Below are positions 1-64,000 of a stretch of DNA of 64,000 nt, one piece after another (positions within the stretch are counted from its first letter, which is position 1; every line of letters begins with the position of its first letter). The notes under the pieces are model-generated. The model was given only the letters and a program-made list of their open reading frames with translations. It made no database searches and was not told where the DNA came from. The translations under genes were made by a program, and so were the position numbers. The DNA comes from Sulfurospirillum halorespirans DSM 13726 (GTDB lineage: Bacteria > Campylobacterota > Campylobacteria > Campylobacterales > Sulfurospirillaceae), in assembly GCF_001723605.1 (NCBI RefSeq), contig NZ_CP017111.1:1550001-1614000 (forward strand), written 5' to 3'.

Positions 1-208
1 TGATATACTCTGGGGTAAGCTTTTGAAGATCTTTAATGCCATAGTTGTCTTTTACATAATTACCTAATTGATTCCATATCTCTCTATATGTTTGAATCGT
101 CCTAGTATTGGCTAGCTCTCCAGTTTGTTTTTGAAGAGCCTTGGATAGTCCTGGATGAAAAATGACTTCTGAGAGTAGTCCTGTTTGGTATTCAATTTTA
201 CTTCTCAT
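1..208 (-). CDS. Tyrosine recombinase/integrase, N-terminal part (runs off the window)
   Basis: An open frame starts with ATG at 208 and continues through the left edge, so only about 69 residues are visible. The segment TIQTYREIWNQLGNYVKDNY followed by a Leu-rich turn resembles the SAM-like core-binding domain of phage-type integrases, which holds DNA ahead of the catalytic domain. The catalytic half is not visible, so the call rests on the N-terminal domain only. Its ATG overlaps the stop of the upstream 178-residue gene in an ATGA, which suggests translational coupling. It is probably a recombinase of the same integrated element as the integrase at 2825-4048. Confidence 0.5.
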   Translation of the reverse strand, partial: MRSKIEYQTGLLSEVIFHPGLSKALQKQTGELANTRTIQTYREIWNQLGNYVKDNYGIKDLQKLTPEYI

Positions 209-741
209 TCGTACACCTTAGGTGTTTTGAGTTTAAATGATTTTTCACTGTAAAAACATTCGACACTTTCATTGAGTGCTTCTTCAACGATTGTCCCACT
301 ATGTAAATAGTAATGCAATTGTCTTACCAAAATACGACATTCAACTTTACATAATGTTTCAGCTAAGATAAAATTCTTTGCTTTCCTATCAAACACTTCG
401 ATACAAATATTGGTTGGCTTTTTAGGGTGCAAATAGAGCTTGATTCCATTCGCTCTTTCATAATTAAATATGGCATAGTTCTTTTGACTCATAAGCTGGG
501 AATGGATAAATGCCAGTAGAATCTCTTGAAAATGAATAATGAAGATACGATTCACCAAAGGTGTTGTTCTCCAATAAAGTGTATCTATTTCGTAATAGGG
601 ATGACTTTTTTGTAACACATACCCACTCTCAATTTTTCCATTTTTCCCAGCACTGGTTGGGATAATCTTATTTTCTGGGATTTCTATTCTATCTGTAGCA
701 AGATAAAACTCTTGAATCAATGGTATTACATGTAAACTCAT
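205..741 (-). CDS. Hypothetical protein of the integrated element (178 aa)
   Basis: I do not recognise this protein. It has no signal peptide, membrane helix or obvious motif; it is rich in aromatic and basic residues, and its middle (RIFIIHFQEILLAFIHSQ) is hydrophobic but looks like a buried helix. The start is supported by AAGGAG five bases upstream of the ATG. It is coupled through ATGA to the integrase-like frame that follows, so it is probably a helper or cargo gene of that recombinase. Its second to fifth codons contain one copy of the TTACATGTAA palindrome, read as Leu-His-Val. Confidence 0.6.
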   Translation of the reverse strand: MSLHVIPLIQEFYLATDRIEIPENKIIPTSAGKNGKIESGYVLQKSHPYYEIDTLYWRTTPLVNRIFIIHFQEILLAFIHSQLMSQKNYAIFNYERANGIKLYLHPKKPTNICIEVFDRKAKNFILAETLCKVECRILVRQLHYYLHSGTIVEEALNESVECFYSEKSFKLKTPKVYE

Positions 742-813
742 ACGAACTCCTTATATAGTTTTTTTGTAAAGATAAAACCCTATAGATACTATTCGTTTTA
801 AAAAGCATAATTT

Positions 814-1323
814 TTAAAAATCACTCTTTACTTGCCTTACAGCATATTTAAGATCTTCAACTTTTTGTTTTATGTTGGGATAAAGTCTGGCTATAAGAGT
901 ATGATCTACTTTGAAAGAATGGTGTTTTGCTAAAAAGGCCTTTACTTTTGGAAAACTAAAATGTTCTTCTTTAACTAAGCGATAGACCAAAGGGGCATAG
1001 TGTCCTAATAGCTTAGACGACTTGGTAACCTTTTTCTTTTTGTGGGCTGCTAATGTCACTTTTATTTGCATGTTAAATTTCTCCTCTAGGGTAGTTAATT
1101 CCTTTGAATGCTTTTTTGCAGAACCAAGGTGTAAGGTATGGTAATGTGCTTCAAGGGAGAATAGAAGCGCACTATGTAAAAGATGAGAGCGATTTAGCTT
1201 AGAATCATTTCGTGATTTAAGAGCGTAGTAACGCTCTAAACTATTTTCCAAAATTTCACATTGCGTTACATCTGGTATTTTTGAAAATTTCCGTAAAAGC
1301 TGCTCTTGGGTATATGTTTTCAA
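814..1323 (-). CDS. Hypothetical basic protein of the integrated element (169 aa)
   Basis: The protein is small and strongly basic (His- and Lys-rich, for example AAHKKKKVTKSSK near residue 92). The C-terminal third, with a YRLVKEEHFSFPKVKAFL segment and then VDHTLIARLYP, resembles a helix-turn-helix of the kind found in mobilisation or plasmid-replication helpers, but I cannot name a family. The frame opens with TTG six bases behind the stop of the AlpA-like gene and has no clear ribosome binding site, so the start is uncertain and translation may depend on the upstream gene. Confidence 0.5.
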   Translation of the reverse strand: MKTYTQEQLLRKFSKIPDVTQCEILENSLERYYALKSRNDSKLNRSHLLHSALLFSLEAHYHTLHLGSAKKHSKELTTLEEKFNMQIKVTLAAHKKKKVTKSSKLLGHYAPLVYRLVKEEHFSFPKVKAFLAKHHSFKVDHTLIARLYPNIKQKVEDLKYAVRQVKSDF

Positions 1324-1329
1324 GAAATA

Positions 1330-1533
1330 TTATTTAGATTTATTTTGTAGATTTATTTCATAAGCTATAGGATCTTTTAAATATTCCATTAATTCACTTT
1401 CCCTCCACCGTGGGCTCCTAGAGCCTAAATAGATGGGAGAAGGCGCTTTTTTTAATTTCATTAGATTGCGCCAGCTACCTTCTTTTTTATTAACTATTTG
1501 AAGTACATTTGCAAGACGATATAATTTATCCAT
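1330..1533 (-). CDS. AlpA-like excisionase/regulator
   Basis: This 67-residue protein fits the AlpA/MerR-type winged-helix family: a helix around RLANVLQIV, a turn, then IYLGSRSPRWRESELMEYL, where R-W-R-E-S-E-L is the usual end of the domain. AlpA-type proteins bind DNA and control integrase expression or act as excisionases in P4-like elements. An AGGAA ribosome binding site precedes the ATG. It faces the CI-like repressor gene across an intergenic region full of palindromes and leads into the 169-residue gene. The family is clear; whether it activates transcription or excision cannot be read from the sequence. Confidence 0.65.
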   Translation of the reverse strand: MDKLYRLANVLQIVNKKEGSWRNLMKLKKAPSPIYLGSRSPRWRESELMEYLKDPIAYEINLQNKSK

Positions 1534-1829
1534 TTTTTATTCCTAGTATGATATATTTTTTTACAAAATAAATCTGCATTTATTGCGGTATAATATTGTA
1601 TATTTTATTAATATTAGCTTATAAATGCAGTTATTTGCATATTTTACGGTTTATTTATACTACTTTAACTATTTAATTATATGATATTGTCTAATACTTC
1701 ACTTAGATGATAAAACTTTTTTATCATTCCTTGCCTTTTTTGTGATATAATGATGTAATTAAGAATTTAATGCGCTTTATTCGCGGTATATTATTGTATT
1801 TAAATTTAATAAGCTTTAAAAGGGGATAT
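1534..1829. promoter_or_regulatory. Divergent control region with four operator-like palindromes and two similar promoter blocks
   Basis: This AT-rich region lies between the AlpA-like gene (leftward) and the CI-like gene (rightward). Related inverted repeats of the form TGCR-N-TTTAT-N-GCR occur at 1575-1587 (TGCATTTATTGCG), 1626-1639 (TGCAGTTATTTGCA), 1771-1785 (TGCGCTTTATTCGCG) and, just inside the repressor gene, 1831-1844 (TGCAGTTTAATGCA). Two copies of a GCGGTATAWTATTGTAT block start near 1585 and 1783 and look like -10 regions for rightward transcription. CTGCATTTAT at 1574 is also exactly inverted at 1621. This is the arrangement expected for a phage-type repressor acting on its own and the opposing promoter. 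Confidence 0.5.
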
Positions 1830-2237
1830 ATGCAGTTTAATGCAAATTATTTTATCGACCGATTACTTGATTACTATAAAGTTGCAACCATTGTTGCACT
1901 ATCTTCTAAAATGCAAATATCGCAACAAACTATAACGTCATGGCGGACACGTAATTCTGTTTCAGCAATTCGTAAAAAGTGCCGAGAATTAGGTATTTAT
2001 CACGATATTTTTAATAATTTAATATCTTCAAACAATAATTTTCAAAATGCAAATTTAAGTGGCGGTGCTACTGGAGTTGAAATTGGCTCCATAAACAAAT
2101 CAATTCATTCTATTGCGAATAATGATTTTGGTTGTGATGATCTTGTCAAATCTCTTGTTAAAGAGCTTTGCAAGAAATATAAAGACGATATGGACACTCT
2201 TAAAACTTTATTGTTTCAACTAACTCTCCAGAAGTAA
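1830..2237 (+). CDS. CI-type phage repressor (helix-turn-helix)
   Basis: The N-terminal 65 residues match the bacteriophage CI repressor helix-turn-helix domain: FIDRLLDYYKV, then LSSKMQISQQTITSWRTRN, where the Q-Q-T-I-x-S-W-R-x-R-N run is the recognition helix. There is no peptidase domain, so it cannot be a self-cleaving LexA-type repressor. I chose the ATG at 1830 because AGGGG lies five bases before it and the domain begins there; an in-frame ATG at 1770 would add 20 residues over the promoter. The later part contains NFQNANLSGGATGVEIG, a motif echoed in the next protein. The next gene begins four bases after its stop. Confidence 0.7.
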   Translation: MQFNANYFIDRLLDYYKVATIVALSSKMQISQQTITSWRTRNSVSAIRKKCRELGIYHDIFNNLISSNNNFQNANLSGGATGVEIGSINKSIHSIANNDFGCDDLVKSLVKELCKKYKDDMDTLKTLLFQLTLQK

Positions 2238-2241
2238 AAAA

Positions 2242-2799
2242 ATGGATAATTCAGATATTACTACTTCTATTGATACGATAAAGAATGATTTTAGAGATGC
2301 AAATTTCCAAGATGAATCAGCAGGGGTTAAATTAAATAATTGCAAAATCAACTTATTGACTAATCAATTTAATTTCCCAAAACTTCATTGCATCTTTGAT
2401 AAACCAAAATTTGATTCTCAAAAATTTATACAAACTGGGGCACATACTCTTGTCTATTTTTTAATTATTATTGTTAGTGCTTTTTTGATTTTAGTAACTG
2501 TATTCGATTCGCAATTTAAAAATTTAAAAGATTTAGAACCTTATCTTGTAAAAATTCTAATTGATTTAATTATGTTGGTTTTGGTACTTGTGGCTTTTTT
2601 TGAGGTTTTCTATCGAAAATATAAAATAAATTTTTCAAATAAGCTATGCTCTATTATTAGAAAAAGTTTTCTTTTCTACATTTTACTTTTTACTTTTTTA
2701 ACATTATTATATATTTATTTTGGTTTGTACAAGTTTGCATTGCTATTTTTTATGGCCGCCACATACACTTTAGTTATTTTATTTCTGGTAAAAAAATAA
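2242..2799 (+). CDS. Four-helix membrane protein paired with the repressor
   Basis: The first 65 residues are soluble and include DFRDANFQDESAGVKLNNCKI, which resembles the NFQNANLSGGATGVEIGS motif of the preceding repressor. After that come four hydrophobic helices (about residues 70-92, 103-122, 137-156 and 161-182), ending in a lysine pair. No enzyme motif is visible. It starts four bases after the repressor stop without a strong ribosome binding site, so it is probably translated together with the repressor. It may be a membrane-bound partner or an effector of the element such as an exclusion or abortive-infection protein; that is a guess. Confidence 0.55.
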   Translation: MDNSDITTSIDTIKNDFRDANFQDESAGVKLNNCKINLLTNQFNFPKLHCIFDKPKFDSQKFIQTGAHTLVYFLIIIVSAFLILVTVFDSQFKNLKDLEPYLVKILIDLIMLVLVLVAFFEVFYRKYKINFSNKLCSIIRKSFLFYILLFTFLTLLYIYFGLYKFALLFFMAATYTLVILFLVKK

Positions 2800-2824
2800 C
2801 TATAGTAGTTTTAAATTAATTTGT

Positions 2825-4048
2825 TTAAATACTTAACTTCAACTGGTCTAAATAATCACTCCACCATTGCATTAATATCTTTCTTTCTTTTAAATATTCA
2901 GCATGATTGTATGCGGCTTTTACACCAGAGCGTTCAGCGTGAGCCAATTGCCTTTCTATAGCATCACTATGAATTCCATGCTCACTGATTTGTTCATGTA
3001 AGATTGTTGAAGCCATTGCGCGAAATCCATGATAGACAATTTCTTCTTTTGAATATCCTAACCGTCTCAGAGCATAGTTAAGCGTGTTTTCACTCATTAT
3101 TTTTATATTAGAGATTGAAGAAGGGAAAACATATAGACTACAATGTGCATTAATTGAATATGCGTGTTTCAAAATTTCTATTGTTCGATCTGTAAGTGGA
3201 ACAATATGAGGAGCTTTCATTTTCATTTTAGCTGCTGGAATTCTAATTTCTCTTTTTTCAAAATCTATTTCTTTCCACTCTAATGATCTTATATTAGAAG
3301 ACCGTAAAAAAATATAAGGTGAAATCATCAAAGCTAGTTTAGTGTTAATATCACCTTTGTAGCCATCAATAGCGCGGAGGAGGGCACCAACTTCTTGTGA
3401 ATCTGTTATTGTTGGGAAATGCCTACGCTCTTGCGCTTGAATAACCATACTTTTTTCAATATCGGCAATAATATTATGCTCAACAATTTGCATAGTAACA
3501 GCATAACGCCAAATATTATTGAGCATGTTTAAAACTCGATCAGCTACTTCAAAAGCACCTTTATTTTGGATTTCTTTTAATATAGCTATTACTTCTAAAC
3601 GACTAATTGTTTTGATATCCTTTTGCCCAATACTAATATATACATGATTAACTAAAAAGCTTTTTTTCTTTTGAATAGTTGTTTGAGCAAGTTTTCCAGC
3701 TTTTATATTAAACCATTCTTCTGATATATTTTGTAGAGTTGTACAATGTGCCAATTCTTTTTTATTATCTTTACGCTCTTGAGACGGATCAATGCTCTTG
3801 AATATTTTTTCTTTTGATTCCTGTCTTAACTTTCTAGCTTGTGCAAGTGTTATTTCTGGATATGTTCCAAAAGAGATTGTTTTTCGTGTACCTTGAAATC
3901 TGTAATCAAAACCCCATCTTTTATTTCGTTCTTTTTTAGACCAAATAATAATATATAGTCCATCACCATCATAAAGTTTATAGTCTTTTTCTTTTCGCTT
4001 AGCATTTTTTATCTGCATCTCAGATAGCGGTATAATCGACTTAGCCAT
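2825..4048 (-). CDS. P4-type tyrosine integrase
   Basis: This 407-residue protein has full P4-integrase length. It begins with the DUF4102 arm-binding domain (KLYDGDGLYI, KTISFGTYPEITLAQAR), then a core-binding region, then the catalytic domain. The first catalytic Arg is in FLRSSNIRSLEW, the H-x-x-R box is HGFRAMAS, and the terminal AYNHAEYLKERKILMQWW segment carries the nucleophilic Tyr. It would cut and rejoin DNA at the attachment site. Its start lies 190 bp from the 3' end of tRNA-Leu and reads away from it, the standard layout for elements integrated in tRNA genes. All key residues are present, so it is likely functional. Confidence 0.92.
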   Translation of the reverse strand: MAKSIIPLSEMQIKNAKRKEKDYKLYDGDGLYIIIWSKKERNKRWGFDYRFQGTRKTISFGTYPEITLAQARKLRQESKEKIFKSIDPSQERKDNKKELAHCTTLQNISEEWFNIKAGKLAQTTIQKKKSFLVNHVYISIGQKDIKTISRLEVIAILKEIQNKGAFEVADRVLNMLNNIWRYAVTMQIVEHNIIADIEKSMVIQAQERRHFPTITDSQEVGALLRAIDGYKGDINTKLALMISPYIFLRSSNIRSLEWKEIDFEKREIRIPAAKMKMKAPHIVPLTDRTIEILKHAYSINAHCSLYVFPSSISNIKIMSENTLNYALRRLGYSKEEIVYHGFRAMASTILHEQISEHGIHSDAIERQLAHAERSGVKAAYNHAEYLKERKILMQWWSDYLDQLKLSI

Positions 4049-4052
4049 GATA

Positions 4053-4137
4053 AATGACAGTACCTCACTTTATTTTTTTTGTAATTGTAGCATGTACTGT
4101 CAAAAATACTGTCATATATTTTGAATGTCAGTAAATT
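4053..4137. promoter_or_regulatory. Repeated TACTGTCA boxes upstream of the integrase
   Basis: The octamer TACTGTCA occurs at 4095-4102 and 4107-4114, and inverted as TGACAGTA at 4055-4062; a degenerate TGTCAGTA lies at 4127-4134. The spacing of the direct pair is 12 bp, about one helical turn. Such iterated boxes between an integrase gene and its tRNA usually bind the integrase arm domain or an excisionase; which one binds here is not known. Confidence 0.4.
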
Positions 4138-4237
4138 TATCTGATGTTATTTGAAGGTAAATAGAGCACATAAAGCGCTATTTAAAAGGGTTTTATGAGG
4201 TTAAATGAACTTTTATGATTGTGTTTAAAAGAAGAGA

Positions 4238-4322
4238 TGGTACCTGAGGCCGGACTCGAACCGGCATATGTCTCCATACTAGATTTTGAGTCTAGCGCGT
4301 CTACCAATTTCACCACTCAGGC
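4238..4322 (-). tRNA. tRNA-Leu (CAA)
   Basis: Read on the minus strand it gives acceptor GCCTGAG pairing with CTCAGGT, a D-loop with AAATTGGTAGACGC, anticodon stem-loop CTAGA-CTCAAAA-TCTAG (anticodon CAA, reading UUG), the long variable arm typical of Leu, a GGTTCGAGTCC T-arm and an encoded CCA. The 3' end faces the integrase at 2825-4048, so this tRNA is the probable integration site of the element to its left. The matching far-end copy of the tRNA 3' end is not visible in the window. Confidence 0.93.
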
Positions 4323-4349
4323 ACTGTAAATAAGAGTTTGGAAGTGTAC

Positions 4350-4393
4350 AAAAAAAAAGCTTAAACATCAGTAAAACTGAATGTTTAAGCTTT
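4350..4393 (-). terminator. Terminator of the HU gene
   Basis: A 13-bp stem (AAGCTTAAACATCAG with CTGAATGTTTAAGCTT on the other arm, one bulge) is followed, on the minus strand, by a run of nine T residues. It begins 13 bp beyond the HU stop codon. Confidence 0.8.
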
Positions 4394-4405
4394 AGAAGCG
4401 AGATA

Positions 4406-4684
4406 TTAAGCTTTTGCTACAGCGTCTTTAAGTTTTTTACCAACTTTAAATTTAACAGCTGTTGTTTTTGCAACATCAACGACTCTGTTTGTACCAGGAA
4501 CTCTAGCTTTTCTAGCAGCTCTTGTAGCAGTACTAAATGTACCAAAACCGATAAAGCTTACATCTTTGCCAGAAACTAGTGCTTCGCTGATTGCTTCTAA
4601 AGCTGCATCGACAGCTTTTTGACTATCTTTCTTAGAAAGACCTGCTTTCTCAGAGACTGCTTGGATAAATTCCGCTTTTTTCAT
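4406..4684 (-). CDS. hup: HU-family DNA-binding protein
   Basis: A 92-residue nucleoid protein with the full HU fold. It opens with MKKAEFIQAVSEKAGLSKKD, has the GFGTFST turn, the arm R-x-x-R-x-x-x-x-P-x-x-N-R-V, and ends in KFKVGKKLKDAV. HU dimers bend and wrap DNA. Two in-frame ATGs exist. The upstream one (4690) directly abuts AAGGA; the one at 4684 is six bases from it and is chosen. It is monocistronic, with its own terminator at 4350-4393, and lies between the tRNA-Leu integration site and the flagellar gene flgL. Confidence 0.95.
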   Translation of the reverse strand: MKKAEFIQAVSEKAGLSKKDSQKAVDAALEAISEALVSGKDVSFIGFGTFSTATRAARKARVPGTNRVVDVAKTTAVKFKVGKKLKDAVAKA

Positions 4685-4766
4685 GCCCATTCCTTAATAT
4701 AAAGTGTTGTAATGTGAGGATTGTACAATTTTTTTTAAAAAAAGACAATAATATTTTTTAAAAAGT

Positions 4767-4793
4767 TAAAGAATAGTGCCAAAAAGCCGATAT
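4767..4793 (+). promoter_or_regulatory. Sigma-28 (FliA) promoter of flgL
   Basis: TAAA at 4767-4770, a spacer of exactly 15 bases, then GCCGATAT at 4786-4793. This matches the flagellar sigma-28 consensus TAAA-N15-GCCGATAA except for the last base or two. It lies 59 bp before the flgL start codon, which supports late flagellar regulation. Confidence 0.75.
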
Positions 4794-4852
4794 TTTGCAC
4801 AAGGAATTAAAATTGCTTGTATTTGATACAAAGAAAATGGATGGAGAATACT

Positions 4853-7255
4853 ATGAGAATCACAAATAACCTTTTGTACACTAATTCAATTCGTAACTAT
4901 CGAACTGCCAGTGAAAAGCTTTATGATGTTAACCAACAAATAGCCTCTGGTCTAAAGATACAAAACAGTTACGAAGACACAGGAATATATGTTGATACCA
5001 TGCGTTTAAATTCTGAACTGAGCTCCCTTGAACAAGCCTCTGAAAGTAGTTCCAAAGCAAGTTCATTTGCAACTAATACGGACTCAACCTTAAGCGATAT
5101 TACGGAACAGCTTGAAAACTTTAAAACATTACTAACACAAGCTGCCAATGAATCAAACTCTACAACAAGTTTAGAAGCAATTGCAGTTGAATTAGAAACA
5201 ATCTATGAACAAATTAAAAGTTTATCTAATACATCAATTAACGGACAGTATCTTTTTTCTGGTTCAGCTTTGGGTACAGAACCTATTAGTAGTGATGGAA
5301 CGTATAATGGAAATGGTGAGAGTTTAACGGCTGTTGTTGGTTCGGGTCTGGAGCTTGCCTATAATGTGGATGGTGAATCACTTTTCTTAGGCAGTGATAG
5401 TGAATATACCAAAACAATTTCTACGAATGTTGCAATGCTCAATCAAACATCACTTTATCCTGAAGTCATGGATTCATCAGGGACTAATAGCTCTTCGACA
5501 GAAGAGTATCTCACTGAAGATGATACGATACGTGATATGGTTGGCGATACAGACAGTGATGCCACGAACGATCCTGATACCGTTTTTTATCTTTCGGGTC
5601 GCGATGCTGATGGCGAAACATTTAGTACAAAAATAACCATGAGTTCAACATCTTCTGTTTCAGATCTTTTAGAGAGCATTGGTTCTGCTTATGGTAATAC
5701 ATCGACTAATCAAGTGGTTGATGTCACGATGAATGCCAATGGCCAAATTGAAGTGACGGATTTGACGGGAGGCAATAATGTGATTGAGATGAATCTCTTT
5801 GCTGCAGTGGATCGTGATGCTGCCGCGGGAACTTCTGGAGATGCCGATCAAAACAGTGTTGAAGATCTTGTTGCTCAAAGTAATGTTGATATTATTGAAT
5901 TTAATGCAAGTAACTACTCAACAACCAATTCAGCTTCTACGATAGCATCACGTGCGGATACTTATGAATCAGATATTTATTATATTGGGTATCCTCTTGA
6001 AGATAGCAGTGGCGATGCAGCAGAATCAACAACGCTTTTAAGCGATATAATGCCCTCAAATGTTGATAGTATTTTAGTGGGTGCGACAACGTTATCTGTA
6101 ACGGCTACTACAACAGTTCAAGATCTATTAAATACTATTTCAACTGAAACAGGAGGAACGGCACGTATCGAAGATGGACAACTGATTGTTGAGAGTACAG
6201 CCGCAGTGAGTATTCAGCTCACGGCACAAGATGCCACCACAACTGCTACGGCTGGTTTTAGTATTCCAGATGCTGCCAATTATACTGCTCGTGGTTTTGA
6301 AAAAGATGGCAATGAACTGACTGGGAATGTCTCTCAGGTAGTCATTGCAACCAATGAGTATGCAACGGCCACCACAAAGTTGAGTGAAGTCTCAGGTGTT
6401 GATACCTTAGACGGTAAGTCTTTAACATTAGATTATACTGATAAAAATGGTAATAGTAATACGGCAACTATCAACCTAAGTGATGCTGGAAGTACCGTTT
6501 CAGTAGATCTGAATGGTGATGGTGACACTACGGATACGGATGAAATATTTACAATTTACGATGGAAGTGGCAACGTAACAGCAGCGGATGATGTAACGTA
6601 TCAGCAACTTACAGACGTCATTAGCATGCTTACTTCTGGAAGTCTACCAACAGATGGCGTACCTGCTGCGTCAACGGATTATGAAGAGTACAATTATGCC
6701 CTCAAAACAGCCGCAAGTAGTGTTGAAGTTGAATTAGATGATGAAGGTAAAATTACTATTTTGGATAAAACTTCCTCTGAGTCCAAAATAGAGTTGTCAA
6801 TGTATGACAGTGATACAGGTGATTATAGTGGAACAACTAGCACAGCCCTCTCTTTTATGGCGAATGATGCTGTAACAACTGAAAGCCCTTCGATTGATCT
6901 TTTTTCTCAACTTGAAGAGATGATTGAAGCTGTTCGATCTGGTACATTCCGTATGGATTCAGAATCAGACGATCCTCGCAATATGGGTATACAAAATGCT
7001 TTGGCTGTTATTGATCATATTGCAGATCATGTTGAAAAAGAACATACTAAAATTGGTGCGCTATCCAATGCTCTTACAAGTGCAAATGAGACAGCTGAGA
7101 CTCTTACAACGAGTATTACAACGATTCAGACTGATATTGTTGGCGTTGATTTAACCGAAGCTTATTTAGAATACACCTCTATTTCGACCTCGTATCAAAC
7201 GATGTTGTCGACAATTTCTAAGGTGATGTCAATGTCTCTAGCGGATTACATGTAA
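4853..7255 (+). CDS. flgL: Flagellar hook-filament junction protein FlgL
   Basis: FlgL joins the flagellar hook to the filament. The conserved N-terminal coiled-coil starts MRITNNLLYTNSIRNY and includes NGQYLFSGS near residue 130. The C-terminal coiled-coil matches flagellin-type ends (GALSNALTSANETAETL, then DLTEAYLEYTSISTSYQTML). Between them is a very long Thr/Ser/Asp-rich surface region (about residues 150-680), giving 800 residues compared with about 300 in enteric bacteria; long FlgL is usual in Campylobacterota. The ATG at 4853 is chosen because GGAG lies six bases before it and the flagellin N-terminus begins there, 12 codons into the open frame. A sigma-28 promoter precedes it. Confidence 0.9.
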   Translation: MRITNNLLYTNSIRNYRTASEKLYDVNQQIASGLKIQNSYEDTGIYVDTMRLNSELSSLEQASESSSKASSFATNTDSTLSDITEQLENFKTLLTQAANESNSTTSLEAIAVELETIYEQIKSLSNTSINGQYLFSGSALGTEPISSDGTYNGNGESLTAVVGSGLELAYNVDGESLFLGSDSEYTKTISTNVAMLNQTSLYPEVMDSSGTNSSSTEEYLTEDDTIRDMVGDTDSDATNDPDTVFYLSGRDADGETFSTKITMSSTSSVSDLLESIGSAYGNTSTNQVVDVTMNANGQIEVTDLTGGNNVIEMNLFAAVDRDAAAGTSGDADQNSVEDLVAQSNVDIIEFNASNYSTTNSASTIASRADTYESDIYYIGYPLEDSSGDAAESTTLLSDIMPSNVDSILVGATTLSVTATTTVQDLLNTISTETGGTARIEDGQLIVESTAAVSIQLTAQDATTTATAGFSIPDAANYTARGFEKDGNELTGNVSQVVIATNEYATATTKLSEVSGVDTLDGKSLTLDYTDKNGNSNTATINLSDAGSTVSVDLNGDGDTTDTDEIFTIYDGSGNVTAADDVTYQQLTDVISMLTSGSLPTDGVPAASTDYEEYNYALKTAASSVEVELDDEGKITILDKTSSESKIELSMYDSDTGDYSGTTSTALSFMANDAVTTESPSIDLFSQLEEMIEAVRSGTFRMDSESDDPRNMGIQNALAVIDHIADHVEKEHTKIGALSNALTSANETAETLTTSITTIQTDIVGVDLTEAYLEYTSISTSYQTMLSTISKVMSMSLADYM

Positions 7256-7263
7256 TAATTTGT

Positions 7264-7294
7264 TATAATACCTACACTTATTACATGTAAAGGA
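7264..7294 (+). promoter_or_regulatory. ftsK promoter and ribosome binding site
   Basis: TGTTATAAT (extended -10, TATAAT at 7264-7269) begins nine bases after the flgL stop. AAAGGA at 7289-7294, formed by the end of a TTACATGTAA palindrome, is the only good ribosome binding site before ftsK. It is placed for a start codon at about 7301, not for the TTG at 7349. Confidence 0.55.
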
Positions 7295-7348
7295 TCTGCT
7301 ATCTTTAAAGAGACTCTTTTTATTATTTTCATTGCTATTGCACTTTTC

Positions 7349-9445
7349 TTGGGCGTAGCAACCATTTTACCCGATGCTTCTGTTGTGGGAAAATTTGGTG
7401 CATTTCTTGGGCAATTCAATCAACATGCCTTTGGGTATGCGGCTTTTATCTATCCGTTTGTCTTGATATTTCCCGCGTTTACACTCTATAAAGAGAGTAG
7501 ACTCACAGAGCGACGTATTGGGGTGTTTTTAGCTTCTACTATTCTGCTGTTTACTTTTTTAATGGCGCAGTCTATTATTATCAAGAGTGAATTGTATGGT
7601 TCTTTTGGGCGTGCTATCGTTGATATGTTGATCGCTTCTATTGGTATTATGGGTGTGTGGCTTTTTATTGTTGCCATCTTTCTTCTCTCTATGACACTGT
7701 TGGTAGAATCGAGTATCAGCGATTTTCTCACGATTATGAAGCCGACTTTTACCAAAACGAAAATCAAAGAGTATCAAGCCGAAGAGGAACCAACGGTTGA
7801 TACAAAAAAAAGTCGCGTTATCAAAAAAGAGGTTTCAGCTCCTAAAGAAAAAATCGTGCTTAACGATGATCTTCCCGATGAAAACCCTGTTATTATTGAA
7901 CCACTGTATCCTGAAAATGCAGAGCCAAAAAAATCGCTGGTTCATCTTAAAAGCACTAAAAAAGTGGAGATTCTCAGTGAAGTAGCGGAAAATACCAAAC
8001 TACTTTCTGAGATTGATCAAGGTGAATGCGACAAACCCAAAGATTTCAAACTGCCACCACTGTCTTTTTTGGCTAATCCTCCTGCCAAAGTTGTGCATGT
8101 CAATGAGAGCGAGATCGATCAAAAAATTCAAGACCTTTTAGAGAAACTCAGACGCTTTAAAATTGAAGGTGATGTTGTACGCACGTACTCTGGCCCTGTG
8201 GTTACAACGTTTGAATTTAAACCTGCACCTCACGTTAAAGTCTCACGTATCTTAACGCTTCAAGATGACCTTGCGATGGCGTTAAAAGCAAAGACGATTC
8301 GTATCCAAGCTCCAATTCCTGGTAAAGATGTTGTGGGCATTGAGGTACCCAATCAAAAAATAGAGACTATTTATCTTAAAGAGATTTTAGAGAGTGATAT
8401 TTTTAAAAAGTCATCGTCTCCTTTAACAATTGCACTGGGTAAAGACATTGTGGGTAATGCCTTTGTAACCGATCTTAAAAAATTGCCTCACTTACTCATA
8501 GCCGGAACAACGGGCAGTGGTAAAAGTGTGGGCATTAATGCGATGCTACTTTCACTTTTATACCGCAATTCACCCGATACCTTGCGCTTTTTGATGATTG
8601 ATCCTAAGATGTTGGAGTTTTCGATTTACAACGACATTCCGCATCTTTTAACACCTGTTATTACGAAGCCTAAGCAAGCCATTGTGGCACTGGCTAATAT
8701 GGTCAGCGAGATGGAGCGACGTTATCAAATTATGAGTCGTTCCAAAACCAAAAATATTGAAAATTACAATGAAAAAGCAAAAGCAATTGGTGTAGAGCCA
8801 TTGCCTTACATTGTCATTATTATTGATGAGTTAGCGGATCTTATGATGACGAGTGGTAAAGATGTTGAATTTTACATTGCGCGTTTGGCTCAAATGGCAC
8901 GTGCGAGTGGAATTCACCTCGTAGTCGCGACGCAACGACCTTCGGTGGATGTTGTGACAGGTCTTATTAAGGCAAACTTACCTTCTCGTATTAGTTTTAA
9001 AGTAGGGCAGAAAATCGACTCAAAAGTCATTTTAGATGCTATGGGAGCTGATTCACTGCTTGGAAATGGCGATATGCTTTTCACACCTCCTGGCACTTCG
9101 GGACTCATTCGTTTGCATGCTCCTTACACCAGTGAAGATGAGATTGACCGAGTGGTTGAATACCTCAAGAAACAGCGCCCCGTCGTATACGACGAGAGTT
9201 TTCTTAAGGAGAGTGAAGAGGGCTTTTCAGCTTCGTCTAGCAGCAAAGACAGTGGTGAGTTGGATGAGCTTTTTGACGACGCAAAAGCCATTGTCCTTAA
9301 TGAAAGAAAGAGCTCAATTTCTTATATTCAAAGAAGATTGAATATTGGCTATAATAGGGCAGCGACGATTGTCGAGCAACTGGAGGCTATGGGAATACTC
9401 TCTTCTCAAAACGCTAAAGGGCAGCGTGAGATCATCGTAAACTAA
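7349..9445 (+). CDS. ftsK: DNA translocase FtsK
   Basis: FtsK is a membrane-anchored motor that pumps chromosome ends into daughter cells at division. The N-terminal part has hydrophobic helices, then an acidic linker to about residue 230, then the motor domain with Walker A GTTGSGKS (about 390) and Walker B IIIDELADL, and a C-terminal winged-helix gamma domain (SSISYIQRRLNIGYNRAATIVEQLE). The given start is TTG at 7349 without a ribosome binding site. The frame stays open back to a stop at 7256 with no ATG, GTG or TTG, yet encodes a hydrophobic helix (ETLFIIFIAIALFLGVATIL) that belongs to the protein. Translation probably starts at ATC 7301, six bases after AAAGGA. Confidence 0.93.
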   Translation: MGVATILPDASVVGKFGAFLGQFNQHAFGYAAFIYPFVLIFPAFTLYKESRLTERRIGVFLASTILLFTFLMAQSIIIKSELYGSFGRAIVDMLIASIGIMGVWLFIVAIFLLSMTLLVESSISDFLTIMKPTFTKTKIKEYQAEEEPTVDTKKSRVIKKEVSAPKEKIVLNDDLPDENPVIIEPLYPENAEPKKSLVHLKSTKKVEILSEVAENTKLLSEIDQGECDKPKDFKLPPLSFLANPPAKVVHVNESEIDQKIQDLLEKLRRFKIEGDVVRTYSGPVVTTFEFKPAPHVKVSRILTLQDDLAMALKAKTIRIQAPIPGKDVVGIEVPNQKIETIYLKEILESDIFKKSSSPLTIALGKDIVGNAFVTDLKKLPHLLIAGTTGSGKSVGINAMLLSLLYRNSPDTLRFLMIDPKMLEFSIYNDIPHLLTPVITKPKQAIVALANMVSEMERRYQIMSRSKTKNIENYNEKAKAIGVEPLPYIVIIIDELADLMMTSGKDVEFYIARLAQMARASGIHLVVATQRPSVDVVTGLIKANLPSRISFKVGQKIDSKVILDAMGADSLLGNGDMLFTPPGTSGLIRLHAPYTSEDEIDRVVEYLKKQRPVVYDESFLKESEEGFSASSSSKDSGELDELFDDAKAIVLNERKSSISYIQRRLNIGYNRAATIVEQLEAMGILSSQNAKGQREIIVN

Positions 9446-9469
9446 CCAAATCGTAAGGAGTCAGTCACA

Positions 9470-12028
9470 ATGAGTTTTTTCCAAGCGTATGAAGCAGAAG
9501 TGAATGAAAGAGCAAAGTTAGGGGTTCCTCCTTTACCTCTTGATGCCAAAAAGACAGCCGAGGTAGTAGAGCTTTTAAAGAAAGAGGAGGGTGATCAAGC
9601 CTTTTTAAGAGATTTGTTGGCAAATCGTGTACCACCTGGTGTGGATGAAGCCGCCTATGTCAAAGCAGCTTTTCTGAACGATGTCGCTCAAAAAAACGTT
9701 ACATGTAAAGCAATCTCTCCTGTCTACGCGATAGAACTTTTAGGAACCATGTTTGGTGGCTACAATGTTCAACCCCTCGTTGATGCACTCAGTTCAAAAG
9801 ATGAAGCCGTAGCGCGTGCCGCCTGTAATGCACTCAAACATACAGTGCTCGTTTATAGCTCATTTAACGACATTGAAGCTCTCTGTAAAACCAACGCTTA
9901 TGCGAAAGAAGTGATGACCTCTTGGGCAAATGCGGAGTGGTTTACCAATAAACCTTCTCTTGCTGAAAAAATCACGGTGGCTGTTTTAAAAGTAGCTGGT
10001 GAAACCAATACCGATGATCTCAGTCCTGCAAGCGAAGCGTTTACCAGAAGTGACATTCCTCTTCATGCCAATGCGATGTTGGTTAAAAGACTCCCTGGTT
10101 CGATTGAAAAGATTAAAGAGCTTATTGCAAAAGGCTATGAGGTCGCTTATGTCGGTGATGTTGTAGGCACAGGAAGCAGTCGTAAGTCTGGCATTAACTC
10201 CATTCAATGGTTCATGGGTCGTGAAATCCTCAATGTTCCGAATAAAAAAACAGGTGGCTTGATCTTAGGATCGACCATTGCGCCTATTTTCTTCAACACC
10301 GCCGAAGACAGCGGTGCGCTTCCGATCGAAGTCAACGTGGAAGGCTTGGAAACGGGTGATCTTATTGATGTTTATCCTCTGATTGGTAAAATCGAAAAAA
10401 ATGGCAAAGTCGTTGGAGAGTTTAAACTTTCCCCAAATACCTTAGCTGATGAGTACCGAGCAGGTGGACGTATCCCGCTTATCATTGGTCGTGGCCTTAC
10501 GACAAAAGCACGAGCGAGCCTTGGTATGGGCGCTGAAACTATCTTTGCCAAACCAGAGCAACCTGAAGAGCAAAAAGGTGTTGGTTACACGTTGGCTCAA
10601 AAAATGGTCGGACGAGCATGTGGCGTAGAAGGTGTTCGAGCTGGCATGTATGTGGAACCGCATACCTTAACGGTTGGTAGTCAAGATACCACAGGACCAA
10701 TGACCAGAGATGAAATCAAAGAGCTTGCAGCACTTGGCTTTAGTGCCGATCTTGTGATGCAAAGTTTTTGCCACACGGCTGCTTACCCCAAACCAAGTGA
10801 TGTCAAACTTCACCATACGCTTCCAGCTTTTATCACCTCACGCTCAGGTGTGAGTCTCAACGCGGGCGATGGTGTTATTCACTCATGGCTTAACCGTATG
10901 GTGCTTCCAGACACCGTAGGAACGGGTGGAGACAGTCATACACGTTTCCCGATTGGTATCTCTTTTCCTGCAGGTTCAGGTCTTGTCGCCTTTGCCGCTG
11001 TGACAGGAAGTATGCCGCTTAATATGCCTGAATCGGTTTTGGTACGTTTTAAAGGTGAAATGCAACCGGGTATCACACTTCGTGATCTTGTCAATGCGAT
11101 TCCCTACTATGCGATCAAAAAAGGGCTTTTAACCGTTCCTAAAAAAAATAAAAAGAATATTTTTGCAGGAAAAATCCTTGAAATCGAAGGGCTTCCAAAA
11201 CTCAAAGTTGAACAAGCGTTTGAACTGAGTGACGCTTCAGCAGAGCGAAGTGCCGCAGCGTGTGCCGTAGCGCTTGATGTTGAACCCATCGTTGAGTATC
11301 TCAAATCCAATATTACGCTCCTTGAAGCGATGGTCAAAGCAGGTTATGCGGATGCCAAAACATTGCAACGAAGAGCTGATAAAATGAAAGCGTGGATAGC
11401 TGATCCTAAGCTTTTAAAAGCGGATGCGAATGCGCAGTATGCCGAAGTCATTGAAATTGACCTTGCTGAGATCAAAGAGCCAATTTTAGCATGTCCGAAT
11501 GATCCAGATGATGTCGCAACGCTGAGCGAAGTGCTTGCCGATGATAATCGTCCTAAGAAAATCGACGAAGTTTTTGTGGGAAGTTGTATGACGAACATTG
11601 GTCATTACCGTGCGCTTGGTGAAGTATTACAAGGCGAAGGCAAAGTGCCAACCACACTGTGGATCGCACCTCCTACAAAAATGGACAAAGATCAACTCAC
11701 CAACGAAGGGTATTATTCCATCTTTGGAACATCAGGAGCGCGTATTGAAATTCCTGGGTGTTCACTCTGTATGGGAAATCAAGCCAATGTTAAAGAAGGT
11801 GCGGTTGTCTTCTCCACATCAACCCGTAACTTTGATAACCGTATGGGGCCCAACTCCAAAGTCTATCTCGGTAGCGCTGAGTTAGCGGCACTTTGCGCAC
11901 TTTTGGGACGCCTTCCAAGCGTGGAAGAATACATGAGCTTAGTGCCAAAAAAATTAGCAGGTAAGACAGATAAAGTCTATAAATACCTCAATTTTAACCT
12001 CATAGAAGATTACGAACTCGCGAATTAA
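9470..12028 (+). CDS. acnB: Aconitate hydratase B (AcnB)
   Basis: AcnB interconverts citrate and isocitrate in the TCA cycle and often also handles 2-methylisocitrate. The 852-residue length and domain order (HEAT-like N-terminus, swivel domain, then catalytic domains) are those of AcnB and not AcnA. The three cluster cysteines are visible in [13 protein letters not shown] and [12 protein letters not shown]. The active-site run [11 protein letters not shown] is intact. AAGGAG lies nine bases before the ATG. A strong hairpin follows at 12036-12064. It is separated from ftsK by only 24 bp. Confidence 0.97.
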
Positions 12029-12035
12029 GACCTAT

Positions 12036-12064
12036 AAAAGCCACTCATTTTGAGTGGCTTTTAC
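12036..12064 (+). terminator. Rho-independent terminator after acnB
   Basis: AAAAGCCACTCA-TTT-TGAGTGGCTTTT forms a perfect 12-bp stem directly after acnB, ending in T residues. A TTACATGTAA palindrome follows at 12067-12076. Confidence 0.85.
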
Positions 12065-12084
12065 TTTTACATGTAAGGATATTT

Positions 12085-12582
12085 TTGATTATCACTAAAA
12101 ACTGCCTTGTAACCCTTGACTACACTGTTTTTGACACGGAAAACAACCTTTTGGACAGTGGAGTTACACCGCTTGTTTATCTGCATGGAGGGTACGGCGA
12201 TGTTTTTGAAAAAATCGAAAAAACACTTGAAGGTAAAAGTGTGGGAGAGAGTATTCACATTCAACTCTCACCCAAAGAGGCATTTGGAGAGTACAAGCAA
12301 GAGTTTGTTTTAATCGAAGAGCGCACGATGTTTGAAGATGATTTGGAAGTCGGGCAAAATGTTGAAATGGTCTTTAGCGAAGATGATGAGAGCGAGATCA
12401 TGTTAACGTACGCGGTGGTTGAAATCCTAGAAGATCGCGTTATTTTAGATGCCAACCATCCTCTCTCAGGTCTTAGCATCATCTTTGATGGTACCGTCAT
12501 CGGAGTCCGAGATGCAACCAGTGATGAAATTGAGAAAAGACTCCTCGGGCATGAAGAGTCTTTAGTCGCACACCAAGACTAA
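12085..12582 (+). CDS. slyD: SlyD-like FKBP peptidyl-prolyl isomerase
   Basis: A 165-residue protein of the SlyD type: a split FKBP domain (VTLDYTVFDTENNLLDSG, then PLVYLHGGYGDVFEKIEKTLEGKSVGE) with an inserted flap chaperone domain in the middle (about residues 68-122) and the FKBP ending DANHPLSGLSIIFDG. It would help proline isomerisation and folding. The usual metal-binding His/Cys tail of Escherichia coli SlyD is absent. It starts with TTG; AAGGA, five bases upstream, comes from the end of a TTACATGTAA palindrome. The last four bases overlap the convergent ppsA stop. Confidence 0.85.
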   Translation: MIITKNCLVTLDYTVFDTENNLLDSGVTPLVYLHGGYGDVFEKIEKTLEGKSVGESIHIQLSPKEAFGEYKQEFVLIEERTMFEDDLEVGQNVEMVFSEDDESEIMLTYAVVEILEDRVILDANHPLSGLSIIFDGTVIGVRDATSDEIEKRLLGHEESLVAHQD

Positions 12583-14963
12583 GTAAGTTTCGCTTCCAAC
12601 GCTTCGACTACTTGGTGCATTTTGTACAGTGAATCAGGATTGAGGGAGATCGAATCAATCCCATTTTTCACCAAAAACTCCGTAATTTCAGGGTAATCAG
12701 AAGGCGCTTGTCCGCAAATACCGATGTATTTGCCGCGTGTTTTACATGCTTCGATTGCCATTTTCAGCATTTTTGTCACGGCAGGATTACGCTCATCGAA
12801 AATATGTGCAATCATCCCACTCTCTCTGTCCACCCCTAAAACAAGCTGTGTCAGATCATTCGATCCAATCGAATAGCCATCAAAGATTTTCAGAAACGCA
12901 TCGGCAATGATCACATTGGCAGGTATCTCGCACATTGCGTAAATTTTGAGTCCATTTTCCCCTTGCACCAAACCTTGCGCGTTCATAATGCCAATGACTT
13001 TCGCCCCTTCTTCGGGTGTTCGTACAAATGGAAGCATGATAACAACATTGCTCAGCCCCATCTCGTCTCGCACGCGTTTGAGCGCTTCACACTCCCATGC
13101 GTATGCCTCTTTGTAACTTTCATCGTAATAGCGACTTGCACCACGAAACCCTATCATAGGGTTTTCTTCGACAGCCTCGTAAGCTAGACCTCCAAGCATA
13201 TTGCGGTATTCATTGCTTTTAAAATCACTCGTGCGAATGATGACGGGTTTGGGGTAAAATGCCGCGGCGATCATGCCCACACCTTCGCTGATCTTTTGCA
13301 AGAAGAACTCTTTAGCATCATTATACGGAGCCATAAACGCTTTGATGGCTTCTTCATCTTTGACTTTATTTCCTTTGTGCATATTCACCAGTGCCATCGG
13401 ATGGGCATTGATGGAATGCGTCATAATAAACTCCATGCGAGCAAGTCCGACGCCATCATTGGGCATTTTGGCAAGATTGAACGCTTCGGCTGGATTGCCC
13501 ACATTCATCATGAGTTTTGTCTTTGTCTCTTTGAGGGAGCTTAGATCCATCGTTTTACATGTAAAGGCAATTTCACCTTCATAGATGTAGCCTTCATCGC
13601 CCTGTGCACAGCTGACGGTAACTTTTTGAGCGTTACTCAGCACGTCAGTGGCATTGCCACATCCTACGACCGCAGGCACACCGATCTCACGCGCAACGAT
13701 GGCGGCATGACAGGTTCGGCTACCTCGGTTGGTAATGAGCGCAGAAGCTTTTTTCATGATGGGTTCCCAATCAGGGTTGGTCGTATCGGCAACCAAAACA
13801 TCTCCCTCGTTAAAGCGAGCAAATTCGGAGGTCGTGTGGATGACGTTAACTTTTCCACTGCCTATTTTATCGCCCACGGCGCGACCCGAGGTGAGAAACT
13901 TCGCATCTTTGGTACTATCGAGTGTATATTTTTCGATGGAAATATGGTTTTGAAGCTTACTTTGCACCGTTTCAGGGCGCGCTTGAACGATGTAGAGTTT
14001 GCCATCCAAGCCATCTTTTGCCCACTCAATGTCCATCGGGCGTTTATAATACTCCTCAATAATGAGTGCATGCCGCGCTAATTGTAACACCTCACTCTCA
14101 GTGATGCAGAAGCTATTTTGCTCCTCTTGTGTTGTTGGAACATTGATGGTATGGGTTGCTTCGCTGTAGAGCATCTTCTCTTTTTTACTGCCCAAAGAAC
14201 GTTTTAAAATCGTATTGAGCCCTTGTTTAAGGGTTGGTTTAAAGACAAAAAATTCATCGGCATTGACTTTACCACTGACGACATTTTCGCCCAATCCCCA
14301 AATAGCATTGATTAAGATGATATTTTCTGAGCCACTCTCGGTGTCAATACTAAACATAACGCCACTGCTGGCTTTATCGCTTCGAACCATCTTTTGAATT
14401 CCCACAGAAAGCGCAACCTTAAAATGATCAAACCCTCGACTGCTACGGTAACTAATAGCACGATCCGTAAATAAAGAAGCATAGCACTGCTTCACACTTT
14501 GCAAAAGTTTTTCAGGTGTGTCAATATTTAAAAAGGTCTCTTGTTGTCCTGCAAAACTGGCATCGGGAAGATCTTCAGCCGTGCCTGAGGAGCGCACAGC
14601 AACATCAATATGTTCTGAGCCATACTCTTGTGAGAGCATATGATAAGCACTTTGTAGCTCTTTACTCAGCTGTTCAGGAAGGGTGGCATTTAAGATGAGC
14701 TCGCGAATGGTATGACCACACGTTTGCAGAGCAAGCGTATCGGCACAATCAAGATTTTTTAGGGATGCTTGGATTTTTGCATCGATGCCATTTTCTTTAA
14801 GTAACAGACGATAGGCATCGCTCGTGGTCGCAAAACCATTGGGAACACGAATGCCTTTGGTCGATAATTTTTGGTACATTTCGCCAAGATTGGCATTTTT
14901 ACCACCCACAAGGGCGATATCACTGAGGTGAAGTTCATTGAAGAATCGAATGTAACGCATCAT
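12579..14963 (-). CDS. ppsA: Phosphoenolpyruvate synthase
   Basis: It converts pyruvate, ATP and water to phosphoenolpyruvate, AMP and phosphate for gluconeogenesis. All three domains are present in order: ATP-grasp N-terminal half (VGGKNANLGEMYQKL, RSSGTAEDLPDASFAGQQET), the phosphohistidine domain (NRGSRTCHAAIVAREIGVPAVVGCG with the catalytic His), and the TIM-barrel PEP-binding domain (GSNDLTQLVLGVDR, ICGQAPSDYPE with the catalytic Cys). At 794 residues it has family length. GGGAGG lies just before two consecutive ATGs; the second, at 14960, has the better spacing. It is monocistronic and converges on slyD. Confidence 0.96.
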   Translation of the reverse strand: MMRYIRFFNELHLSDIALVGGKNANLGEMYQKLSTKGIRVPNGFATTSDAYRLLLKENGIDAKIQASLKNLDCADTLALQTCGHTIRELILNATLPEQLSKELQSAYHMLSQEYGSEHIDVAVRSSGTAEDLPDASFAGQQETFLNIDTPEKLLQSVKQCYASLFTDRAISYRSSRGFDHFKVALSVGIQKMVRSDKASSGVMFSIDTESGSENIILINAIWGLGENVVSGKVNADEFFVFKPTLKQGLNTILKRSLGSKKEKMLYSEATHTINVPTTQEEQNSFCITESEVLQLARHALIIEEYYKRPMDIEWAKDGLDGKLYIVQARPETVQSKLQNHISIEKYTLDSTKDAKFLTSGRAVGDKIGSGKVNVIHTTSEFARFNEGDVLVADTTNPDWEPIMKKASALITNRGSRTCHAAIVAREIGVPAVVGCGNATDVLSNAQKVTVSCAQGDEGYIYEGEIAFTCKTMDLSSLKETKTKLMMNVGNPAEAFNLAKMPNDGVGLARMEFIMTHSINAHPMALVNMHKGNKVKDEEAIKAFMAPYNDAKEFFLQKISEGVGMIAAAFYPKPVIIRTSDFKSNEYRNMLGGLAYEAVEENPMIGFRGASRYYDESYKEAYAWECEALKRVRDEMGLSNVVIMLPFVRTPEEGAKVIGIMNAQGLVQGENGLKIYAMCEIPANVIIADAFLKIFDGYSIGSNDLTQLVLGVDRESGMIAHIFDERNPAVTKMLKMAIEACKTRGKYIGICGQAPSDYPEITEFLVKNGIDSISLNPDSLYKMHQVVEALEAKLT

Positions 14964-15041
14964 AACCTCCCGTACGAAAAGTTACTCCTATAGTAGCACA
15001 AAACAGAATTAAGGTTGCTATAAAAAGAAGATTACATGTAA

Positions 15042-15062
15042 GGCAAAAATGAGTTATTTTTG
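15042..15062 (-). terminator. Possible terminator of the MFS gene
   Basis: GCAAAAATAACTCATTTTTGC (minus strand) is an inverted repeat that overlaps the last codons of the MFS gene, and a TTACATGTAA palindrome follows at 15032-15041. The stem is AT-rich and weak. Confidence 0.35.
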
Positions 15063-16268
15063 CTTCAACCAACGCTTAGCACAGACCAAAGTCGTACCCA
15101 ATAAAATAAATGATGCGAACCAAAAAGAGGCATAAGGATGCACAAACTGGTTCATGATGTATGCCAGCATTGGTCCTAGTGCCGCACCAAAGTCTATCAG
15201 CAATGAGTAGGTCGTCATAATTTTGATTTTGGCACCATTACTGGCCGTATCGGCTGCCAAAGCATCGGCAATGGTTGTCAAAGATGTTGCAGTAGCTTGT
15301 AACAAAAGAAGCACGCTGATCCATAGCCAAAGGGGCAGATTAAACGAGACAAGCGCAAAGAGAATGCTCGCTAAAAGAGTCGAAATCAAAAGTAAAGGGT
15401 AACGACCGTCTTTTCCATCGGTTAAGCTGCCAAACAGAGGGGCTAAAAAAGGCTCAAATCCCCAACGAATTGCTTGAAGGATACCTGCAAGTGATGAAGC
15501 GCCAATGAGGCAGCCAAAGATCAATACCACCGAACCATTATGAATATTAATCAGATACGAGAGTGTTGATGTCACAATTCCTTGGTAAATGAGCGCAAAA
15601 AACATCCCAATGCCTAAAACCGATAAGACTGTACGATTGCTCCACAGTGAAAAATGTCGTTCATCTTCGACGTGGTGCGCCACCATACCTTGGGATGTTG
15701 GTTTAATAACGATAAAAACAACGGGTAACGCGCAAAGGGTTACGAGACTAAAGATCATCGATGTGGTGGTTAAGCCATAAAAATCTGCTAAAAATCCTCC
15801 AATCAACATGCCCACTAAGCTTCCAAGGCGATACAAGCCATTGTAAAGCCCCATACTTTTACCTCTCGTCGCATCGGTTGCATATTCTAAAATCGTAAAA
15901 TAAGCACCTAACCTTAAAAATCCCCACGCAACGCCCCAAAAACAACGCGCAATCAAAAGTCCAATAAATCCTTGAATTAAACCATACGAAAGAGTCGTTC
16001 CAAATGCCAACAAAACCGCAATCAAAACGCCTGTACGCGCACTGATTTTGGTGTAAAGCCAGCCGATAAGAGGATTGAGAGGGAGTCTGACTAAGCGGTT
16101 GATGGATAAAAGAATGCCTACTTGCCATAACGAAGTAAGCCCAGCTTCTTCAAAGTGCGTAGGTAAAACAACGTAAAGCATGGAATCGCCCACTAAGCAG
16201 ACAGCGGTAAGAAGTGAGATAATAATGATTGGATTTTTCTGAAAAGTGGGAAGCGTTTCGGGTTTCAT
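15054..16268 (-). CDS. MFS transporter
   Basis: A 404-residue protein with about 12 hydrophobic helices in two six-helix halves and the major-facilitator loop NRLVRLPLNPLIGWLYTKISARTG between helices 2 and 3. It moves a small solute across the inner membrane by proton exchange or symport. The substrate cannot be told from the sequence; the helix-2 region and the DATRGKSMGLYNGLYRLG motif are like drug or metabolite exporters. It is alone, between ppsA and tRNA-Pro, on the minus strand. Confidence 0.85.
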   Translation of the reverse strand: MKPETLPTFQKNPIIIISLLTAVCLVGDSMLYVVLPTHFEEAGLTSLWQVGILLSINRLVRLPLNPLIGWLYTKISARTGVLIAVLLAFGTTLSYGLIQGFIGLLIARCFWGVAWGFLRLGAYFTILEYATDATRGKSMGLYNGLYRLGSLVGMLIGGFLADFYGLTTTSMIFSLVTLCALPVVFIVIKPTSQGMVAHHVEDERHFSLWSNRTVLSVLGIGMFFALIYQGIVTSTLSYLINIHNGSVVLIFGCLIGASSLAGILQAIRWGFEPFLAPLFGSLTDGKDGRYPLLLISTLLASILFALVSFNLPLWLWISVLLLLQATATSLTTIADALAADTASNGAKIKIMTTYSLLIDFGAALGPMLAYIMNQFVHPYASFWFASFILLGTTLVCAKRWLKQK

Positions 16269-16321
16269 AAAACCAGCTATGCTATTGGATTTTACATGTA
16301 AAAGAAAAAAAACGTATTAAA

Positions 16322-16399
16322 TGGTCGGAGTGACGTGATTCGAACACGCGACCTCTACCACCCCAAGGTAGCGCGCTAGCCAGGCTGCGCTACACCCCG
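16322..16399 (-). tRNA. tRNA-Pro (GGG)
   Basis: On the minus strand the acceptor CGGGGTG pairs with CACTCCG, the anticodon stem-loop is CTACC-TTGGGGT-GGTAG (anticodon GGG, reading CCC and CCU), the T-arm is CGTGTTCGAATCACG, and CCA is encoded. No integrase or repeat lies beside it. Confidence 0.94.
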
Positions 16400-16447
16400 A
16401 CACATTTAAGAGTTTGGATTTTAACAAAGATAACCAAAAAGTTTTAT

Positions 16448-16453
16448 TATAAT
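16448..16453 (+). promoter_or_regulatory. -10 element of the radical SAM gene
   Basis: TATAAT lies 26 bp before the ATG of the radical SAM gene in an AT-rich stretch after tRNA-Pro. No clear -35 box is seen, as is usual for sigma-70 promoters in Campylobacterota. Confidence 0.5.
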
Positions 16454-16478
16454 TAAGAAAAAATCATGAATGGAATGA

Positions 16479-17993
16479 ATGAAAGAAATTCTCTTAACCA
16501 CGTTTAATGCGCGCTATGCACACACCTCCATCGCGCAACGCTATTTGTTTGCAAATCTTGAAGAGCTTCAAGAAAGAGCGAAAATACTAGAGTTTGTCAT
16601 CAACTCTCAAGTCGTCGATGCCGCAGAAGAAATTTTGAGTTACCAGCCCAAAATCGTAGGTATTGGTGCGTATATTTGGAATGCTTTGGAGGTGCAAGAG
16701 CTTATAAGTATTCTTAAAAAAGTTGCGCCTCAGATTTTGATTATCCTTGGAGGTCCTGAGGCGAGCCATTTTCCCCATCGTGTCGATTTTAGCAAAGCAG
16801 ACTACATCATCCAAGGGGAGGGCGATATTGCTTTTTATCAGCTCTGTAAAACACTTTTAGAAGGAGATCTACCGCTTGAACGTGTTATTAAAGCGCCTAT
16901 GGTTAATTTAAGCGCCATCAAACTTCCGTACGATTACTACACAGACCACGACATCAAAAACCGTTACTGCTATGTGGAAGCGAGTCGTGGATGTCCGTTT
17001 ACCTGCGAGTTTTGCCTCTCTTCAGCGGATAAAAAAGTACGTGACCTCGACATTACACGCTTTCTTGCAGAACTTGAAAAACTCTGGCAACGAGGAGTGC
17101 GCAATTTTAAGTTTATCGACCGAACGTTTAACTTGAGTATTGAAAATGCAACAAAACTTTTGGACTTTTTTCTCTTCAAACCAGAAGAGTATTTTGTCCA
17201 TTTTGAGGTGATACCCGACCATTTTCCCTCAGTCCTTCGTGAAAAAATAGCACAATTTCCTCCAGCAGCGCTCCAACTGGAAGTGGGCATTCAAACGCTT
17301 GATCCTGAAATATCTAAAAATATTCACAGGCGGCTTAACATCCCAAAGATTGAAGAGAATCTTGCCTTCTTGCAAAATGAGACGCATGCCCATTTACATG
17401 TAGACTTGATTATCGGTCTGCCAGGGGAGAGTTTGGAGGGTTTTGGGCGCAATTTAGATAAGCTCTATTCGCTGACACAGTGTGAGATTCAAATCGGCAT
17501 CCTCAAAAAGCTCTCGGGAACAACGATTTCAAGGCATGATGAGATTTACGGTATGGAATACTCCGATAAACCACCCTATGACATCTTGCAAAATGATCTG
17601 ATTCCTTTTGAGCAGATGCAAAAGATGAAGCGCTTTGCACGCTTTTGGGATATGATCTACAACAGTGGCAATTTCAAAAAAAGTGCCACCTATTTGTGGC
17701 GCGAAGGCAAGGTGTATGAAGGCTTTTATGCCTTTAGCGAATGGCTTTATGCGCAAACAAAATCAACATGGCAAATTTCGCTAGATCGTTTAGCCGAGTT
17801 GATCTTTCGGTATCTTTGTGAGGTGATGAAACACGATGAAGCAAGCATAAAAGCTATTTTGATCGAAGATATTATGACGGTTCGTGGACGTAAAATGCCC
17901 TCTTTTTTGCGTGAAAATTACGTACCCAATGAGGCGCAAAAAGAGGGATCTTTAAAGCTCAATAAACGACAGTTAAAACATGCCACAGTATAA
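16479..17993 (+). CDS. B12-binding-domain radical SAM protein (DUF4080 type)
   Basis: The first 140 residues form a cobalamin-binding-like Rossmann domain (VVGIGAYIWNALEVQELI, ILGGPEASHFP). The radical SAM core follows, with the cluster motif C-x-x-x-C-x-x-C in EASRGCPFTCEFCLSS (about residue 170), and a helical C-terminal DUF4080-type extension ends the 504 residues. Members cleave S-adenosylmethionine to make a radical; the substrate of this subfamily is not known to me. The B12 domain lacks an obvious D-x-H-x-x-G motif, so cobalamin binding is uncertain. A DUF445 gene follows 26 bp downstream and may share the transcript. Confidence 0.85.
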   Translation: MKEILLTTFNARYAHTSIAQRYLFANLEELQERAKILEFVINSQVVDAAEEILSYQPKIVGIGAYIWNALEVQELISILKKVAPQILIILGGPEASHFPHRVDFSKADYIIQGEGDIAFYQLCKTLLEGDLPLERVIKAPMVNLSAIKLPYDYYTDHDIKNRYCYVEASRGCPFTCEFCLSSADKKVRDLDITRFLAELEKLWQRGVRNFKFIDRTFNLSIENATKLLDFFLFKPEEYFVHFEVIPDHFPSVLREKIAQFPPAALQLEVGIQTLDPEISKNIHRRLNIPKIEENLAFLQNETHAHLHVDLIIGLPGESLEGFGRNLDKLYSLTQCEIQIGILKKLSGTTISRHDEIYGMEYSDKPPYDILQNDLIPFEQMQKMKRFARFWDMIYNSGNFKKSATYLWREGKVYEGFYAFSEWLYAQTKSTWQISLDRLAELIFRYLCEVMKHDEASIKAILIEDIMTVRGRKMPSFLRENYVPNEAQKEGSLKLNKRQLKHATV

Positions 17994-18019
17994 TGGCGAT
18001 TTTTTAAGGAGAAGATAAA

Positions 18020-18730
18020 ATGAAAATTGATAAAAGTTGGTGGACGGATATTATAAGTGTGAGCTTGATTGGTGTTTCATTTGTGGTGCCAGAGCCGTAT
18101 GCGCATTGGAGTTTGTTGACAGGACTTTTTGCCTTCTCAGGTGCGATTACCAATCAAATTGCCATTCACATGTTGTTTGAAAAAGTACCTTTTTTGTATG
18201 GAAGTGGTGTGATTCAGCTGCAATTTGAGGCGTTTAAAACTTCGATTAAACATTTGATGATGGATCAGTTTTTTACCAAAGAGCAGTTGGATGCTTTTTT
18301 TGAAAAAGAGAAGAAAACGCTTGATTTAGCGCCTGTGATTGCAGATATTGACTTTTCACCTGCCTTTGATGCACTAACGAAAACCGTGATGGAGTCATCG
18401 TTTGGCGGCATGCTCGGTATGTTTGGCGGGGAACGCGCATTAGAGGGGCTTCGCGCACCTTTTAGCGAAAAACTCAAAGATGCCATCATCGAAATCAGTG
18501 AAAGTGATGTATTTCAACAAAAAATAGCACAAAGTATCCAAAATTCATCACTTAGTGATGATATGCTTATCACCATAGAGCAGATGATCGATGCAAGGCT
18601 GAGCGAGCTGACACCACAGATGGTCAAAGAGATCGTGCAGAATTTCATCAAAGATCATTTAGGCTGGCTCGTTGTTTGGGGTGGATTTTTCGGAGCATTG
18701 ATTGGGCTTCTTTCAACATTGGTTCTATAA
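18020..18730 (+). CDS. DUF445 family membrane protein
   Basis: The protein has two helices at the N-terminus (WWTDIISVSLIGVSFVV and HWSLLTGLFAFSGAITNQIAIHMLF), a soluble helical middle, and one hydrophobic helix at the C-terminus (LGWLVVWGGFFGALIGLLSTLVL). N-Q-I-A-I-H-M-L-F is the signature of the DUF445/YheB family, which has no settled function. An AAGGAG site precedes the ATG. It lies between the radical SAM gene and trmA on the same strand. Confidence 0.8.
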   Translation: MKIDKSWWTDIISVSLIGVSFVVPEPYAHWSLLTGLFAFSGAITNQIAIHMLFEKVPFLYGSGVIQLQFEAFKTSIKHLMMDQFFTKEQLDAFFEKEKKTLDLAPVIADIDFSPAFDALTKTVMESSFGGMLGMFGGERALEGLRAPFSEKLKDAIIEISESDVFQQKIAQSIQNSSLSDDMLITIEQMIDARLSELTPQMVKEIVQNFIKDHLGWLVVWGGFFGALIGLLSTLVL

Positions 18731-18761
18731 TACATAAAATAATACATAATAAAGAGGTTTC

Positions 18762-19865
18762 ATGGAGTGTTCGTATTTTGGGAAATGTGGTAGTTGTACG
18801 CTGTATACGTTGGACTATGAGGCGCAAGTTGAGCATAAAAAAGCACAGATGCAGACGTTGTTTTTCCCTTTACATGTAAACGCATTTGAGTACTTCCAAA
18901 CCCCCTCAGAACACTACCGCGGACGCTCTGAATTTCGCATTTGGAAAGAGGACGATACGATCAGCTACGCCATGGGTTCTATCGATAAAAAAGGGGCTGT
19001 GTGTATTGAAACATGCCCTAAAGTTGAGTTAAAAATCTATACATTGATGCCTGAGCTTCTCAAACAAATAGAGACTTCCACCATGCTTCGTGAAAAGCTT
19101 TTTGCGATTGAATTTTTAGCTTCTTCAGAACATCTTTTGGTCACGCTCATCTACCATAAGCCTTTACATCTAGAGTGGGATGAAGAAGCTAAAGTGTTGG
19201 AAAAAATGTTTGGTATTTTGGTCATTGGGCGAAGTCGTGGCATGAAACGTATCCTTTCACAAGACTTTGTCGAAGATCGTTTCGAGATTGCAGGAAGAAT
19301 GTATCGCTACCATATCATTGAAGGAGGCTTTTCACAACCCAATCGTTTGATGAATCAAAAAATGATCAGCTGGGTTTTAAGCCATCTTGAAAACTGTGAG
19401 GATTTATTGGAACTCTACTGCGGTTATGGTAACTTCACGATTCCCATGGCGCAGAAATTTCAAAAGGTTTTAGCGACTGAGATTTCTAAAACGTCCATCA
19501 AATCAGCACTTCAAAACTGTGAACTTAATGATGTCCATAACATCGCTTTTTTGCGTATGAGCGCTGAAGAGCTCACCTCGGCTTTGAAAAAAGAGCGTGA
19601 ATACAACCGCTTGGCGGGCATTAATTTAGAAGACTACACCTTTAGCCATGTCTTTGTCGATCCACCTCGTTCGGGGATGGATGAGGCGAGCTTAGCATTT
19701 ATCTCTCAGTTTGAAAACATCATCTATATTTCGTGCAATCCCGAGACACTAAAGCGTGATTTGGAAGTGTTAACGTCTCAGTACGCCATCCTCCATTTTG
19801 CCTTGTTCGATCAATTTCCGAACACCGAGCATTTGGAGTCTGGCGTTATTTTAAAACGCCTTTAG
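18762..19865 (+). CDS. trmA: tRNA (uracil-54-C5)-methyltransferase TrmA
   Basis: TrmA makes ribothymidine at position 54 of tRNAs from S-adenosylmethionine. The 367 residues match short TrmA: a short N-terminus (MECSYFGKCGSCTLY), SAM-binding motif ELYCGYGNFTIPMA (about 220), the VDPPRSGMDE loop, and the nucleophile motif ISCNPETLKRDL with the catalytic Cys. An AAAGAGG site precedes the start. The stop codon lies inside a hairpin built on a TTACATGTAA palindrome (19861-19889). Confidence 0.93.
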   Translation: MECSYFGKCGSCTLYTLDYEAQVEHKKAQMQTLFFPLHVNAFEYFQTPSEHYRGRSEFRIWKEDDTISYAMGSIDKKGAVCIETCPKVELKIYTLMPELLKQIETSTMLREKLFAIEFLASSEHLLVTLIYHKPLHLEWDEEAKVLEKMFGILVIGRSRGMKRILSQDFVEDRFEIAGRMYRYHIIEGGFSQPNRLMNQKMISWVLSHLENCEDLLELYCGYGNFTIPMAQKFQKVLATEISKTSIKSALQNCELNDVHNIAFLRMSAEELTSALKKEREYNRLAGINLEDYTFSHVFVDPPRSGMDEASLAFISQFENIIYISCNPETLKRDLEVLTSQYAILHFALFDQFPNTEHLESGVILKRL

Positions 19866-19889
19866 CCCTTTTACATGTAAAGGGCTAAA
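19861..19889 (+). terminator. Palindrome-based hairpin at the trmA 3' end
   Basis: TTTAGCCCTT and AGGGCTAAA flank TTACATGTAA (19871-19880), so arms and palindrome together fold into one long stem. It includes the trmA stop codon and separates trmA from the convergent chemotaxis gene. It has no T tract in the trmA direction, so its strength as a terminator is uncertain. Confidence 0.5.
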
Positions 19890-21066
19890 TCTTAAAGAGC
19901 GCTAGTTTTGAAGCAAGGGTTTTGGAGAGATTGAGAAGCTCATCCGAAGAGGTATTGAGGTTCTTTACATCGCTACTGTTTTGCAGAGATGATTCATAAA
20001 TCTGACCAATATTGTTAATAATCGTTGTTGTATTTTGAGAAAGACGCTTAGAAACCTCTGACGCGATCTGCGAAGCATCGGATGCCTCTTTGATAATAGA
20101 CTCAGTCGTGCTAATCTTAAGCTCAACCTCTTCAGAATTGTTCGCCATTTGCTCAATAAATTTATAATTTTCACTCATCTGCCCACTCGCATCCATAATG
20201 TTTTGAACAATGACATTAATAGTCGCATTAATCTCCGTAAGACTGCGTTGGGTGCGCTCCGCCAAGTTTCGCACTTCATCCGCCACAACGGCAAACCCAC
20301 GACCGTGTTCCCCCGCACGCGCCGCTTCAATAGCTGCATTGAGTGCCAAAAGATTGGTCTGATCGGCAATATCAGAGATGACAGTAAGTACATTTTTAAC
20401 TTGATTGGCATCTTGGCTTAATTGTTGCAAGCGCTCAGATGTATGTGATTCAACCTCGGAAGCTTGTTGAATATTGGCAACCAAATGTTTGATCTCTTGG
20501 GCTGTAGTGTTGAGTGTTTTAGACGCATTTAAGATATTTTCACTCGTTTGTGTTGCATTGAGCGTATTTTGCTCTAGCGTTGTTTTCATTGCATCGCCCA
20601 AATCTTTGGTCTGTTTGACAAAATCACGCTCTGCAACCATACGTTTATCGACTTCATGGGATATACTTGAAAATTGATGTGCCATCGAAGCACTCTCGGT
20701 AGATGTTTTTGTTGAAGCCACAACGGTTTGATGAATCTTTTCGATAAATTGATTGATGTTTTCAGATAAAGCTGCGATTTCATCTTTAGAATTGATTTGA
20801 ATGCGCTTGGTAAGATCACCACTTCCTTTAGCAAGATCGAGCGTAATGGTTGAGAGCGCATCAATTGAATTGGTCATACTGATGACCATAACACGCGTGA
20901 AAATAAAGAAAAAGACCATCCCACAGACAGATCCTACAATTAAAATCAATCGATCATTCCCTGTGATCAAAAATGATACTAAGATAATATTTGCCATAAA
21001 ACCACATAAGGTTCCGATTGCTAAAAACCAACCTTTTGTTTTAATCTTAATTTGATTAAGAAACAT
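19885..21066 (-). CDS. Methyl-accepting chemotaxis protein without periplasmic sensor domain
   Basis: A 393-residue receptor. Two hydrophobic helices (about 14-37 and 41-64) are separated by only a few residues (TGNDR), so no periplasmic ligand domain exists. A HAMP-like linker ([14 protein letters not shown]) follows, then the long cytoplasmic coiled-coil with the highly conserved tip [39 protein letters not shown]. It signals to CheA/CheW. Without an external domain it may sense membrane state, energy level or a partner protein. It is alone on the minus strand. Confidence 0.92.
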
Positions 21067-21152
21067 TACTCCTCCTTGAATGTAAACCCGTTGATTATAA
21101 CAAATTCATATGATAAAAGGAATGGATAATCGAGGCAAAAGATTGGGTGTGC

Positions 21153-21158
21153 TATACT
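21153..21158 (+). promoter_or_regulatory. -10 element upstream of the CoA-binding gene
   Basis: TATACT lies 31 bp before the ATG at 21190, in the divergent region after the chemotaxis gene. AAAGGAG is the ribosome binding site. Confidence 0.45.
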
Positions 21159-21189
21159 CACCACTTAAAAATTTTTTAAAGGAGCAATA

Positions 21190-21624
21190 ATGGAATGCGA
21201 CATTTCAAATATTAGCATGCCTGGTGATGCAGGCATAAAAGACATTTTTTCGATGTGTAAGAGTATTGCCATTATTGGTTTATCTCCTGATCCAACCAAA
21301 GATAGCCATAAAGTGGCACGCTACTTGCAAGAATGTGGGTTTAAAATCTATCCGATTTATCCTAAAGAGGAGATGATTTTAGGTGAAACCGTTTACCGAA
21401 CTCTTTTAGAGATTCCTGATAAAGTGGATATGGTAAATATGTTTCGAAAGCCTGAAATCGCCGATAGTTTGATCGAAGAGGTTTTAAAAAAAGGTGATGT
21501 GAAAGTCTTTTGGTTGCAATTGGGCATCGTCAATAATCAAGCGTGTGCCAAAGCACATGAAAACGGCCTCATTGCCGTACAAAATCGATGCACCAAAGTA
21601 GAATATGAAAGGTTAATGAAATAA
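21190..21624 (+). CDS. CoA-binding domain protein (YccU type)
   Basis: The 144 residues form one CoA-binding Rossmann domain: SIAIIGLSPDPTKDSHKVARYLQECGFKIYPI is the nucleotide-binding start, and VFWLQLGI and NRCTKVEYERL are family marks near the end. It resembles the CoA-binding half of succinyl-CoA synthetase alpha but has no catalytic domain. Its function is unknown. It ends one base before ilvA starts, so the two are almost certainly co-transcribed. Confidence 0.85.
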   Translation: MECDISNISMPGDAGIKDIFSMCKSIAIIGLSPDPTKDSHKVARYLQECGFKIYPIYPKEEMILGETVYRTLLEIPDKVDMVNMFRKPEIADSLIEEVLKKGDVKVFWLQLGIVNNQACAKAHENGLIAVQNRCTKVEYERLMK

Positions 21625-21625
21625 A

Positions 21626-22837
21626 ATGATAGCTCTTAGTGAAATAGTCAAAGCAAAACGACAACTGGCCAATGTGGTCACAAAAACACCGTGCGCACTT
21701 GCTCCTCATTTGAGTGAAGAAGTAGGCGCACAGGTTTATCTCAAAAAAGAGAACCTCCAAATTACAGGAGCATATAAACTCAGAGGTGCTTACAATAAAA
21801 TCGCCTCTCTCACCAAAGAAGAGCGTGCTCAAGGCGTGATTGCAGCGAGTGCGGGAAATCATGCCCAAGGTGTTGCTTACTCAGCGCGCAGTTTTGGCAT
21901 TTCTGCCACCATTGTTATGCCTGAAGCGACTCCACTTTTAAAAGTAACGGGTACAAAAGCCTTAGGGGCTGAAGTGATTTTGAGTGGCGATAATTACGAT
22001 GAAGCGTATGCGTATGCGCTCACCTACGCCAAAGAGCACGGTCTTACCTTTATTCACCCGTTTGAAGATGACATCGTCATTGCAGGGCAAGGGACGGTTG
22101 CATTAGAGATGATCGATGAGATCAATGATCTTGACATTATCGTTGTTCCTATCGGTGGAGGAGGGCTCATCAGTGGTATGGCTTCTGCCATCAAGCAGAT
22201 CGATCCAAAAATCAGAGTCATCGGTGTCAATGCTTCGGGGGCACCCGCGATGTGTGAATCTTTTTATGCCAAAAAAGCGATCAACTCTAAAAGTGTACGC
22301 ACCATTGCTGATGGTATCGCCGTACGCGATGTGAGTGTGTCAAATTTGGAGCATATCTTGGAGTGTGTCGATGAAGTGGTTACGGTGGACGATGAAGAGA
22401 TCGCTGCGGCTATTCTGTTTTTGCTTGAACGTCAAAAACTGGTCGTTGAAGGTGGCGGTGCAGCGAGTGTTGCAGCCATTATGCACCAAAAATTTAACTT
22501 TACTAAAAATATGAAAATAGGTGCAGTACTAAGTGGTGGAAACATTGATGTTCAGATGCTCTCGGTGATTATCGAAAAAGGTTTGATCAAATCGCATCGT
22601 AAGATGAAGTTGGTGATTACACTTATCGATAAACCGGGCTCACTGATGCGTCTGACAGACCTGTTTAAAAATGCCAATGCCAATATTATTCAGATTGATT
22701 ACGACCGATTTTCAACCAATCTTTCGTACGGTGATGCGCAAATTACGATTATGCTAGAAACCAAAGGGATTGAACATCAAAAGATGATCGGTTCACTTTT
22801 AGAAGCCGCAGGGTATGCTTTTAAAGAAGAGGTCTAA
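21626..22837 (+). CDS. ilvA: Threonine ammonia-lyase (IlvA)
   Basis: It deaminates threonine to 2-oxobutanoate, the first step to isoleucine. The PLP lysine is in ITGAYKLRGAYNKI (about residue 52), the phosphate-binding glycines in VPIGGGGLISGMA and GAVLSGGNIDV, and the C-terminal 75 residues form one ACT domain (KLVITLIDKPGSLMRLTDLF). The single short ACT domain is the shorter (403-residue) type. ilvB and ilvH lie about 28 kb away on the same strand and would use the product. It follows the CoA-binding gene with a one-base gap. Confidence 0.92.
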   Translation: MIALSEIVKAKRQLANVVTKTPCALAPHLSEEVGAQVYLKKENLQITGAYKLRGAYNKIASLTKEERAQGVIAASAGNHAQGVAYSARSFGISATIVMPEATPLLKVTGTKALGAEVILSGDNYDEAYAYALTYAKEHGLTFIHPFEDDIVIAGQGTVALEMIDEINDLDIIVVPIGGGGLISGMASAIKQIDPKIRVIGVNASGAPAMCESFYAKKAINSKSVRTIADGIAVRDVSVSNLEHILECVDEVVTVDDEEIAAAILFLLERQKLVVEGGGAASVAAIMHQKFNFTKNMKIGAVLSGGNIDVQMLSVIIEKGLIKSHRKMKLVITLIDKPGSLMRLTDLFKNANANIIQIDYDRFSTNLSYGDAQITIMLETKGIEHQKMIGSLLEAAGYAFKEEV

Positions 22838-22870
22838 ACGAAGTCAGTGAGGGGTAACCCCTCACGTTTA
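22834..22870. terminator. Hairpin between convergent ilvA and the 150-residue gene
   Basis: A perfect 19-base palindrome, GTGAGGGGTAACCCCTCAC, lies at 22847-22865, with outer arms CTAAAC and GTTTAG. It overlaps the ilvA stop region and the end of the convergent gene, and could stop transcription from both sides, although there is no long T tract. Confidence 0.55.
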
Positions 22871-23320
22871 GTCGAGTTGTTGGTAGGCTTCTAAAAGTGT
22901 TTCACGAAGAGCGTCTGAGAGTGTCTCTCCATTTTCACAATACTCTTTTAAGAAACCATCCAAATGACTCAGAAGCTCAAAGAGATCGGCTTCGATCTCT
23001 TTAGCACTCTTCTTTTTTGCCATCATCGTCTCAAAAAAGACCAATTTACGAATAAAATCAGAAAGAATCTCTAAAGCCTCATCTTCATTTTTGCCTTCTA
23101 TTAGTTTAAAAGGACGCTCATCGGGTGTTTTAGAACTATCAAGACTGAGCTTTATGTTGCGCACATGATCTTGGATGATGGCTGAAAACTGCGCATAACG
23201 CTCAAACGAACCTTCACCAGAAAAGGCATCCAGTTTGTTGGTTAGTTTTCCTATCTGTTTTATCAATACAAACGCCACCATCGCTACAATCATCACAACT
23301 GGAATCAATTGTTCCATCAT
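22868..23320 (-). CDS. Membrane-anchored hypothetical protein (150 aa)
   Basis: It has one N-terminal helix (about residues 4-22, LIPVVMIVAMVAFVLIKQI) and an acidic, helical cytoplasmic part with no recognised domain. Two ATGs stand together at the start; AAGGAT, formed by the end of a TTACATGTAA palindrome at 23330-23339, is the ribosome binding site. It lies directly downstream of the amino-acid ABC operon's last gene but on the same strand with a 26-bp gap, so it may be the operon's tail gene. Confidence 0.6.
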   Translation of the reverse strand: MMEQLIPVVMIVAMVAFVLIKQIGKLTNKLDAFSGEGSFERYAQFSAIIQDHVRNIKLSLDSSKTPDERPFKLIEGKNEDEALEILSDFIRKLVFFETMMAKKKSAKEIEADLFELLSHLDGFLKEYCENGETLSDALRETLLEAYQQLD

Positions 23321-23346
23321 CTCTTATCCTTACATGTAAACCAAAA

Positions 23347-24093
23347 TTAGTGCGATAAGATTTGCTCCAAAAAGAGTTTTAGACGGTCTGACTCAGGGTT
23401 TTGGAAAAACTCCTCAGGTGTATTTTCCTCGACGATTTGACCTGCATCCATAAAGATAATCCTATCGGCTACCTTTTTTGCAAAACCCATTTCGTGCGTT
23501 ACACAGACCATCGTTTTATCTTCGCGCGCTAATTCTATCATAACATCCAAAACTTCGGCTACCATTTCGGGGTCAAGTGCGGAAGTTGGTTCATCAAAGA
23601 GCATAATTTTAGGGTTTTTACACAAACTTCGAGCAATCGCAACACGTTGTTGTTGTCCACCTGAGAGCTGGTTAGGGTATTTGTGTGCTTGATTGGCAAT
23701 ACCTACACGCTCCAAATACTTCATCGCAGTCGCTTCTGCCTCTTTGCGTGGCGTCTTTTTAACCCAAATAGGCGCAAGCGTGAGGTTATCGAGGATGGTT
23801 AAATGCGGGAAAAGGTTGAAGTGTTGAAACACCATGGCAACCTCTTCACGAATCGCTTTAATTTTCTTAACATCATTCACAAGCTCAATACCATCCACAA
23901 TGATATTACCTTCTTGAAACTGCTCAAGATAGTTGATACAACGAATGAGCGTTGATTTACCCGAACCTGAAGGTCCACAGACAACGATAATTTCACCTTT
24001 ATTGATGGTTAAGTTGATATCTTTTAAGACGTGAAAATCACCGTACCACTTGTTTAAGTTTTTAATTTCTATAATTTCTTTTCTATCTTTCAT
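23347..24093 (-). CDS. aapP: Polar amino-acid ABC transporter ATPase (AapP)
   Basis: The ATPase powers import through the two permeases encoded just upstream. Walker [10 protein letters not shown] (about residue 38), Q-loop [13 protein letters not shown], signature [15 protein letters not shown], Walker [15 protein letters not shown] and the switch His in CVTHEMGFA are all present. Length 248 is typical of GlnQ/AapP. It starts nine bases after the end of the AapM gene in the order J-Q-M-P. Confidence 0.94.
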
Positions 24094-24102
24094 CTTCTAT
24101 TC

Positions 24103-25188
24103 CTATCTCAAATTAGTATTAAATCGTTTTTCAAGCTTTTGGCTAAAGGTTGACATTGAGTAACAAAAGAACCAAAAGATAAAAGTAACAAACACATAGC
24201 CTTCCGTCTCATAGCCCAGCCAGTATGAATCAGCAGCACTCAAACGGACCATCGCTAAGAGGTCAAAAAGACCAATAATAAGAACCAGTGTTGTATCTTG
24301 GAAGAGGGCAATCGCAACACTTAACAGGTTAGGAATAGCCACTTTTAACGCTTGTGGAAGAATAACCAAAAACATCTTCTGCCAATACGAAAGCCCAATG
24401 GCATCGGCTGCTTCAAATTGACCTTTGGGAATAGACTGAAGTCCACCACGAATATTTTCAGCAATATACGCTGCTTCAAACATCGCAATACCAATGAGCG
24501 CACGTAGCAATTTATCAAACGTCACTCCCTCAGGAAAGAAGAGTGGCAAAATGATCGATGACATAAAAAGAATCGTAATCAGTGGCACACCCCTGATAAA
24601 CTCGATGTACGTCACACTGATACTTTTAATAATCGGCAAATGCGAAGCACGACCCAGCGCTAAAAGAACACCCAGTGGAAATGCAGCAGCAATACCAACC
24701 GCGGCGACCATAATGGTGAGCATCAAACCGCCCCATTTATCGGTTGGAACCATTTCAATTCCAAAAAAGCCACCGTGCACCAATAAAAATCCAACAATAA
24801 AATAGATATGGGCTAAAACAACCTTGACCAAAGGACGTTTAAGATACTTAAACGCAGCAATCAGTACAAAGAAGAGTCCATAAACCGTGTTGATTCTCCA
24901 CCTAAGCTCTGAAGGGTAAAACCCGTACATAAACATATCGATTTTCATACGTATAAAGACCCAACACGCACCACCACTGGTACAATCTTCACGCGTTGTT
25001 CCTGCAAAGTCGGCATTGATGTAAGCCCATTTGACAAAAGGAGGAATAATCCAAGAAAGCACCATAAGGCCTAGAAGCGTTAACGCAACATTGAGCGGTG
25101 TCGAGAAGAGATTCTCCCTGATCCAGACGGTGAGACCCTTTGTATTTGAAGGAGCTTTTCGTTCATTAATTTTGTTATAAATTGCCAT
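24103..25188 (-). CDS. aapM: Polar amino-acid ABC transporter permease (AapM)
   Basis: A 361-residue inner-membrane permease with extra N-terminal helices and a His/Glu/Gln/Arg-type core. The EAA-like coupling loop is EAADAIGLSYWQKMFLVILPQALKVAIP near residue 275. The long form with a periplasmic insertion is typical of AapM. It pairs with AapQ and docks on AapP. The aapQ stop and this ATG are one base apart. Confidence 0.92.
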   Translation of the reverse strand: MAIYNKINERKAPSNTKGLTVWIRENLFSTPLNVALTLLGLMVLSWIIPPFVKWAYINADFAGTTREDCTSGGACWVFIRMKIDMFMYGFYPSELRWRINTVYGLFFVLIAAFKYLKRPLVKVVLAHIYFIVGFLLVHGGFFGIEMVPTDKWGGLMLTIMVAAVGIAAAFPLGVLLALGRASHLPIIKSISVTYIEFIRGVPLITILFMSSIILPLFFPEGVTFDKLLRALIGIAMFEAAYIAENIRGGLQSIPKGQFEAADAIGLSYWQKMFLVILPQALKVAIPNLLSVAIALFQDTTLVLIIGLFDLLAMVRLSAADSYWLGYETEGYVFVTFIFWFFCYSMSTFSQKLEKRFNTNLR

Positions 25189-25189
25189 A

Positions 25190-26344
25190 TTAACGCTCCT
25201 GAATCTTCATTTTATGATTGAACCAGTTGAGTATCGCTGATACAAGCAAACTGATAATAAGATAGACGAGCATTGTCATCGAAATAATTTCAATGGCTTG
25301 TCCTACTTGGTTGAGAGACGTACCTGCAAAAACAGTCACAATCTCAGGATAACCAACGGCTGTTGCCAATGAGGAGTTTTTAATAAGATTGAGATATTGA
25401 TTAATAATCGGAGGGATAGAAATACGAATAGCTTGTGGTAAAACAACCAATTTTAAAGATTGGTAAGGACTAAAGCCGAGTGAAATAGCCGCCTCTTTTT
25501 GTCCATGGCTGACTGCTTCAATGCCTGAACGTACGGCTTCAGCAATGAACGTAGCCGTGTAAATGGTGAGCGCAAATGTCAGTGCTAAAAACTCAGGTGA
25601 AAGTGTTTTTCCCCCTTTGAAGTTAAAGCCCATCAGCTCTGGATAACTAAAATTAAGGTGTGAACCACCGATAAAATACGCCAATACGGGAAAAAGAATC
25701 AACATGCCTATCGCAAAAGGGAAGACCATAAAATCTTTTCCTGTGGCTAATTTGCGTCTGTTCGCCCATGTATTAAGCACAATGGAAGCAATGAATGCGG
25801 CAATGACGCTTGCAAGCATTGTAAAAAACGTTGCATTGTATTCGGGTAATGGAAAGTAAAGTCCGCGATTGTTAATAAAGAAAATGTCGAAAAAATTAAA
25901 ACTCTGTTTGGGACTTGGCATAGCACGCAGTACAACGTTGTACCAAAAGAGTATTTGAAGTAAAAGAGGGATATTTCTAAAAAAATCAATATAGGCTTTC
26001 GCAAGTCTTGCAATGAGCCAGTTGTTTGAAAGTCGCAAAATACCGATCAGTAGACCTACAATAGTGGCACACAAGATGCCTACAAAAGCGATAATAAGGG
26101 TATTCAGAAGTCCCACAACAAAAACACGCCCATGGGTGTTTTCTTCCGTGTAGGCAATAGGCGATTGGTCGATGCCAAATCCTGCGGTTCCATCCAAAAA
26201 GCCAAAGCCTGTTTGAATGCCTCTTTGTTCTATATTGGACATGGTGTTGGTACCAATATACCACAAAAAAGCAACCAAGCCAATAACGGTTAATAGTTGG
26301 AAAAAAATTCCTCGAATCTTTTGATTTCTCAAAAGTGCTAACAT
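25190..26344 (-). CDS. aapQ: Polar amino-acid ABC transporter permease (AapQ)
   Basis: A 384-residue permease with about eight helices. The coupling loop is EAAISLGFSPYQSLKLVVLPQAIRISIPP, and AKAYIDFFRNIPLLLQILFWYN matches the conserved core of the family. It forms a heterodimer with AapM. It lies 74 bp downstream of the binding-protein gene on the same strand, a gap in which a hairpin-rich processing site is possible (the 26365-26393 region contains CAAAGGGCAG and CTGCCCTTT). Confidence 0.92.
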   Translation of the reverse strand: MLALLRNQKIRGIFFQLLTVIGLVAFLWYIGTNTMSNIEQRGIQTGFGFLDGTAGFGIDQSPIAYTEENTHGRVFVVGLLNTLIIAFVGILCATIVGLLIGILRLSNNWLIARLAKAYIDFFRNIPLLLQILFWYNVVLRAMPSPKQSFNFFDIFFINNRGLYFPLPEYNATFFTMLASVIAAFIASIVLNTWANRRKLATGKDFMVFPFAIGMLILFPVLAYFIGGSHLNFSYPELMGFNFKGGKTLSPEFLALTFALTIYTATFIAEAVRSGIEAVSHGQKEAAISLGFSPYQSLKLVVLPQAIRISIPPIINQYLNLIKNSSLATAVGYPEIVTVFAGTSLNQVGQAIEIISMTMLVYLIISLLVSAILNWFNHKMKIQER

Positions 26345-26364
26345 ACGTGTCCTTTAATAGTTAA

Positions 26365-26394
26365 AATCAAAGGGCAGCGAACTGCCCTTTTTGC
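26365..26394 (-). terminator. Hairpin between aapJ and aapQ
   Basis: AAAGGGCAG and CTGCCCTTT form a nine-bp stem with a six-base loop just after the aapJ stop. In binding-protein operons such hairpins often cut transcription in part so that more binding protein is made than permease; that role is inferred. Confidence 0.55.
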
Positions 26395-26418
26395 ATCTTT
26401 GAATAGAGTGACGAACGA

Positions 26419-27447
26419 CTATCTAAAAGGAGGCGCGTATTGTAATCCGCCTTGATTCCAAAGGGCATTATAACCACGTGCGATTTTAAGAGGAGAACCA
26501 GCCCCTACAGTTTTATCAAATGATTCACCGTAGTTACCGACTTGTTTAACGATGTTATACGCAAAATCTTTTTTAAGACCTAAGTTTTCACCCATTTGAC
26601 CCTCAACACCTAAAAGACGTTTGATGTCTGGATTGTCAGATTTAAGCATTGCATCAGCGTTTGCACTGGTAACGCCTGATTCTTCAGCAGTTAACATGGC
26701 ATAGAATGACCATTTAACAATGTCAAACCATTTATCATCACCTTGTCTAACAACAGGTCCTAAAGGCTCTTTAGAGATAACTTCTGGAAGAACGATAGAC
26801 TCATCTGGTTTAGCCAATTTGATTCTCAAACCGTAGAGTTGAGATTGGTCAGAGGTTAAAACATCGCATCTACCTGATTCATACGCTTTAACAACTTGAT
26901 CGTTGGTATCGTAAGAGACAAGTTTGTATTTCATTTTGTTGCTTCTAAAATAATCAGCTACATTAAGCTCTGTTGTGGTTCCTGTTTGAAGACAAATAGA
27001 AGCACCATCTAGCTCTTTAGCACTCTTAACACCAAGTTTTTTAGTAACCATAAAGCCTTGACCATCGTAATAGTTCACAACCATAAAGTTAAGACCAAGG
27101 GTAGTGTCTCTGGTTTGTGTCCATGTTGTATTACGTGAGAGCATATCGATCTCGCCTGATTGAAGCGCTGTTAAACGCTCTTTTGCATTGAGCGCAATGT
27201 ATTTAACTTTTTTAGCATCGCCTAAAACTGCTGCTGCTACGGCACGACATAAATCAACATCGATACCTTTATAAACACCATCACCGCCTACTTCAGAAAA
27301 GCCTGGAAGCCCACCGTCAACACCACATTTTACGAAACCTTGTTTTTGTACTTCGCTGAGTGTATCAGCACTGAGTGTTGTTGAGCCAAGACCCAAAACT
27401 GTAATTGTTGCTAAAGAGATTTTAGCGAGTTTAGAACGTAACATCAT
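26419..27447 (-). CDS. aapJ: Amino-acid ABC transporter periplasmic binding protein (AapJ)
   Basis: A 342-residue type II binding protein. The signal peptide is visible (MMLRSKLAKISLATITVLGL, cleavage near STTLSADT), followed by GVDGGLPGFSEVGGDGVYKGIDVDLCRAVAAAV and DMLSRNTTWTQTRDTTLGLNF, the AapJ/BztA hallmarks for general L-amino acid binding. It is first in the operon with its own strong AAAGGAAG site. A -10 like TTAGAAT lies around 27476-27482 on the minus strand. Confidence 0.93.
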   Translation of the reverse strand: MMLRSKLAKISLATITVLGLGSTTLSADTLSEVQKQGFVKCGVDGGLPGFSEVGGDGVYKGIDVDLCRAVAAAVLGDAKKVKYIALNAKERLTALQSGEIDMLSRNTTWTQTRDTTLGLNFMVVNYYDGQGFMVTKKLGVKSAKELDGASICLQTGTTTELNVADYFRSNKMKYKLVSYDTNDQVVKAYESGRCDVLTSDQSQLYGLRIKLAKPDESIVLPEVISKEPLGPVVRQGDDKWFDIVKWSFYAMLTAEESGVTSANADAMLKSDNPDIKRLLGVEGQMGENLGLKKDFAYNIVKQVGNYGESFDKTVGAGSPLKIARGYNALWNQGGLQYAPPFR

Positions 27448-27733
27448 TATCTTCCTTTCAAAGTTGATGCAAGAATTCTAACACTAAATTTTATTTTTTG
27501 GCGAAAAAACTGCCTATTTATTAATCACCACAATTAGGTGAGTAAAATCTACATCCTATTGAAACTATGTTCATTTTTTGCACATTCTTTTGTTAGTTTT
27601 ACTTTGAAACAACTTTGTAATTTTAAGCCATCCTTTGTGACACATCTTAAAACTTTATAACTCCATTTGGCTATTCAATTCTCTTTAAAGCCAATCTCAA
27701 TATAATAAATAAAAATTCAATTAAGGGTCATTT
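27448..27733. promoter_or_regulatory. Divergent promoter region of aapJ and aroG
   Basis: This stretch holds no gene. TATAAT at 27701-27706 lies 28 bp before the DAHP synthase ATG and AAGGG is its ribosome binding site. A TTAGAAT near 27476-27482 can serve aapJ in the other direction. The middle is AT-rich with short inverted words (CACCACAATTAGGTG at 27526) that could bind a regulator; none is recognised. Confidence 0.45.
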
Positions 27734-29098
27734 ATGAGTTCTTGGACGCGCGCATCATGGAGAGAGAAACCAATTAAGCAACAACCAACCTATACCAACC
27801 AAGAGTTGTTAAAAAGTGTTGAGCAAGAACTGAGCAAATATCCGCCCCTTGTTTTTGCAGGAGAAGTGAGACAACTCAAAGCCTCATTAGCCGATGTGGT
27901 TGCAGGAAAAGCTTTTTTGCTTCAAGGTGGAGATTGTGCTGAGAGTTTTAGCGAATTTAATGCGGTCAATATTCGCGATATGTTCAAAGTCATGCTTCAA
28001 ATGGCGGTTGTTTTAACCTTTGCTGGTGGCTGTCCTATCGTTAAAGTAGGGCGACTAGCCGGTCAATTTGCTAAACCTAGATCATCTGATTATGAAGAGA
28101 TGGACGGTGTTTCACTTCCAAGCTATCGTGGAGACATTATTAACGATATCGAATTTACAGAAGAGTCACGTGTTCCAAACCCAAAAAGAATGTTAAAAGC
28201 TTACAATCAATCCGCAGCAACGATGAACCTTTTACGTGCTTTTTCACGCGGTGGTTTGGCAGATCTTCATCAAGTCCACAAATGGACATTAGGCTTTGTC
28301 TCTGCAAGCCCTTTGGGAGAGCGTTATCAACACCTTTGTGACCGCATTTCTGAGACATTGGCGTTTATGGAAGCGTGTGGCATCACCTCTGCCAATACCC
28401 CAAATATCAACGAAACCGTCGTTTATACCTCGCATGAAGCGTTGCTTTTGAACTACGAAGAGGCGTTGACACGCCAAGACAGTTTAACAGGTGATTGGTA
28501 CGACTGTTCCGCACACATGCTCTGGATTGGGGATCGTACCCGTGATGTGGATGATGCACATGTGGAATTTCTCACAGGCGTTAAAAATCCTATCGGCATC
28601 AAAGCGGGTCCTAGTATGACCGCGGAGGGTTTAATGAAGCTTATCTACAAACTCAACCCTGAAAATGAGCCAGGACGTCTCAATATCATCGTGAGAATGG
28701 GCGCAGACAAGATCGAAAAAGAGTTCCCAAAATTGGTTCAAGCCGTTAAAGCTGCAGGCGCACATGTCCTTTGGAGCATTGACCCGATGCACGGCAACAC
28801 CATTAAAGCCTCTAACAACTACAAAACACGCTCGTTTGATGAAGTGCTTCGCGAAGTCAAAGGCTTCTTTAAAGTCCATGAAGAAGAGGGCACCTTCCCT
28901 GGTGGCGTTCACTTAGAGATGACCGGTCAAGATGTGACTGAGTGTATCGGTGGCGCACAAGAGATCACGGAAGAGAAACTCGCATGTCGCTACCACACCC
29001 AGTGCGATCCACGCCTCAACGCCAACCAAGCCCTAGAGCTTGCATTCCTCATCGCAGACTCCCTCAAAGCCGCGCGTCAACGATTTTTAGCGCAATAA
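27734..29098 (+). CDS. aroG: Class II DAHP synthase
   Basis: It condenses phosphoenolpyruvate and erythrose 4-phosphate to start aromatic amino-acid synthesis. The 454 residues are the plant-type class II enzyme: [29 protein letters not shown] with the metal Cys, [23 protein letters not shown] and [19 protein letters not shown] are all family marks. No extra regulatory domain is attached. The gene is monocistronic and converges on the J-domain gene across a palindrome pair. Confidence 0.95.
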
Positions 29099-29105
29099 AA
29101 CTGCT

Positions 29106-29136
29106 TTACATGTAAAGGTTTTGCCTTTACATGTAA
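29106..29136. terminator. Paired TTACATGTAA palindromes forming a hairpin
   Basis: Two exact copies (29106-29115 and 29127-29136) flank TTTTGCC so that CTTTACATGTAAAGG and CCTTTACATGTAAA pair as a long stem with a short loop. It sits between the convergent aroG and J-domain genes, seven bases after the aroG stop, and is probably a two-way terminator. Confidence 0.6.
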
Positions 29137-29138
29137 AC

Positions 29139-29417
29139 TCATCTTCCACTCAACCAATCACTCTTAGAGAACGGATACTGCTTTTTAAACTCAGCTTCAT
29201 CAAAATCAAAACGATAATTTTCCATATAGGCTTTGATTAACTGGTACGCATCGTTGATCTCTTGAAATTTGGCTGTATCACCATTTTGGGCATCGGGGTG
29301 GAACTCTTTTGAGAGGGATAAATAGAGTTTGTGAAGGGTTTTTCTGTCAGTTTTGGCGACAACACCCAAGGTTGTGAGCGCTTTTTCAAAATCGCTGTAC
29401 TCTAAACCTTGGATCAT
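29139..29417 (-). CDS. Short J-domain protein
   Basis: A 92-residue DnaJ-like protein. The HPD motif that activates DnaK is in SLSKEFHPDAQ (about residue 39), and helix III/IV is KFQEINDAYQLIKAYM. There is no glycine-rich, zinc or client-binding domain, so it would recruit DnaK to a local task. The stop of dedA and this start are close on the same strand (dedA follows it downstream? no, dedA lies 8 bp upstream), so they form one unit. Confidence 0.8.
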   Translation of the reverse strand: MIQGLEYSDFEKALTTLGVVAKTDRKTLHKLYLSLSKEFHPDAQNGDTAKFQEINDAYQLIKAYMENYRFDFDEAEFKKQYPFSKSDWLSGR

Positions 29418-29425
29418 TGTTGCTC

Positions 29426-30049
29426 CTATAAGATCTTTTTAGCTCTGCGTTTGCGCTCTTTTTTCTTATGTAACCAGATATAAATAGCGGCAAAAATGAC
29501 GATAAAAATAATCACTGCAATGGTAATGGTATGCAAATGTTCATTGAGCAGTGCTTCATTTTGACCAAAGTAATAGCCTAAAAACGTCAAGATGCTGACC
29601 CAAATGGCGGCACCAAAGCCAGTGTAAAAACAAAAAAGCCACACATTCATCCGCGCAAGCCCCGCAGGAAGCGAGATGTAATGGCGAATGACAGGAATCA
29701 GTCTTCCTGTAAAGGTTGAAAATGAGCCGTGTGTTTTGAAAAAAACTTCCACTTTTTCCAGTGTTTCAGGCTTGAAAAAAACGTAATGTCCGTATTTTAA
29801 AATGAGCTTTCGACCCAGTTTCACCGCTAAATAGTAATTCAAAAGTGCGCCTGCAATGCTTCCAAGTGTACCAAGCACAATGACAATCACCAAATTCATC
29901 TCACCTTTGGCACACAAATACCCAGCAGGAATCATCACCACTTCACTTGGAAGCGGGAAAATACTGCTTTCAATGAGCATCATCACAAAAATACCAACGT
30001 ACCCAAAAGCTCCAACCGTCTGAACAATCCAATCAATAATCGCGTGCAT
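29426..30049 (-). CDS. DedA family membrane protein
   Basis: A 207-residue DedA/VTT-domain protein with FVMMLIESSIFPLPSEVVMIPAGYL, the G-G-x-x-G region GSIAGALLNYYLAVKLGR, and FTGRLIPVIRHYISLPAGLARM, which carries the conserved F-x-x-R-x-x-P-x-x-R motif. DedA proteins help maintain membrane lipid distribution and proton motive force. It sits between the superoxide-reductase-like gene and the J-domain gene, all on the minus strand with small gaps. Confidence 0.88.
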   Translation of the reverse strand: MHAIIDWIVQTVGAFGYVGIFVMMLIESSIFPLPSEVVMIPAGYLCAKGEMNLVIVIVLGTLGSIAGALLNYYLAVKLGRKLILKYGHYVFFKPETLEKVEVFFKTHGSFSTFTGRLIPVIRHYISLPAGLARMNVWLFCFYTGFGAAIWVSILTFLGYYFGQNEALLNEHLHTITIAVIIFIVIFAAIYIWLHKKKERKRRAKKIL

Positions 30050-30066
30050 AAAACTCCTACTTTTTG

Positions 30067-30456
30067 TTAATTAACACGAACTTCAACCTCTTTGCCTTGC
30101 CATAAACCATGCTTCGTGCAGTAGCATTGAGCATTGAAATGGTAGACGTCTTTGCTCGGAACAATAGAAAAAGCCACTTCTGCATTACCTTTTCGCTCTT
30201 CCGCACTTACGATGCACGCTGCCAGTTCGACTTTGGCAAGCATGTGGTCTGCATCAAAGAGCGTAATGGTCGAGATGTAATGGTTAAAATCATCAATATG
30301 CGCATGCTCACTTCCGACACGAACGCGCACAAAGGCAGGAATACCTTTTTGCAGCGCTGTATCACAGTAGATGTACGGCGTATGTTTATCGATAAAATCT
30401 TTACGTGCTTCGCGCTCTTCTGGACTGAATGTTTCGGGTGTAAAAATTTTTGGCAT
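30067..30456 (-). CDS. Superoxide-reductase-like protein (desulfoferrodoxin family)
   Basis: The 129 residues match the iron-binding domain of superoxide reductase without the rubredoxin-like N-terminus (neelaredoxin type). Probable iron ligands are the His residues in EHAHIDDFNHY and the Cys and His in CYCTKHGLW near the C-terminus. The usual Lys of the E-K-H-x-P motif is replaced by a DKHTPYIYCD segment; HTP could be the first ligand. It would reduce superoxide to peroxide in a microaerophile. It is the first gene of the dedA/J-domain group. Confidence 0.75.
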   Translation of the reverse strand: MPKIFTPETFSPEEREARKDFIDKHTPYIYCDTALQKGIPAFVRVRVGSEHAHIDDFNHYISTITLFDADHMLAKVELAACIVSAEERKGNAEVAFSIVPSKDVYHFNAQCYCTKHGLWQGKEVEVRVN

Positions 30457-30517
30457 GATTAATCCTTTCTTTAAGGTTGTGCAATCCTACAATGAATATC
30501 TTTAAAAATTGAAATAC

Positions 30518-31096
30518 TTAAGCTTTTAATTCAATCATACGGTCGCTACACCAGACGGCCAAATTTTTATCGTGGGTGATCAGCAAAATGCCCACTTGGT
30601 CTAAAAACTGCATCAGTAATTGCATTACATGTAAGCCTGTAATGTTATCGAGCGCAGAAGTGGGTTCATCGGCTAAAATGAGGGAAGGTTTCATTAAAAG
30701 TGCCCTTAAAATAGAACATCTTTGAAGCTGTCCACCGCTGAGTTGATGGGGCTTTTGAGCCAATACATCAGGGTCAAGATCGAGTGAATGACACAACTGG
30801 TGCAAATCATGCAACGGAGCGACGTCGCTGATTTGGTTGATGATCGTATAGGTTGGATGAAAAGAGGTGTAGGGGTCTTGGAAAATTTGCGAAAGTTTTG
30901 AGGTCGTGATCGTGCCACTTTTGGCTTTAAGATTTCCCGCAATCAGTTCAAAAAGTGTGCTCTTGCCACTGCCGCTCTCGCCCAAGATCGAGACAACTTC
31001 TCCGATGTTTACATGTAAAGAGAAATTGTCATACAAAAGCTTGGAATGAGCGTAAGCAAAACTTAGGTTTTCAATGCGTAAAACCTCTTGGTTCAT
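30518..31096 (-). CDS. Orphan ABC-type ATPase
   Basis: A 192-residue ATPase with all motifs: Walker A GESGSGKST, Q-loop QIFQDPYTSFHPTYT (the form seen in peptide and nickel importers), signature LSGGQLQRCSI, Walker [13 protein letters not shown] and switch ITHDK. No permease or binding protein is beside it. Its ATG overlaps the proA stop (ATGA), so the two are translationally coupled, although their roles are unrelated on paper. It may serve permeases elsewhere. Two TTACATGTAA copies lie inside it. Confidence 0.85.
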   Translation of the reverse strand: MNQEVLRIENLSFAYAHSKLLYDNFSLHVNIGEVVSILGESGSGKSTLFELIAGNLKAKSGTITTSKLSQIFQDPYTSFHPTYTIINQISDVAPLHDLHQLCHSLDLDPDVLAQKPHQLSGGQLQRCSILRALLMKPSLILADEPTSALDNITGLHVMQLLMQFLDQVGILLITHDKNLAVWCSDRMIELKA

Positions 31097-32328
31097 GCGC
31101 GAATCTGCCCTTTACCGTAGACTTTAAATTTGTAAGTCGTTAGGTCGTTAATGCCCATGGGACCACGTGCATGCAGCTTATTGGTGCTGATGCCCACTTC
31201 TGCACCAAAACCAAACTCGCCGCCATCGGTGAAGCGGGTTGAAGCGTTGATGTAGACACACGCTGCGTCCACTTCATTGAGGAAACGCTCCGCCGTCGTA
31301 TAGTTCTCACTTAAAATCGCCTCAGAATGCGAAGAGCCAAACTGCGCAATATGCGCAATCGCTTCATCAACACTCTCCACGATCTTGATATTCAGCGCAT
31401 TGCTGAGATGCTCGGTATGATAATCCTCATCGCTGGCACGCTTTACATGTAAAAGTTTTTCGCTCTTTTCACATCCTTTAATCACAGCTCCTGTGCGATC
31501 CAGTGCCTCTTTCATGCGCGGTAGAAAATCTTCTGCAATCGCTTCATGAACCAAAAGCGTTTCCAGCGAATTGCACGCACTCGGGCGTTGGCATTTGGCA
31601 TTGAGGACTATTTCTATCGCTTGGTCTAAATTTGCCTCTTTATCAACAAACGTATGACACACACCTTTGTCATGTTTGACCACAGGAACGGTCGCATTTT
31701 CACTCACGTAACGAATCAGCGCTTCGCCACCACGTGGGATGATAAGGTCAACATATTTATCCATTTTAATAAGTTTTGCAACTCCCTCACGGCTGTAATC
31801 GGGTAAAAGCGAGATGATCTCTGTTGGAAGGTTGAATTTTTCAAGTACCTCTTGCAACAATGACGCGATGATGGCATTACTGTAAAATGCCTCTTTCCCG
31901 CCTTTGAGCACGCACGCATTGCCACTTTTAAAGCAGAGCGCTGCGGTGTCACTCGTGACATTGGGACGACTCTCATAAATGATGGCAATCACACCAATTG
32001 GAATGCTTACTTTTTCAATTCTAAGTCCACTTGATACAACCCAACCCTCTAAAATACGCCCAACGGGCTCTTTAAGGGCAGCGATTTCACGAATCGCATT
32101 TGCCATCTCCGTAATGCGTTTTGGATTGAGTAAAAGGCGATCAACGAGAGCAGAACTGAGGTTGTTTTTTTTGGCTTCATCTAAATCTTTTTGGTTTTCT
32201 GTGATGATGCGCTCACTGTGTGCTTCCAACGCATCTGCCATGTGCATTAAAACATCGATTTTTGTTTTAGGATCAAGTGTCGCAATGATACGACTAGCAG
32301 ATTTGGCGTGTTCTAAAAAATTTTGCAC
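31093..32328 (-). CDS. proA: Gamma-glutamyl phosphate reductase
   Basis: ProA reduces glutamyl 5-phosphate to the semialdehyde in proline synthesis. The 411 residues cover the full family: the N-terminal NADPH-binding half (GVIAIIYESRPNVTSDTAALCFKSGNACVLKGG), the active-site Cys in NAKCQRPSACNSLETLLV, and the end RFTDGGEFGFGAEVGISTNKLHARGPMGINDLTTYK. proB is not in the window. It is followed through ATGA by the ABC ATPase. Confidence 0.96.
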   Translation of the reverse strand: MQNFLEHAKSASRIIATLDPKTKIDVLMHMADALEAHSERIITENQKDLDEAKKNNLSSALVDRLLLNPKRITEMANAIREIAALKEPVGRILEGWVVSSGLRIEKVSIPIGVIAIIYESRPNVTSDTAALCFKSGNACVLKGGKEAFYSNAIIASLLQEVLEKFNLPTEIISLLPDYSREGVAKLIKMDKYVDLIIPRGGEALIRYVSENATVPVVKHDKGVCHTFVDKEANLDQAIEIVLNAKCQRPSACNSLETLLVHEAIAEDFLPRMKEALDRTGAVIKGCEKSEKLLHVKRASDEDYHTEHLSNALNIKIVESVDEAIAHIAQFGSSHSEAILSENYTTAERFLNEVDAACVYINASTRFTDGGEFGFGAEVGISTNKLHARGPMGINDLTTYKFKVYGKGQIRA

Positions 32329-32405
32329 GTTCTTTCTTCCTTAGAGTGGAATTTAACCGCGATTTTACCACGTTTGTATTTAATATGTCATAAGTATGAT
32401 CGGGG

Positions 32406-32411
32406 TATAAT
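32406..32411 (+). promoter_or_regulatory. -10 element of the flavin oxidoreductase gene
   Basis: TATAAT lies 37 bp before the ATG at 32449, in the divergent gap after proA; GAAGGG is the ribosome binding site. Confidence 0.45.
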
Positions 32412-32448
32412 AGTTACCATTAACAGATAATTAACGAAGGGATACAAA

Positions 32449-33402
32449 ATGCAGCAAATTTACGATTTAGTCATTATCGGTGGAGGTCCTGGAGGCATTG
32501 GTGCAGCGGTTGAAGCAAAAGTCCTTGGACTTAAGCATATCATGATGATTGAAAAGGGTGACAACCATTCGCAAACCATTCGCAAATTTTACAAAGATAA
32601 TAAACGCGTTGATAAAAATTACAAAGGTCAAGAGATTGAACTTCAAGGTTCGATCGATTTTCGCGATGGCACCAAAGAGAGCACGCTGAACTACTTTGAT
32701 TCACTTTTGGATAGAGGTGAAATTGACTCTGCGTTTAACGCTGAAGTGGAGAGCATCGTCAAAGAAGATGGTGAGTTTCGCATCGTCACAACCAAAGCAG
32801 GGTATCGCGCAAAGCATGTCATTGTCGCCATTGGAACGATGGGAAAACCTAACAAACCTGATTACACACTGCCGCTTTCACTCAAAGAGCGCATCAATTT
32901 TAACCTCGACAAATGTTCTCAAAATGAAAAATTACTCATCGTGGGTGGCGGAAATTCCGCTGTTGAATACGCCATAGAGCTTTCTAAAACCAACAATGTC
33001 ACCCTCAATTACCGTCGTGACACGTTTAGTCGTCTTAATGAGATCAATCTTGAGCTGATTCAAGAGTACAACGGACAAGAGAAACTTCGTCTGCGCCTTG
33101 GAATGGATATCGTCTCAATTGAGAATGAAAACGGTCTGGTCAAAGTCAATTTTAGCGATGGGTATTATACGATTTACGATCGTGTCATTTATGCCATTGG
33201 CGGCACAACGCCGGTTGATTTTCTGAGAAAATGTGGCATTACCCTTGATAATGATGGTAAGCCAGAATTTGATGAAAATTTTGAAACCAAAACCAAAGGG
33301 CTTTACTTAGCAGGCGACATTGCAGTTAAAAGTGGTGGAAGCATTGCGATTGCGCTCAACCACGCCTATCATATTGTGTCACACATCTTAAAATCAAACT
33401 AA
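32449..33402 (+). CDS. FAD/NAD(P)-dependent oxidoreductase (YpdA/TrxB-like)
   Basis: The 317-residue enzyme has the FAD motif VIIGGGPGGIGAAVEA at the start, a second nucleotide-binding motif LLIVGGGNSAVEYAIELS (about 162), and the C-terminal FAD contact GLYLAGDIAVKSGGSIAIALNHAY. The C-x-x-C redox pair of thioredoxin reductase is missing, so it cannot reduce thioredoxin in the usual way. It is more like YpdA-type or ferredoxin-NADP reductases. The coiled-coil gene starts 15 bp downstream. Confidence 0.8.
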   Translation: MQQIYDLVIIGGGPGGIGAAVEAKVLGLKHIMMIEKGDNHSQTIRKFYKDNKRVDKNYKGQEIELQGSIDFRDGTKESTLNYFDSLLDRGEIDSAFNAEVESIVKEDGEFRIVTTKAGYRAKHVIVAIGTMGKPNKPDYTLPLSLKERINFNLDKCSQNEKLLIVGGGNSAVEYAIELSKTNNVTLNYRRDTFSRLNEINLELIQEYNGQEKLRLRLGMDIVSIENENGLVKVNFSDGYYTIYDRVIYAIGGTTPVDFLRKCGITLDNDGKPEFDENFETKTKGLYLAGDIAVKSGGSIAIALNHAYHIVSHILKSN

Positions 33403-33417
33403 CGAAGGCACCCACGA

Positions 33418-36400
33418 ATGGCTCTTACTTCTTCTCAGGTTTTAAATATCGCACTCGGATTCGCTATTGTCGTTGGAGGCTTTGCCTCCGCTCAATACGG
33501 TAATTTTGGTGGAATTTCCTATGATGAACTCACCGAAAAGTACATCAGTAAAAGCGATGTCAAATTTAGTGATCTTCCACTTGAAGTGCAAACGCAGTAC
33601 ATCGATAAAGAGGCAACCATAGAGCAGAGCAAAGATGGCACGTTGTTTGAAGATGCCTATTACGATGAGCAAGGCAAATCTATTCCCGAGTCCGAACTTT
33701 CCAAGCAAGATTTTAAACGCATGATCAATAAACTGCAAAAGACCCTTCTTTTTCTACAACATGACAATCTTTTAATGTCCAATGAAAAAAGTGAACTCAC
33801 CAAAAAAGTGGAAGAGCAACAAAACGAACTCGAAGAACAACGCAATCAATGGACCAATAAAAGCACCGAACGCCTAAACGAAGCCGAACAGCAACACTAT
33901 CGCAACATCAGCGATCTGACGATGAAGATCAATGAGCTTCAAAAAGAGAATGTCATGATCTCCCAAAAAGCCAATATCGAAGCCAATACCTTGCGTAGCC
34001 AAATCGAAGAGCTCAGAGCCAAAGCCGTTGACGATGAAGATAAAAAACAGATAGCCATTGCAAAAGCCAGAGAAGAAGAGCAGTCAAAATTGGGTGACTA
34101 TAAAGAGAAAATTAAATTTTTAAACGATCAAATCGCCCTTTTAAATGAGCAAATCAATACAACCAATGAAACCGCTAAAAGTGCTTTTGCTCGCAAACAA
34201 GAGGAGATTACAAAACTCAAAGAAGAGATCGTGCTTGCGGCAAAAGAGAAAAATGAGATCATGAGTAAGCAGACGCAAACGCTCGTGATTAATGAGCAAA
34301 AACATAAAGAAGAGATCGCAAAATACACCAAAACGATTGAGCAACTCAAAGTCGATACGGAAAAATTGATTGCGCAAAATCGTCAAGATATGCTCTCTCA
34401 AGATGCCGAGCATGCGAAAAAAATGGTACTGCAAGAAGAGAAAATTAAAAGTGTCAATACAGAACTTGCGAGTGCTAAAAAACACATTGACGCTTTGATG
34501 TTAGAGAATGAAAAAGATTTTAATAAATTTAGAACCTATCTTGAAGATGAGAAAAAGCTCAATAAAGAGCTAAGTGTCGCAAATAAAACCCTCGAAGAGA
34601 GTGCTCAAAATAGTGAAAAAACGCTCAATGTTTCCATCTTAAAACTCAAAGAAGAGATCGCTAAAAAAGAGAGTAGCATCAAAGAGCTCAACGATAAAAT
34701 TATCCTTCTCAACAACGAAAAAGCCAATTTTGACATTGAAGTGAAAAAACGTGTTGATGAAAACGACAAAATTCACAATAAAAATTACAAAGTCTTTAAT
34801 GAAAAAATAGCCAATTTTGACGCTTCCAAAAAAGAGCTCATCGAAAAACTTGAAAAACAGATGAATGAGTACAAGTCCGCTTCCACGGAGAACAGCGAGC
34901 GCGTTCAGTTTCACATCAATGAACTTGCAACCTCCAACAACGAACTCAAAGCCAAAAATGACGAAAAAGAGAAAGAGCTTCAAAGCTTAAAAACGCAAAT
35001 TGTTTCCTTTAGAACTGAGACGCAAAAAGGCAAAGAGAGCGATGAGAGCAAGCTTAAAGAGCTTCGTGCAACGCTTGAAGAGTTAAAAGCCAGCAGCAAA
35101 GCAAAAGAGAGCGATTTCATTGCTAAATTGCAGTTACTTCAATCAGAGATCAAAGAAAAAGAGGGTGTGATCACATCAGCGAAAAAAGAAGAAGCTCTGA
35201 AAATCGCTGCTTTGGAAAAAGAGATCAAAACTAAAGCGATAGATCTTCAAAAAATTCAAACGGAAAATGCGCGTCATGAAGGTACGATTCAAACCTTACA
35301 TGTAAAGCTCAAAGATGCAGAAGATAACGCAACCAAAGCAACCAGTAAAAACGTCGAGGAGCTCAAAGCGAAAGTGGCAACGTTTGAGAAAAATCGTGTC
35401 AGTGAAGATGCCAAGATGGTCGGACTTAAAGATGAGCTTCGTCGCAAAGAGATTGAGTATTTGGACATCATCAAAGAGAAAGACAAAGAGCTCAAAATCA
35501 AAGAGGCGACGATAGTGGCAAATAAAGAGGGAACGAAAAAGATAGAAATGCTCAAAGCATCAACCGAAGAGAACCTCACAAAATTTAAAGAGGAGTTCAA
35601 ACAAAAAGAGCTTCAACGCCTCGCCGAAATCAAAGTGCTTCAAAGTGACCTTAAAAACAAAGAGAGCCAATTATCAGCGTTTAGCAAAGAAGATTCTCTT
35701 AAAAGCAGTGCTTTGGAAAAAGAGCTAAGAGCCAAAGAGGCGACCATCGTTGCCAACAAAGAAAATTATAAAAAAACAGAAACGCTCAAAGCTTCCTTGG
35801 AGGAGAATTTAGCCAAACTCAAAGAGGAGTTTAAACAAAAAGAGCTCCAACATTTAGAAGCCACCAAAGCCTTGCAAACAGAATTAAAAGCCAAAGAGAG
35901 CCAACTAGGTTCTAGTAAAAAAGATGAAACGCTGAAAATCATAGCGCTTGAAAAAGAGCTCAAAGCCAAAGAGAGTGCGCTTGCTCAAAGCCAAGAAGAG
36001 CTGAACAAACGCATAGCATCCAATGAGCAGACGATTAAAACGCTCAATGAAAAAATCAAACTTTTAGAGACAGCCACACCAAAAGTAGCTGCTAAAGCAA
36101 CGACACCAGCACCAAAAGGTCAAAAATTAACGATGATAGACAAGGTGACATGTACAGACATGGGAACGGGCGTGAATGCCATCTCTGAAGCGTGTAAAAA
36201 AGAGGTACAAACCGTTCTTGCAAAATACGACAGCAGCTACTTCTTTGAAGTTGCACCGATTGTAGATAATGGCGGTTTTGCATCGCTCAAACTGATCAAA
36301 AGCAAAAAAGTGGGCGTTGAAGATACGGAGATCGATCGTATCAGCGGACTTGCCAACATCGGACTTGGAAAAGCCAGAGCCAAAGCAGGCGGTGATTTGG

Positions 36401-36498
36401 TCGAATCTTACGTTGGCGAGGGGGCAAAAATCAGTTATGCACTCTCAAACATCGAACAAGATAAAGCACGAGGCTTCCAAATCAGGGTGTACCACTAA
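33418..36498 (+). CDS. Giant membrane-anchored coiled-coil protein
   Basis: The 1026-residue protein opens with one hydrophobic helix (about 8-27, VLNIALGFAIVVGGFASAQY), which could be an uncleaved anchor or a signal. From about 100 to 895 it is almost pure Lys/Glu-rich coiled-coil. A Thr/Pro/Ala hinge (TPKVAAKATTPAPKG) leads to a compact C-terminal domain of about 120 residues with two or three Cys (KVTCTDMGTG, EACKKEV) and an OmpA-like rhythm ending QIRVYH. A 78-residue module is duplicated in tandem (35503-35736 and 35737-35970). I do not recognise a named family; a structural or envelope-spanning role is likely. Confidence 0.75.
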   Translation: MALTSSQVLNIALGFAIVVGGFASAQYGNFGGISYDELTEKYISKSDVKFSDLPLEVQTQYIDKEATIEQSKDGTLFEDAYYDEQGKSIPESELSKQDFKRMINKLQKTLLFLQHDNLLMSNEKSELTKKVEEQQNELEEQRNQWTNKSTERLNEAEQQHYRNISDLTMKINELQKENVMISQKANIEANTLRSQIEELRAKAVDDEDKKQIAIAKAREEEQSKLGDYKEKIKFLNDQIALLNEQINTTNETAKSAFARKQEEITKLKEEIVLAAKEKNEIMSKQTQTLVINEQKHKEEIAKYTKTIEQLKVDTEKLIAQNRQDMLSQDAEHAKKMVLQEEKIKSVNTELASAKKHIDALMLENEKDFNKFRTYLEDEKKLNKELSVANKTLEESAQNSEKTLNVSILKLKEEIAKKESSIKELNDKIILLNNEKANFDIEVKKRVDENDKIHNKNYKVFNEKIANFDASKKELIEKLEKQMNEYKSASTENSERVQFHINELATSNNELKAKNDEKEKELQSLKTQIVSFRTETQKGKESDESKLKELRATLEELKASSKAKESDFIAKLQLLQSEIKEKEGVITSAKKEEALKIAALEKEIKTKAIDLQKIQTENARHEGTIQTLHVKLKDAEDNATKATSKNVEELKAKVATFEKNRVSEDAKMVGLKDELRRKEIEYLDIIKEKDKELKIKEATIVANKEGTKKIEMLKASTEENLTKFKEEFKQKELQRLAEIKVLQSDLKNKESQLSAFSKEDSLKSSALEKELRAKEATIVANKENYKKTETLKASLEENLAKLKEEFKQKELQHLEATKALQTELKAKESQLGSSKKDETLKIIALEKELKAKESALAQSQEELNKRIASNEQTIKTLNEKIKLLETATPKVAAKATTPAPKGQKLTMIDKVTCTDMGTGVNAISEACKKEVQTVLAKYDSSYFFEVAPIVDNGGFASLKLIKSKKVGVEDTEIDRISGLANIGLGKARAKAGGDLVESYVGEGAKISYALSNIEQDKARGFQIRVYH
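35503..35970 (+). repeat. Tandem 234-bp duplication inside the coiled-coil gene
   Basis: Two adjacent 78-residue units both begin EATIVANKE and share KFKEEFKQKEL/KLKEEFKQKEL, KESQL and ALEKEL blocks at the same spacing. The DNA is diverged but alignable without gaps. It looks like an in-frame duplication that lengthens the rod by a fixed step. Confidence 0.75.
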
Positions 36499-36501
36499 AT
36501 C

Positions 36502-37200
36502 ATGAATCTGTTTCAACCAAAGCAAGGGTATCGTTACAACAGCGACACCCTTTTACTGTACGATTTTATCAGCTCATTTGCACCAAAGGGTGAACTTTTG
36601 GACGTGGGTTGTGGCTGTGGTATTTTGGGACTGTTGCTCAAACGCGATTTTCTTCATTTACATGTAAGCCTTTTGGACATTCAATTTCTCAATTGTGAAA
36701 TCGCCAAAGCCAATGCCAAAGCCAATCTTTTAGCGATAGAAAACATTACATGTAAAGATTTTTTAGAAGCAATATTTGAGCATAAATGGGACATGATTGT
36801 CTCTAATCCTCCTTTTTACCATAAAGGTGGTGTTAAAAATGAAGACAATGCCCTTTTCCTAAGTCGCCACAGCAGCGCACTTCCATTTGATGCCTTTGCC
36901 AAAAAAGTGAGTAAAACGCTCTCCAATCGGGGATATTTTTGTTTCTGCTATGATGCGAAACAGATAGACCACGTGATGGCGTCACTGCTTGGAAATGGAC
37001 TCAATGTCGAAGACCTCTGTTTTGTCTATCCTAAAGAGGAGAAAGAGGCATCGTTGGTGTTGGTACGTGCGCGTAAAAACTCAAAAACACTCTGTAAAAT
37101 TCATCCACCGCTTTTTATCTATACGGGTGAGCATATCAGCGTGCGTGTGAAAGCTATTTTTGAACAATCTGCCACAAAGAGTTGTGAATGGAACACTTGA
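36502..37200 (+). CDS. tRNA1(Val) adenine-37 N6-methyltransferase-like protein (TrmN6)
   Basis: The 232-residue methyltransferase starts with LFQPKQGYRYNSDTLLLYDF, typical of the YfiC/TrmN6 family. SAM motif I is LLDVGCGCGILGLLL and the catalytic N-P-P-F tetrad is VSNPPFYHKGG (about 105). It would methylate N6 of an adenine in tRNA or another RNA; the N-P-P-F motif fits an exocyclic amino target. It follows the coiled-coil gene by three bases and overlaps the next gene. Confidence 0.8.
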   Translation: MNLFQPKQGYRYNSDTLLLYDFISSFAPKGELLDVGCGCGILGLLLKRDFLHLHVSLLDIQFLNCEIAKANAKANLLAIENITCKDFLEAIFEHKWDMIVSNPPFYHKGGVKNEDNALFLSRHSSALPFDAFAKKVSKTLSNRGYFCFCYDAKQIDHVMASLLGNGLNVEDLCFVYPKEEKEASLVLVRARKNSKTLCKIHPPLFIYTGEHISVRVKAIFEQSATKSCEWNT

Positions 37201-37568
37201 TGAAATGCGAAGGCTATCCGTATGCGTTTGATCCCAACGCCTGTCAAAACTGCTCGGGAAAGTGTTGTATTGGAGAGAGTGGATACATTTGGGTCACACA
37301 CGAAGAGATAAACGCTATTGCTTTGAAACTTTCTTTGTCCAAAGAGGCATTTATCAATAACTATTTACTAAAAATTCGCTATCGTTTCACGATCAAAGAG
37401 ATCGCATACGAAGGCGGCTATGGTTGCGTCTTTTTCGATATGGAAAAAAAGATGTGTCGTATCTATGACGTACGCCCACAACAGTGCCGTACATTCCCTT
37501 TTTGGGAATATTTTAAAGAAAATATTGACGAGGTAGTCACAGAATGTCCCGGTATTATTCGCTTATAG
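37200..37568 (+). CDS. YkgJ-type cysteine-cluster protein
   Basis: A 122-residue protein with the zinc- or iron-chelating cysteine pattern of the YkgJ family: CQNCSGKCC near residue 15, then GCVFFD, MCRIYDVRPQQCRTFPFW and a final TECPG. Its function is not settled. The ATG at 37200 shares a base with the stop of the methyltransferase (TGATG), which suits coupled translation; an in-frame ATG at 37188 would lengthen the overlap. It overlaps the following lipoprotein gene by 25 bases. Confidence 0.82.
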   Translation: MKCEGYPYAFDPNACQNCSGKCCIGESGYIWVTHEEINAIALKLSLSKEAFINNYLLKIRYRFTIKEIAYEGGYGCVFFDMEKKMCRIYDVRPQQCRTFPFWEYFKENIDEVVTECPGIIRL

Positions 37569-38809
37569 TCGTTCTTGTTTTATTGGTGGGATGTAGCACC
37601 AAAGAGGTTGTTATTACGAACGAAACTACTAAAAAGGTTTTTGAAGAAGAGGATAATCTTATTTTGCAGGCGTTAGATTATCAGCAAAATGGCGATTATG
37701 TCAACGCGCGCAAAATTTATCATGCTCTGTATGAACAGAGCCAAAAGAAAGTGTACCTCACCGAAGATGCAGGGCTTGCCTTTGTCTTGGGCGATCCTGA
37801 TGCGCACGATCTGATTGTACAAGGGATCAAAAAATACCCCGATGAGAAAAACTTCAACCGTCTTTTGGTGGGACAATTGGTCAAAGAGAAGCGCTATGAA
37901 GAGGCTGAAAAAGAGATACTCAGGCTCATAGAATTCAATAAAAGTGTCCAACATCTCAGCATCGCGGGCAATCTGTATTTGCAAATGAAAGCGTATGATT
38001 TGGCACTCAAATACTTTGAAAGTGCTTACAAACAAGAGCAAAACGAAGATATTTTGATCAACATTGTCGAGCTGTTAAACCGCTTCTTAGGACGCAAAGA
38101 CGATGCCATTGCCTACTTAGAAACCTATGCCAATATGGAAGGGTGTGGCAATACTGTCTGTTACAAACTGGTTGAGATTTATGGACGTGATCGCAATGTT
38201 CAAGGATTAATTGCTACCTATAAAAAACTCTACAAAGAGGAACAAAGCGAAGAGATAGCCAAGAAAATTGTTGAACTGATGCTGTACATTAAAGATGTCA
38301 AAGGGGCAACAACCTTTTTGGAGAAAACAGGCTTTAACCAAGACATGCTGCTTCAAATCTATGCGACACAGAAAAAATTCAAGGAAGCCTATATATTGGC
38401 TGAAAAACTCTACGATGAGAGTAAAAATCTTGATTATCTAGGGAAAATGGCTATTTATGAGTATGAACTCAATAAAACAAAGCTGGCGCCTGAAACCTTG
38501 CAATCAATTTCGCGTAAATTTAATGAAGTGACCAGTTTGTTGAAAGACCCTGTTTATCTTAACTACTATGGGTATCTGCTCATTGACCATGATATTGACA
38601 TTGCAAAAGGGATTGCACTGGTGCAAGAAGCGCTTAGATTAGAGCCAAATTCTCCTTATTATCTTGACTCCTTGGCATGGGGGCTCTACAAACAGGGTCA
38701 ATGCGATGAGGCATATAATATCATGAAATATTTTGGTGAGCATGTGATGGAAGAAGAGGTCATCGCGCATATTGAAGCGATTAAAAAATGTTTGAAAGAG
38801 AAAAAATGA
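37544..38809 (+). CDS. TPR-repeat lipoprotein
   Basis: A 421-residue protein. The signal is [17 protein letters not shown] with the lipobox Cys at residue 17. The body is a chain of helical tetratricopeptide-like pairs (for example [34 protein letters not shown], and [24 protein letters not shown] near the end). It probably forms a scaffold on the periplasmic face of a membrane. The start overlaps the previous gene and the end overlaps trpC (ATGA), so it is part of one tight operon. Confidence 0.82.
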
Positions 38810-39594
38810 TTTTAGACGAAATTATCAAACGCACGCGTGAGGATTTAGAAAAGAAGAAAAAAGAGTACACGATTGATTGGTTAGGTAGAAGCCTTGCATT
38901 TAACCCGTTTATGCCACGTGATGTGAAGCCTTATCTTAAAGCAACGCCTCAAAATCCGTATCGTATCATTGCCGAAGTGAAAAAAGCCAGCCCTAGTAAA
39001 GGGGTGATCAAAGCTGATTTTGACCCTCTGTTGATTGCCAAAGCGTATGAATTAGGAGGTGCTGATGCTATCTCTGTGCTTACTGAGCCTCATTATTTTC
39101 AAGGAAACTTGGAGTACTTAACCCAAATTCGTCGTTATGTTCCCACACCCTTGTTGCGTAAAGATTTCATTGTTGATGAGTACCAAATCTTAGAAGCGCT
39201 GGTGTATGGGGCTGATTTTATCTTATTGATCGCAAAAGCGCTCTCCAAAGCAGAACTCAAGCACCTTTTAGAGTACGCATTACGACTAGGGCTTGAAGTT
39301 TTAGTCGAAATTCATGACAAAGAAGACCTCGTTAAAGCCATCTTTGCAGGAGCAAATATCATCGGAATTAACCACCGAAACCTAGAGACCTTTGAGATGG
39401 ATATGAGTTTAACCGAGAAACTGATGCCACTCATTCCGCAAGGAAAAATCATCGTGGCAGAGAGCGGATTGAATGACAAAGAGACGATTCAGCACTTAAG
39501 TAAAATCGGTGCGGATGCCTTTTTAATTGGTGAACATTTTATGCGTCAGCCTGATATTCAAACAGCGCTCGAAGCCTTTAAGAAAGTTGACTAA
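38806..39594 (+). CDS. trpC: Indole-3-glycerol phosphate synthase
   Basis: TrpC closes the indole ring in tryptophan synthesis. The TIM-barrel protein shows [20 protein letters not shown] (catalytic Lys), [43 protein letters not shown] and [12 protein letters not shown], all family marks. I chose the ATG at 38806, which overlaps the lipoprotein stop (ATGA) and starts [10 protein letters not shown]; an ATG 18 bases upstream is in frame. No other trp gene is close. Confidence 0.94.
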
Positions 39595-40085
39595 TGGATT
39601 ACATGTATGCTCCTTGGAGGGATACTTATTTTAGTGATAAACCCGAAGGGTGCGTCTTTTGCAACATAAGTGAGCATCCAGAGCTGGATGAGCAGCATCA
39701 TGTTTTGTACCGCGATGTACTCTGCTTTATCGTCATGAATCGTTATCCTTACACGCCTGGGCATTTTATGGTGATTCCACATCATCACACCGATGCGGTT
39801 GAAACACTGGAACCCGAAGTGTGGCTGCATCTCTCGTTCATCGTGCAACGCTGTGTGAAGATGCTTAAAGAGGGTATTGGCGCGCAAGGGGTGAATCTTG
39901 GGATGAACCTTGGCAAAAGTGGCGGAGCAGGCATTGCAGAGCACATTCACTACCATGTGATTCCACGTTGGATGGGCGATACCAATTTTATTACCACCAT
40001 CGCTGACACCAGAGTTTATGGAACCGATTTTGAAAAAATCTATACCCATCTTAAAGGTCTCGTTCCTGAGTATCTGGCATGCTGA
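39594..40085 (+). CDS. HIT-family hydrolase/phosphorylase
   Basis: The 163-residue protein has the histidine triad HIHYHVIPRW (about residue 122) and the upstream zinc-binding CVFCNIS typical of the Ap4A-phosphorylase-like branch of HIT proteins. It would split dinucleotide polyphosphates or nucleotide-linked groups. It shares a base with the trpC stop (TAATG) and overlaps mnmH by seven bases. Confidence 0.88.
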   Translation: MDYMYAPWRDTYFSDKPEGCVFCNISEHPELDEQHHVLYRDVLCFIVMNRYPYTPGHFMVIPHHHTDAVETLEPEVWLHLSFIVQRCVKMLKEGIGAQGVNLGMNLGKSGGAGIAEHIHYHVIPRWMGDTNFITTIADTRVYGTDFEKIYTHLKGLVPEYLAC

Positions 40086-41092
40086 TTGAGCTTGACATTG
40101 ACACCTTTATTTCCCAGAAATCAGAGTTTGATCTTTTAATCGACGCTCGTAGCCCCAAAGAATTTTATGAATCCCACATCGCAGATGCTCAAAACTTTTA
40201 TGCCCTGAGTGACGCAGAACACCAAGAAGTCGGCACACTCTACAAACAAGTCTCACGCAATGACGCAAAAATACTGGGTGCTCGTTACATTTGCCAAAAT
40301 GTAGCATCGCATCTTGAACGAATCGCAAAAGAGTACAAAATCGGCTCAAAAATCGGCATCTATTGCGCTAGAGGAGGGCTGAGATCAAGCTCTATCGCGA
40401 TTATCCTCTCGCACATTGGCTATCAAGTCTACAGACTTCAAGGTGGCTATAAACAGTACCGTATGCATGTGCTCACCTTTCTTGAAAATTTACCCCATCA
40501 CCATTTCATCGTCCTTGGTGGCAATACGGGCTGTGGAAAAAGTGAACTCTTGCAATCGCTTCATCCTTCCATCGATCTTGAAAACCTTGCCAACCATCTG
40601 GGTTCGAGCTTTGGAAGTATTAAAGGCGCACAACCCAGTCAAAAAGCGTTTGAAAATAGTTTATGCGAAATTTTACATACAATTGATCCTAATGCCACGA
40701 TATTCATTGAAGCTGAAAGTAAACGCATGGGCAAATGCACCATTCCAGCGCTTTTACATGTAAGAATCTTAGAAGGGTATCGTGTCGAAATTACGGCACC
40801 GCTTGCGCAACGCGTTGAGCGAATACTTAAAGACTATCAGATGATTACGCCTGCCTTTTTTTACCAATCGATGCAGATGATTGCGCCGTACATTAAAAAA
40901 ACCGTGAAAGACGATGTTTTACGCGCATACGAAGAGGGCGATCTTGCGCAAGTCGCGAAGATACTTTTGGTTGAGTATTATGATCTTGTCTATAAAAAAC
41001 CGCGTCATAGCGATATAACCCTTGATAATGCCGATGAAATGGCAACTTTGGAAGCTCTTAGATCTTTACATGTAAAACGCTCAGCCGTTTAA
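40079..41092 (+). CDS. mnmH: tRNA 2-selenouridine synthase (MnmH/SelU)
   Basis: MnmH replaces sulfur by selenium in the wobble 2-thiouridine of some tRNAs using selenophosphate. The N-terminal rhodanese domain has the catalytic Cys in [13 protein letters not shown] (about residue 97), and the C-terminal half is a P-loop domain ([17 protein letters not shown]). The length, 337, is normal. It implies a SelD enzyme elsewhere and selenium use in this organism. It closes the tight operon that starts at 36502. Confidence 0.92.
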
Positions 41093-41135
41093 ACCCCACC
41101 TCCTTTTAAGTTTTTTTTTATCCACAAAATGCCAC

Positions 41136-41164
41136 AATAATACCAACTATAGTTCAGTATTATT
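41136..41164 (+). promoter_or_regulatory. NikR-like operator before the nickel uptake operon
   Basis: AATAATAC at 41136-41143 and GTATTATT at 41157-41164 are exact inverted copies 13 bases apart, and an inner palindrome AACTATAGTT lies between them. It overlaps the region where a -10 box would be, 17 bp before the first gene's ATG. The pattern resembles nickel-responsive NikR sites, which would shut the operon off when nickel is plentiful. Confidence 0.5.
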
Positions 41165-41180
41165 TAAGAGGAGTATTTGT

Positions 41181-41927
41181 ATGAAAGTATTATTGGCATC
41201 GCTTGTGTGTGCATCGTCACTGTTTGCGCATTTTCAAACCGTTATGACAGATAAAACCGTCATTGAGCAAGGTGGGAACACGAAAGTTTCTATTCAATAC
41301 GAATTTACCCATCCCTTTGAGCAAAATCTTATGAACATGGAAAAGCCTAAAGAGGCGGGTGTTTTTATGGACGGAAAAAAGACATCGTTTTTAGGTTCAT
41401 TCCAAGCTGTCGAAAAAAACAAACTTACGACGTGGAAGAGTGAATATACAATAAAAGAGCCCGGTGTCTATCAATTTTATGTCGATCCTGTGCCTTATTT
41501 TGAACCTGCAGAAGAGAAATTTATCCGCCATCAAACCAAAACCATTGTGGACGCCTTTGGCTCAGGCGAGGGTTGGGATAAACCCATTGGTCTTAAAGCA
41601 GAAATTATCCCACTTTCTCGCCCTTATTCACTCTATGCAGGCAATCTGTTTAGCGCCCAAGTGCTTTACAAAGGCAAACCCGTTCCAAATGCTGAAGTGG
41701 AAGTCGAGTTTTACAACACCAAAGGACTTAAAGCACCCAATGAAATGTACGTCACACAAGTCTACAAAGCTGATAAAAATGGTGTCTTTCATGTCGCACT
41801 TCCACTTGAAGGCTGGTGGGGCTTTGCTGCTTTGATGGATGATGATGAAAAAATTAAAAAAGATGGTAAAAGTTACCCTGTTGAGTTGGGTGCGGTGCTG
41901 TGGCTCAAAACGGAGGCAATGAAATAA
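41181..41927 (+). CDS. nikK: DUF4198 periplasmic nickel-uptake component (NikK)
   Basis: A 248-residue secreted protein with a signal peptide ([16 protein letters not shown], cleaved before HFQ) and two beta-sandwich domains of the DUF4198 kind ([28 protein letters not shown], then [18 protein letters not shown]). The mature N-terminal His is typical of NikK-like metal-binding proteins. AAGAGGAG is the ribosome binding site. It heads an ECF-type operon and probably delivers nickel or cobalt to the membrane part. Confidence 0.8.
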
Positions 41928-41928
41928 C

Positions 41929-42552
41929 ATGCACCTCAGTGAAGGCTTACTCAGACCTGAGATCTTAATCGGTGGAGCAGTCGTTTCGGCTGCTTTTACC
42001 CTGTATGCGTTTAAAACACTCAAAGATGACGAGATTCCCAAAACGGCCGTACTTTCAGCGCTGTTTTTTTTGGCGTCGTTCATTCATGTACCCATTGGTC
42101 CCACATCGGTGCATCTTGTCTTAGGCGGCATTGTAGGTGCAATGCTGGGTTTTCGTGCTTTTATCGCTATCTTTGTCGCTCTTTTACTCCAAGGCGTTCT
42201 TTTTGGCTTTGGCGGACTCACCACACTTGGTATTAATCTTTTCAATCTTGCCACGCCTACGCTGGTCGGCTATTGGCTTTTTATGCTTCCTACCACCAAA
42301 CGCTGGCAAAAAGATCTGCTCTGGTTTTTAGTCGGTTTCGTTCCTTTAGCCCTTTCTGCCTTCTTACTTTCACTTACCCTAGCTCTCAATGGTGACGCGT
42401 TTGTGGATGCCTCAAAACTAGCTCTTTTAGCGCACTTACCGATTATGTTTATCGAAGGATTTATCACGCTTTTTGCGCTTCGTTTCATTGAAAAAGTCTC
42501 CCCACATCTTTTACATGTAAAGGAGCATTATGTTACGCATCGGGCTGCTTAG
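41929..42552 (+). CDS. nikM: ECF nickel/cobalt transporter S component (CbiM/NikM)
   Basis: The 207-residue membrane protein begins MHLSEGLLRPEILIGG; the amino-terminal Met-His pair binds the metal in the CbiM/NikM family, so the start is certain. The conserved FIHVPIGPTSVHLVLGGIVGAMLG and LLQGVLFGFGGLTTLGINLFN segments follow. One base separates it from nikK and it overlaps nikL. Confidence 0.92.
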   Translation: MHLSEGLLRPEILIGGAVVSAAFTLYAFKTLKDDEIPKTAVLSALFFLASFIHVPIGPTSVHLVLGGIVGAMLGFRAFIAIFVALLLQGVLFGFGGLTTLGINLFNLATPTLVGYWLFMLPTTKRWQKDLLWFLVGFVPLALSAFLLSLTLALNGDAFVDASKLALLAHLPIMFIEGFITLFALRFIEKVSPHLLHVKEHYVTHRAA

Positions 42553-42952
42553 TCTTCTTGTGTTCACAAGTGTGTGGGCGCATAAAATCAACCTTTTTGC
42601 CTACGATGAAGCGGGTCTACTCTACGTTCAGAGTTATTTCACCAAATCGTCTCCTTGTAAACAGTGTGTCGTAAAGCTTTTGGATGCAAACCAAAAAGAG
42701 CTTTTAGCTTTCAAGACCGATGATGAGGGCAAAGCTTCTGCCAAACTGCCCTCTGCTGAATTTGACATTATCGTCGAAGCAGGTATGGGGCATCAAGCAC
42801 AAACGCACTACGTCGCACAAAGTCATACCAAAGAAGAGACGAAAACACTACCATCCGACATGCCTTTGGATAAAATGCTCTTAGGATTGGTTATAATTGT
42901 TTTTTTCTTTGGAGTACTGTATTGGATCAAACGCAAACCCAGCCACACATAG
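42530..42952 (+). CDS. nikL: NikL-like transporter component
   Basis: A 140-residue protein with a signal helix (MLRIGLLSLLVFTSVWA, followed by HKIN), a small beta-rich periplasmic domain with paired Cys (SPCKQCVVKL), and a single C-terminal helix (MLLGLVIIVFFFGVLYWIK). That layout is NikL in NikKMLQO systems, which bridges the soluble and membrane parts. The ribosome binding site AAAGGAG is made by the end of a TTACATGTAA palindrome within nikM. Confidence 0.72.
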   Translation: MLRIGLLSLLVFTSVWAHKINLFAYDEAGLLYVQSYFTKSSPCKQCVVKLLDANQKELLAFKTDDEGKASAKLPSAEFDIIVEAGMGHQAQTHYVAQSHTKEETKTLPSDMPLDKMLLGLVIIVFFFGVLYWIKRKPSHT

Positions 42953-43599
42953 CTTCCACAACAGCACTTCTTTTAGCGCTGTTGTATAGCACTGTTGTGG
43001 CATTACAAGAGCATCTTTATCTCCCCATGCTTCTACCACTGTTGTTGCTTGGCTGGATTCATAAAGCATCACTTGGGAATATTTTCAAGCGACTCTTTTT
43101 ACTTAATACCTTGATTGCCATCGTCGTTGCAAGCATGCTGTGGCAAAAGAATTATGAGCTTGCACTGCTTGTTTTTTTACGATCCAATTTTATTTTGCTC
43201 TTTATTGTGATGCTTTTTCAGGGCAAAGATGAATTTTCCATCGCCATTGCGATGCACCGTTTGCGTCTGCCACATAAACTCACCTCCATCTTCTTTTTCA
43301 CGGCAAAGTCCATTTTTCTCATCAAACGTGAGTTTTCTCTCTTTAAAAACACGTTACATGTAAGAGGCTTTACTCCTAAAACCAATCTGTTGACCTATAA
43401 AACGATGGCGGGATTTGTGGGAATTTTGTTCATTAAAGCGCTGGAGCGTTCATTTTGGCTTCAAAAAGCGATGCAACTGCGTGGTTTTTGTGGCGAAGTC
43501 TATACGTTAGAAGCGCATCAAGGCTTTAGCACGTACGATCGTTTGCTTGCATTTATCACGATTTTATCGTTACTTTGGCGACAAGGAGCCCTTTTATGA
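42922..43599 (+). CDS. nikQ: ECF transporter T component (CbiQ/NikQ)
   Basis: The 225-residue permease has about five helices and the coupling region AMHRLRLPHKLTSIFFFTAKSIFLIKREFSLFKNTLHVRGF, where the A-R-G motif of T components is seen as V-R-G-F; a second loop has KAMQLRGF. It starts with TTG seven bases after GGAG and overlaps nikL by 31 bases. It links the ATPase to NikM. Confidence 0.85.
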   Translation: MDQTQTQPHIASTTALLLALLYSTVVALQEHLYLPMLLPLLLLGWIHKASLGNIFKRLFLLNTLIAIVVASMLWQKNYELALLVFLRSNFILLFIVMLFQGKDEFSIAIAMHRLRLPHKLTSIFFFTAKSIFLIKREFSLFKNTLHVRGFTPKTNLLTYKTMAGFVGILFIKALERSFWLQKAMQLRGFCGEVYTLEAHQGFSTYDRLLAFITILSLLWRQGALL

Positions 43600-44306
43600 G
43601 CTGTTCGGTTAATATCAAAAATCTCTCCACCTCTCGCGATGGTGTGCGTTTGTATGAAAATGTGACACTGGATGTCTCGCACAAAGAGAAGATCGCCATT
43701 ATTGGTCCTAATGGGTGTGGTAAAACAACACTTTTGGAGATCATCGCAGGACTTCGACCTTTAGAAGAGGGCACCTTAGAACTCTTTCATCAACCGATGA
43801 ACTCTTTGGATGAGTTTAAAAGCATGCGTCATCTCATCGGCTACTTGTTTCAAGACTCGGACAATCAATTTTTAGCCCCTGTGGTCGAAGATGATGTCGC
43901 CTTTAGCCTTTTAGCCAGTGGTATTTCCAAAGAAGAGGCAAAACTCAAAACAGCGATGATGCTTCAAGACTTGGGCATCTCACATTTAGCGAAAAAGATT
44001 GTCTATCATCTCTCAGGCGGAGAGAAAAAACTGGTCGCACTGGCAGGTGTTTTGATTATGGAGCCCAAACTAATGCTTTTGGATGAACCTACTAATGGGC
44101 TTGATCAAGCGATGCAACTGCGTTTAATTGATATTTTAGGGCGCATTGATAAGAGTATTATTATTGTCTCGCATCACAAGGAGTTTATTGAGTTGGTGGT
44201 CGAAAAGATTTATGAAATCACACCCACAGGACTTAGCTGTTCGGTCAATCTTAAAAATGAGAGTAACCACCACCATGATCATGGCGATCACCCTCATTCA
44301 CATTAG
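43596..44306 (+). CDS. nikO: ECF transporter ATPase (CbiO/NikO) with His-rich tail
   Basis: The 236-residue ATPase carries Walker A GPNGCGKTTLL, Q-loop YLFQDSDNQFLAPVVEDDVAF (the Q-D-x-D-x-Q of ECF ATPases), signature LSGGEKKLVAL, Walker B LMLLDEPTNGLD and switch VSHHKE. The last 13 residues hold seven His (NHHHDHGDHPHSH), a likely nickel buffer. The ATG at 43596 has AAGGAG seven bases upstream and overlaps the nikQ stop (ATGA); an upstream in-frame TTG at 43575 is less likely. A dispersed repeat starts just after its stop. Confidence 0.9.
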   Translation: MSCSVNIKNLSTSRDGVRLYENVTLDVSHKEKIAIIGPNGCGKTTLLEIIAGLRPLEEGTLELFHQPMNSLDEFKSMRHLIGYLFQDSDNQFLAPVVEDDVAFSLLASGISKEEAKLKTAMMLQDLGISHLAKKIVYHLSGGEKKLVALAGVLIMEPKLMLLDEPTNGLDQAMQLRLIDILGRIDKSIIIVSHHKEFIELVVEKIYEITPTGLSCSVNLKNESNHHHDHGDHPHSH

Positions 44307-44310
44307 AGAG

Positions 44311-44415
44311 TTCTTTTAGAACTCTCAACACGTTTTTAAAGCAAAGCTTTCAAAACTGCGTTAACACTGGGTTTGCCTCGGCGGCACGCCCACGCACCCT
44401 TGGTGCTTTTCAAAA
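44311..44415 (+). repeat. Dispersed 3'-end element, copy A
   Basis: Directly after the nikO stop comes a terminator hairpin (GAGAGTTCTTTTAGAACTCTC), then CAACACG, AAAGCAAAGCTTT, GTTAACACTGGGTTT, a CGGCG/CGCC hairpin and a GCACC-CTT-GGTGC hairpin ending in TTTT. An inverted copy at 54227-54334 shares most of these bases in the same order. It occupies the whole gap before the convergent pdxA. Confidence 0.75.
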
Positions 44416-44423
44416 AAATGCTC

Positions 44424-45362
44424 TTAAAACGTTAAAAGAGGTTCTTTCCCAGATGAGAGTTTAACCGCTTCTTTGATGGCGTTGATGTAGCTTAAGCACG
44501 AAGGATTGCCATCTTTGTAAGCGATGTCAAAGGCGGTTCCATGATCCACCGATGTTCGCACGACGCCTGCATTGAGGCTTACATTGATGCTTTCGTCAAA
44601 ATAGAGCGTTTTTAAAGGAATCAGACCTTGATCGTGGTACATACAGACAAAATAGGTAAAATTCTCACGATTGTTTTTTGAAAAAGCAATGTCAGGCACG
44701 AGGGGTCCCACAAACACTTCACGTTCTAAAAAATGATTGACTTTTAAGATTGCTTTTTCGATCTCCGCGTCTTCATCCCCAATCACACCATGATCGCCTG
44801 CGTGCGGGTTAAGCCCTAAAACAGCGATACGCTCAGCGCCTAATTCTTCATAGACTTTGAGCAAAAAAGGTTTGAGTTTTTTGGCTTTAATCTCATGCGG
44901 TACATCGCGCAGTGGAATGTGGTGCGTGTACAAAATGGTAAACATCTCCTCACATCCGAGCATCATAATCGCTTCGCAGCCCAAAAGATCACTCAAAGCA
45001 TCCGTATGCCCTTTGTATTCCAGTCCTGACATCGCCCATGATTCTTTGTTAATGGGAAGGGTCACGATACCACTCACTTCATTGCTTTTTGCCAGTGCGA
45101 CCGCGGTGATAAACGAGTCATACGAGCTTTCACCCGCTTCTGCAGTGCACACACCTGGTTCTATCTCAAAAACTTTCCCACAGTCACGTATCTCAAAATC
45201 ACTTGGAACATCCAATCCTAAAAGCGCGGCTCCCCAGCCCAGCATATTTTCATTGATGCAGTAGAGAGGATAGCAATGCTTTTTCACTTCGTTATGTGAG
45301 CGCAAGGCAATTTCTAAGCCAATGCCGTTTAAATCACCAATACTGATGGCTATTTTTTTCAT
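44424..45362 (-). CDS. pdxA: 4-hydroxythreonine-4-phosphate dehydrogenase
   Basis: PdxA oxidises 4-phosphohydroxythreonine in the DXP-dependent route to pyridoxal phosphate. Family marks are AISIGDLNGIGLEIAL at the start, GHTDALSDLLGC with metal-binding His, LGLNPHAGDHGVIGDED and a C-terminal YHDQGLIPLKTLYFDESINVSLNAG. It overlaps pdxJ through ATGA, so the two consecutive steps are made together. Confidence 0.95.
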   Translation of the reverse strand: MKKIAISIGDLNGIGLEIALRSHNEVKKHCYPLYCINENMLGWGAALLGLDVPSDFEIRDCGKVFEIEPGVCTAEAGESSYDSFITAVALAKSNEVSGIVTLPINKESWAMSGLEYKGHTDALSDLLGCEAIMMLGCEEMFTILYTHHIPLRDVPHEIKAKKLKPFLLKVYEELGAERIAVLGLNPHAGDHGVIGDEDAEIEKAILKVNHFLEREVFVGPLVPDIAFSKNNRENFTYFVCMYHDQGLIPLKTLYFDESINVSLNAGVVRTSVDHGTAFDIAYKDGNPSCLSYINAIKEAVKLSSGKEPLLTF

Positions 45363-46141
45363 CGTACCAATCCTAACATCTCTTTGACTGCTTGCTCAAA
45401 GCCCACAAAAACAGCGCGCGCGATGATGCTTTGACCAATGTTGAGCTCGCTAATCTCGTTGATCTCTAAAATGCGTTTCACATTTTGATAATTAAGTCCA
45501 TGACCCGCCGCTACTTTAAGCCCCAATTGGTGTGCCAGTTTAGAGGCGCGTTCCAACTCATGCGTTGCATCAAGCAGTTTTACATGTAAAGATTCGCGGT
45601 CTAATTCAAGCGTTTTGATACTGTGACGTGAACGTGAAAGATTGGAGTAGAGCATCGCGTAAATATTGGCGTAGGAGCCTGTATGAAGCTCGATCCATTC
45701 GGCTTGGATCTCTTTTGCCGCTTCGATCATTGCATTAGTGGGGTCAATAAAAAGTGAAAGCTCGATCTGCTCTTTTTTCAGCCTTTGCGCAATTGCTTTA
45801 ATGACTTCTTTGTTTTTTACCACATCAAGACCGCCCTCTGTCGTCACCTCTTCGCGTTTTTCAGGGACTAAGGTCGCGCGATGCGGACGCAGTTCTATCA
45901 CTTTTTTAATGATTTCAGGTGTAATCGAACACTCCAAATTGATAGGTAGCTGGGAAGTTTCAATGATTTTTTTTGCATCATCATCGTTAATATGACGGCG
46001 ATCTTCTCGTAAATGAATCGTGATTTGATCCGCACCTGCGCGTTTGACTAAAGAGATGGCGTCCAATGGATCAGGATCATTAATCTTTCGCGCTTCTCTT
46101 AGCACTGCAATATGATCGATATTTACGCCTAGAAGCATCAT
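45359..46141 (-). CDS. pdxJ: Pyridoxine 5'-phosphate synthase
   Basis: PdxJ condenses the PdxA product with deoxyxylulose phosphate to pyridoxine phosphate. The 260-residue TIM barrel shows LGVNIDHIAVLREAR, TIHLREDRRHINDDD, TLVPEKREEVTTEGGLD, EWIELHTGSYAN and VAAGHGLNYQNV. Two ATGs open it; the second is the usual start of the family. It is first in the pdxJ-pdxA operon. Confidence 0.96.
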   Translation of the reverse strand: MMLLGVNIDHIAVLREARKINDPDPLDAISLVKRAGADQITIHLREDRRHINDDDAKKIIETSQLPINLECSITPEIIKKVIELRPHRATLVPEKREEVTTEGGLDVVKNKEVIKAIAQRLKKEQIELSLFIDPTNAMIEAAKEIQAEWIELHTGSYANIYAMLYSNLSRSRHSIKTLELDRESLHVKLLDATHELERASKLAHQLGLKVAAGHGLNYQNVKRILEINEISELNIGQSIIARAVFVGFEQAVKEMLGLVR

Positions 46142-46203
46142 TGTATCCTTCGTTTTTTAGGGATTATTATAGCCAAAATATGATTTCTAAAAAATTTCAA
46201 TGG

Positions 46204-47334
46204 CTATTTGGGAATATGAATCCGTGTATTATCTAAAATGCCGTACTCAAAATCAGGGTGACAGGCAAAACAGTTTGAAGCATCTTTTACATGTAAAGAG
46301 TGATAGATATTTTTATCAATGCTTTTGTGTGTTTCTCTCCAATATGGAACCTTACTCATCGAAATAGGACGCATTTCGCCCAAAGATTCGAGTGTTTTAA
46401 AGGCAACTTTGTGCGATGAACTCTCCGCGCTGTGGCTTAAAAGGTACGCTTTGATGCTCATCTGTTCGCTTTTGGTGATGTTATTTTCTCTAATTTGCTC
46501 GCCAAAGTGATTATCCAGTCCCTCCATAAGACGTACCCATGAGTCGTGCGGTAACATAAAGGGAGGATAGAGTTTATGGCAGGTGCTACATTTTTCAAAA
46601 AAGGCAGGATTTTCTGCTTGAAAATTGCGCTTCTCAAACCTGCTTTGTGTCAAAAATGTCTCGTTAGAACATGCCACGCTATACAGCGTCACCATCGATA
46701 ACCCAATCACCGCGTAGGCAAAAAGATGGCGTACCATCGAAACCCGCGCATCACTACCTTCTGCTTTTTTATAACCCGTGATCATCGCAAAAAGCATGTG
46801 CGTTTTATGGTAAAACTGCTCGATTAAAACACCAACGATGTGAATCAATGCCCAGATAAAAAGCAGATACGAAAGCACTTCATGGAGACTCAAAAGAGAG
46901 GAAGAAAACTGAAAATAGTGCTCATTGAGCTCTTTGAAAATCCCACTGCCTTCTTGGATTCCTTGCAAAAGTAGCCCACTGAGAACAATCCAACTCCCCA
47001 AGCCTAAAACAATCAGCGTAAACCAACTGGACGCGGCATTGTGCCCCGCATGAATTTTGCGCCATCTGTTTTGAACTTTCTGGACAAAATAGTCTTGAAG
47101 CTCTTTGGGGCTTAACGTAAACGTTTTAAACGTGGCATAATTGGGTCCAACAAATCCCCAAATGAGTCGAAAAAGTAACACAATGCCAAAAATAAGACCG
47201 AAGGCTAAATGCCATCTAAAAAGATAATGGAAAAATGAGGTACCAAAGGAGAGGAGAAAGGATGTTGCCATAATCCAATGAATAATGCGTGTACACAAAG
47301 GCCATACAAAAACTTCATGAATTCTTTTGTTCAT
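46204..47334 (-). CDS. Cytochrome b561-type membrane protein fused to a dihaem cytochrome c domain
   Basis: The first 220 residues form a four-to-five-helix di-haem cytochrome b (VWPLCTRIIHWIMA, FRWHLAFGLIFGIVLLFRLIWGFVGP, HEVLSYLLFIWALIHIVGVLIEQF with paired His). The last 150 residues lie outside the membrane and carry two haem c sites, CSTCHKLYPPF and CFACHPDF. It could pass electrons between quinol and periplasmic cytochromes. It follows a cytochrome c and a sulfide:quinone-like flavoprotein on the same strand, so it is probably the membrane partner of that chain. Confidence 0.85.
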   Translation of the reverse strand: MNKRIHEVFVWPLCTRIIHWIMATSFLLSFGTSFFHYLFRWHLAFGLIFGIVLLFRLIWGFVGPNYATFKTFTLSPKELQDYFVQKVQNRWRKIHAGHNAASSWFTLIVLGLGSWIVLSGLLLQGIQEGSGIFKELNEHYFQFSSSLLSLHEVLSYLLFIWALIHIVGVLIEQFYHKTHMLFAMITGYKKAEGSDARVSMVRHLFAYAVIGLSMVTLYSVACSNETFLTQSRFEKRNFQAENPAFFEKCSTCHKLYPPFMLPHDSWVRLMEGLDNHFGEQIRENNITKSEQMSIKAYLLSHSAESSSHKVAFKTLESLGEMRPISMSKVPYWRETHKSIDKNIYHSLHVKDASNCFACHPDFEYGILDNTRIHIPK

Positions 47335-47394
47335 TCGTAACTTTCAGATGTTTTTTGATGCGGTAAGACACCAAAAAACATCATACTCAAATTT

Positions 47395-47766
47395 TTATTT
47401 AGTGACGTTAAAGGTGTTGTGAATGTAATTCGCCATCATTTTAATGTCGTAGTCATACCCTTTTTCAGCTAATTTTTTCATGTTATGTTCCATAACATCG
47501 TGCTCGGTAGCCGTGGATTGTCCAAGACCGCCGTTTTTAATGTCAAAGAGTGACATCTCAAGTTCTTGAACACTCTGTTTCGTAAGAGCAGGTCCTTTTT
47601 TCTCAGCAACCCCTTCACCTTTTGGCCCATGACAGTGTAAACATGTCTCTTTATACACTTGATCTGGTGTGTATTTATAGGTGACAACCTCTGATTTTGG
47701 TTTATCGCCACATCCACTTAAAACAACCAAGGCAATGAGTGAGAGTGCTAAATTCATTTTTTTCAT
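47395..47766 (-). CDS. Periplasmic cytochrome c lipoprotein
   Basis: The 123-residue class I cytochrome c has a lipoprotein signal (MKKMNLALSLIALVVLSGC, lipobox L-S-G-C) and one haem site CLHCHGPKGEGV; the axial Met is likely in DIKMMANYIH. I chose the ATG at 47766 because AAGGA lies seven bases upstream and the signal begins there; an ATG ten codons earlier is in frame. It sits between the flavoprotein and the cytochrome b fusion on one strand. Confidence 0.88.
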   Translation of the reverse strand: MKKMNLALSLIALVVLSGCGDKPKSEVVTYKYTPDQVYKETCLHCHGPKGEGVAEKKGPALTKQSVQELEMSLFDIKNGGLGQSTATEHDVMEHNMKKLAEKGYDYDIKMMANYIHNTFNVTK

Positions 47767-47798
47767 GCGTTTTTCCTTATTATGTATCATCATCAAAA

Positions 47799-49307
47799 CT
47801 AGGCTCTACCAGAGAGCATGCCGTAAATTGTCATAGGTTTGAGGGCATAGACCTTAACCAACCACCATATCCAGCGCTCTTGTGTTGGATCAAGTGGGAA
47901 AGAAGGTGCGGGTTTGGCTGTCCAGTTAAATTCAAGCATTGCCACCGTTCCAATACTCGTAATCAAAGGACATACCGTATAACCATCGTACTCAGCAGGG
48001 AGTTTTGCTTGTTTTTCCATCACTGCGATTAAGTTTTCGGCAACGACATTGTATTGTTTACGCGCACTTCCGCCCGTTTTTCCCATAGGCACAGCGGCAA
48101 CATCTCCTAATGCAAAAATATTTTTGTAGGTAACGTGTTGCAGAGTCTCTTTCACAACTGGAACCCAGCCTTTGCTCGAACCAACCGGTGATTTTCCAAC
48201 AAAATCAGGAGCTTTTTGAGGAGGCGTGATATGGATAAAATCGTATTTTTTCTCGACCAATTTGCTCATAGAGACCATCGTGTACTCTTTAAGATCTTCG
48301 TCGTATTCACCTTTTTCAAGCCATTTCTTCTCAAAGGTTGCCATTTTTTTCTCAGTATCAATCGCAACTAAATTGGTTTTAAACTCCCATTTAAAATCTC
48401 TGACTTTAAACTGCTCAAAAATGGCGGCATTGTATTCAGGTACGCCAAACATTTTATCGCCTGATGGACAAAAGGTTAATTCTACTTTATCTCTTACACC
48501 CGCTTTTTTGAGTAAATCATGTGTAATGTACATAACTTTTTTAGGTGCGCCACCACATTTAATCGCCGTATCAGGGTCGGTAAAAATCGCTTGAAGTTTT
48601 TCAGGACCTTTGTGTGCTTTGGCTTTAGCGATCAGCTCTTCGATACCTTTTTTGGTATCCACGGCGCCATCGGCAAAATAGACAGAGTAAACGCCATCTT
48701 TTCCCACTTTTTTGCGCACAACATCATTCGCACCCATGGAGGTAATTTCGCCTTCTAAGCCTTTAATAGCCCCAAAATTCAGTGTCAATCCCGTTGCTAC
48801 TACTAAATAATCGTACCCAATCTCTGTGCCATCAGCTGTTTTGACTTTATTGTTTTGTGGATCGAAACTCACAACCGAGTCTTTAATCCACTTAACCCCT
48901 TTAGGGATAAAATTCGCCGTTTCATAGGTAATGTCACTTTTTTCCCATACACCAGCTGCGATCAACGTTTGCCCGGGTTGATACGAAACAGAGTATGGAT
49001 TTGGCTCGATCAGCGTAATGTCAGGGTTTGCAAGTCTGTTTGTAAGCTTTGCAGCGGTTGCAATGCCCGCAAGACCACCGCCTACGATTACAATTTTGCC
49101 TGTAGCATTCGAACTCGAAGCTTCAGCTTCTGTAGCGATTGTTGCACTTGCTATAACACTTGCAGCAATTGGAGATGCTGCCAATAACTTCATCGCATTA
49201 CGGCGAGACATTCCACGTTCATGCTTTTCAATCTCAAAGAGTATCTCCTCAATGATTTTGTCTGATTTCATCGTTTTCCCATCCTTTTTGGTTGTGTATT
49301 TCCCCAT
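47799..49307 (-). CDS. Sulfide:quinone oxidoreductase-like flavoprotein with Tat signal
   Basis: The 502-residue flavoprotein has a twin-arginine signal (GMSRRNAMKLLAASPIAASVIASA), the FAD motif KIVIVGGGLAGIATAAKL, and the family's pair of redox Cys in IKCGGAPKKVMY and YTVCPLITSI. FALGDVAAVPMGKTGGSARKQY is the C-terminal FAD contact. It would oxidise sulfide in the periplasm and pass electrons to quinone or to the cytochromes encoded next. The nearest alternative is a flavocytochrome c sulfide dehydrogenase flavin subunit. An internal ATG 12 codons in could also be the start. Confidence 0.85.
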   Translation of the reverse strand: MGKYTTKKDGKTMKSDKIIEEILFEIEKHERGMSRRNAMKLLAASPIAASVIASATIATEAEASSSNATGKIVIVGGGLAGIATAAKLTNRLANPDITLIEPNPYSVSYQPGQTLIAAGVWEKSDITYETANFIPKGVKWIKDSVVSFDPQNNKVKTADGTEIGYDYLVVATGLTLNFGAIKGLEGEITSMGANDVVRKKVGKDGVYSVYFADGAVDTKKGIEELIAKAKAHKGPEKLQAIFTDPDTAIKCGGAPKKVMYITHDLLKKAGVRDKVELTFCPSGDKMFGVPEYNAAIFEQFKVRDFKWEFKTNLVAIDTEKKMATFEKKWLEKGEYDEDLKEYTMVSMSKLVEKKYDFIHITPPQKAPDFVGKSPVGSSKGWVPVVKETLQHVTYKNIFALGDVAAVPMGKTGGSARKQYNVVAENLIAVMEKQAKLPAEYDGYTVCPLITSIGTVAMLEFNWTAKPAPSFPLDPTQERWIWWLVKVYALKPMTIYGMLSGRA

Positions 49308-49346
49308 TCTACTTCCAACAATCTGAGGCTTTCCTTGGTTAAAAAT

Positions 49347-49352
49347 ATTATA
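49347..49352 (-). promoter_or_regulatory. -10 element of the sulfide oxidation gene group
   Basis: TATAAT on the minus strand, 40 bp before the flavoprotein ATG, within an AT-rich 166-bp gap that holds no gene. Promoters in both directions are possible. Confidence 0.45.
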
Positions 49353-49473
49353 CTTGATTATTTTAGTTGTTTATAATCTTCTGAAATTGTCCTCATAATG
49401 TAATGTTATCCAAACCAAACATTAAGTTTCTTTTTCCTAAAATCTTCTATTCACTTTAGCTCAAGTAGGCATT

Positions 49474-49695
49474 ATGTTAAAACGAGAAGTTCTTATTTTT
49501 ATCGTCATTTTTCTCTTCCTATCCTTAGGAATGCACATGAACCAGTGGCTGACACATCCTTTAGTGCATTTACAGCAACTCTCCATCCACAAAATGCCCT
49601 ACCATCCGCTGCTTTACACCGTAATTGTCTACCTTCTTTTAGCATTAATTCGCGCGTTTATCAACACATTTATGAAACTTTTTAGACAAAAATAG
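49474..49695 (+). CDS. Small two-helix membrane protein (73 aa)
   Basis: It has two hydrophobic helices (about 7-22, LIFIVIFLFLSLGMHM, and 47-64, LLYTVIVYLLLALIRAFI) joined by a His-rich loop (HPLVHLQQLSIHKMPYHP), with a basic tail. I do not recognise it. It ends seven bases before the Ppx/GppA gene on the same strand, which suggests a shared transcript. The composition and start support a real gene, but the length makes it less certain. Confidence 0.55.
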   Translation: MLKREVLIFIVIFLFLSLGMHMNQWLTHPLVHLQQLSIHKMPYHPLLYTVIVYLLLALIRAFINTFMKLFRQK

Positions 49696-49702
49696 GCTGA
49701 AA

Positions 49703-50608
49703 ATGATTGGGTGTGATTTAGGCTCCAATACCCTGCGTATTGTGGAAATAGCGTGTGAGAGTAAAACCCGTGTGAAGGCGTTTGAGCGCATTGTGCGCAC
49801 CGCAAAAGATTTACATGTAACGGGGAGGATCAGTGAAATTTCAAAACAGAATATTTTGAATGCGCTAAAAGAAGCTTCTAAAATTTTTGATTTTAAACAG
49901 GAAAAATGCTTCTGTGTGACGACTGAAGCGATGCGCGTGGCGTCCAATGCGAAAGAAATTTTAGACGAAATTGAGGCATGTTTTGGGCTTTGTTTTGAAA
50001 TTATTTCAGGTGAAAGAGAAGCGTACTTAACTTCATTAGCGATCGAGAATGCCCTAAAACGTGAGGGTTTTGAGCATCAAACCTACGCCTTGTTCGATCT
50101 AGGCGGAGGCTCAACAGAACTCACGTTTTGCCGGAGTGGTATCAAACAGTCTCAAAGCTTTCCCTTTGGCATTATCAACACCGCGGAGCGCTATACACAA
50201 GAACGTGAAGCGCATGTTGCACGCATTGTAGAGTCCATTAGCCCGTTTGTGCAAACGCAACCCGATATTTCTTCCACTTTTTTACAATTAGTAACAACTG
50301 CAGGAACACCAACCACGGTTGCCGCTTTTTTAGAAGGGCTGGATTATGCCCATTACGATGCAAACAAAGTCAATGGAAAGATCTTACATGTAAACGATTT
50401 TGAAGAGGCGTATCAGCGATTAAGTTGTATGAATGAGAGCGATGCAGAGCGCTTCACAGGTACGAATCGTAAGGATTTGGTGGTTGTGGGAATTTTAATT
50501 GTCAAAGCGATGATGCGTAAACTTGGCTTTGAAAAATGTATTGTCGTTGATGATGGACTCAGAGAAGGGGTTGTTCTAGAGCAGTGTTACAATTTAGCAC
50601 GATCCTAA
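49703..50608 (+). CDS. Ppx/GppA-type phosphatase
   Basis: The 301-residue actin-like phosphatase starts MIGCDLGSNTLRIVEI and has YALFDLGGGSTELTF and TTAGTPTTVAAFLEG, the phosphate loops of the exopolyphosphatase/pppGpp phosphohydrolase family. It is the short form with two domains and no HD domain. It would break down polyphosphate or pppGpp. It contains two TTACATGTAA copies. Confidence 0.88.
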   Translation: MIGCDLGSNTLRIVEIACESKTRVKAFERIVRTAKDLHVTGRISEISKQNILNALKEASKIFDFKQEKCFCVTTEAMRVASNAKEILDEIEACFGLCFEIISGEREAYLTSLAIENALKREGFEHQTYALFDLGGGSTELTFCRSGIKQSQSFPFGIINTAERYTQEREAHVARIVESISPFVQTQPDISSTFLQLVTTAGTPTTVAAFLEGLDYAHYDANKVNGKILHVNDFEEAYQRLSCMNESDAERFTGTNRKDLVVVGILIVKAMMRKLGFEKCIVVDDGLREGVVLEQCYNLARS

Positions 50609-50772
50609 AATACGCCTTCCAAATGAACCCTTTTTAATCTTTCTTTGCTATAATAACCCACTTTTTTTACAGAGCTTTACGGTACTTTGTAAATAATGAT
50701 TGAGTCTTAGCCGACCTGTTCGGCAAGCTTTAGCGCCCAAACATCGTATAAAAATTATGTAAAGGAGAGGTC
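50609..50772 (+). promoter_or_regulatory. ilvB promoter and leader
   Basis: TATAAT at 50649-50654 is a likely -10, giving a leader of about 110 bases. Within it GCCGA-CCTGT-TCGGC (50710-50724) forms a hairpin. No T tract follows and the only short open frame (ATGATTGAGTCTTAG) has no run of branched-chain codons, so classical attenuation is not supported. AAAGGAGAGG is a strong ribosome binding site. Confidence 0.45.
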
Positions 50773-52464
50773 ATGGAGTTAAGCGGTTCCCAAATGGTCA
50801 TAGAAGCACTACGTAAGGAGAATGTCAGCGTCGTCTTTGGCTATCCTGGTGGTGCTATCATGAATGTTTACGATGAAGTTTACAAACAAAACTATTTTAA
50901 ACATATTCTCACACGACACGAGCAAGCAGCCCTTCACGCAGCCGATGGCTATGCCAGAGCCAGCGGAGAAGTCGGCGTTGCCTTTGTGACCAGTGGTCCT
51001 GGTTTTACCAATGCTGTCACTGGACTTGCAACAGCCTATATGGATTCCATTCCGATGGTCGTCATCAGCGGTCAAGTTCCGATTAGTATGATCGGAACCG
51101 ATGCGTTTCAAGAGATTGACGCGGTGGGTATTAGTCGTCCGTGTGTTAAACACAACTATTTGGTTAAAGATGTCAAAGATTTGCCACGTATTTTAAAAGA
51201 GGCGTTTTACATTGCACGAAGTGGACGTCCAGGTCCCGTACATGTCGACATTCCTAAAGATGTCACAGCACAGATGGGTCACTTTGCGTATCCGAGCGAA
51301 ATTAAGATGCAAACGTATAAGCCAACTTATAAAGGCAATCCACGTCAGATTAAAAAGGCAATTGAAGCGATCCAAGCTGCTAAACGTCCGGTACTTTACA
51401 TCGGTGGTGGTGCGATTAATTCTAACGCTAGCGCAGAAGTAAGGGAATTTGCAAAGCTCTGTGGTATTCCTGCGGTTGAAACCTTAATGGCACGTGGTGT
51501 TATGGGTGATGAGAACCCACTGCTTCTTGGAATGCTTGGAATGCACGGCTGTTACAGTGCCAATATGGCAATGAGTGAAGCCGATCTTATGATCGCATTT
51601 GGCCCACGTTTTGATGACCGTGTTACAGGAAAACTCAGTGAATTTGCCAAACATGCCAAAATCATTCATGTCGATATTGATCCTAGTAGCATTGGAAAAA
51701 TTGTCCCGATTGATTACCCCATAGTAGGTGATCTTAAAAACGTTGTTGAAGCGATGATTCCTCTGGCAAAAGAGCAAATCGATGAGAGTAAATACAAACC
51801 GTGGCGCGATCTGTTAAAGCGCTACGATGAGATTCATCCTCTTAAATACGAAGACTCAAATGAGATTCTTAAACCACAGTGGGCGATTGAACGCGTAGGG
51901 CAATTACTGGGCGATAAAGCCATTATCTGTACTGACGTTGGGCAACACCAAATGTGGGCAGCACAGTTTTATCCCTTTTCCTACCCTCGCCAATGGCTCA
52001 GCAGCGGCGGACTTGGAACAATGGGGTATGGACTTCCTGCAGCCATTGGCGCTAAAGTTGCCGTGCCTTCTAAAACCGTTATTAACTTTACGGGTGATGG
52101 CTCCATCCTTATGAACATTCAAGAGTTAATGACCGCGGTTGAAAACAAAGTTGCGGTGGTTAACATCATCTTAAACAACCAATTTTTAGGCATGGTTCGC
52201 CAATGGCAAACGTTCTTTTACAATAAACGCTACTCGTCAACCGACCTTTCCGTTCAACCTGATTTTGTCAAATTGGTGGAGAGTTTTGGCGGCCGTGGCT
52301 TTAGGGTTACCACCAAAGATGAGTTTGACAAAGCCCTTAAAGAAGCGATTGAGAGTAACACGGTCTGTATGATCGATGTTCAAGTCGACCGTTTTGAGAA
52401 TGTTTTACCGATGGTTCCAGCAGGTGGAACGCTTTACAATATGATGCTTGAGTATAAGGAGTAA
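50773..52464 (+). CDS. ilvB: Acetolactate synthase large subunit
   Basis: It makes acetolactate or acetohydroxybutyrate, the first shared step to valine, leucine and isoleucine. The catalytic Glu is in LTRHEQAALHAADGYARA, the FAD region around GMLGMHGCYSANMAM, and the thiamine-diphosphate motif is GDGSILMNIQELMTAVENKV with the closing N-N. At 563 residues it is of normal length. ilvH follows after three bases and lpxD immediately after that. Confidence 0.96.
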   Translation: MELSGSQMVIEALRKENVSVVFGYPGGAIMNVYDEVYKQNYFKHILTRHEQAALHAADGYARASGEVGVAFVTSGPGFTNAVTGLATAYMDSIPMVVISGQVPISMIGTDAFQEIDAVGISRPCVKHNYLVKDVKDLPRILKEAFYIARSGRPGPVHVDIPKDVTAQMGHFAYPSEIKMQTYKPTYKGNPRQIKKAIEAIQAAKRPVLYIGGGAINSNASAEVREFAKLCGIPAVETLMARGVMGDENPLLLGMLGMHGCYSANMAMSEADLMIAFGPRFDDRVTGKLSEFAKHAKIIHVDIDPSSIGKIVPIDYPIVGDLKNVVEAMIPLAKEQIDESKYKPWRDLLKRYDEIHPLKYEDSNEILKPQWAIERVGQLLGDKAIICTDVGQHQMWAAQFYPFSYPRQWLSSGGLGTMGYGLPAAIGAKVAVPSKTVINFTGDGSILMNIQELMTAVENKVAVVNIILNNQFLGMVRQWQTFFYNKRYSSTDLSVQPDFVKLVESFGGRGFRVTTKDEFDKALKEAIESNTVCMIDVQVDRFENVLPMVPAGGTLYNMMLEYKE

Positions 52465-52467
52465 GCG

Positions 52468-52938
52468 ATGGAACATATCAGAAGAGTTTTATCGGTTATC
52501 GTTTTAAATGAAGATGGCGTTTTATCGCGCATATCGGGTCTCTTTGCGGGTCGTGGGTACAATATTGATTCATTGACCGTGGCTCCTATACCCAAAACAA
52601 ATCTATCGAGGTTGACGATTGTCACCTCAGGCAGTACGCCTGTTTTGGAGCAGATCGTTAAACAGTTGCATAAGCTGATTCCGACCTATAAAGTCATTGA
52701 ATCAGGTCAATTTGTTGAAAAAGAGATGGCGCTCGTTAAAATTCCTCTTAGTGAAGATTTTAACGGTCTTGATGCGATGCTTAAAGCGTACAATGGCACG
52801 ATTGCAAGCAGTGGTGAAGATTTTATCGTTGTCATGGTTGCCGATGATTACGATCGTATCGACAACTTTTTAAAAGCGGTTAAAAAATACAATCCTACCG
52901 ACATCGTTAGAAGCGGCTCAGTCGCGATGGATATTTAG
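52468..52938 (+). CDS. ilvH: Acetolactate synthase regulatory subunit
   Basis: The 156-residue protein has an N-terminal ACT domain (RRVLSVIVLNEDGVLSRISGLFAGRGYNIDSLTVAP) and the second IlvH-type domain (MALVKIPL...SGEDFIVVMVADDYDRIDNFLKAV). It activates IlvB and gives valine inhibition. It is three bases downstream of ilvB and directly abuts lpxD. Confidence 0.95.
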   Translation: MEHIRRVLSVIVLNEDGVLSRISGLFAGRGYNIDSLTVAPIPKTNLSRLTIVTSGSTPVLEQIVKQLHKLIPTYKVIESGQFVEKEMALVKIPLSEDFNGLDAMLKAYNGTIASSGEDFIVVMVADDYDRIDNFLKAVKKYNPTDIVRSGSVAMDI

Positions 52939-53889
52939 ATGAAACTAAGCCTTTTAGCCCAAGCGATTTCGCTTGAATTTTCAGGAATGGATCAAGAGGT
53001 TACCTCCTTTGCAACACTCAAGGAGGCGACTTCTTCGCAGATCGCTTTTTTTGTCAATCCTAAACTTTTAGGCGATTTACAAAACACCAAAGCAGGGGTC
53101 GTCATTCTCCCTGCTGCTTTTTTAGAACATCTTCCTTCAAGTTCCCAAGCGCTTATCAGCGACAATCCTTATTTGAGTATGGCGTATGCGAGTGCCTTTT
53201 TTGCTAAAAAACCGTTTGATACCTCGTCTCCTGCTACGATTTGCGAAAAAAGTAGCATTGGGACGCACGTGGTTATCGGCAGTGGCAGTGTTGTGGAAGA
53301 GGGCGTGCAGATTATGCCCAATGTCACGATAGGTGCAAATGTAAGCATTGGTAAAAATGTTGTGATTTACCCTAATGTTGTGATTTACGATGGTTGTGTC
53401 ATTGGCGAGGGTTGCATCATTCAAGCGGGAACGGTGATTGGAAGTGACGGTTTTGGTTATGCTCATACAAAATTGGGTGAGCATATTAAGATCTATCACA
53501 CGGGAAATGTCATTCTGGAAGAGAATGTGGAAGTAGGGGCAAATACAACCATAGACAAAGCTGTTTTTGGATCGACGATCATTCGAAAAGGGACAAAAAT
53601 AGACAACCTCGTTCAAATTGGGCACAATTGTGAATTGGGGCAGTATTGTATTATTGTTGCACAATCGGGATTGGCAGGTTCATCCAAACTCGGGCGTAAC
53701 GTTGTTATGGGTGGACAAAGTGCAACAGCTGGACATTTGGAGATTGGTGATTTTGCAACGATTGCTGCACGCGGTGGCGTTTCAAAATCAATAGAGGGCG
53801 GTAAAACGTACGGTGGTTTCCCACTGACTTTGCAAAGTGAGTGGCTTAAAACGCACGCAAAAATAGCGAAATTTTTTACAAAGAATTAA
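52939..53889 (+). CDS. lpxD: UDP-3-O-acylglucosamine N-acyltransferase
   Basis: LpxD adds the second acyl chain in lipid A synthesis. The N-terminal uridine-binding domain (about 1-95) is followed by left-handed beta-helix hexapeptide repeats (IGTHVVIGSGSVVEEGVQIMPNVTIG, VGANTTIDKAVFGSTIIRKGTKIDNLVQIGHN) with the catalytic His in IGHNCE. It begins on the base after the ilvH stop, an unexpected partner for branched-chain synthesis but a common chance arrangement. Confidence 0.94.
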   Translation: MKLSLLAQAISLEFSGMDQEVTSFATLKEATSSQIAFFVNPKLLGDLQNTKAGVVILPAAFLEHLPSSSQALISDNPYLSMAYASAFFAKKPFDTSSPATICEKSSIGTHVVIGSGSVVEEGVQIMPNVTIGANVSIGKNVVIYPNVVIYDGCVIGEGCIIQAGTVIGSDGFGYAHTKLGEHIKIYHTGNVILEENVEVGANTTIDKAVFGSTIIRKGTKIDNLVQIGHNCELGQYCIIVAQSGLAGSSKLGRNVVMGGQSATAGHLEIGDFATIAARGGVSKSIEGGKTYGGFPLTLQSEWLKTHAKIAKFFTKN

Positions 53890-53901
53890 AAGGATCAAGC
53901 C

Positions 53902-54147
53902 ATGGGCGGAAAAAACACAATATTAACAAAATTTCCATTAGCAGGAACAAAAAACGGAATTATTTCGATCTCGCATTTAGAAGAACCGTATGGAAGTGGT
54001 TCATTTCCAGTTGTAAGCATCGGTATTGCTTTGAAGAAAAATGGCGAAGAGCCTGATTGGAAAGCGCATATTCCTTATGAAAATCTTGATGAACTCATTG
54101 CAGCACTTCAAGATGCCAAAGTGCGTTTTGGAACACCTTCAAAATAA
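53902..54147 (+). CDS. Conserved small protein (81 aa), function unknown
   Basis: It is short and soluble, with a beta-rich start (NGIISISHLEEPYGSGSFPVVSIGIALK) and a helical end (YENLDELIAALQDAKVRF). I do not recognise the family. AAGGATC precedes the ATG and it lies 12 bases after lpxD, so it ends that operon. A palindrome-pair hairpin follows. Confidence 0.65.
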   Translation: MGGKNTILTKFPLAGTKNGIISISHLEEPYGSGSFPVVSIGIALKKNGEEPDWKAHIPYENLDELIAALQDAKVRFGTPSK

Positions 54148-54159
54148 CACACAATTGTT

Positions 54160-54186
54160 TTACATGTAAAGAATCTTTACATGTAA
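54160..54186. terminator. Paired TTACATGTAA palindromes forming a hairpin
   Basis: GTTTTACATGTAAAGA and TCTTTACATGTAAAAC are perfect inverted copies with a single base between them, 11 bp after the stop of the 81-residue gene. The stem is 16 bp. It very probably ends the ilvBH-lpxD operon. Confidence 0.65.
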
Positions 54187-54226
54187 AACGTTCTCATTCA
54201 ATTTTTATAAAACTCGATTTTCAAGC

Positions 54227-54334
54227 AATAAAAGTACCAAAGGTACGTGGGCTTTTCGCCGAGAAAAACCCAGTGTTAACGTAGCTTTTAAAGCTTTGCT
54301 TCAAAAGTGTGTTGAGAGTTCAGAAAGAACTCTC
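54227..54334 (-). repeat. Dispersed 3'-end element, copy B
   Basis: Read on the minus strand it follows the stop of the GltD-like gene with GAGAGTTCTTTCTGAACTCTC (terminator hairpin), then CAACACAC, AAGCAAAGCTTT, GTTAACACTGGGTTT, CTCGGCG and a GTACC-TTT-GGTAC hairpin. It matches copy A at 44311-44415 along its length. In the last hairpin both arms differ from copy A by one base, in a way that keeps the pair. Confidence 0.75.
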
Positions 54335-55531
54335 TTAAATTGAATCAATATACTCTTCGATTGCAACCGCAGCACGTTTTGAAAAAGCGACTGCTTCGAC
54401 TACCGTTCGAGCTCCCGTTACCACGTCTCCTGAGGCAAAAACACCTTCCATTGTTGTACGTCCACTCTCATCCGTAATAACTAAGCCTTTTCCATCCACT
54501 TCAATTTGGCGTGCAGATTGGACAATATTGTCTTTAGGGCTCTGACTAATGGCGATTAAAATAGAATCTGCTTCCAATAATCCCTCTTCACCACTCTCAT
54601 CCGTACTAGCGTAGATAACACCTTGTTCGGTAATTTCAATAGGCTGTTTGTAAAGCTCAAACTTGACACCATCGATTTTGGCACACTCGACCTCATGATG
54701 CGATGCAGGAATGTCTTCCATCCCTTTTCGATACATAATAATCACTTCACGTGCGCCATGACGCACCGCTGTTCGTGCCACATCCATTGCGACATTGCCT
54801 GCCCCTAAAACAACCACTTGGTGTCCTAAACGGTAGACCGAAGGATTTTTGAGATAGTCAATCGCAAAATGCACATGTCCTAAGCTCTCGCCTTTAATAC
54901 CCAATTTCTTCGGAGCCCAAACCCCTGTTCCAATAAAAATAGCTTTAAAATCATCACGGAAAAGATCGGCGATGGTGATGTTTTTACCAATGGTAATGTT
55001 CGGGCGAATCGTAACGTCTAACTGGCGAAGTTTCGTCTCAATCGTATCTAAGATCTCTTTATTGAGCCTAAAATCAGGAATACCATAGCGAAGTACGCCA
55101 CCGATTTTATCGTGGGCATCGTACATCGTAATCTCGTACCCTTTTGCTCCTAAAATAACCGCTAAAGAGATACCCGCAGGGCCACTTCCGATAATTGCAA
55201 CTTTTTTGCCATTTTTGATGGGTTTTTCAAACTGAAGATCGTTCATGTAGAGATCGGAAATATAATTTTCAATACTTCCAACACTCACCGCCGTTCCCTT
55301 TTTATTGAGAATACAGTGCCCCTCGCAATGTTTTTCATGCGGACAGACCATGGAACAGATGACGGAGAGGGGGTTATTATCAAACAGTAATTTACCTGCT
55401 TCTTTAATCTCGCCTGCCAAAAAAAGACGAATCATTTCAGGAATGGGCGTGCCAACAGGACATCCAGTACGACAGGATGGCTTTTTACAGCCCAAACAGG
55501 TTTTTGCAAGAGTAATGACATATTTGTTCAT
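54335..55531 (-). CDS. GltD-like NAD(P)-dependent oxidoreductase
   Basis: The 398-residue protein has an N-terminal iron-sulfur domain (CLGCKKPSCRTGCPVGTPIP, then CSMVCPHEKHCEGHCI), an FAD-binding motif KVAIIGSGPAGISLAVILGAKGYEI (about 110), an NAD(P) motif VVVLGAGNVAMDVARTAVRHGA and the end GVFASGDVVTGARTVVEAVAFSKRAA. This is the glutamate synthase small-subunit type also used in NfnB-like and dihydropyrimidine dehydrogenase systems. No gltB or partner lies beside it, so the acceptor is unknown. Confidence 0.85.
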   Translation of the reverse strand: MNKYVITLAKTCLGCKKPSCRTGCPVGTPIPEMIRLFLAGEIKEAGKLLFDNNPLSVICSMVCPHEKHCEGHCILNKKGTAVSVGSIENYISDLYMNDLQFEKPIKNGKKVAIIGSGPAGISLAVILGAKGYEITMYDAHDKIGGVLRYGIPDFRLNKEILDTIETKLRQLDVTIRPNITIGKNITIADLFRDDFKAIFIGTGVWAPKKLGIKGESLGHVHFAIDYLKNPSVYRLGHQVVVLGAGNVAMDVARTAVRHGAREVIIMYRKGMEDIPASHHEVECAKIDGVKFELYKQPIEITEQGVIYASTDESGEEGLLEADSILIAISQSPKDNIVQSARQIEVDGKGLVITDESGRTTMEGVFASGDVVTGARTVVEAVAFSKRAAVAIEEYIDSI

Positions 55532-55618
55532 CGCGTTAAGCCTTTATCTATGTGTGTAAAAATAATGTCGGAATTGTATCAAAACTATAAGATTTTTTTG
55601 AGAAGTTTTAACTTAACG

Positions 55619-55652
55619 AAAGAGGGTACTTTTTTTGGGAGTACCCTTTAGA
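55619..55652 (-). terminator. Terminator of the aspartate aminotransferase gene
   Basis: On the minus strand AAAGGGTACT and AGTACCCTCTTT pair across a CCCAAAAAA loop just past the stop codon. A T tract after the stem is short. Confidence 0.55.
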
Positions 55653-55655
55653 AGT

Positions 55656-56825
55656 TTACTTGTAATTTTTAACAAAAGAGGCAATACGTTCAATGCCATC
55701 TTTAATCGTTGCATCATCGGTCGCAAAAGAGAGTCTAAAATACCCTTCCGTGCCAAACCCAATACCTGGAACAACCGCAACGCCTTTTTCTTCAAGCAAT
55801 TTTTGACAAAACTTCATAGAGTCATTTTCAATCGCTTTGGTATTGACGAACAGATAAAAAGCGCCTTCTGGTTTTAACACCGAAATACCCTCAATTTGAT
55901 TTAAGAGCTCATGCGCAAGATTACGTCTTCGCTCAAATGCTGAGCGCATGATTTCAATATCCGCATCGGCTAAGCCATTGAGTGCAGGAACCGCCGCTTT
56001 TTGCGTAATAGAGTTGATGTTTGAGGTGCTTTGTCCTTGAAAATCAACGATCGCATCAGTAATCTCTTTAATAGGACAGGCAAAGTAACCAAAACGCCAG
56101 CCCGTCATGGAGACTGATTTACTCAAACCATTGACCGTAATGGTGCGTTTAAACATATCTTCACTGATCGATGCCACTGAAGTGAATACAAGACCATCAA
56201 AGAGAATTTTCTCATACATCTCATCGGAAACCACTAAAATGTTGGTTCCTTTTAACACGTCTGCTAAAGCCGTAAGCTCTTCTTTGGAATAGACAGAACC
56301 TGTTGGGTTAGAAGGGGTGTTGAGTAACAGTGCTTTTGTTTTTGGGGTAATCGCCGCTTTAAGCTGTGCAGGGGTGATTTTAAAACCACTGGTTTCATCG
56401 GTATCAATAAACACAGGTGTTCCATCACTGTACTTGACAATTTCAGGATACGTTACCCAGTAAGGGGCAGGAATAATGACTTCATCACCTTCGTCAATGA
56501 TTGCTTGAAAAATGTTAAACAATGAATGTTTCGCACCTACATTGACCACAATATCGGAAGGTTTATAGTCAAGATTGTTTTCACGCTTCAATTTTCCAGC
56601 AATTGCTTTTAACACTTCTGGAGTACCGCCAACCGCGGTGTATTTTGAAAAACCATCGTTAATCGCCGCAATCGCCGCATCTTTGACAATTTGTGGCGTA
56701 TCAAAATCAGGCTCACCCGCTGAAAAACTCAGAACATCTCGACCTTGTGCTTTAAGGTCTCTCGCTAAAGATGTAATCGCCATAGTAAGAGACGGTGATA
56801 AAACTTGGATTCTTTTAGACAGCAT
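55656..56825 (-). CDS. aspC: Class I aspartate aminotransferase
   Basis: The 389-residue PLP enzyme has LLLNTPSNPTGSVYSKEEL, the PLP lysine in NGLSKSVSMTGWRFGYFACP and the substrate Arg near FRLSFATDD. It fits the prokaryotic aspartate aminotransferase branch (type Ib). It would transfer amino groups between aspartate and oxoglutarate and may also serve aromatic substrates. It is monocistronic and lies 79 bp from the NifE-like gene's end. Confidence 0.93.
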   Translation of the reverse strand: MLSKRIQVLSPSLTMAITSLARDLKAQGRDVLSFSAGEPDFDTPQIVKDAAIAAINDGFSKYTAVGGTPEVLKAIAGKLKRENNLDYKPSDIVVNVGAKHSLFNIFQAIIDEGDEVIIPAPYWVTYPEIVKYSDGTPVFIDTDETSGFKITPAQLKAAITPKTKALLLNTPSNPTGSVYSKEELTALADVLKGTNILVVSDEMYEKILFDGLVFTSVASISEDMFKRTITVNGLSKSVSMTGWRFGYFACPIKEITDAIVDFQGQSTSNINSITQKAAVPALNGLADADIEIMRSAFERRRNLAHELLNQIEGISVLKPEGAFYLFVNTKAIENDSMKFCQKLLEEKGVAVVPGIGFGTEGYFRLSFATDDATIKDGIERIASFVKNYK

Positions 56826-56904
56826 GAAACTTTCCCCTATAAAAATATCGTGCAGATTATAGCGAAAAATTAGCCTGTTTCTCTTATATTTTTTACAAAA
56901 AAAG

Positions 56905-58233
56905 CTATTCCCATGGTGCTTTTTGAAAAACAGTTGTAAAGAAAGGATCCTCTAGAGTTTGAACGAGCTCATGTGCAAAGCTAAGGAGACCAGTATAGCC
57001 TATAAAAGAGGTTTGCAACACAGGTGAAACCTCGATAAAAGCGATTTTGGATGCAGCCGCGGAATGATAATGATGAACATCGCAGAGTAAAATATCCACC
57101 GCTTCTTCGTCAATGATCTCTTCAAGCTCTTCGTAAGGGTCGCGAATGACCATACCTTGACCTTTTAACAATTCAAAAACTTTTTCACTATCATCTTGTG
57201 TGCATTGGTAAATGGCAGTTGCTGCGATGCGAACATTCAGCTCTTTTAACATAGGAATAAATTGCCATGAGTATTTGCCTTTAAGATCGAGTAGTGCGAC
57301 TTTATCCTTTAAAACTGTGCAACAAGATTCTAATGCTTGATGGAGACTTTTCTCTTCACGCGCAATAAACTGCTCTGAAATACGCGTCAGTTTTCCATCG
57401 GCAAAAATTTCAACGATGGAGCGAATAGCATCAGAAGTTGCGTGCCTTCCATAAAAGGAGACCTCGACCCAAGGAATATCCCACATCTCTTTCATCTTTC
57501 TGGCTAAACTGACCATCGGTTTAGCCCCAATCAGGACATTGAGTTTTACACAGTGCGCCATTTGTGTGCGCTCCACATCTTCCACGCCTCCAAAGATCCA
57601 ATGGATGCGAAAACCAATGCTTTCAAGGAGCATTTTATACGCATTCATTTCATTCAGCGAGGCGTTAAAACCTATGAGATTAATGTCGTATGCCAAAGCA
57701 TCCAAAGGCTCTTTTTGCCCCATTAACTGTTGCATCAGTGTCACGCCTGCAATGCGTGCACCAAACGGAACACCGCCCATAAACCCTGCTGCATTGATGA
57801 GAATAATCGGGATACCAAGGGTTTCTTGCTTGGTGTTTATAATGCGTTCAATATCCTCACCAATTAAAGAGCTTACGCAGGTCAGATAGATAAAGATGAC
57901 TTCGGGATGAATATGCGCATAAACGTAGTTTATGCTTGAAGAGAGTTTGTCTTCACCTCCAAAAATGAGATCGTGTGCGTCCATTTGTGTGGTAAAAACA
58001 GAAGAGGGCGCATTCTGAAAAAGATGTGTTACCTGAGGACAAGTACTTGGCGAATGAATAAGATGCGCCGCATTTTTGAACGGCAATAAGGCTTGAAGCG
58101 CTCCTTCAAACGAACATCCACCAATCATAGTGCCAGGACTAAGCCGCTCACAGGTCACTTTTTTCTCTGTATTGGTATTGTGACTACAGCTGGATTCGTT
58201 GAACAGCTCTTTAATGCTCTGATAACGCGACAT
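56905..58233 (-). CDS. Solitary NifE/NifN-like protein (nitrogenase component 1 family)
   Basis: The 442 residues belong to the nitrogenase component 1 superfamily. The cluster-type Cys are at about 40 (MIGGCSFEGALQALLPF), 65 (HSPSTCPQ) and 119 (IYLTCVSSLIGEDI), and the GGEDKL block matches NifE-like proteins. The catalytic-type C-terminal His region of NifD is replaced by VSPVLQTSFIGYTG, so it is not a catalytic subunit. It starts 17 bp after the anfA stop on the same strand. NifE works with NifN as a cofactor-assembly scaffold; no NifN gene is visible here. It could build or insert the iron-only cofactor, possibly as a homodimer or with an outside partner. Confidence 0.8.
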   Translation of the reverse strand: MSRYQSIKELFNESSCSHNTNTEKKVTCERLSPGTMIGGCSFEGALQALLPFKNAAHLIHSPSTCPQVTHLFQNAPSSVFTTQMDAHDLIFGGEDKLSSSINYVYAHIHPEVIFIYLTCVSSLIGEDIERIINTKQETLGIPIILINAAGFMGGVPFGARIAGVTLMQQLMGQKEPLDALAYDINLIGFNASLNEMNAYKMLLESIGFRIHWIFGGVEDVERTQMAHCVKLNVLIGAKPMVSLARKMKEMWDIPWVEVSFYGRHATSDAIRSIVEIFADGKLTRISEQFIAREEKSLHQALESCCTVLKDKVALLDLKGKYSWQFIPMLKELNVRIAATAIYQCTQDDSEKVFELLKGQGMVIRDPYEELEEIIDEEAVDILLCDVHHYHSAAASKIAFIEVSPVLQTSFIGYTGLLSFAHELVQTLEDPFFTTVFQKAPWE

Positions 58234-58249
58234 TTTTCTTCCTTACTGC

Positions 58250-59785
58250 TTAAAGATACTCTTCAACACCGATCTCAAATTTTTGGATTTTATACCCAAT
58301 TTGGCGGTTGCTAATGCCCAGTTTTTTTGCCGCATGAATCTTAATGCCACTGCACTCTTTCAGCACTTTAATGATCGTCTGACGCTCCAACTCCTCCAAA
58401 TCTGCCTTCGTTTCAAAGACTTTGATGTCGACATGTGTCTTTGCCGGAAGCACGGAGGAGAGGACGTGCGCGTTTACATGTAAAGAGGGAGCGAGCAGAA
58501 CAATGCGCTCCATACAGTTTTCAAGCTCACGAATATTGCCCGGCCAATTGTATGCTTTAAGCAGTGTTTCCGCATCGTTCATCAACATACGCTCTTTGCC
58601 ATGACGCCTGCAAAAACGCTCCAAAAAGTAGCGTGAAAGCAAAATAATATCTTCGCCTCGATCGCGCAGTGGAGGGGAGTGAATCGGAATCACATTGAGC
58701 CTATAGAAAAGGTCTTCCCTAAAACTTCCTTGGCGTACCATCTCTTTGATATCACGGTTCGTTGCCGCCACAATGCGCACATCGACTTTGATGGTCTTGG
58801 TTCCACCTAGCCGTTCAAACTCTTGTTCTTGAAGCACGCGCAACAGTTTGGCTTGAAGGTTTAAACTCAAATCGCCCATTTCATCCAAAAAAAGCGTTCC
58901 CTCATCGGCAAGCTCAAAACGCCCTTTGCGCATCTCTTTAGCATCGGTAAAAGCGCCTCGCTCATGCCCAAAAAGCTCGGTCTCCAAAAGGTTCTCAGGA
59001 ATGGCGGCACAGTTGAGTTTGATGTAGGGTTTTTCTTTGCGCAGACTGTAGTTATGGATGGCTTTGGCAATAAGCTCTTTACCCGTACCTGTTTCACCGC
59101 TGATCAAGATGGTGGAGCTTGTACATGCTACTTTGCCCACAATCTCCAAAACATTTTGAATCACATTGCTATGACCGATGATCTCATTTTGTTTTAAAAT
59201 CTCTTCTTTGTAGTAGAGTTTTTCTTCTTTAAGACGCTTCTTTTCATCATTAATCGTCTGATTAATCTGCTGTGACTGTGCCATCAATGAAGCAGTAATC
59301 GTTAATAGTGTCACTAATTCCTCAAAATCTAAGAGCGATTTTTGCGTTAAACTCACACCCAAAACGCCAAAGAGTCTGTTTTGAGAAAGAGCTGGGATGG
59401 CAAGATAGGAGATTTCACTCTCTTTGAGACTGCAGCTTTTATTGAGAAAAAGGATATTTTGATGAACATTTTCAATGACAACGGGCTCTAAAAATTGCGC
59501 ACACAATCCCGTAGCACCTTCACCAATGTGATAGGTCGCTAACAGTTCTTGCCGTTTGCTAAGCCCCACAGAGCTTAAGACTTCAAGTTCATTGCTCTCA
59601 TCATTGAGCGCATAATAGATGCTTTTATCCATGTAAAAATGCCGCTTCAGTAGGCTGAGTGTTGTTTCAAACGCTTTTTCGATGCCAAGTTCACTGCCTT
59701 TAAGTGCGACGGAGATTTCGTATAAAACCCGAAGCTCTTGATAACGTGGGCAATCTTTGATGGGGCTGATGCAAATCGTATCCAC
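58250..59785 (-). CDS. anfA: AnfA-type sigma-54 activator
   Basis: The 511-residue enhancer-binding protein has a GAF domain (about 20-175), an AAA+ domain with Walker A GETGTGKE (230-237), Walker B LFLDEMGDL (298-306) and the sensor R-fingers region, and a Fis-type helix-turn-helix (GIKIHAAKKLGISNRQIGYKI). The sigma-54 contact loop reads GAFTDA (277-282), where most members have GAFTGA. Two Cys near the start (5 and 12) recall the Cys-rich start of VnfA/AnfA. The start is GTG with GGAG seven bases upstream. It would switch on anfDGK when molybdenum is absent. Confidence 0.85.
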   Translation of the reverse strand: MDTICISPIKDCPRYQELRVLYEISVALKGSELGIEKAFETTLSLLKRHFYMDKSIYYALNDESNELEVLSSVGLSKRQELLATYHIGEGATGLCAQFLEPVVIENVHQNILFLNKSCSLKESEISYLAIPALSQNRLFGVLGVSLTQKSLLDFEELVTLLTITASLMAQSQQINQTINDEKKRLKEEKLYYKEEILKQNEIIGHSNVIQNVLEIVGKVACTSSTILISGETGTGKELIAKAIHNYSLRKEKPYIKLNCAAIPENLLETELFGHERGAFTDAKEMRKGRFELADEGTLFLDEMGDLSLNLQAKLLRVLQEQEFERLGGTKTIKVDVRIVAATNRDIKEMVRQGSFREDLFYRLNVIPIHSPPLRDRGEDIILLSRYFLERFCRRHGKERMLMNDAETLLKAYNWPGNIRELENCMERIVLLAPSLHVNAHVLSSVLPAKTHVDIKVFETKADLEELERQTIIKVLKECSGIKIHAAKKLGISNRQIGYKIQKFEIGVEEYL

Positions 59786-59821
59786 AGGCTCTCTCCTCAG
59801 TTTTGATGAATGGCAACGTAT

Positions 59822-59853
59822 CGTAGTATAATTAACTATACTATGATAGTATA
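59822..59853 (-). promoter_or_regulatory. Mo-box-like inverted repeat over the anfA promoter
   Basis: CGTAGTATA (59822-59830), six bases, then TATACTATG (59837-59845) form an inverted repeat with one mismatch. A second overlapping palindrome, TATACTATGATAGTATA, covers 59837-59853. The layout matches ModE/Mop sites (inverted TATA-rich arms ending in CG, six bases apart). TATACT/TATAGT words within it are the probable -10 of anfA, so a bound regulator would block transcription. Confidence 0.5.
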
Positions 59854-59876
59854 CTGCTTAGTAGAAGAACGATGAA

Positions 59877-60402
59877 TCACAAAAGTGCCTCTTTATTGAA
59901 CAATTCGCTATTCGAGGCAATATTTTCTTTTGCACTGAGCTCATAGGGTTCAATTTTAAAGACAGAGACGGCTTTGCCATCGTGTGTGGAGCGATACTTT
60001 TCGATCAAACTTCCCGAGAGTTGGTGCTTATAGTAGTGTGGCGTGTATTTATCCAGCAATTTTTGAAGCACTAAAGAGGACTCTTCGGCGTCCATCACTT
60101 TATCCGCCTCGCCAAAAATGATCACACTGCGATACGCCGTATCGGCATGACAGGGAACAGGGTCGACGACGGTGCCGTATTCATAGAAGATGGTGAAGCA
60201 GACGGAAGGTTTTTGAAGCAAAATGCTCTCTTTTTTACCACTTCCCATGCCATGAAAGTAAACAGCACCCTTGTGCCATACGTAATTCACAGGCGTGGCG
60301 TAAGGGAAATTTTGCTCATCCACCATCGCGCGTCTCGCTCAAAAAGGCTTCAATAATCGCTTCATCGGTACAAATTCTCTTGGTATAACAAATTGTGTGC
60401 AT
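59877..60402 (-). pseudogene. Pyridoxamine-phosphate-oxidase-like flavin protein, frame-broken
   Basis: The main frame (59877-60326, 149 residues) holds most of an FMN-binding split-barrel domain (FPYATPVNYVWHKGAVYFHGMGSGKKESIL and a C-terminal YELSAKEN). Its first ATG has no ribosome binding site. An upstream ATG at 60402 does have GGAG and encodes MHTICYTKRICTDEAIIEAF, the missing N-terminus, but runs into a TGA at 60316-60318 in another frame. The two parts join if one base is removed near 60327, and relatives usually have a few more residues there. So it is either broken or carries a sequence error. It sits between anfK and anfA. Confidence 0.6.
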
Positions 60403-60421
60403 ATTTTTTCTCCTCGTGATG

Positions 60422-60458
60422 GAGGGATTTAGCTTTACATGTAAAGACAAAATCCCTC
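60422..60458 (-). terminator. Hairpin with TTACATGTAA apex after anfK
   Basis: GAGGGATTT and AAATCCCTC are inverted arms with CTTTACATGTAAAG (palindrome at 60435-60444) inside, forming one long stem eight bases past the anfK stop. There is no T tract, so it may protect the message from decay as much as end it. Confidence 0.55.
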
Positions 60459-60465
60459 TGTTTTT

Positions 60466-61860
60466 CTACCAAACGTTGAGTAACCACTCTTTGTTTCGTT
60501 TGTATTCCATATCGCTAAACAGTGTATTGGCGATCTCTTCCGCAAGCCAAATCGCCCCTGCATAACCCACAATAGGATGACGATACAATCCAGCGCGATC
60601 AAAGGTTGGAAAGCCCACGCGCACCATCGGGATGTTATTGTCAATCGCGGTAAATCTACCTTTGGAATGCCCCATAATAAGATCAAGCTTTAAGCCTTTG
60701 TTTTTGATGCGATCTTCAAGTTCCCAAAGGTCCGCATTGGTGATGATCTCCATATCAAAATCTACTTTGGATTGAAGATTTTTGATGCGCGCATCTTTTT
60801 TGTAGCCTGAATTATCATCGCCCAAAAGAAGGAGTATGGGTTTCATCTCCATATCGATGCAAAATTCCGCCAAGCCGATAACAAGATCAGCGTTTCCGTA
60901 AATAGCCACACGTTTGTCCGCTAAGAACATATGCGCAAGATCGGTAATCGCATCGATAGCAATACCACGCTCTTTCACCAATGCTGCAGGAATGGGTTTT
61001 CCTGTGAGTTGTTTAAGGTGTTGTAAAAAGGTATCGGTATTGCGAATGCCAATGGGGGTTGGTCCTATGATTGAAGGTACTTGAAAATTTTTCTCCAAAT
61101 ATTTGGCTGCTTTACCGCCCTCATAGCGATTGAGTGCAATTGTACCAATGGCATCGCCGGTACTGATCATATCTTCCACCGTCGTATCGCCATGAGAGAC
61201 TTCGCATTGCCCGCTTGGCATCAAAGGAGAGTCAAAACTCTCGATCTCAAACAGAACCGTCGCATCAATCTCCATCATTTTCAAAAGATGTTTGAGTGCA
61301 GTCACATCGCCTGGATTAACCCAACCCGTGATGAGATTGATCTTGCCATTGGGCGTATCCGTTTTTTTCGCAAAGGCTTTGAGCATCGATTCGACCGCAA
61401 CATCGTAACCACTGACCATACTGCCTTTAAAACTCGGTGTATGCACTGGAACGAGATGGACTTCGCGCCCTTCGTATTTGTCTTTTAAAAGCCCATTATT
61501 AAGCTTGGTGATAACACCTTCGATATCATCGCCAATAATTTCCGTCGAACATGTCGTAATAATTGGAATGACTTTGATGTCGGGATAACGCATTAAAAGG
61601 ACATCCACCGCTGTTTCAACCCTTCCCGTTGCTCCAAAAACAGCACTGTCTTCATGCAACGAAGAAGAGGCGATGTCGAAGTTATCTTTGAAATGTTGCG
61701 CAAACAGCATCCGCACAAACATAACGCACCCTTGCCCACCGTGAACAATGGCGATACAATCTTTGATGCCAATACTCACGTACTGTGCGCCACACGGCTG
61801 ACATGTAAAGATCGGGTTAATAATACCCGTACGATCTTTTGCTCTGAGTTCACATGACAT
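60466..61860 (-). CDS. anfK: Iron-only nitrogenase beta subunit
   Basis: AnfK is the beta chain of the alpha2-beta2-delta2 iron-only dinitrogenase. Its 464 residues start [26 protein letters not shown]; the P-cluster Cys are at 20, 45 ([10 protein letters not shown]) and 104 ([12 protein letters not shown]). The segments [38 protein letters not shown] and the end [11 protein letters not shown] follow Azotobacter AnfK almost residue for residue as I recall it. AAGGAT precedes the ATG and anfG ends 13 bp upstream. Confidence 0.96.
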
Positions 61861-61873
61861 GGTTTATCCTTTT

Positions 61874-62251
61874 TTAGTATCGTGCAACTGTCAGCTCTTT
61901 GTTGAGCGAACCGCTAATCGTGACGTAGTCAATACGTTCTTTAAGCTTTTCTATCAGCACCTTGATACTCTCTTTATCCATTTCCGCAAACCACGCAAAG
62001 CGCGCTCGAAACGCTTCAGCTAAGGAGAGGGCATCGACCCAATAGCAACGATCCTCTGGCGTCTCTTTCGCCACTTCTTCATCGCATAAAAGTTGCTTTG
62101 TTTTGCTAAGAACCCCTTCGTTTTGCCTCTCTCTATCCCACGATCTTGAGTGAAACTGCCAAAGGCAATGTTTCATAATATAATCTTCCATCTGCATGAT
62201 TCGAGCACTTTGTGTCGATTGTATTTGCATATTTACTTTTTCATCGCTCAT
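61874..62251 (-). CDS. anfG: Iron-only nitrogenase delta subunit
   Basis: The delta subunit is found only in alternative nitrogenases. The 125 residues include the diagnostic DYIMKHCLWQFHSRSWDRERQ block (split here for length: CLWQFHSRSWDRERQ near residue 30), DRCYWVDALSLAEAFR and DYVTISGSLNKEL. It supports full activity and cofactor insertion of the complex. AAAGGAG lies just before the ATG, and it sits between anfD (11 bp) and anfK (13 bp). Confidence 0.96.
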   Translation of the reverse strand: MSDEKVNMQIQSTQSARIMQMEDYIMKHCLWQFHSRSWDRERQNEGVLSKTKQLLCDEEVAKETPEDRCYWVDALSLAEAFRARFAWFAEMDKESIKVLIEKLKERIDYVTISGSLNKELTVARY

Positions 62252-62262
62252 TGGTTTCTCCT

Positions 62263-64000
<1,738 letters not shown>

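Follow-up and report, generated by a model that had tools for sequence, protein, structure and literature searches.

A NifE paralog encoded in the iron-only nitrogenase locus of Sulfurospirillum, a candidate carrier or sorter of NifB-co

The iron-only nitrogenase (anf) locus of Sulfurospirillum halorespirans DSM 13726 contains, directly behind the activator gene anfA, a gene for a NifE paralog, which we labeled NifE2. It lies in a window of 64,000 nucleotides (contig NZ_CP017111.1, positions 1,550,001 to 1,614,000 of the forward strand), and all coordinates refer to this stretch. Of the roles considered, we moderately favor that of a dedicated carrier or sorter of NifB-co for an iron-only nitrogenase that has neither AnfO nor an Fe protein of its own. 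More specifically, NifE2 may be a NifE duplicate that has specialized in receiving NifB-co ([8Fe-9S-C]) without converting it and that delivers this cluster to the iron-only enzyme, a reading we put forward tentatively. The argument builds on features read from sequence comparison, namely the ancestry of NifE2, its co-occurrence with anf genes across genomes, the selective retention and loss of residues, and the selection regime.

The gene nifE2 (56905..58233, minus strand; assigned by ORF, profile match, and residue alignment) is an open reading frame of 442 aa with an ATG start. The order on the minus strand is anfD-anfG-anfK, a NimA-like gene of the pyridoxamine-phosphate-oxidase fold (PNPOx), anfA, nifE2, and an aminotransferase gene. 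The structural genes, all on the minus strand, were recognized by TIGR01861 (anfD, 62263..63870, with the family match starting at residue 14; 1027 bits, cut-off 874), TIGR02929 (anfG, 61874..62251; 173 bits, cut-off 125), and TIGR02931 (anfK, 60466..61860; 901 bits, cut-off 854). The PNPOx gene (59877..60326, minus strand), identified by profile matches, is of a type frequent at anf loci; compared with G017, 14 nt are deleted here, which breaks its N-terminus, and the remaining frame runs from an internal ATG. The anfA-like gene (58250..59785, minus strand) encodes a sigma-54 activator with GAF, AAA+, and Fis HTH domains (TIGR01817 nifA, 473 bits, cut-off 529) and lies 16 bp upstream of nifE2, so that the 17 bp given in the initial annotation were essentially right. 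The two genes are close or overlapping in the other Sulfurospirillum anf loci read, and nifE2 is probably expressed together with anfA. On its other side, nifE2 is followed by an aspartate-aminotransferase-type gene (55656..56825, minus strand), a conserved neighbor in the anf-positive genomes where that side was read, which marks the cluster boundary.

A 28-nt palindrome upstream of anfA (59820..59847, unstranded; G017 form ATCGTAGTATAATAAATTATACTACGAT) has related forms in the other anf loci (six anf loci read). It appears to resemble a ModE/Mo-box site; in R. capsulatus, ModE-type regulators repress anfA in the presence of Mo (PMC7294313). Sequence reading also revealed, in the interval from anfK to the PNPOx gene, a hairpin whose loop is TTTACATGTAAA (60422..60458, minus strand), with similar hairpins in all six anf loci read. 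Pattern scans for sigma-54, sigma-70, and terminator signals at nifE2 gave no convincing match, and a search against Rfam matched no family.

The assignment of the protein to the nitrogenase component 1 superfamily, made previously from the sequence, is borne out by PF00148 (residues 40-427, 224 bits, gathering score 28.6). Within this superfamily, NifE2, earlier described as NifE/NifN-like, is of the NifE type: it scored 291.5 bits with the NifE equivalog TIGR01283, below the curated cut-off of 505, and 38 bits with the NifN model TIGR01285 (cut-off 327), on which grounds an identity as NifN was rejected. A catalytic alpha subunit (NifD, VnfD, or AnfD) was likewise rejected, as the positions of Cys275, His442, and H195 are occupied by G236, P404, and A159; the lack of a catalytic His noted before thus corresponds to A159 and P404 at the positions of NifD H195 and H442. 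The 3.03-Mb single-contig genome carries seven component-1 genes, encoding NifDK, a NifE-NifN pair, AnfDK, and NifE2. The description of NifE2 as a lone member therefore applies to its locus but not to the genome, where a normal NifEN pair is located about 377 kb away and NifDK is also encoded. No NifN gene adjoins nifE2 here or in the other Sulfurospirillum anf loci, and the genome has no second NifN; the ordinary NifN of the nif locus is a possible partner.

In A. vinelandii, C15 and C25 of NifE catch NifB-co at the protein surface, according to structures and mutants (PMC13128457), C37, C62, and C124 ligate the O-cluster, a [4Fe-4S] cluster, and the inward L-cluster is held by C250, Q419, R70, K252, and K357 (PMC13031127). 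C250 is essential, as the C250A variant forms no FeMo-co (PMC13128457). C40, C65, and C119 of NifE2 align with C37, C62, and C124, and are exactly the three cluster-type Cys that the initial annotation had placed at about these positions. Two further Cys absent from that annotation, C16 and C28, align with the docking residues C15 and C25 and are those we judge to matter most. The conversion pocket is altered: in the window NifE2, C250 is replaced by G236, Q419 by P404, K160 by V155, N164 by A159, I44 by Q47, and K357 by Q343. In all eight NifE2 sequences, C15, H17, C25, C37, C62, C124, and K252 (A. vinelandii NifE numbering) are kept, while the C250 position is G, S, or N. At the Q419 position the eight carry P, R, or K, at the R70 position K, Q, or S, and the K160, I44, K357, and N164 positions are substituted.

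This pattern was compared with the general loss of conserved positions. Campylobacterota-type NifE (18 sequences) have six invariant Cys, five of which are kept in all eight NifE2, with C250 alone lost. Of their 155 invariant positions overall, 58 are kept in all eight; against that background, the full retention of the docking and O-cluster Cys, five out of five, has a hypergeometric P of 0.0066. Docking and O-cluster ligands (5/5 kept) also differ from the conversion-pocket residues (1/8 kept; Fisher P = 0.0047). The pocket losses alone (7/8, P = 0.13) lie within the background loss rate, and only their contrast with the retained Cys exceeds it. Conservation of the invariant positions is best up to residue 200 (33/60) and worst at residues 321-440 (9/51).

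An AlphaFold2 model of NifE2 was built from 12 sequences (mean pLDDT 80, with residues 1-37 below 50); its low-confidence region is the N-terminal docking loop. The nearest solved structures are the NifE chains of NifEN, the best match being 9i0g_A (Z 36.9, 407 residues, 3.1 Å), and 9onk_A, a NifE of NifEN, follows with Z 35.9 (400 residues, 3.1 Å). Overall, NifE chains reached Z 33-37, with NifD chains close behind.

Phylogenetically, NifE2 forms a single clade within Campylobacterota-type NifE (100/100 support) on a very long stem and with very long clade branches. One of the NifE trees also took in a Bradyrhizobium NifD as a long branch; the grouping of NifE2 was the same in the other tree. 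This placement speaks against the earlier suggestion of a sulfur-chemistry enzyme from the wider family. A recent duplication within Sulfurospirillum was rejected since a constrained grouping with Sulfurospirillum NifE received a p-AU of 0.002, although long branches may bias this test. In the tree, which included no characterized VnfE, a NifE encoded beside a VnfDGK-like set (L194) grouped with gammaproteobacterial NifE and not with NifE2. Across species pairs, NifE2 sequences are 42-50% identical, compared with 89-94% for genuine NifE; the corresponding ranges are 79-92% for NifN (79-98% in most pairs), 86-97% for AnfD, and 80-88% for AnfA. The dN of NifE2 between clades (0.43-0.56) is the highest of the locus. 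Within clades, its dN/dS is 0.11-0.19, against 0.01-0.05 for most neighbors and 0.08 for the PNPOx gene. NifE2 thus evolves fast yet under purifying selection, which argues for a functional protein. A chance ORF was rejected by the eight orthologs, the conserved synteny, the dN/dS values, and the fact that all eight read open, one of them through an apparent start-proximal frameshift. In that genome (G022), a run of nine T just after the nifE2 start codon, where two relatives have eight, puts the gene of this locus (L044) out of frame; slippage, decay, or assembly error could each account for it. The normal NifE of G022 also lacks its N-terminus, which suggests homopolymer errors in this genome.

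The link to the iron-only system, proposed before from the single locus, held across genomes. Among 44 Sulfurospirillaceae genomes, anfG was found in 8; NifE2 occurred in exactly these 8 and in 0 of the 36 genomes without anf. It is invariably part of the anf locus, flanked by anfA and the aminotransferase gene where both sides were read. Sulfurospirillum diekertiae, S. cavolei, and Sulfurospirillum sp. UBA4058 are among the closest relatives that share this locus. In no other genome among 399 Campylobacterales was a second full NifE-like gene detected. An anf-positive genome from another family of Campylobacterales (G157) encodes anfDGK, AnfO, and AnfH but no NifE2.

A wider sample took in 80 anf loci of named genomes together with flanks of up to 10 kb; 77 of these loci belong to lineages other than Sulfurospirillum. 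A lone NifE-like gene was present in none of these 77, some of whose contigs end inside the flanks; in Paenibacillaceae anf loci, a NifE-NifN pair adjoins. A whole-genome search for NifE-like genes covered 50 genomes behind the anf loci, and in 19 of the 20 regions read a NifN-like or VnfN-like neighbor stands beside the NifE-like gene. The exception, a Peptococcaceae MAG (L198), has a nifHDKE-nifB-like cluster with no recognizable nifN. A third NifE-like match in Ruminiclostridium hungatei was discarded because it turned out to be VnfD-like, followed by a VnfEN-type pair. NifE2 used as a single-protein query against the genome contig collection gave no match, and none of the open-licence papers searched was found to describe an anf-dedicated NifE paralog. 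Since A. vinelandii and the 77 other anf loci do without it, the function of NifE2 cannot be generally needed.

In A. vinelandii, completion of the iron-only cofactor takes place within the enzyme itself and involves no scaffold, and AnfO stands guard. AnfO is frequent at anf loci outside Sulfurospirillaceae but was absent from all 44 genomes of this family, including the 8 with anf. It shields the A. vinelandii FeFe protein from FeMo-co and FeV-co, and other protective mechanisms are expected where it is missing (PMC11938142, PMC9310841). Moreover, no anfH was found at the anf locus of any anf-positive Sulfurospirillum genome. These genomes never contain more than one nifH, and the complete ones carry it at the nif locus; NifH thus presumably serves the iron-only enzyme as well.

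FeFe-co requires NifB-co but no Mo exchange, and A. vinelandii, which has no NifE2-like paralog, makes it without NifEN or VnfEN (PMC8406325). A receiver without a conversion site fits this requirement. Like NifE, NifE2 would accept NifB-co through its N-terminal loop (C16, C28), the donor being NifB or NifX; NifX binds it via H35 (PMC13128457). C40, C65, and C119 would hold a [4Fe-4S] cluster, aided by a beta-type partner that might be NifN, AnfK, or a second NifE2. With C250 and its surroundings gone, Mo and homocitrate would not be inserted, and the unconverted cluster would be held and handed to apo-AnfDGK, where the FeFe-cofactor could be completed in situ. In this scheme, the binding of NifB-co, the partner, and the direction of transfer are inferred. 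Of the functions named in the initial annotation, a carrier for the iron-only cofactor thus finds partial support, being the one that the kept docking Cys and the lost conversion Cys fit best. The dedicated full scaffold working alone finds none, with the essential C250 and most pocket residues gone, and this loss makes a Mo-type maturation by NifE2 unlikely.

Alternatively, NifE2 might sort cofactors as a decoy. It would compete with NifE for NifN and/or NifB-co and form dead-end NifE2-NifN complexes, so that at low Mo FeMo-cofactor would not be made and misinserted into AnfDGK, and AnfO would be replaced. We regard this as rather unlikely, although several observations agree with it. The family lacks AnfO throughout, a situation for which other mechanisms are expected (PMC11938142, PMC9310841); the retained [4Fe-4S] Cys, at a site that borders NifN in NifEN, are consistent with a NifN-type partner; and loss of C250 alone would yield a NifEN unable to produce FeMo-co (PMC13128457). 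However, competition for NifN requires a conserved NifN face on NifE2, and the fast divergence of NifE2 is odd for a binder of the slowly evolving NifN. In addition, some anf loci elsewhere have no AnfO within 10 kb and no NifE2 either.

Clearly less probable is an origin as the leftover of an earlier second NifEN pair, with NifE2 drifting under relaxed selection and having little or no function after its nifN was lost. The locus-highest dN, the very long stem and clade branches, and the T9 frameshift would be expected of such a remnant. The dN/dS within clades, the eight open reading frames, the five ligand Cys and H17 kept in all eight, and the strict anf linkage oppose it, and the broken normal NifE of the frameshifted genome suggests homopolymer errors. 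A regulatory partner of AnfA, sensing NifB-co or Fe-S status and modulating the activator, is suggested by the proximity of the two genes, but seems quite improbable given that the divergence of anfA does not track that of NifE2. We also know of no component-1 protein that acts as a regulator of this kind. Least probable of all is a new enzyme or full scaffold that finishes the FeFe-cofactor by adding homocitrate or performs other chemistry alone, for instance as a homodimer, for which the retained O-cluster Cys and a NifE active without NifN in another organism (PMC8809328) could be cited, but which conflicts with an inner pocket devoid of C250, Q419, K160, N164, I44, and K357 and with residues 321-440 being the least conserved region.

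That organism, Methanocaldococcus FS406-22, is a nitrogen fixer that has nifHDKE and nifB yet lacks nifN, and its NifE appears to contribute (PMC8809328); a NifE can thus act without NifN, and the case is a precedent for NifE2. In contrast to NifE2, the NifE of FS406-22 and that of the Peptococcaceae MAG, which is likewise present without NifN, are the sole NifE there and serve a Mo-type nif cluster (PMC8809328). With the NifE of Campylobacterota and A. vinelandii (3PDI, 9IAN, 9ONK), NifE2 shares the fold, C15/C25, H17, C37/C62/C124, and the clade; it differs in lacking C250, Q419, and K160, in its much faster evolution, in being unpaired with nifN, and in its linkage to anf instead of nif. 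The Paenibacillaceae NifE is also a second NifE-like gene adjoining anfHDGK, but NifN adjoins it where both were read, and its branch in the NifE tree is a distant one. AnfO of A. vinelandii and R. capsulatus possibly shares with NifE2 a role in the fidelity of FeFe-protein maturation, but is an unrelated two-domain protein absent from Sulfurospirillaceae. The carriers NifX and NafY, from a different protein family, may share with it the carriage of NifB-co or cofactor.

If NifE2 is indeed a carrier or sorter of NifB-co, it would be the first accessory for the FeFe-cofactor to derive from a scaffold, in a pathway thought to be scaffold-free. The question bears on how the three nitrogenase cofactors, nearly identical to one another, are kept separate in the cell, a problem to which NifE2 looks like a different solution, a NifE minus its conversion site. 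Confirmation would mean that nature has separated docking from conversion, two functions of NifE, and that NifE2 is an AnfO-independent fidelity or delivery factor, an added part possibly relevant to moving iron-only nitrogenase into plants. As a separate observation from the sampled loci, a divergent NifH/D/K-like set adjoins anfHDGK in Desulfosporosinus fructosivorans (L065).
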